From assembly GCA_003242115.1 (NCBI GenBank), contig QBMP01000011.1, positions 6,232 to 31,153 on the forward strand: a stretch of DNA of 24,922 nt, read 5' to 3'. The position numbers and the translations under genes are program-made. This DNA comes from Phormidesmis priestleyi (GTDB taxonomy: Bacteria; Cyanobacteriota; Cyanobacteriia; Phormidesmidales; Phormidesmidaceae). Below, one piece after another: positions 1-24,922 of the stretch. The notes under the pieces are model-generated. The model had not been told where the DNA came from. It saw only the letters and a list, made by a program, of their open reading frames with translations, and searched no databases. Each line of letters begins with the position of its first letter. Position 1 is the first letter of the stretch.

Positions 1-459
1 TTCTCGATAGCCTTCTAAAGATTCATCGACTTTGGCCGCATCCGCCTTAATTTCTTCTGCCTTAACTGACAAGCCTTTGTACTCGCTGAGGGTGACCCGT
101 GGCGGCACATCAACCGAAGCTGAGATATTGAGCACCTTACCGGGCTCATATTCTCCCATTAGCGTCTCAAAATCTGAGCGCAGCTGATAGTTGCCAATGG
201 CACTGATTTCCTCTTGCTTCAAGGCTTTTTCGATTACTTTTTGCAGCATGTCATCTAAGGCAGCGGCCTTAAGCTGCACAGTGCCAAGGCGCTGAATCAA
301 AATTTGGCGCGGCACTTTGCCCTTACGAAACCCAGGAATATTGGCCGACTTCATCTGATCGCGCAAAACCTTCTCATAGCTCTGCTGGGTCAATTCTGCC
401 GGGACTTCTATTTCCAGTCCAACCTGGCTATCGGGCAATTTTTCCTGGGTAACTTTCAT
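1..459 (-). CDS. tig: Trigger factor, N-terminal part (runs off the left edge)
   Basis: Ribosome-bound chaperone and peptidyl-prolyl isomerase that meets nascent chains at the tunnel exit. Only the first 153 codons are inside the window, read from an ATG at 459. The protein opens MKVTQEKLPDSQVGLEIEVP. The ribosome-docking signature, canonically GFRKGK, is intact as IPGFRKGKVPRQIL at about residues 41-54, followed by the rest of the tail-binding N domain. The frame stays open to the window edge. No Shine-Dalgarno sequence is visible before the ATG. The gene is divergent from asd; I recall the same tig / asd-dapA-rnj neighbourhood in other cyanobacteria, where clpP-clpX usually follow tig, but those would lie outside this window. 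The PPIase domain is mostly outside and cannot be judged. Confidence 0.96.
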   Translation of the reverse strand, partial: MKVTQEKLPDSQVGLEIEVPAELTQQSYEKVLRDQMKSANIPGFRKGKVPRQILIQRLGTVQLKAAALDDMLQKVIEKALKQEEISAIGNYQLRSDFETLMGEYEPGKVLNISASVDVPPRVTLSEYKGLSVKAEEIKADAAKVDESLEGYRE

Positions 460-585
460 AGGTAAATTGAATATGGTGGAGCAAATTCTTTGACTATTTG
501 ATTGACTATCAGCGATCAACTGCCGCTCAAATAGCAGCTACCGGCAGTGATGAAATCGAAGGCGGTTATTTAATCGCAGTTAGAT

Positions 586-608
586 ATTATACACTTCATA
601 TCATTATA
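586..608 (-). promoter_or_regulatory. Candidate tig promoter: two TATAAT -10 boxes on the minus strand
   Basis: Two perfect TATAAT hexamers are read on the minus strand at 591-586 and 608-603, about 125-150 bases upstream of the tig ATG. No good -35 hexamer sits 17 bases upstream of either, so the call rests on the -10 boxes and on the orientation. Either would give a tig leader of roughly 120-135 nt. Confidence 0.4.
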
Positions 609-678
609 TTGAGTTCTTGACACACTTCTAAGCCCTGTTCAAGTTAGCATTTCGTTAACGCGCTAGTGGACTAGATGT

Positions 679-707
679 TTGCACTGGATATGATAGATGT
701 ATAGTAA
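679..707 (+). promoter_or_regulatory. Candidate asd promoter in the tig-asd divergent spacer
   Basis: TTGCAC (679-684) is followed after 17 bases by TAGTAA (702-707), with TATAGT (700-705) as an alternative -10 at 15-base spacing. A lone TTGACA further upstream (around 616) has no matching -10. The 344-base spacer 460-803 holds no gene that I can support: just these promoter-like boxes, the tig boxes on the other strand, and AT-rich DNA. Confidence 0.35.
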
Positions 708-803
708 TTGCAGTAGTTATTAGCCCTGGTTTGTCAAGGTCTTGGTTTGTCAAAGTTTATCAGGAGAATAGCTGTTCAGGCCAATGAGGGCCACCAAGAG
801 GAT

Positions 804-1844
804 ATGAACTTGCCTGAGTCTTACAACGTTGCCATTTTGGGCGCGACGGGTGCAGTCGGCACTGAACTGCTACAGATTCTTGAAGCACGCAGTTTTCCAG
901 TTGAGAAGTTGAAGCTTTTGGCTTCGCCGAACTCTGTCGGTAAGCAAATGCGCTTTAAAGGTGAGGCCATAGCTATCGAAGCCGTCAGCACTGAAGCCTT
1001 CCAAGGCATCGACATCGTGCTAGCTTCGGCTGGAGGAGCGATTTCCAAACAGTGGGCTGAAACCATTGTTGAAGCAGGCGCATTGATGATCGATAACTCC
1101 AGTGCCTTCAGAATGGATGGTTCAGTTCCTTTAGTTGTCCCAGAAGTCAACCCCAGCGCCGCTGAGGGTCATACCGGTATTATTGCCAATCCCAACTGCA
1201 CTACGATTTTAATGACTGTTGCCCTCTGGCCGCTGCACCAGCTTCAGCCGATTCGCCGCATTGTCGCCTGCACCTATCAGTCGGCCAGTGGAGCAGGTGC
1301 AAGAGCGATGGAAGAAGTCAAGCAGCAGGCAAAAGCCATCCTAGAGGGCAAAAAGCCGCCCACAGAAATCTTTCCGTATCCGCTAGCCTTTAATTTGTTT
1401 CCTCACAATACGCCGATTAATCAGCAGGGCTACTGCGAGGAAGAAATGAAGATGGTCAACGAAACTCGCAAAATTTTCGCCGCGCCCAATTTAAAAGTCT
1501 CAGCCACCTGCATTCGGGTGCCGGTGTTGCGGGCGCACTCAGAAGCGATTAATTTAGAATTTGATCAGCCCTTTGCGGTTGACAAAGCTCGCATAGCGAT
1601 TGAGCAGGCCGCAGGCGTTCGACTTGTCGAAGATTGGAATGCGAACTATTTCCCGATGCCAATCGACGCTACCGGAGACGACGACGTTTTGGTCGGGCGC
1701 ATTCGGCAAGACATATCCCACCCGTGCGGTTTAGAGCTGTGGCTCTGCGGCGATCAAATTCGCAAAGGAGCGGCCCTGAATGCCGTTCAAATTGCCGAGT
1801 TAGTCGTTGCCAAGCGCTGGCTCAAATCCCCCGTGGCTGCTTAA
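804..1844 (+). CDS. asd: Aspartate-semialdehyde dehydrogenase
   Basis: NADPH-dependent reduction of aspartyl phosphate to aspartate semialdehyde, the branch point to lysine/diaminopimelate, threonine and methionine. The protein has 346 residues from the ATG at 804. Visible are the nucleotide-binding loop GATGAVG (residues 13-19), the catalytic cysteine C132 in NPNCTT, the SASGAG segment (160-165) and the active-site histidine H245 in VLRAHSEA. The frame is open back to a TTG at 747, but family proteins begin close to the YNVAILGATG strand, so the ATG at 804 is preferred. Its AGAGGA (797-802) is too close to be a good ribosome site, so the exact start is not certain. It is followed 45 bp later by dapA on the same strand, encoding the next enzyme of the lysine branch, so the two are probably co-transcribed. 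Confidence 0.95.
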   Translation: MNLPESYNVAILGATGAVGTELLQILEARSFPVEKLKLLASPNSVGKQMRFKGEAIAIEAVSTEAFQGIDIVLASAGGAISKQWAETIVEAGALMIDNSSAFRMDGSVPLVVPEVNPSAAEGHTGIIANPNCTTILMTVALWPLHQLQPIRRIVACTYQSASGAGARAMEEVKQQAKAILEGKKPPTEIFPYPLAFNLFPHNTPINQQGYCEEEMKMVNETRKIFAAPNLKVSATCIRVPVLRAHSEAINLEFDQPFAVDKARIAIEQAAGVRLVEDWNANYFPMPIDATGDDDVLVGRIRQDISHPCGLELWLCGDQIRKGAALNAVQIAELVVAKRWLKSPVAA

Positions 1845-1889
1845 AGCGGCATTAGATCACTAGGCAAGCAGAATTAAAGGCAGTAAAAA

Positions 1890-2828
1890 ATGACGAATCG
1901 CTTTGATAGCGCGCCTGTTGGCGAACCTAGCTTTGAGCCTAGATTTGGGCGGGTGCTGACGGCTATGGCAACGCCTTTTTTACCCTCTGGAAAGGTCAAC
2001 TACTCGGTCGCTGAGCAGCTAGCGAGTCATTTAGCGAATCACGGCACCGATACGCTGGTGGTCTGTGGCACGACTGGCGAATCACCGTCTCTGACTTGGG
2101 ATGAAGAATACGAGCTATTCAAAGTCGTTCAACAGGCGGTGAAAGGAAAAGCTCAGGTGATGGCTGGCACCGGATCTAATAGTACAAAAGAGGCCATTGA
2201 AGCGACCCAAAAAGCCGCTCATCTCGGGTTAGATGGCTCCTTGCAGGTCGTGCCCTATTACAATAAGCCGCCTCAAGCGGGTCTGTACAGCCACTTTCGC
2301 GCGATCGCCCAAGCCGTACCCGATTTACCAATCATGCTCTACAATGTACCTGGACGTACAAGCTGCAATTTGCTACCTGAAACGGTCGTTAAGCTAGCAG
2401 ATATTCCTAACATCGTTGCCATTAAAGAGGCAAGTGGGAATCTTGATCAGGTCAGCGAAATTAGTCGATGCGCACCTGCCAACTTTGAGATTTATTCCGG
2501 TGATGACTCTCTAACGCTACCCATGCTCTCAGTTGGAGCGGTTGGCGTTGTGAGTGTGGCCAGTCATTTGGTCGGAGACGAATTGCAAAAGATGGTTCAA
2601 GCGTTTGAGGCTGGTCAAAACAAGGTGGCAGCAGCACTGCACCTAAAATTATTGCCTCTGTACAAGGCGCTGTTTGCAACCAGCAGCCCTATCCCCTTGA
2701 AAGTAGCGCTAGCATTGCAGGGATGGGCAGTCGGCAACTGCCGATTGCCCTTATGCGAAGGCTCACCTGAGCTAGAGCAAACCATGAAGACTACCCTAAT
2801 TAAGCTAGGCTTGATACAACAGGTTTAA
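1890..2828 (+). CDS. dapA: 4-hydroxy-tetrahydrodipicolinate synthase
   Basis: Condenses pyruvate with aspartate semialdehyde, the first committed step of diaminopimelate/lysine synthesis, using the product of asd just upstream. The protein has 312 residues, slightly longer than the usual 290-300 because of an extra N-terminal stretch of about 15-20 residues before the barrel starts at [11 protein letters not shown]. Motifs: [10 protein letters not shown] (59-68), VPYYNKPP (121-128), YNVPGRTS with the active-site tyrosine Y151, and the Schiff-base lysine K179 in IVAIKEASG. The downstream [16 protein letters not shown] is also typical. The ATG at 1890 is preceded by AAGG at reasonable distance. 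A hairpin (GAGCTT 2849-2854 with AAGCTC 2862-2867) follows the stop but has no T-run, so it is a doubtful terminator. Confidence 0.97.
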
Positions 2829-3603
2829 TGGATAGAGCCCAACAAAAAGAGCTTACTGGAAAAGCTCAGCGAAAATATAGCGTAAGGTAGAAAGCGAACG
2901 GCAACAGGAAGCGCAAGATAGGTAGAAATCAGCATTGATAGAGATCAGCACTGAAAGAACATCTGCCGGGAAATATCCGCCGAACGGTGCAACAGCCCAG
3001 CTTTTTAGCTAGAAGCATAAGTATTTAGTTCAGAAGTTCAGCTCGAATGCCAGATTATTCTTACAGGAGTGACCACACAACTCTAGCGCCAACATCAGAC
3101 ATATCAAAAGAGTATCAAACCAGAAAAACTAGGCTCTAGCCAACGATTCAACTCTTATCCTTGTCAACTAATAGCTGCGATCGCAGTTTTATACCCAAAT
3201 TTGCTCATCACCCATCCACTCGCATCTATGGCAAAAAAGCCTCAGTCAAGACCAAATAGCAAAAGCCAAGCAGCCAAGCTGACTAGCAGCGTCTTTGCAC
3301 CCACTTATCATCCATTTGAGCGTTAAAAATTGAGAAGTAAGAATTGAGCGTTAAGCAAAAGAAAATTATTAACCATTGTCAGAAATCGGCGACGGCTTGA
3401 TATTTATTGCCTCCAAAGCGCGGGCTCAAAGGTCTAAACTCAAAAAATTAAGGGCTTCACTTAAGGACTGACTCTTACCTCACACAACACCCGGCGACAG
3501 TCAGCCAGTAAAGAACCCAGTGAGCCACCAAAATTTTCAATTATTTTCGTTTTCAGCACCCAGTTTTTTCAACCTTTCAACATCATTAACATAAGGAAGC
3601 TAC
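2829..3603. other. 775-base spacer between dapA and rnj; no supported gene
   Basis: No homologous coding sequence is recognisable on either strand. The spacer holds a hairpin just after dapA without a T-run, one HIP1 octamer (3177-3184), a 32-codon ORF (ATG 3228, stop 3324-3326) without a ribosome site, a direct repeat TTGAGCGTTAA at 3316-3326 and 3344-3354 whose first copy includes the stop of that ORF, and a promoter-like pair at 3376-3404. AAGGAAG at 3593-3599 is a good Shine-Dalgarno for rnj. The length suggests that rnj has its own promoter and a leader of up to about 200 nt. Confidence 0.6.
3376..3404 (+). promoter_or_regulatory. Candidate rnj promoter
   Basis: TTGTCA (3376-3381) is followed after 17 bases by GATATT (3399-3404): 5 of 6 matches to TTGACA and 4 of 6 to TATAAT. 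Transcription would start near 3411 and give a leader of about 190 nt before rnj. It is the best-placed sigma70-type pair that I found by eye in this spacer, but weak enough that it could be chance. Confidence 0.35.
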
Positions 3604-5613
3604 ATGAGTAGACCCGTCAGCAGTAGAAGTAATAACGGTCAGAACAACGGCCAGAACGGCAGCAGCCTCAGCGCAGGCACTGACAGTACCACGAGCCCCA
3701 GTCAGAGCCCCAGGCAGAACCCCAGCCAAAATTCCAACAAGAGCCCTATCAAAAGCCTCAGCAAAAGCTCAAGTCAAGCCCCAAACAAAGGCTCAAGCAG
3801 CTCCGAAAAACCGCTCAAGATCATCCCCCTTGGCGGACTGCATGAAATTGGCAAAAACACCTGTGTCTTTGAATATGACGATGAAATTGTCTTACTAGAC
3901 GCGGGCCTCTCCTTTCCAACTGAAGGCATGCACGGCGTTAATATCGTGCTGCCCGACATCACCTACCTGAAGGAAAATCAGCACAAAATCAAAGGGATGA
4001 TCGTCACTCACGGTCATGAAGATCACATCGGCGGCATTGCTTTTCACCTTAAGCAGTTCAATATTCCAGTCATTCATGGCCCCAGACTAGCGATGGCGCT
4101 ATTGCAGGGCAAGTTAGAAGAAGCAGGCGTGAGCGATCGCACCGTTCTTCACACCGTGGGCCCAAGAGACATCGTTCAATTTGGCAAACACTTCAAAGCC
4201 CAATACATCCGTAACACCCACTCAATGGCGGATAGCTTCACAATGGCTATCCAAACGCCCGTTGGCACCGTCATTCACAGCGGCGACTTCAAAGTAGATC
4301 ACACCCCTGTAGACGGCGAATTCTTTGACTTTCAAAAAATTGCAGAATACGGCGAAGCTGGCGTACTGTGCCTAATCAGCGACTCTACCAATGCTGAAAT
4401 TCCAGGCAACACCCCGTCAGAAAGGGCCGTTTTCCCCAACCTAGACAGAGAGTTTAACGACGCCAAAGGTCGGCTATTCGTCACGACCTTTGCCTCTTCC
4501 GTGCACCGAGTGAGTATGCTGCTAGAACTTGCTCAAAAGCACAAACGCGACGTCTTCGTCGTCGGGCGCTCCATGCTCAACGTCATCTCTCACGCCCGCA
4601 ACTTGGGCTACATTAACGCCCCCGAAAGCCTGTTTAAGCCGCTCAACATGCTAAAGCAGTGCCCAGATGAAAAAGCCATGATTTTGACAACCGGCTCTCA
4701 AGGGGAACCGATGGCCGCGCTTACCCGCATTGCCAACCGCTCTCACCGCCAGATCAAAATTCAAAAAGGCGACACCGTTATTTTTTCGTCGAACCCCATT
4801 CCTGGCAATACCATTAGCGTGGTCAATACCATCGACAAGCTCATGCAGCAGGGCGCTCGGGTCATGTATGGCAAGGACAAAGGGCTGCATGTGTCCGGTC
4901 ACGGCTACCAGGAAGACCACAAGCTCATGCTAGCGCTGACTAGACCCAAATTCTTCATTCCTGTACATGGAGAACATAGAATGCTCGTCAAACATGCTGA
5001 AATGGCCAAGCAGCTCGGCGTTGAAGACGGTAATATCGCGATCGTCAACAACGGAGACGTGATCAAAATCACCGCTGACAGCATGAAAGTAGACGGTAAA
5101 GTCACATCCGGAATTGAGCTAGTCGATGCGTCTCGAACCGGCATTGTCGAAAGGGCTGTACTCAAAGAGCGTCAGCAGCTTGCTGAAGACGGCATTATCA
5201 CCATCTCAGCTACCGTCGATAGCAAAGGCCACTTGTTGGGCGAACCCGCGATCAACCTACGCGGCGTCGTCACCGTAAAAACTCAGCAGCAGTGGGAAAG
5301 TAGCTGCATTCCGGTCGTCAAAAAATCACTGCGCGAACGGTGGAAAGAAGTCATTGACGATCCAAATAGCGACAAACCCACTGTGAATTGGGAAGGGCTA
5401 CAGTCCAGAGTCGAAGAAGATATTCGTCGGTTTGTCCGTCGCGAATTGCCAAAACAGTATCCAGTGGCTGTGCTCATGCTCCAGCATGTCGATGGACTCA
5501 ACAGCAGCACCCAGCCTAACAGTTCAGAAACTGATGACACTAGACGCGTTGGCTCAGGCAGACGCAAGCGTTCTCTGTCTACCGCATCTGCTGCGACTGC
5601 TGCTTTTAATTAA
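3604..5613 (+). CDS. rnj: Ribonuclease J with a long low-complexity N-terminal extension
   Basis: Metallo-beta-lactamase/beta-CASP ribonuclease with 5'-exonuclease and endonuclease activity in mRNA turnover. The protein has 669 residues. The catalytic core begins at about residue 71 (LKIIPLGGLHEIGKN). The zinc-binding motif is THGHEDH (135-141). Further ligands are likely H206 in NTHSMADS and D228 in HSGDFK. The beta-CASP part includes TTGSQGEP (362-369) and SGHGYQED with H433; PVHGEHRM (453-460) closes the active site. About 70 residues precede the core, made almost only of Ser, Asn, Gln, Gly, Lys and Pro; RNase J proteins usually start much closer to the core. The C-terminal domain is present and ends in an Ala/Ser/Arg-rich tail. 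AAGGAAG lies 4 bases before the ATG and supports the long start. The asd-dapA-rnj order resembles the asd-dapA-rnjB order I recall from Bacillus. Confidence 0.96.
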   Translation: MSRPVSSRSNNGQNNGQNGSSLSAGTDSTTSPSQSPRQNPSQNSNKSPIKSLSKSSSQAPNKGSSSSEKPLKIIPLGGLHEIGKNTCVFEYDDEIVLLDAGLSFPTEGMHGVNIVLPDITYLKENQHKIKGMIVTHGHEDHIGGIAFHLKQFNIPVIHGPRLAMALLQGKLEEAGVSDRTVLHTVGPRDIVQFGKHFKAQYIRNTHSMADSFTMAIQTPVGTVIHSGDFKVDHTPVDGEFFDFQKIAEYGEAGVLCLISDSTNAEIPGNTPSERAVFPNLDREFNDAKGRLFVTTFASSVHRVSMLLELAQKHKRDVFVVGRSMLNVISHARNLGYINAPESLFKPLNMLKQCPDEKAMILTTGSQGEPMAALTRIANRSHRQIKIQKGDTVIFSSNPIPGNTISVVNTIDKLMQQGARVMYGKDKGLHVSGHGYQEDHKLMLALTRPKFFIPVHGEHRMLVKHAEMAKQLGVEDGNIAIVNNGDVIKITADSMKVDGKVTSGIELVDASRTGIVERAVLKERQQLAEDGIITISATVDSKGHLLGEPAINLRGVVTVKTQQQWESSCIPVVKKSLRERWKEVIDDPNSDKPTVNWEGLQSRVEEDIRRFVRRELPKQYPVAVLMLQHVDGLNSSTQPNSSETDDTRRVGSGRRKRSLSTASAATAAFN

Positions 5614-5688
5614 CGGCTGCCTTTTAATTGACCTAGCTGAATTAACTACAATCAGCTAGAACTCATTTCGAGGAACGAGATTTTACTA

Positions 5689-5724
5689 GCCACTCAAATA
5701 CTGATTTCAGTTTTTTTGAGTGGC
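5689..5724 (+). terminator. Intrinsic terminator after rnj
   Basis: A perfect 10-bp inverted repeat, GCCACTCAAA (5689-5698) and TTTGAGTGGC (5715-5724), lies 76 bases after the rnj stop. The loop holds a small nested CTGA/TCAG stem and a run of seven T. The tract after the stem (CTTTGG) is only moderately T-rich, so termination strength is uncertain, but position and stem fit the end of the rnj transcript. Confidence 0.6.
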
Positions 5725-5819
5725 CTTTGGATAAAGATTTACAACATAGATTTAAGTAGCGACTAAAGCCCTCAAATTAATTTTTGCAGGGCAAAAGTGT
5801 ACAAAATTACCGATAACGC

Positions 5820-5825
5820 TATAAT
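5820..5825 (+). promoter_or_regulatory. Perfect TATAAT -10 box about 1 kb upstream of rne
   Basis: TATAAT at 5820-5825 is a consensus -10 box; the hexamer 17 bases upstream (GTGTAC) is a poor -35. Transcription would start near 5832 and meet a terminator-like hairpin within about 60-80 nt. It could drive a short RNA or the long rne leader. Confidence 0.45.
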
Positions 5826-5890
5826 ACAGCCACGGAAGTTGCTGCATAGGGCACATTAGTTATTATGCACAAAGTACTGACCAGTAGCCG

Positions 5891-5915
5891 TCAGCTGAGC
5901 TTCAGCTGAGTTTTT
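5891..5915 (+). terminator. Terminator-like hairpin 1 in the rne leader
   Basis: TCAGCTGA (5891-5898), a 3-base GCT loop and TCAGCTGA (5902-5909) form an 8-bp perfect stem, followed by G and TTTTT (5911-5915): the textbook layout of an intrinsic terminator. It lies about 60 nt after the expected start from the TATAAT box. The stop codon (5907-5909) of a 14-codon ORF starting at ATG 5865 is in its 3' arm. Confidence 0.55.
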
Positions 5916-5929
5916 GGCATAAGTATCAG

Positions 5930-5964
5930 GGCGTGTATAAAAAATGTGCTGATATACGCCTTTT
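5930..5964 (+). terminator. Terminator-like hairpin 2 in the rne leader
   Basis: GGCGTGTAT (5930-5938) pairs with ATATACGCC (5952-5960) over 9 bp with one G-U pair, and TTTT (5961-5964) follows. It lies 15 bases after the first hairpin's T-run, so the two form a tandem pair in the same orientation. Confidence 0.5.
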
Positions 5965-6026
5965 ACCTATCAGCGCCTGCAAAGCAAGCGTCTGGTTATT
6001 AAAAACTAAACAAAAGCTAAGGCCAA

Positions 6027-6048
6027 GACTAAGACAGGACTAAGACAG
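6027..6048. repeat. Exact 11-bp tandem duplication
   Basis: GACTAAGACAG is present twice head to tail (6027-6037 and 6038-6048), followed by a degenerate third unit (AACTAAAG). It lies in the non-coding rnj-rne region. Confidence 0.9.
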
Positions 6049-6564
6049 AACTAAAGCCCGAATAAGGCTCGCATAGGTCTGAACACCAGAAAATTCAGGA
6101 GCAAATTATCTGCTCCACTTTCTCAGAAAAGCCTCTAGTTTGTAAAGAAATCCTCTGAAGGTGCCTCAGCAAAAGGTATTCCCGAAGCAATGCAGCCAAC
6201 AGATCGTCCGCTGACAGACCTAGTAGGCTCAGCGCCATAGTCTTAGATAGGCTAAGTAGGATTTAGGTAAATTAGTGGAGTTACAAGGTAAACGATTGAG
6301 GTAGCGCGTTAGCTAAAGAAAAAGGAATCAGATATCTACAGAAAGTACCTTCTGAAAGATTTCCTTCCGGTTATGCATATGGCATTGTACGCATGTAGGT
6401 GAGTATATATTCAGTACTTGCAGGATTGTCAGTCTATTGCGCTAGCTTTGCACGCAGTCAATAGTTTGCTAACTACATTGGCTAACCAACCTTAAACAGT
6501 AAGGAAACAGCAGGAAAACAGTAAGAACAAGCCAAAAGCTGAGATGCGGGAAAACTATACCTGT

Positions 6565-6586
6565 AACTGATTGAGAACTGATTGAG
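6565..6586. repeat. Exact 11-bp tandem duplication
   Basis: AACTGATTGAG is present twice head to tail (6565-6575 and 6576-6586) in the rne leader, of the same unit size as the duplication at 6027 but of unrelated sequence. Confidence 0.9.
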
Positions 6587-6618
6587 ATCAGAGACTTCAA
6601 CACTTCTTGGCAATTTAC

Positions 6619-6752
6619 ACTTTTTCATCTGTGACTTTCAACAATTAATTCTTTGAACTCTACCTCTAAGAAACTTATCTCTAAAACTTTAAGCTTTTCA
6701 AAAAGCAAACTTTTCTTTCAGCTCCCTAACTACCGTTTTTTACCGTTTTTTT
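6619..6752 (+). promoter_or_regulatory. U-rich stretch in the rne 5' leader with a 10-bp duplication
   Basis: On the mRNA strand this part is rich in U-runs in single-stranded A/U context. It includes a small GCTTT/AAAGC hairpin near 6693-6706 and two exact tandem copies of TACCGTTTTT (6731-6740, 6741-6750). RNase E prefers A/U-rich single-stranded sites, and rne leaders are targets of autoregulatory cleavage in E. coli and reportedly in cyanobacteria. That this stretch is such a target is inference from composition and position, 80-210 nt before the start codon. Confidence 0.4.
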
Positions 6753-6830
6753 ACCCACAACTCAAGGATCCGTCGGCAGAAAAGGCCCAAAACAAGGGCA
6801 ATAGCTGACTGGCTTCAGAGGAATTATTGA

Positions 6831-9224
6831 ATGCCCAAGCAGATTATTATTGCAGAGCAGCATCGAATCGCTGCTGTTTTTTCAGAAGATCAAATTCAAG
6901 AAATTATTGTTGCCACAGGTAGTCATCAAGTTGGAGATATCTACCTCGGTACAGTAGAGAACATTTTACCGGGCATTGACGCTGCCTTTGTAAACATCGG
7001 GGACAGTGACAAAAACGGCTTTATGCACGTTTCTGATCTAGGGCCACTGAAGCTTAAGCGGATGGCTAGCTCTATTACCGAATTGCTGGCTCCTCGGCAA
7101 AAGGTGCTCGTTCAAATCATGAAAGAGCCCACTGGTAATAAAGGCCCGAGACTGACCGGCAAGGTCACGCTACCCGGCCGCTACTTAGTGCTAATGCCCT
7201 ACAGCAAAGGCGTTAATCTCTCTCGTCGCATCCGGAATGAAACTGAGCGCAACCGACTGCGCGCCCTTGGCATTTTGATCAAGCCTCCGGGAATGGGGCT
7301 ATTGATTAGAACGGAAGCGGAAGGTATTTCTGAAGACGGCATCTGTGAGGATTTAAAGGCGTTGCAGCAGCGCTGGGAAACGATTCAAGAGGAAGCTTTA
7401 TCAACCCGCCCGCCCTCTCTTTTAAACCGAGACGATGACTTTATTCAGCGAGTGCTGCGCGATGTTTATAGTGACGATGTAAATCGTATCGTTGCAGATA
7501 CCGACAGTGGGTTAGAGAGAACTAAGAAGCATCTGACTAGCTGGAGCGATGGCCGCATTCCATCGGGTATCTTAATTGATCGCCACCGAGAATCAACCTC
7601 TGTCCTTGAGTATTTTCGTGTCAATGCCGCCATTAGAGAAGCACTCAAGCCCAGGGTTGATCTGCCATCGGGTGGCTACATCATTATTGAGCCGACGGAG
7701 GCGTTGACGGTAATTGACGTTAACTCAGGCTCATTTACTCGCTCAGCAACCGCGCGCGAAACGGTGCTTTGGACGAACTGCGAGGCCGCAATTGAAATCG
7801 CTAGACAGCTAAAGCTGCGTAACCTCGCTGGGGTTATTATTGTCGATTTTATTGACATGGATGCTCGCCGTGATCAAATGCAGGTGCTGGAGCAGTTTGG
7901 TACTTCGCTACGAGCCGATAAGTCACGGCCTCAGATTTCGCAGCTTTCAGAGTTAGGCTTGGTAGAACTTACCCGCAAACGCCAGGGGCAAAATATCTAC
8001 GAGCTGTTTGGTCAAACTTGCCCTACTTGCGGTGGATTAGGTCACTTAGCTCATCTACCCGGAGACTCACCTGAACAAGCGAGTCCGGTAATGATTTCTT
8101 CGGCTCGGCCCCAAAGCTATAGCTCTCCGGCTCAAAGCTTTTCTAATCGCCCCTCGGCCCGAGATTCAGAGAAGGATTCAGGTAGAGATTCGGGCAGACA
8201 CCCGAACAGAGAGGCAACGGCAGATCAAGAAGAGCGCTCGTTTGGATTGAATTCGCCAGCGGACATACAGGACTTGGATCTGCTGAATCATCCTAACTAT
8301 CAGGATAAAAACGGCCGCAGCAGCAGCCGTCGTCGTCGTCGTCGAGGAACAGAAAGTGTTCCTCCTAGAGAATCGCGATCAGGGCCCCCGGCCGATCCGA
8401 TCCCGGCTGCAAAAGATGCGGATGAGCGCAGCATGAATCCGCGCCGCAACGGGGCCGATAGTGCTGCTGATACTCATTTAGACATCGCTGCGGAAAATCT
8501 GCTGGAGTCTAAATCTGAGCATACGGAGCCTGCACCAAGTCGAGGAAAGCGATCGCGCAACGGTCGGCGTAAGGTGGAAGACCCCCCGGAAATTGTGGCC
8601 GTAGAGATGCCGTTAGAAGAACAGCGTGTCTATGCAATGATGGGCATTTCGCCCTTGGTTTATACCGAACAAACCGTTGATAATCCTCAAAATGTCTTAA
8701 TTTCAGTTGTACTTCCGGGCGAGGCTGAGCAATTTTTGGCGGCAGCGAAGGCAGCCTCCGAGGCAGCAATCTCGAATAAGCGCGTGATCACAACGCCAGA
8801 GCCAGCAGAAAGCGAACCCGAAGAAGAGGCCGAGTTGCTTTCGGTAGACGAGGAAAATTCGATAGAGGAATCCTCAATTGGTGAGGCTAGTCATCATCAG
8901 CCTGTTGCCAAAGCAGCTCCCGTAAAGCGGCGAAGACGCTCGACTCAGCAGCCTAATCAAGACGCAGCCGAACCCGTCGAAACGGCACAAGCCAGCGAAT
9001 CGGAAGTGACAGGAGCGATCGCCCAAGCCCCGATTTTGTCAGCAAATGCTGCATCAAATGGCGGCACATACAGCGATTTTGAGCAGGCAAACGGCACCCA
9101 AGAGGTTGCTGAAAGCCCTAGCGCCGAAACGGAGCCCCCTGAGGCAGAGCGTCTTGAGACAGAAAGTTCAGAAGAGAAAAAAGTAGTCCGCCGCCGCCGC
9201 CGCCGCTCTTCGGCTAGCGAATAG
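6831..9224 (+). CDS. rne: Ribonuclease E (cyanobacterial compact form)
   Basis: Endoribonuclease that starts mRNA decay and processes structured RNAs. The protein has 797 residues. An S1-type RNA-binding region (about 37-70, GDIYLGTVENILPGIDAAFV) is followed by the 5' sensor and the DNase-I-like catalytic part. The metal-binding aspartates are D296 (IDVNSGS) and D339 (IVDFIDMD), spaced 43 apart as in the E. coli enzyme (D303/D346). The zinc link is C397/C400 in CPTCGG. From about residue 410 the tail is disordered and rich in Ser, Arg, Glu and Pro. It holds one Arg run (R500-R505) and ends with RRRRRRSSA (787-795) plus SE; this C-terminal nonapeptide is known to bind polynucleotide phosphorylase in cyanobacteria. 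A conserved-looking block near residues 585-620 includes MMGISPLV. AGAGGAA, 7 bases before the ATG, supports the start. rnhB follows after 5 bp. Confidence 0.97.
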   Translation: MPKQIIIAEQHRIAAVFSEDQIQEIIVATGSHQVGDIYLGTVENILPGIDAAFVNIGDSDKNGFMHVSDLGPLKLKRMASSITELLAPRQKVLVQIMKEPTGNKGPRLTGKVTLPGRYLVLMPYSKGVNLSRRIRNETERNRLRALGILIKPPGMGLLIRTEAEGISEDGICEDLKALQQRWETIQEEALSTRPPSLLNRDDDFIQRVLRDVYSDDVNRIVADTDSGLERTKKHLTSWSDGRIPSGILIDRHRESTSVLEYFRVNAAIREALKPRVDLPSGGYIIIEPTEALTVIDVNSGSFTRSATARETVLWTNCEAAIEIARQLKLRNLAGVIIVDFIDMDARRDQMQVLEQFGTSLRADKSRPQISQLSELGLVELTRKRQGQNIYELFGQTCPTCGGLGHLAHLPGDSPEQASPVMISSARPQSYSSPAQSFSNRPSARDSEKDSGRDSGRHPNREATADQEERSFGLNSPADIQDLDLLNHPNYQDKNGRSSSRRRRRRGTESVPPRESRSGPPADPIPAAKDADERSMNPRRNGADSAADTHLDIAAENLLESKSEHTEPAPSRGKRSRNGRRKVEDPPEIVAVEMPLEEQRVYAMMGISPLVYTEQTVDNPQNVLISVVLPGEAEQFLAAAKAASEAAISNKRVITTPEPAESEPEEEAELLSVDEENSIEESSIGEASHHQPVAKAAPVKRRRRSTQQPNQDAAEPVETAQASESEVTGAIAQAPILSANAASNGGTYSDFEQANGTQEVAESPSAETEPPEAERLETESSEEKKVVRRRRRRSSASE

Positions 9225-9229
9225 CACAG

Positions 9230-9907
9230 ATGTCTAGCCCGCTTAGCAGCTTGCCCTTGATTCATGCCCTCCCCAGACGACCGCTCAATCACCAGATTGC
9301 TGGCGTTGATGAGGTGGGACGGGGGGCTTTATTTGGGCCAGTAGCCGCAGCGGCTGTGATGTTGCCAGATGCTGCCATCAAGCCTCTCGTGCAAGCAGGT
9401 GTAACTGATAGCAAAAAGCTGTCGGCCAGTAAGCGGCGGCAGCTAGCTTTGCTAATCAGGCAGGTTGCTCACTGCAAAGTGGGGTTAGCGTCTGTCTATG
9501 AAATTGATCGAATCAACATCCTCCAGGCAGCCCTAACTGCGATGCGGCGGGCTGTCATGCAGCTATCGCCGGTTCCTCATCTGTGTTTAATAGACGGCAA
9601 TCAGCGAGTGTCCGCGCTGCCAATGGCACAAGAAACCATCATTAAAGGTGACCAGCGGGAGTTAGCAATAGCTGCTGCCAGCATCGTTGCCAAAGTCTGG
9701 CGAGACGAACTCATCATCCGGCTAGATCGCCACTACCCTGGCTATGACCTACCTTCTAATAAAGGCTACGGCAGCGCCAAACATCTAGCAGGCATTGCCA
9801 AGCTAGGCATTTGCCGACAGCACCGAAAATCTTTCCGCAGCTGCCAGCTCGCTACGGTAAACTTGAAACTTTCGACGAAGACGATGCCCAAACACAGTAA
9901 TCCTTGA
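9230..9907 (+). CDS. rnhB: Ribonuclease HII
   Basis: Removes ribonucleotides from DNA and RNA of RNA-DNA hybrids. The protein has 225 residues. The four acidic active-site residues are visible: D27 and E28 in AGVDEVGRG, D122 in CLIDGN and D141 in IKGDQ. TDSKKLS (59-65) and the AAASIVAKVWRDE helix (148-160) are also typical, as is YPGYDLPSNKGYGSAKH near 168-185. The ATG lies 5 bp after the rne stop, so the two are surely co-transcribed; I recall the same rne-rnhB pairing in other cyanobacteria. After the usual family end (HRKSF) about 25 more residues of low-complexity sequence follow, and the last 56 bp overlap the 3' end of the convergent gene. Confidence 0.96.
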   Translation: MSSPLSSLPLIHALPRRPLNHQIAGVDEVGRGALFGPVAAAAVMLPDAAIKPLVQAGVTDSKKLSASKRRQLALLIRQVAHCKVGLASVYEIDRINILQAALTAMRRAVMQLSPVPHLCLIDGNQRVSALPMAQETIIKGDQRELAIAAASIVAKVWRDELIIRLDRHYPGYDLPSNKGYGSAKHLAGIAKLGICRQHRKSFRSCQLATVNLKLSTKTMPKHSNP

Positions 9908-10397
9908 TCAGCTGACGCATCAGCCGCTGCTTGAGCGCAATCAAAATACCGTTCAAAATGCCTTTCCCCGTACGCTCTAACAGCGGCCTGGGGGTTAGCC
10001 ACATACTTGGAGGCAAATCCACGCTAACGATTATATTTGCCTGCCCTCGAAGCTTTTGAGCGCTTTGAGTCGGTTGAGGCACAAGATATCCCTGCAAACT
10101 GAAAGAAAACTTTTCATTAAACGAGTCATAGCCTTCGAGCTGACAGCGGTTAGAGCTGAGTCGAACGGTTTTGCCCTCCAGCCAAACTTCAATATCACAA
10201 ACCGGCTGTAGCGACAGTCCAATGAACCGGATCGGGCGAACTTTGACGCGAAACAAACTTTCGCTCAACACCTCCACTTGAGACGCATCGACCAAAGCAT
10301 ATACAAGCCTTTCAACCTCGCTTAAATACGCTTCAATCGACAGGGGCTGCGACGGCACCGAAATTGTCACCGACTGAGAAGCGCTGAAGCGAACCAT
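9852..10397 (-). CDS. DUF1997-type protein of unknown function
   Basis: A 181-residue protein, soluble as far as can be seen, without signal peptide or membrane segment. It resembles the DUF1997 family of cyanobacteria and plants (SRPBCC-like fold expected): alternating beta strands such as VEVLSESLFRVKVRPIRF (about 42-59), a CDIEVWLEGKTVRLSSNRCQLEG block (about 67-89) and an amphipathic C-terminal helix ending in a short Ser-rich tail. The function is not known. I recall a family member near rne-rnhB in other cyanobacteria, so the linkage may be conserved. It is convergent with rnhB, with a 56-bp tail-to-tail overlap, and divergent from pheA. The family call is from memory of sequence style and needs a profile search. 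Confidence 0.75.
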   Translation of the reverse strand: MVRFSASQSVTISVPSQPLSIEAYLSEVERLVYALVDASQVEVLSESLFRVKVRPIRFIGLSLQPVCDIEVWLEGKTVRLSSNRCQLEGYDSFNEKFSFSLQGYLVPQPTQSAQKLRGQANIIVSVDLPPSMWLTPRPLLERTGKGILNGILIALKQRLMRQLIKDYCVWASSSSKVSSLP

Positions 10398-10473
10398 AGC
10401 TGCGGGCGAAATGAAAGAAAAAACGTATATGCTAACCGTAGCACTCTATAGCGTTGACGCACTTCCCATCTCT

Positions 10474-11316
10474 ATGTCGGTTTCAATCGCTCACCTGGGG
10501 CCCAGAGGCACTTTTGCAGAATTTGCCGCCGCCACCTATGCCGATAGTCTAGGCACTGAAATCACCGAACTCAAAGCCTATCCTACAATTGCGCAAAGCC
10601 TTCAGGCAACCGCCAGAAAGGACACAGACTTTTGCGTCGTCCCCATTGAAAACTCTATTGGTGGTGGCGTCACCTTCACATTAGACACCCTTTGGGAAAT
10701 CGAAACATTACAAATTCAGCGGGCTTTTACACTACCAGTGCAGCACGCCCTCATCTCAAAAGCCCAAAACCTCAGCGATATTGAAACAGTTTACTCTCAC
10801 CCTCAAGCTTTATCACAGTGCCATGACTGGCTAGAAACCCACCTACCAAACGTCAATTTAGTGCGTACAAGCTCTACCGCAGAGCCTCTGCCTTACGTCA
10901 AAGAAAATGCAACAGCAGGCGCGATTTCTTCGAGCTGGGGAGCCAAAATCTACGACTTACCCATCCTGGCGCATCCGATCAATGACTATGCAGATAACTA
11001 CACTCGCTTTTGGGTTCTAGGCCACCAGCAGGCCACCTGCGGGCAGTACACCTCTTTAGCTTTTAAGCTACTGAACAACGAACCGGGCGCATTGCTCAAG
11101 CCCTTACAGCTATTTTCTGCGCTTAATATCAACATGAGTCGGATTGAATCAAGACCCACTAAACGTCTGCTAGGCGATTATATTTTCTTTGTTGATATTG
11201 AAGCTAGCGCCGACCATTCCACTACGCAAACAGCGCTAGAGCTTTTGAAAATGCACACAGCCAAGCTGAAGATCTTCGGCAGCTATGATTTGACAGCAAT
11301 CGAGAGAGTGCTGTGA
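10474..11316 (+). CDS. pheA: Prephenate dehydratase
   Basis: Converts prephenate to phenylpyruvate in phenylalanine synthesis. The protein has 280 residues from the ATG at 10474, which puts the catalytic domain start (SIAHLGPRGTFAE) right at the N-terminus as in other monofunctional bacterial enzymes. Visible are VVPIENSIGGG, the catalytic TRF motif (177-179, in YADNYTRFWVLG) and a C-terminal ACT domain with the phenylalanine-binding motifs GALL (205-208) and ESRP (225-228), indicating feedback inhibition by phenylalanine. The frame is open further upstream with ATGs at 10411 and 10429. A start at 10411 would leave only 13 bp to the divergent neighbour and add 21 residues unlike the family, so it is less likely. 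No clear Shine-Dalgarno is present at any of the three. There is no chorismate mutase domain. Confidence 0.93.
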   Translation: MSVSIAHLGPRGTFAEFAAATYADSLGTEITELKAYPTIAQSLQATARKDTDFCVVPIENSIGGGVTFTLDTLWEIETLQIQRAFTLPVQHALISKAQNLSDIETVYSHPQALSQCHDWLETHLPNVNLVRTSSTAEPLPYVKENATAGAISSSWGAKIYDLPILAHPINDYADNYTRFWVLGHQQATCGQYTSLAFKLLNNEPGALLKPLQLFSALNINMSRIESRPTKRLLGDYIFFVDIEASADHSTTQTALELLKMHTAKLKIFGSYDLTAIERVL

Positions 11317-11370
11317 CTTTTCGGGCTCATTTTTTTAGATTTTGTTTGCAGAGCCTTGGTTTTCTTCGAG

Positions 11371-12012
11371 CTACTCCAAAACATCTTTCAGCGCCGTACG
11401 GGCAGCTAAATTATTGCGAGTAGAGGTGAGAATTTCGGCTTCACGCCCTAAGCGACTGGAGGTGTTCTGCATTTCTAACAGAGCCTGCTGCTCCAGTGAC
11501 ACGCCATACAGCGTACTAGCAACCCAGTATGAAAGCTCTAAGGGCAGCTCCGGAATGTTTTCGGGAAAGTCAATATCCTGGCTAGTCAGCTTGGCAGACA
11601 GGCGTACAACATCTCTTAACAGCCGGTCTACATCAGCGGCTAGCGGCACTAAATTCTCCTCTATCGGCTCATCTTCAATCCACTCGACTAAGCCTACGCG
11701 GTAAGGCGTTTCTCGCACGTAGTCCAGCACTCGAAAGCGCTGCTGGCCTAAGGTCATCACTTTCATCCGACCATCAGGCAGGCGCTGATAGTGAATAATT
11801 TCTGCGCAGCAGCCAACTTTGGCAATTTCGCCGGAGGTCGGATCAATCATTAATACGCCAAATCTGCGATCGCCCTGAAGAATTGTATTCATCAGCATCC
11901 GATAGCGCAGCTCAAAAATATGTAAAGGCAGCCGCCGACCTGGAAAGAGCACTAGCTCAGGAAGCGGAAAAAGCGGCAGCTCACGAACAGCAACTGATGA
12001 TGAAAAATCCAT
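11371..12012 (-). CDS. LON substrate-binding-domain protein (no protease domain)
   Basis: A 213-residue stand-alone version of the N-terminal substrate-recognition domain of Lon protease (PF02190 type). Typical is the start RELPLFPLPELVLFPGRRLPLHIFE (about residues 10-34), then LRYRMLMNTILQGDRRFGVL and a beta-rich core with KVMTLGQQRFRVL. The second half is helical. No AAA+ motor or Ser-Lys protease domain follows, so it cannot be a Lon protease by itself; binding of unfolded proteins or an adaptor role is only inference. It is the last gene of the minus-strand run that starts with rpsL; 220 bp separate it from rpsJ, so it may or may not belong to the ribosomal operon. It is convergent with pheA, with a 54-bp gap. 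Confidence 0.88.
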   Translation of the reverse strand: MDFSSSVAVRELPLFPLPELVLFPGRRLPLHIFELRYRMLMNTILQGDRRFGVLMIDPTSGEIAKVGCCAEIIHYQRLPDGRMKVMTLGQQRFRVLDYVRETPYRVGLVEWIEDEPIEENLVPLAADVDRLLRDVVRLSAKLTSQDIDFPENIPELPLELSYWVASTLYGVSLEQQALLEMQNTSSRLGREAEILTSTRNNLAARTALKDVLE

Positions 12013-12232
12013 TATGCCTAAAATAATGTCAAAGCACCGGCCCGATTGAAATGGCGGGTTTGTGGTGGTAGTGACATTCTAACGCACAGCCCATAATGCT
12101 TGCTATAGAGTCAGGCTTCTTCGGATTCTTTTCATTAGCTTGAAAAGCTGCCAAAAAAACTATCAACATTCCTAGCTTTTTAAGCAGCTTTCTAGTCAAC
12201 TTTATCGGTCAGCTTGTTTGGCAGGTATCCAT

Positions 12233-12553
12233 TTAAAGCTTGACTTCAATATCTACACCCGCCGGTAAGTCGAGCTTCATCAGCGCATCAATTGTCTTGG
12301 AAGAAGGCTGATAAATATCAATAATACGGCGATGGGTACGGGTTTCAAAGTGCTCACGTGAGTCTTTGTCAACGTGGGGCGACCTGAGCACACAGTAAAT
12401 TTTGCGGCGGGTCGGCAAAGGAATTGGGCCAACGGCGGTGGCATTCGTACGGTTAGCGGTATCGACAATCTTTTCGCAGGAAGTATCAAGCAAGCGGCGA
12501 TCAAAAGCCTTGAGGCGAATGCGGATCTTCTGCTGTTGAATCGTAGTGGCCAT
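12233..12553 (-). CDS. rpsJ: Ribosomal protein S10
   Basis: Small-subunit protein, also the NusE partner in transcription antitermination. The 106-residue protein is full length: [17 protein letters not shown] near the N-terminus, the long-loop region [29 protein letters not shown] (about 42-70), and [18 protein letters not shown] at the end. In cyanobacteria and plastids rpsJ is found after tufA at the end of the str cluster rather than at the head of the S10 operon, exactly as here. A 210-bp spacer with a hairpin and a possible promoter separates it from tufA. Confidence 0.98.
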
Positions 12554-12653
12554 ATCAAAGTTCAGCGCTCTATCGTGCGCCAGTGTTTAGTTTTCTAGGT
12601 TCAAGTCGAGCCTGGCTGAAGCAGCCAAAACTCTATGAATCTTTAGCGGGGAA

Positions 12654-12682
12654 TCTTTAGTGGGTCTTTAACGGATTGTCAA
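12654..12682 (-). promoter_or_regulatory. Candidate internal promoter for rpsJ
   Basis: On the minus strand a perfect TTGACA (12682-12677) is followed after 17 bases by TAAAGA (12659-12654), a poor -10 (3 of 6). It lies after the hairpin in the tufA-rpsJ spacer, about 100 bases before the rpsJ ATG, so it could supply rpsJ separately from the str operon. Confidence 0.35.
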
Positions 12683-12704
12683 ATAAGGTAGTGTCATCAA
12701 ACAA

Positions 12705-12735
12705 TCTAGGGGATCGATTTTATCAAACCCCTAGA
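12705..12735 (-). terminator. Hairpin in the tufA-rpsJ spacer
   Basis: TCTAGGGG (12705-12712) and CCCCTAGA (12728-12735) form an 8-bp perfect stem around a 15-base loop, 28 bases after the tufA stop on the minus strand. The bases after it (TTGTTTGATG) are only partly T-rich. It could be a partial terminator or an mRNA 3'-end/processing structure that lowers readthrough from tufA to rpsJ. Confidence 0.4.
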
Positions 12736-12763
12736 CTGTCATCAAGCTATCTCGTCATCACCT

Positions 12764-13993
12764 TTATTTAGTGATCTTAGAAACAACGCCAGCACCTACC
12801 GTGCGGCCACCTTCACGAATTGCAAAGCGCATTCCTTGCTCAATCGCAATTGGGTTGATCAGCTTGACGTTCATTTTGATGCGATCGCCCGGCATCACCA
12901 TCTCAGCTTCGCTACCGTCATCAGCTGTGAAGCTTTCAATAGAACCCGTTACATCTGTCGTCCGCACATAGAACTGAGGCTTATAGCCAGGGAAGAAAGG
13001 CGTATGACGACCGCCCTCTTCTTTATTCAGCACATATACTTCAGATTCAAACTCGGTATGAGGGGTAATGCTCTTAGGCTTAGCCAGCACCATACCGCGC
13101 TCAATGTCTTCCTTTTGAAGACCCCTCAGCAGCACGCCCACGTTATCGCCCGCCATGCCAGAATCCAACGTCTTCTGGAACATCTCTACACCCGTTACCG
13201 TGGTGCTCTTAGTATCGCGAATCCCAACCAACTCAACAGTTTCGCCGACTTTGACAACACCGCGCTCAATTCGGCCAGTCGCCACCGTACCACGACCCGT
13301 AATCGAGAACACGTCCTCAACGGCCATCAAGAAAGGCTTATCAACTTCACGCTCAGGCGTTGGAATGTAAGCATCCACTTCATCCATCAGCGCATGAATT
13401 TTGTCCACCCATTCATCAGCGCCGCGAGCTGTTTTTGGATCAGCTACCAGTTTTTCTACGGCTTTAAGCGCAGAACCTGCCGTAATCGGAATATCGTCGC
13501 CCGGAAAATCATAAGAGCTAAGCAGTTCGCGCACTTCTAGCTCAACTAGTTCAAGCAGTTCTTCATCGTCTACTTGGTCTTGCTTATTCAAGAACACAAC
13601 GATGTTAGGAACGCCAACTTGACCTGCCAGCAAAATATGCTCACGGGTTTGAGGCATCGGGCCGTCAGCCGCAGATACCACCAAGATTGCTCCATCCATC
13701 TGAGCCGCACCCGTGATCATGTTCTTCACGTAGTCAGCGTGGCCAGGGCAATCAACGTGAGCATAATGACGAGCGTCAGTCTCGTACTCTACGTGAGCGG
13801 TGTTAATCGTAATCCCGCGCGCTTTCTCCTCAGGAGCTGCGTCGATTTCATCGTAGCGCTGGGCTTTACCAGTGCCACTAGCCGCCAGGGTCATGGTGAT
13901 AGCTGCCGTCAGCGTTGTTTTGCCATGGTCAACGTGGCCAATAGTGCCAATGTTAACGTGGGGTTTGCTTCTTTCAAATTTTGCGCGTGCCAT
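12764..13993 (-). CDS. tufA: Elongation factor Tu
   Basis: GTPase that delivers aminoacyl-tRNA to the ribosome. The 409-residue protein is full length for a cyanobacterium. G1 is GHVDHGKT (19-26), the switch I region contains RGITI (59-63), G3 is DCPGH (81-85), G4 is NKQD (136-139) and G5 is GSALK. Domains 2 and 3 are complete, ending in [15 protein letters not shown]. The ATG at 13993 is 28 bp downstream of the restored fusA stop, so tufA is in the same transcript. The only purine-rich element upstream (AGGAA) is rather far from the start. No alternative function is plausible. Confidence 0.99.
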
Positions 13994-14021
13994 GAATTTT
14001 TCTGTGTGTTCCTAAAACTAA

Positions 14022-16096
14022 CTATGCGTTCCCTTTGTTTCTGGCGATAATCGCCTCAGCCACATTACGCGGAACTTCCTCGTACTGACTGAACTCCATA
14101 GAGAGGAGCCTCTTCCTTGGGTCTTAGAGCGAATGTCGGTTGCATAACCAAACATTTCAGACAAAGGCACCTTAGCAGTCACCTTAGTCACGCCATCTTC
14201 AGACCCCATCCCCTCAATCTGACCGCGACGGGCGTTAAGGTCTCCCATCACATCTCCGAGGAAATCTTCTGGAGCTTCCACCTCGACCTTCATCATGGGT
14301 TCCAAAAGAACCGGAGAAGCTTTCATCACTGCTTCTTTGACCGCCATAGAGCCAGCAATTTTGAATGCCATCTCCGAGGAGTCAACGTCGTGATAAGAAC
14401 CATCCACCAATGTGACCTTCACATCAATTAATGGATATCCGGCTAGAATACCAGATTCGCAAGCTTCTTTCATGCCTTGCTCTGCTGGGCCGATAAATTC
14501 TTTTGGAATCACCCCTCCCACAATCTTACTAATAAATTCAAAGCCTGAACCTTCTTCAGACGGTTCTAGCTCAATTACTACATGCCCAAACTGCCCTTTA
14601 CCGCCACTTTGGCGAATGAACTTACCTTCCGCCTTTGACGCTTTCAAAACCGTTTCGCGATAAGCCACCTGAGGCGCACCAATATTCGCCTCCACCTTAA
14701 ATTCTCGCAACATCCGGTTCACCAGAATATCCAAATGCAGCTCTCCCATGCCCGCAATCACGGTTTGATTCGTCTCAGGGTCGATATTCACCCGAAAGGT
14801 CGGATCTTCTTCAGAAAGAGACTGCAACGCCTTCGATAGCTTCTCCATGTCCTGCTTGGTTCTAGGCTCTACCGCCACTGAAATCACAGGCTCAGGAATA
14901 TACAGCGATTCCAGCACAATCGGCGCATCGGGATCGCAAATAGTATCCCCGGTAAAGGTATCTTTAAACCCTAACGCAGCGCCCAGATCCCCAGCCCGCA
15001 TTTCATCCACCTCAATGCGATCATCGGCCTTTAAAATAATCAGCCGCGAGATCCGCTCTTTCTTATCTTTAGTGGCGTTATACACATAGCTGCCCTTTTT
15101 AAGAACGCCCGAATACACCCGAATAAAGGTCAGTCGACCATAGGGATCGGCCATGATCTTAAACGCTAGTGCCGCTGCGGGCTCATCGTCACTAGCAGGT
15201 CGCACGCCTACTGTCCCGTCAGGCAAAATCCCTTCAATTGGGGGCACTTCAGACGGTGAAGGTAGATAATCCACCACCGCGTCTAGCAGTAGCTGGACGC
15301 CCTTGTTTTTAAAGGCCGAACCACAAAACATCGGCACCAGCTTGTCGGTGATAGTCGCTTTACGAATCGCTAACATCAGCGCTTCGGAAGAGGGATCATC
15401 ACCTTCTAGATAACTTTCCATCAAAGCATCGTCAGTCTCAGCCACCGTTTCTATCAAAATAATACGGTACTTTTCAGCAACATCCTTAATGTCATCAGGG
15501 ATCTCAGTCACCTCAATGTCGGTGCCCAAGTCGTTGTTATAGAGATGAGCCTTCATCTCTATCAAATCGACAACCCCTTTAAAGTTTTCTTCAGCACCAA
15601 TCGGAATCTGCAAAGGCACCGCTTTAGCTCTAAGGCGATCTTTCACCTGCTCGTACACCTTAAAGAAACTCGCGCCCGTTCTGTCCATTTTATTGACAAA
15701 AGCAATGCGTGGCACCTTGTACCGATCTGCCTGCCGCCAAACCGTTTCAGACTGAGGTTGAACACCACCCACAGAGCAAAACACAGCCACTACCCCATCT
15801 AGCACTCGCATAGAGCGCTCTACCTCAATCGTGAAGTCAACGTGACCGGGGGTATCAATAATATTGATCTGATGGTCTCGCCAGGTGGTAGAAATAGCCG
15901 CAGCCGTAATCGTAATACCCCGCTCTTTTTCCTGCTCCATCCAGTCGGTAACTGCATTACCGTCATGAACTTCGCCAATTTTATGGACGACCCCGGAGTA
16001 GAACAAAATCCGCTCTGTCGTGGTCGTTTTACCCGCATCAATGTGCGCGGCAATGCCAATATTTCTAACTTTGTTTAGGGGAGTGTTACGGGCCAC
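14022..16096 (-). CDS. fusA: Elongation factor G, broken near its 3' end by a one-base deletion
   Basis: Translocase GTPase of protein synthesis. The start is GTG (16096-16094) with a perfect AAGGAGGT ribosome site 4 bases before it. Motifs: AHIDAGKTT (17-25), RGITI (59-63), DTPGHVDF (81-88), NKMD (135-138); domains II-V follow. After KTQGRG the zero frame turns into a non-homologous Ser/Arg-rich tail ending at 14018. The -1 frame gives the family ending [20 protein letters not shown] and a TAG at 14024-14022, so one base is missing in the TCCTCTCT stretch (plus-strand 14100-14107). Repaired, the protein has 691 residues, as expected. Cysteines C107 (in VFCSVGG) and C258 (in MFCGSAF) match the pair known to make EF-G redox-sensitive in E. 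coli and Synechocystis. Because the gene is essential, a sequencing or assembly error is likelier than a real mutation. Confidence 0.96.
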
Positions 16097-16100
16097 AATG

Positions 16101-16108
16101 ACCTCCTT
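16101..16108 (-). promoter_or_regulatory. Perfect Shine-Dalgarno that fixes the GTG start of fusA
   Basis: Read on the minus strand, AAGGAGGT is followed by CATT and then GTG. This is the strongest ribosome site of the whole minus-strand cluster, whose other genes lack clear ones, and it decides the start of EF-G. Confidence 0.85.
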
Positions 16109-16232
16109 ACGGCTAGCTGAAAAATTGATATTTTCTCCAGCAAGACCATTATAAAAATTATTCAGGGCAATTGCGCAGCCGAGCTCCGACTGCGCTCAGT
16201 CCTTGGTTACTGATTTAAAGACACTAAGCGCT

Positions 16233-16269
16233 TAGCAGCTACTGAAAGTGGCTAAAGGATGAGCTGCTA
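16233..16269. repeat. Inverted repeat in the rpsG-fusA spacer
   Basis: TAGCAGCT (16233-16240) and AGCTGCTA (16262-16269) are a perfect 8-bp inverted repeat around a 21-base loop, 50 to 90 bases after the rpsG stop on the minus strand. No T-run follows, so an mRNA structure between rpsG and fusA is likelier than a terminator. Confidence 0.5.
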
Positions 16270-16286
16270 GCAGCGTGACATCCCAT

Positions 16287-16321
16287 GAGGCACTAGCAAC
16301 TTTTGAGGCACCAGCAACTTT
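16287..16321. repeat. 18-bp near-exact tandem duplication at the rpsG stop
   Basis: Two adjacent copies of GAGGCACYAGCAACTTT (16287-16303 and 16305-16321) differ at one base (T/C). The second copy includes two bases of the rpsG stop codon (16320-16322), so the duplication copied sequence immediately after the gene. Confidence 0.85.
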
Positions 16322-16790
16322 AGTAACGATAGTGAGCAAATGCCTTGTTTGCCTCAGCCATGCGGTGAGTTTCTTCGCGCTTGCGAACGGCACCACCCGT
16401 TTCGTTGGAGGCATCAATCAGTTCGTTAGCTAGCTTCATCGCCATTGTCCGACCGCCACGAGAGCGAGAAAATTGGGTGATCCAACGCAACGATAGCGCC
16501 GTGCCTCGCTCAGAACGCACTTCCATCGGGACCTGGTAGGTTGCGCCCCCTACTCGACGAGCTTTGACCTCAACTAAGGGGGTAGTATTGCGAACGGCTT
16601 TCTCAAATACTTCTAGTGGATCGCCACCTGTGCGCTCTTCAACCACTTTGAAAGCGCCATAGAGGATTTTGTTGGCAACGGATTTTTTACCGCTGAGCAT
16701 AATGCGGCGAGACATCATGCTGACCAGACGGCTGTTGTAGACCGAATCTGGGGGAACGGTGCGTTTTTGTGCGGCGGAACGGCGAGACAT
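16320..16790 (-). CDS. rpsG: Ribosomal protein S7
   Basis: Small-subunit head protein that contacts mRNA and tRNA at the exit site. It has 156 residues, the usual length. It begins [10 protein letters not shown] and contains the typical [20 protein letters not shown] and [17 protein letters not shown] segments, ending KAFAHYRY. It lies between rpsL and fusA, the universal str operon order. No Shine-Dalgarno is seen before the ATG. The spacers on both sides (286 bp to rpsL, 223 bp to fusA) are longer than in most str operons. Confidence 0.98.
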
Positions 16791-17076
16791 GAGGTTTTAG
16801 CCCTATAGATTTGTGATTGGTGTATTGATTGGCGTAGATAAGGGTGTCAGGCGAAAGTTCAGTCAAAGATCAATACTTACGAGCTTTACCTGTGAAAAGA
16901 CGAATGTCCATAGCGCAGAACGCAACGAAATTTAACAAAGCGGTCAGCAAGGGAGTCTCAGCATTACTCATTTCGCTTCAAAGCTCAGTTAAAACTGCAC
17001 CTAAACTATTCGTTAGTTCGGCAAAGGATCTCAACAAGAGAGTCTTACTACAAGACAATCTTCGTAGAGACAGCTG

Positions 17077-17451
17077 CTAGCTCTTAGGTCTTTTAGCGCC
17101 GTACTTAGAGCGGCCCTGACGACGATCTTTGACGCCTGCGGTGTCTAAGGTGCCGCGAATGATGTGATAGCGCACACCAGGGAGGTCTTTAACTCGACCA
17201 CCTCTGATCATGACTACCGAGTGCTCTTGCAGGTTATGGCCAATACCCGGAATGTAGGCAGTGACTTCAAAACCGGAGGTCAGGCGAACTCTAGCAACTT
17301 TTCTCAGAGCAGAGTTGGGTTTCTTGGGCGTGGTGGTGTACACGCGGGTGCAGACGCCACGACGCTGAGGGCAGCTTTTGAGCGCGGGAGATTTGGTTTT
17401 TTTGGTTAGTTTTGTGCGCTCGGTACTGATGAGCTGTTGAATCGTTGGCAT
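17077..17451 (-). CDS. rpsL: Ribosomal protein S12
   Basis: Decoding-centre protein of the small subunit and first gene of the str cluster. It has 124 residues, the normal length. [11 protein letters not shown] (41-51) and [13 protein letters not shown] carry the unmutated lysines K43 and K88, the positions at which substitutions give streptomycin resistance, so the encoded allele is of the sensitive type. The ATG at 17451 lies about 40 nt after the start expected from the promoter at 17498-17527. No Shine-Dalgarno is apparent. Confidence 0.98.
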
Positions 17452-17497
17452 AAGGCGGCGGTCAATTAATCCGCAAAATAATTTTTCATGAGATCCG

Positions 17498-17527
17498 ATA
17501 GTACCAAGTTATTTTTTATCTTGTCAA
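17498..17527 (-). promoter_or_regulatory. Strong promoter of the rpsL-rpsG-fusA-tufA cluster
   Basis: On the minus strand TTGACA (17527-17522) is followed after 18 bases by TACTAT (17503-17498), 6 of 6 and 5 of 6 matches to consensus, with very A/T-rich DNA upstream and in the spacer. Transcription would start near 17491, about 40 nt before the rpsL ATG. It is the best promoter by eye in this window. Confidence 0.8.
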
Positions 17528-17560
17528 ATTTTCAACCGTAAAATATGAAAATTACTGAAC

Positions 17561-17920
17561 CTACTGAGCTATAGCAAACGCATATCCACAGCGGCAGCTC
17601 TCGGTCGCTAGCGGGTTATCGAAGCGAAAAGAGCCGCCCGTAAGGTTTTCAGAAAAATCGATTTTGAGATTGCGGATGTAGGTGAGGCGATCGCGCTTTA
17701 CCACCAACCGCACCCCTTCAAATTCATGACCTTCAAACCCACAACACTCAAATTCATAGACCTCATCGTCATCCGCCACTGCCTGCGTCAACGTCAGCAC
17801 ATAAGACCACTGGGCGCAGCTACTCGGCTGCAAGTCTAGCCGACAGATGGCATCGGGCTGATACTGTCGCTGGCGCAGACGATTGATTTCTTGGCAGGCC
17901 GCAGCCGTGAGTTGAATCAT
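17561..17920 (-). CDS. IscA/HesB-type (A-type) iron-sulfur carrier protein
   Basis: Likely carrier in Fe-S cluster assembly. From the ATG at 17920 the protein has 119 residues and begins MIQLTAAACQEINRLRQRQ, the typical A-type start. The three cluster-binding cysteines fit C35 (in SSCAQWSY), C109 and C111 (in ESCRCGYAFA). The family form around the first cysteine is GCSGxxY; here Gly and Ser-Gly are replaced by Ser and Ala-Gln-Trp, a clear departure. FRFDNPLATES just before the last cysteines matches the family. The frame is open 12 codons further upstream to a TTG at 17956, but that start would sit inside the T-run of the upstream terminator, so 17920 is preferred. It lies between the cupin gene's terminator and the rpsL promoter, thus probably its own unit. 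Not identified as a specific paralogue. Confidence 0.85.
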   Translation of the reverse strand: MIQLTAAACQEINRLRQRQYQPDAICRLDLQPSSCAQWSYVLTLTQAVADDDEVYEFECCGFEGHEFEGVRLVVKRDRLTYIRNLKIDFSENLTGGSFRFDNPLATESCRCGYAFAIAQ

Positions 17921-17954
17921 GACCCTGACAAAATTCCTGACAAATTCTAAGGAC

Positions 17955-17982
17955 AAAAAAGGACGCTATAGTTAGCGTCCTT
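17955..17982 (-). terminator. Intrinsic terminator after the cupin gene
   Basis: AAGGACGCTA (17959-17968) and TAGCGTCCTT (17973-17982) form a perfect 10-bp stem with a 4-base loop. On the minus strand it is followed by a run of T (complement of 17955-17960), a textbook intrinsic terminator 30 bases after the cupin stop. Confidence 0.88.
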
Positions 17983-18012
17983 AATCATACAAGCTAGATT
18001 CAACAAGCGGGT

Positions 18013-18444
18013 CTAGGCTTTCACATCGTGACGGGCATAGTCATCTTGGAAGCGAACAATATCGTCTTCACCTAAATATTCGCCGTTTTGCACTTCGATT
18101 AGAATCAGCGGGATCACGCCTGAGTTCTCTAGGCGATGGGTAGTACAGGGCGGGACGTAGGTAGACTGATTGGTGCACAGCATGATTTCAGCATCACCAC
18201 AGGTGACTTTAGCAGTGCCCGAAACCACTATCCAATGCTCGCTTCGGTGGTGATGCATTTGCAGGCTGAGGCGATGACCGGGCTTCACTTCAATGCGCTT
18301 AATTTTGTAGCCGAGTCCGGCTTCTAGCACAGTGAACGATCCCCAAGGCCGCAGTTCAGTCGCTGCAACGCCTTCAAAGCTACCGGAATCTTTGAGATCT
18401 GTGATGTGAACCCTTTCTTGAGCCCTTTCTTTAGTTTGAACCAT
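18013..18444 (-). CDS. Stand-alone cupin of the mannose-6-phosphate isomerase type II (ManC C-terminal) family
   Basis: A 143-residue protein matching the C-terminal cupin domain of bifunctional ManC/type II phosphomannose isomerases, without the guanylyltransferase half. Motifs: ELRPWGSFTVL (30-40), VKPGHRLSLQMHHHRSEHW (53-71) with likely metal ligands H64, H66 and H70 or E69, WIVVSGTA (71-78), a further likely ligand H103 in TTHRLEN, and EYLGEDDIVRFQDDYAR (122-138). Short single-domain versions are common in cyanobacteria and annotated as mannose-6-phosphate isomerase or cupin; whether they isomerise mannose-6-phosphate for nucleotide-sugar and polysaccharide synthesis is not shown by sequence. 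The gene is monocistronic by layout: a promoter-like pair upstream and a strong terminator downstream. Confidence 0.9.
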   Translation of the reverse strand: MVQTKERAQERVHITDLKDSGSFEGVAATELRPWGSFTVLEAGLGYKIKRIEVKPGHRLSLQMHHHRSEHWIVVSGTAKVTCGDAEIMLCTNQSTYVPPCTTHRLENSGVIPLILIEVQNGEYLGEDDIVRFQDDYARHDVKA

Positions 18445-18471
18445 TGTACTAATGACTTCCGCTACTACATG

Positions 18472-18500
18472 GATATATAAATTCTGAACAATCCTAGCAA
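18472..18500 (-). promoter_or_regulatory. Candidate promoter of the cupin gene
   Basis: On the minus strand TTGCTA (18500-18495) is followed after 17 bases by TATATC (18477-18472), giving a start near 18465 and a short leader of about 20 nt before the ATG at 18444. The 268-base spacer to the next gene otherwise holds nothing recognised. Confidence 0.45.
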
Positions 18501-18712
18501 GGTGCTTTCTCAGTATGTCCTCAGTACCTGCAAAACGAAGGCGAACCAGTGACGTTCCCTATAAAGTCTTCACTGAAATGAATCAAGGTTGAAGCGCAGG
18601 TAAATTGAAAGCTATTGAAGCCGATGAAAACACCGCTAGATCAAGCTATTAATCACAATGATACTGTTCCCAAATCAAAACAACGACTGATTTAGCTGTA
18701 AGCTTCCTGACG

Positions 18713-20737
18713 CTACTGACCGATAACAAACAGCCCAAGGCCATTGTTCACCCTAGCAACGGTTCGAGGTGAGCGGTTGATTAGCTGTCCGCCTAAATAC
18801 ATGCTAGAAGAGCTGCCGCCGTCCAAATTGAGCGCGTCCATGGCCCCTATTTGCTGCATGATTTGGGCTGTTTCGGCTAGCGTAGGGCCGCGTCCTCCGG
18901 CGCGATCATGAATAGTGGCAATAATCCAAGTACCGTCGGCCATCTTGCCGACGGCGGTGCGGGGCGCAGTGCCTTGAATAAAGTTTGTGCTAAAGCCCTC
19001 TAACTGAGCGTTCAGCACAATCCGATTATCGCGAACTAGCAAGGGGCCGCCGCCCATCACATTGGGATACTGATCGAAGCTAGCTGGCTGACTCTGACTG
19101 GAAAGATTGACAATTGAACCGGACGCAAAGTTACCCGCCGCACCGCTGTTGCTGCGCAGCGCCAGCAAATACCCATCCGCTGGAATCGGCACTGAGCCGC
19201 TACCGGCTTTGCCCATTCTCTGCTGACTGGCAACGGCATCATTGCGCACAGTAACCACAATTTCGCTATCGACAATCGGGCTATAGCTAGCGCCCCAGCC
19301 TGAGGTGTAGCGGGCAATGCCTGCCTGCACATAGCCGCTATTCACTGACAGCACAGGGAAAGTCTGCCCGGATGAAGCTGTGACCGATTCTGACAGGGCA
19401 AAGCGATCCATGATCAAATCGCCCTGGTCGTTCCAGGCCATTGCCCCGCGTCCGAGAATAGGGCCAGAAATCCACTGCCCCCCGCTGCGAACCGCACCCA
19501 GCGGGAGCTGGTTATTGCGGTTGAAAAAGCCTGCATTAATCGCACCAGTTGCCCGCTGACGCTGGGCTTGGGTGACGATTGGTTCAGCGCCGATCGCGCT
19601 CCCAGGATTGGCCTGAATGGGTCTCAGCGCCAGCGTGGTGGGGTTAGGCCGGGTGATGAACATATACACCGGAAACCGGCTAGCGCCCAAAGAGACATAT
19701 TGCTGCCGCCAGCGTAAGCCCGGTGCCCAGGCGACATCTTTTTCGACCATAGAATCTTGGCGAATGTCAATTACGACTCGATTGGGGCTACCTGTAGACC
19801 AAATTTGAGGGCTAGCGCCTTCTTTTGTTTTGATTTTGAGAATGGTGTTGCCGCCGAGCGGAGCGACGTCAAGCCGAGTGATAAGGTTGGCCGGAATCGC
19901 TCGAAAAGCGGCCACCATTTGCCGGGTAATGGTTCCGGTGACGGTAATGGTGTAGCTATCGGCAGCGTCGGTTTGCCAAGCGGCAGGGCCAGTGAGATCG
20001 ATAACGAGGCGATCGCCCCACGTTTGCTTACCCTGACGAATCCCATTCACCTGGCTGGGAGGCAACGTGATTTGTAACGTCGTACCAGTCGTTTGAATGC
20101 GCCAATTGGCCCGCTGAGCGAGATCAGAAACATTTAAGTAGCGATCCGTTGCATCCCACCAAGCGGGGAGGGTAATGGTGTCATCTTGAGTAGAGGCAAA
20201 CCAGCGAACGGGCTGCTGGGCTGGGTTAGTCGCACTGAGTAGCTCCAGGCCGGTTAAATTAGTGAGCGCCGTGGTAGAGATGCCGATTTGACCGTTTTTT
20301 TGCTGCCACAGACCGGGTAAGGCATTACCATTGATCTGAATGCGGTTGCCTGAGATCTCAGTGGCGTCATTAGCTTGGGCAATCGGAGAAAAAGGCTGAA
20401 GCTGAAAGGCGATATCCGGGACGTTGAGAGTAGGTAATACCGTCTCAGAGCGCATTTCAGAGCGCATTTCAGAGCGCCCAGACGCCGAGAGCAAATCATC
20501 CGCTGGTGAGCCTGTGACAGCCTGTGGCTGAAGCCCCACCGAGTTAATAATTGCCCAGCCTATGCCAGTTAGCAGACTCAGTGCAATGACTTGATTCACT
20601 GAGCGACGGTGCATCAGCCAACTCACTATTTTCTGGGCGCATTGAGCAAGTATGGAATTCGCTCCAGATCCAGCCTCGGATCTTCGGCGTTGAGCCCGAT
20701 GAAGAGAAACTTGCCGACTGCGGGATGACGATTTCAT
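18713..20737 (-). CDS. Membrane-anchored phosphodiester glycosidase (NAGPA) domain protein
   Basis: A 674-residue protein from the ATG at 20737, which has AAGGA 4 bases upstream; a TTG eight codons earlier is less likely. The basic cytoplasmic head (Arg/Ser-rich, residues 1-40) is followed by one hydrophobic segment at about 47-68 (VIALSLLTGIGWAIINSVG), so the rest should be on the outer side of the plasma membrane. A short repeat RSEMRSEMRSE follows (about 89-99). The middle part (about 130-330) is beta-rich, with LVIDLTGP and RVVIDI phrases like AMIN/amidase-associated domains. The C-terminal part is NAGPA/PF09992-like: GAINAGFFN (about 395), PLGAVRSGGQW, TAVGKMADGTW and NLDGGSSSSMY (637-647). 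The substrate is unknown; a role in cell-wall or exopolysaccharide sugar-phosphate chemistry is inference. Divergent from glsF. Confidence 0.88.
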   Translation of the reverse strand: MKSSSRSRQVSLHRAQRRRSEAGSGANSILAQCAQKIVSWLMHRRSVNQVIALSLLTGIGWAIINSVGLQPQAVTGSPADDLLSASGRSEMRSEMRSETVLPTLNVPDIAFQLQPFSPIAQANDATEISGNRIQINGNALPGLWQQKNGQIGISTTALTNLTGLELLSATNPAQQPVRWFASTQDDTITLPAWWDATDRYLNVSDLAQRANWRIQTTGTTLQITLPPSQVNGIRQGKQTWGDRLVIDLTGPAAWQTDAADSYTITVTGTITRQMVAAFRAIPANLITRLDVAPLGGNTILKIKTKEGASPQIWSTGSPNRVVIDIRQDSMVEKDVAWAPGLRWRQQYVSLGASRFPVYMFITRPNPTTLALRPIQANPGSAIGAEPIVTQAQRQRATGAINAGFFNRNNQLPLGAVRSGGQWISGPILGRGAMAWNDQGDLIMDRFALSESVTASSGQTFPVLSVNSGYVQAGIARYTSGWGASYSPIVDSEIVVTVRNDAVASQQRMGKAGSGSVPIPADGYLLALRSNSGAAGNFASGSIVNLSSQSQPASFDQYPNVMGGGPLLVRDNRIVLNAQLEGFSTNFIQGTAPRTAVGKMADGTWIIATIHDRAGGRGPTLAETAQIMQQIGAMDALNLDGGSSSSMYLGGQLINRSPRTVARVNNGLGLFVIGQ
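20445..20477. repeat. 12-bp in-frame tandem repeat (2.75 copies)
   Basis: TCAGAGCGCATT is present twice in full and once as its first nine bases. It lies in the glycosidase-domain gene and encodes the SEMR repeats just after the membrane segment, in a linker where length changes are likely to be tolerated. Confidence 0.95.
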
Positions 20738-21188
20738 AGCGTCCTTAGAGGGAATAGCCAATAGTTCAGGATGTTTGCTGAAGATTTTGATGAAAGAAAA
20801 GAAACTTAAAACAATTGAGGGATCTGAGCTTTATTCACGGATGCGAGTCAGTGTTTGAAGAGGCTCTTTAGAGATGTTGGTTTATAGCGTTACCCAAAAC
20901 GCTTTGAACGCCTACAAATCTTCTAAGAAAGTTACGAAAGCGCGTGGGCATGGACTTTACATAGACGGATTTTACGGAGTTGAGTTCAAAAAACGGCGCT
21001 AGATCCTGCCAGTGATTCGATTGGCTAATTTGACGGGCTAAAGAGGATGATCCTAAAGATGAACTGACAGCTAGATAAGCGACATGTGGCGATTACGGAG
21101 CGATCGCCTCCAAGCAGGAAAAATTGATACCTGCTCATTGCACCGCAAAAAGGATCAGGCGATACTTTAATATCCCTTAATATTTCTC

Positions 21189-21194
21189 TATAAT
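21189..21194 (+). promoter_or_regulatory. Candidate glsF promoter (-10 box)
   Basis: A perfect TATAAT with TTTAAT 17 bases upstream (3 of 6 matches to TTGACA) in very A/T-rich DNA. Transcription would start near 21201, giving a leader of about 190 nt. A weak -35 often means dependence on an activator, but no activator site is recognised here. Confidence 0.55.
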
Positions 21195-21239
21195 CTCTAT
21201 ATATTTCATATTTCAAAAAAGCAGCACAAACCCGGCGAC

Positions 21240-21295
21240 GTTTTTGGATACCGACCTCGGCTATCTAACAAAGCTACGACCTAGCCGTCAAAAAC
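21240..21295 (+). promoter_or_regulatory. Candidate antiterminator structure in the glsF leader
   Basis: GTTTTTG (21240-21246) can pair with CAAAAAC (21289-21295). Enclosed in it, CGGCTA (21258-21263) pairs with TAGCCG (21282-21287). The outer helix uses the same A-run as the 5' arm of the downstream terminator (21290-21299), so the two folds exclude each other. Pairing is by eye; no energy calculation was possible. Confidence 0.45.
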
Positions 21296-21339
21296 CTGGA
21301 GGGGATCTCTCAACAGATAGAGCATACCCCAGGTTTTTT
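21290..21339 (+). terminator. Intrinsic terminator inside the glsF leader
   Basis: AAAAACCTGG plus GG (21290-21302, one bulged A) pairs with CCCCAGGTTTTT (21327-21338), a stem of 12 bp, with six T (21334-21339) at the end. It stands about 50 nt before the GTG start of glsF and about 140 nt after the expected transcript start. No gene precedes it on this strand, so it is either an attenuator of glsF or the end of a small RNA. Confidence 0.75.
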
Positions 21340-21389
21340 AGTCTTTATTTCAATTTTTCACTGGTCTTTTTCATCTAGGTGACCCAAGC

Positions 21390-24300
21390 GTGACTCTCAA
21401 CCCAACCACTTTTCAAACAGATGTATTGGAGCCCTTGGGGCCTAGCTGGCTAGTCGAAGAGCGAGACGCCTGCGGAGTTGGCTTCATTGCCGACCAGCAA
21501 GGACGCGCTAGCCATCAGCTGGTGACCGATACGCTCACAGCGCTGAACTGCATGGAGCATCGGGGGGGCTGTTGCGCTGATCAAGACTCTGGCGACGGGG
21601 CGGGAATTATGACGGCGATTCCCTGGAAGCTGCTGCAAGCTTGGGCCGACGAAGCCGGTATAGGCGAACTGTCACCAGTCAAAACGGCGGTGGCAATGGT
21701 GTTTTTGCCTCAGGCCGAGGAGTATTGTGAGCTGGCAAAGGCGCAGTTTGAGCAGGCGGTAAAGGCGACTGATCTGAGCTTTGTCGGTTGGCGGATGGTG
21801 CCGGTTGCGCCCGATACGTTAGGGCCTTTGGCACGGCATTTTCAGCCACAGATTGCCCAGGCGCTGGTGACGTCAGAAAAATTAACTGGAGATGCGTTAG
21901 AGCGATCGCTCTTCCTCGCTCGCCGTCGCTTTGAGCAGCAGATCACTCGAATGATTCAAACCGCTGATGATCTAGCGCCCTTAGCTGACGCCTATACCTG
22001 CTCCTTTTCAGCCCGCACCATTGTGTACAAAGGCATGGTCAGGTCGGCTGTGCTTGGACAGTTTTACCAAGACTTGCAGAATCCGGCCTATGAAAGTGCC
22101 TTTGCCATCTACCATCGCCGCTTCAGCACGAACACGTTGCCCAAGTGGCCATTGGCTCACCCCATGCGACTGCTGGGCCACAACGGTGAGATCAATACCC
22201 TGATTGGCAACATCAACTGGATGACCGCGCGGCAGGCGAACTTGAAGCATCCCAGCTGGGGAGATAATTTGGATTTGCTCAAGCCGGTGGTGAACGCCGA
22301 CAACAGCGATTCGGCCAATTTAGATAATGTGATGGAGCTGCTAGTACGCACTGGCAGATCGCCCGCACAAGCACTGACCATGATGGTGCCAGAGGCTTAT
22401 CACAACCAGCCTGAACTGGCTAACTACCCCGAAATCATTGACTACTACGAGTACTACAGCAGCATTCAAGAACCTTGGGATGGCCCTGCTTTAATCGTAT
22501 TTTGTGACGGTAAGCAGGTGGGCGCAACGCTGGATCGCAACGGCTTACGGCCTGCCCGCTATGTGATTACCAAAACGGGCTATGTGATTGTTTCTTCTGA
22601 AGCGGGAGTGGTGGATATTCCGGTAGAAGACATTGTGGAAAAAGGCAGGCTAGGCCCCGGTCAAATGCTGGCTGTGGATTTTGAAGAAGGGCACGAAATT
22701 TTAAAAAATTGGGACATTAAACAGCGGATTGCGAAAGCCCAGCCCTATGGTCAGTGGCTAGCAGAGCGCCGAGTAGAAATAGCCCCACAGCTCTTTAGCG
22801 AAGAAACCTGGCTAGAAACGCAAACGCTGATGACCCAGCAAACCGCTTTTGGCTACACCGCTGAAGATGTGGACATGATCATTGAAGACATGGCTGCGCA
22901 GGGCAAAGAGCCGACGTTTTGCATGGGTAATGACACGCCGCTAGCTGTGCTGTCTGAAAAGCCTCATCTGCTGTACGACTACTTTAAGCAGCGCTTTGCC
23001 CAGGTCACGAACCCACCGATTGATCCGCTCAGAGAACGGCTGGTGATGTCGCTTTCGACGCAGCTAGGGGCGCAGGGCAATCTGCTCGAAGAGCATTCTG
23101 AGCAGGCCCGACTGATGAAGTTAGAGTCTCCGGTCATTAATGACACCGAAATGGAGATGATTCGCGAGTCAGATTTTCCAACGTTTAATCTTTCGACGCT
23201 GTACGCGGTAGATGCTGGCCCTAAAGGGCTGGAATGGGCGGTCAAAGCGCTGTGTGAAAAGGCGGCTGAAGCGGTAAGAGCTGGCAGCCAGATTTTGATT
23301 TTGAGCGATCGCCTAGACGCCTCTGGCAACCTCACCACCCTATCCGACGCCCAAACCTACATTCCACCTTTAGTCGCCGTCGGCGCAGTCCATCACTATT
23401 TGATTGATCAGGGTTTGCGAATGCAGACCTCGATTATTATCGACACTGCGCAGTGCTGGAGCACTCACCACTATGCCTGCCTGCTCGGCTACGGCGCGAC
23501 CGCTATTTGCCCCTATTTGACTCTGGAAAGCGTGCGCCACTGGTGGGCCGATAGCAAAACTCAAAAGCAAATGGAGTCGGGTAAGCTGCCGGTTTCAACG
23601 CTTAACGGCGCACAGAGCAACTACCGTAAAGCAGTCGATAACGGTTTGCTGAAGATTTTGTCCAAAATGGGCATTTCTCTGTTGAGCAGCTACCGGGGCG
23701 CTCAGATTTTTGAAGCCATAGGCATTGGCGAAGAGCTTAAAGCACTGGCCTTTAAAGGCAGCGTGTCAAGGCTCGGCGGCTTGAGCATTGATGAACTCGC
23801 CCAAGAAACGATGTCTTTTCATGAGAAGGCTTTCCCTGAATTGACCCGCAAGCGCCTAGAAAATATGGGCTTCGTGCAGTCGCGGCCATCGGGTGAATAC
23901 CACATGAACAACCCGGCGATGACCAAGCTGCTGCACAAGGCCGTACAAACCAAGCAGTACGACCACTATGAGCTGTATCGCCAGCAGCTCAAGGGCAGAC
24001 CCATCGCGGCGCTGCGAGATCTGCTGGATTTTGAGAGCGATCGCACCTCCATCAACCTCACCGAAGTAGAATCCGTCGAATCAATTATGCGGCGCTTTTG
24101 CACGGGCGGCATGTCGCTGGGCTCACTCTCACGCGAAGCCCACGAAACTTTAGGGATTGCGATGAACCGCATTGGCGGCAAATCCAACTCAGGTGAGGGC
24201 GGTGAAGATGCCGTGCGCTTTGAAATTTTAGATGACGTTGACAGTGAAGGCTTTTCGCCCACGCTGCCGCACTTAAAAGGCTTGCAAAATGGAGACACCG

Positions 24301-24922
24301 CTTCTTCGGCGATTAAGCAAGTGGCCTCCGGTCGCTTCGGGGTCACGCCTGAGTATTTAATGAGCGCTCAGCAAATTGAAATCAAAATGGCTCAGGGCGC
24401 AAAGCCGGGAGAAGGCGGACAGCTGCCGGGGCCAAAGGTGAGCGAATATATCGCTTCTTTGCGCAAGTCCAAGCCGGGGGTAACGCTGATTTCGCCGCCG
24501 CCACATCATGATATTTACTCGATTGAGGACTTATCTCAGCTCATTTTTGACCTGCATCAGATCAATCCCAAAGCGGGCGTTTCGGTGAAGCTCGTGGCGG
24601 AAGTCGGCATTGGCACCATTGCCGCAGGCGTTGCTAAAGCCAACGCCGATGTGATTCAAATTTCTGGGCACGACGGCGGCACGGGCGCTTCACCGCTCAG
24701 CTCGATTAAGCACGCGGGTCTGCCTTGGGAATTGGGCCTAACTGAAGTGCATCGGTCATTAATGGAAAATCAGCTGCGCGATCGCGTCACCTTGCGAGTA
24801 GACGGCGGCATCAAAACCGGCTGGGATGTGATGATGGGCGCACTCATGGGCGCAGAAGAATACGGCTTCGGCTCGATTGCCATGATTGCCGAAGGCTGCA
24901 TTATGGCCCGCGTCTGCCACAC
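21390..24922 (+). CDS. glsF: Ferredoxin-dependent glutamate synthase, N-terminal 1177 residues (runs off the right edge)
   Basis: Makes two glutamates from glutamine and 2-oxoglutarate with electrons from ferredoxin, the second half of ammonium assimilation in cyanobacteria. The start is GTG with AGGTGA (21377-21382) 7 bases upstream. A 27-residue propeptide precedes the catalytic cysteine C28 (ERDACGVGF), which becomes the mature N-terminus of the glutaminase domain. Further on are [18 protein letters not shown], the central domain, and the FMN-binding synthase domain ([43 protein letters not shown]). Between GEGGED and SAIKQVASG an insertion of about 25 residues (around 942-966, with [13 protein letters not shown]) corresponds to the ferredoxin loop found in Fd-GOGAT and absent from NADPH-GOGAT, hence glsF rather than gltB. 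The Fe-S cysteines and the C-terminal domain lie beyond the window. Confidence 0.95.

Follow-up and report, generated by a model that had tools for sequence, protein, structure and literature searches.

The window, that is, the whole stretch of 24,922 nt of DNA that was analysed, carries the gene glsF, which encodes ferredoxin-dependent glutamate synthase and is preceded by a leader with a conserved promoter core and a terminator-like hairpin (Table 1). The start codon of glsF is the GTG at 21390. Its product matched 1llw, a Fd-dependent glutamate synthase, with 1694 bits versus 1038 bits for the top NADPH enzyme, and the single NCBIfam match was NF008730 (glutamate synthase large subunit). 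An earlier note on this DNA had named the gene after the leader as the ferredoxin-dependent enzyme, and the best solved-structure match agrees with this assignment. By glsF, the closest named genomes are Leptolyngbya sp. BC1307 and Phormidesmis priestleyi Ana (both 87%), Phormidesmis sp. RL_2_1 (86%) and Leptolyngbya foveolarum (85%), and the highest glsF identity among the relatives compared was 78% across 2994 columns. The genus sample comprised seven genomes, the window's own included, and all seven contain glsF together with a second, distant paralogue. The divergent gene upstream of glsF is present at the locus in 6/6 relatives with an identity of 38-56%, indicating that the loci are orthologous, though their leaders differ. 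In Synechococcus elongatus UTEX 2973, Fd-GOGAT has been reported among the abundant dark transcripts (PMC6091082), and the excerpt of that source available to us contains no mention of a leader RNA of Fd-GOGAT.

Table 1. Features of the glsF leader and gene in window coordinates.
Feature	Position	Strand	Remark
Promoter core CTTAATATTTCTCTATAAT with -10 TATAAT (21189-21194)	21176..21194	+	Conserved within the genus
Putative leader RNA (about 139 nt), provided that the hairpin stops transcription	21201..21339	+	Predicted from the promoter and hairpin positions
GTTTTTG, 5' strand of the proposed antiterminator (partner CAAAAAC, 21289-21295)	21240..21246	+	Present
Upstream hairpin competing with the proposed antiterminator	21244..21268	+	-8.8 kcal/mol; pair probability about 0.8-0.96
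Intrinsic-terminator-like hairpin (21290-21338) with T6 (21334-21339)	21290..21339	+	Near-symmetric, terminator-like on the - strand too
AGGTGA, presumed ribosome-binding region	21377..21382	+	AGGT 13 nt 5' of the GTG in 7/7 genus genomes
glsF, ferredoxin-dependent glutamate synthase	21390..24920	+	Structure and NCBIfam matches; extends past the window end

Allowing for a single mismatch, the promoter core was found 5' of glsF in six of the seven genus genomes, and the seventh carries a diverged form, CTTAATAATTTTCTATAAT, upstream of the gene. Since the core is kept throughout the genus sample, the promoter is probably used, and the transcript would start close to 21201. A consensus promoter scan of 20800-21700 gave no promoter-like site past 21205 and none from the hairpin to the GTG; therefore, glsF would need read-through of the hairpin. 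The consensus of the NtcA box is GTAN8TAC, and no such box occurs in the 489-490 nt 5' of glsF in any of the seven genus genomes. The looser pattern GTN10AC was seen upstream of glsF in three of them, the window not being among these. When the 18-base core was searched with one mismatch, four of the seven genomes showed one additional site each. Judged by eye, the sites L146 and L147 lie 5' of a desaturase/hydroxylase-like frame, and L148 and L149 are directed away from a frame that resembles an oxidase; a common regulator perhaps acts on glsF and these sites.

A terminator-like hairpin in front of glsF

All of the elements listed in the earlier note, namely TATAAT, GTTTTTG, CGGCTA/TAGCCG, CAAAAAC and the hairpin with T6, were found at the positions it had given. 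Its description of a 12-bp terminator stands for the 12 pairs, the T6 and the position, the T6 ending 50 nt 5' of the GTG, but the stem is interrupted by one bulged A, and in five of the pairs an A is paired with a U of the T tract itself. Outside these, the stem consists of CCTGG/CCAGG, the bulge and GG/CC.

The hairpin is the best combination of hairpin and T tract within 21201-21389, with -18.7 kcal/mol, and none of 200 dinucleotide shuffles of the leader reached this value (mean -2.6, sd 3.6). When we used a stricter measure, the number of unbroken pairs outside the T tract, the stem counted five pairs and was matched or surpassed in 6 of 200 shuffles. No other + strand hit of the whole window is as low in energy; on the - strand, the lowest hit is the mirror of this hairpin (-19.1 kcal/mol, then T5). 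A simple terminator scan restricted to loops of 3-8 did not list it. In our view, the hairpin is a medium-strength terminator candidate.

We then surveyed 73 glsF upstream regions, consisting of the window and 72 regions from 80 glsF loci; six loci were dropped because their first 1800 bases lacked the start motif and two because they had too little upstream sequence. A hairpin-plus-T-tract of -10 kcal/mol or lower was found in 9 of the 73 regions, compared with a shuffle expectation of 5.7 and a count of 4 for the antisense strand, and one of -18 kcal/mol or lower in 2 versus 0.5 expected. Unbroken stems of at least four pairs occurred in 2 regions (2.3 expected) and of at least five pairs in one (1.4 expected). 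A general enrichment of terminators in glsF leaders is not clearly visible, the counts being roughly at the shuffle level. The two strongest hairpins of the survey are those of the window and of the genus member G003, and the G003 fold is not kept in G002. Given the 6/200 shuffles by the stem measure and a survey near expectation, a single leader hairpin of this kind could be due to chance.

The leader in relatives of the genus and order

The distance from the promoter box to the GTG is 214 nt in the window and ranges from 44 to 224 nt in the genus (G001, 44; G004, 66; G006, 82; G005, 204; G002, 209; G003, 224 nt), and that from the promoter core to AGGT ranges from 13 to 193 nt. The short leaders of G004, G001 and G006 measure 35, 13 and 51 nt by the latter distance and are thus too short for a 139-nt unit. 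In local alignments of the window leader with the long leaders of G003, G002 and G005, only 2, 2 and 3 of 100 shuffles reached the score, which could reflect either remote kinship or a common T-rich tail; with the three short leaders, 18, 87 and 22 of 100 shuffles did so. The only clearly homologous leaders in the genus are those of G002 and G003, whose grouping is also the only one resolved in the branching order. These two long leaders (G003, L024 1276-1500; G002, L007 1294-1502) have kept a TTTGCTTTGAAAGC block and share a conserved pyrimidine-rich tail 5' of the ribosome-binding site.

With 21201-21360 as query and a cut-off of E<=0.001, a search of 63 genomes of the order recovered only the window's own leader, with none in the 62 others. 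In a looser search of 58 genomes, the matches listed outside the leader's own locus were partial (16-65 nt), the best having an E of 0.003 over 23 nt. The terminator-arm pattern was present in one of the seven genus genomes, i.e. the window's own. Among the genomes compared, neither helix of the switch proposed in the earlier note is conserved in close relatives, an outcome that the note itself had named as speaking against its proposal. A shared but diverged terminator was also rejected: the G003 leader forms a 60-nt fold before T5 with -19.2 kcal/mol, and its sister G002 reaches only -7.3. Of the four remaining genus leaders, three lack a hairpin before a T tract at -5 kcal/mol or better, and one has a hairpin of -5.0. 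A repeat or mobile insertion was rejected as well, the best other match of the leader in its own genome being 16 nt with E 0.69 and the arm pattern being confined to one genome. Since the hairpin is found in a single lineage, selection on it cannot be demonstrated.

These comparisons bear on the possibility that the hairpin takes no part in controlling termination, being neutral or serving as a stabilising or processing hairpin at the 5' end, with nearly full read-through. The leader is free to change in length and sequence across the genus, and the terminator-like hairpins of glsF leaders are near the shuffle level, as this reading would predict. However, the hairpin lies flush with T6, and none of 200 shuffles attains its energy. 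Weighing both sides, we consider this explanation possible, if rather unlikely.

Leader folding and the proposed antiterminator

Classical transcription attenuators are leaders in which a terminator and an antiterminator alternate. The earlier note had proposed such a switch for glsF, with an outer helix, GTTTTTG/CAAAAAC, and an inner helix, CGGCTA (21258-21263) with TAGCCG (21282-21287), and we confirmed that the proposed antiterminator and terminator folds overlap in their bases. The leader resembles classical attenuators in that a terminator-like hairpin separates promoter and gene, but differs in lacking conservation and a supported antiterminator or leader peptide.

First, the stability of the full leader (21200-21390) is not unusual, with z -1.19 and 24 of 200 shuffles being as stable. 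Second, an attenuator calls for a stable fold that excludes the terminator, and in the transcript to 21295 the two antiterminator helices combined give -10.8 kcal/mol versus a minimum free energy (MFE) of -14.6; a ligand or protein might still stabilise such a fold beyond what computation shows. The MFE structure contains a different hairpin, that at 21244-21268, which uses the 5' strand of the inner helix. Third, among the transcript ends reported, the outer helix is part of the MFE structure for ends 21305 and 21310 only. For ends 21304-21309 it forms with a pair probability of 0.39-0.46 (peak 0.46 at 21305; 0.41 at 21308); the value is 0.32 at 21310, about 0.02-0.10 at most others within 21300-21332, and approximately zero from 21334 onward, where the 3' arm of the terminator has been made. 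The probability of the inner helix is 0.04-0.20 throughout. The outer helix is thus favoured for a short while, a point on the side of the earlier reader. Finally, when the upstream leader was shuffled 1000 times, a Watson-Crick complement to the terminator arm of at least 7 arose in 30 shuffles, a complement of at least 8 with G-U pairs in 116, and a duplex as stable in 135; occupancy of the terminator 5' arm by upstream bases was equal or higher in 147 of 300 shuffles. Because both the arm coverage and the complement are matched by shuffles, these data provide no evidence of a switch: the outer helix is weak or transient and near chance, and the helices are not conserved in relatives. A good terminator combined with a complement found by hand easily resembles a switch, half of the shuffled leaders covering the terminator arm equally well.

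The Rfam search over the window returned no family at the gathering score, glutamine riboswitches included, and within 21140-21460 up to E 10 only FsrA and U6 appeared, each as a chance-level match to the - strand. This agrees with the earlier note, which had found no glutamine riboswitch core in the leader. Glutamine riboswitches, as far as the part of PMC6316151 at hand describes them, comprise the glnA (type 1) and downstream-peptide (type 2) aptamers. They resemble the glsF leader in preceding cyanobacterial nitrogen-assimilation genes, but the glsF leader matches no Rfam aptamer model at threshold, and a glutamine riboswitch was rejected. In the open-licence literature, we found no report combining cyanobacteria, glsF and a riboswitch. 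An open TTG frame of 44 codons (21244-21378) crosses the hairpin and stops just 5' of AGGT. It has no evident ribosome-binding site or homologue and is probably due to chance, and a leader peptide was rejected.

A regulated attenuator, in which a ligand, a protein or a translating ribosome shifts the leader between terminator and antiterminator so that premature termination controls glsF, could draw on the 7-bp complement with its transient helix and on the TTG frame that spans the hairpin. Against it, the arm occupancy is ordinary, the competing upstream hairpin dominates, a homologous leader is absent from the 62 other genomes of the order, no Rfam family matches, and the TTG frame lacks an evident ribosome-binding site. 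We thus regard such control as quite unlikely. A narrower form, an attenuator that arose recently in a single lineage behind the old conserved promoter and couples Fd-GOGAT to nitrogen, carbon or redox state through a ligand, protein or ribosome, would be highly improbable.

A leaky terminator and its likeness to actuatons

Since the terminator was not found in the relatives examined and the switch is unsupported, the leader probably contains a leaky stop of one lineage, a kind already described in cyanobacteria. We suggest, with a probability of roughly 0.5, that a lineage-specific and probably leaky intrinsic terminator lies between the genus-conserved promoter and glsF. We infer that RNA polymerase would start near 21201 and stop some of the time near 21339; the terminated fraction would leave a leader RNA of about 139 nt, which may accumulate, and the remainder would read on into glsF. 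The level of glsF would then be the product of promoter strength and read-through fraction, with no dedicated sensor. The earlier note had offered, as a fallback, an RNA of about 140 nt ending 5' of glsF, and this would appear to be the better half of its proposal compared with the switch.

The closest likeness is to the actuaton of Synechocystis, in which a small RNA and the mRNA behind it are driven from one promoter, as set out in the accessible part of PMC5386190. The same source describes terminator hairpins at -39 to -114 in the cmpA leader, and the case of CsiR1, where one of two Synechocystis strains has a sequence integrated behind a promoter that is conserved. The glsF leader shares with the actuatons of Synechocystis 6803/6714 (cmpA leader, CsiR1, Yfr2b/c) the order of promoter, short leader with a terminator-like hairpin, and gene, with no other promoter seen for the gene as far as the consensus scan of 20800-21700 goes. 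Like CsiR1, it is new sequence that one strain carries behind a conserved promoter (PMC5386190). A terminator between promoter and gene, which belongs to the arrangement, is predicted here, less firmly by the stem measure. The differences are that the glsF leader RNA is predicted from sequence alone and that its hairpin, T tract and leader show no sequence kinship to any Rfam family. In S. elongatus, some predicted intrinsic terminators were incomplete stops, according to the portion of PMC3219970 available. If the hairpin terminates, glsF, a central nitrogen gene, would add another example of a cyanobacterial leader in which a leaky terminator has been gained downstream of an old promoter.

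That the predicted transcript of about 139 nt acts in trans as a small RNA and shares its promoter with glsF by chance is very improbable: a promoter with a terminator-like hairpin makes a plausible small-RNA unit, and actuaton small RNAs are very abundant in Synechocystis (PMC5386190, as far as excerpted), but the other 62 genomes of the order have no homologue and Rfam gave no match.

Elsewhere in the window, a tight hairpin of 10 pairs followed by T6 lies at 17982-17959 on the - strand, just 3' of the - strand gene 18444-18013. It is likely an ordinary gene-end terminator, and the organism thus plausibly uses such signals.
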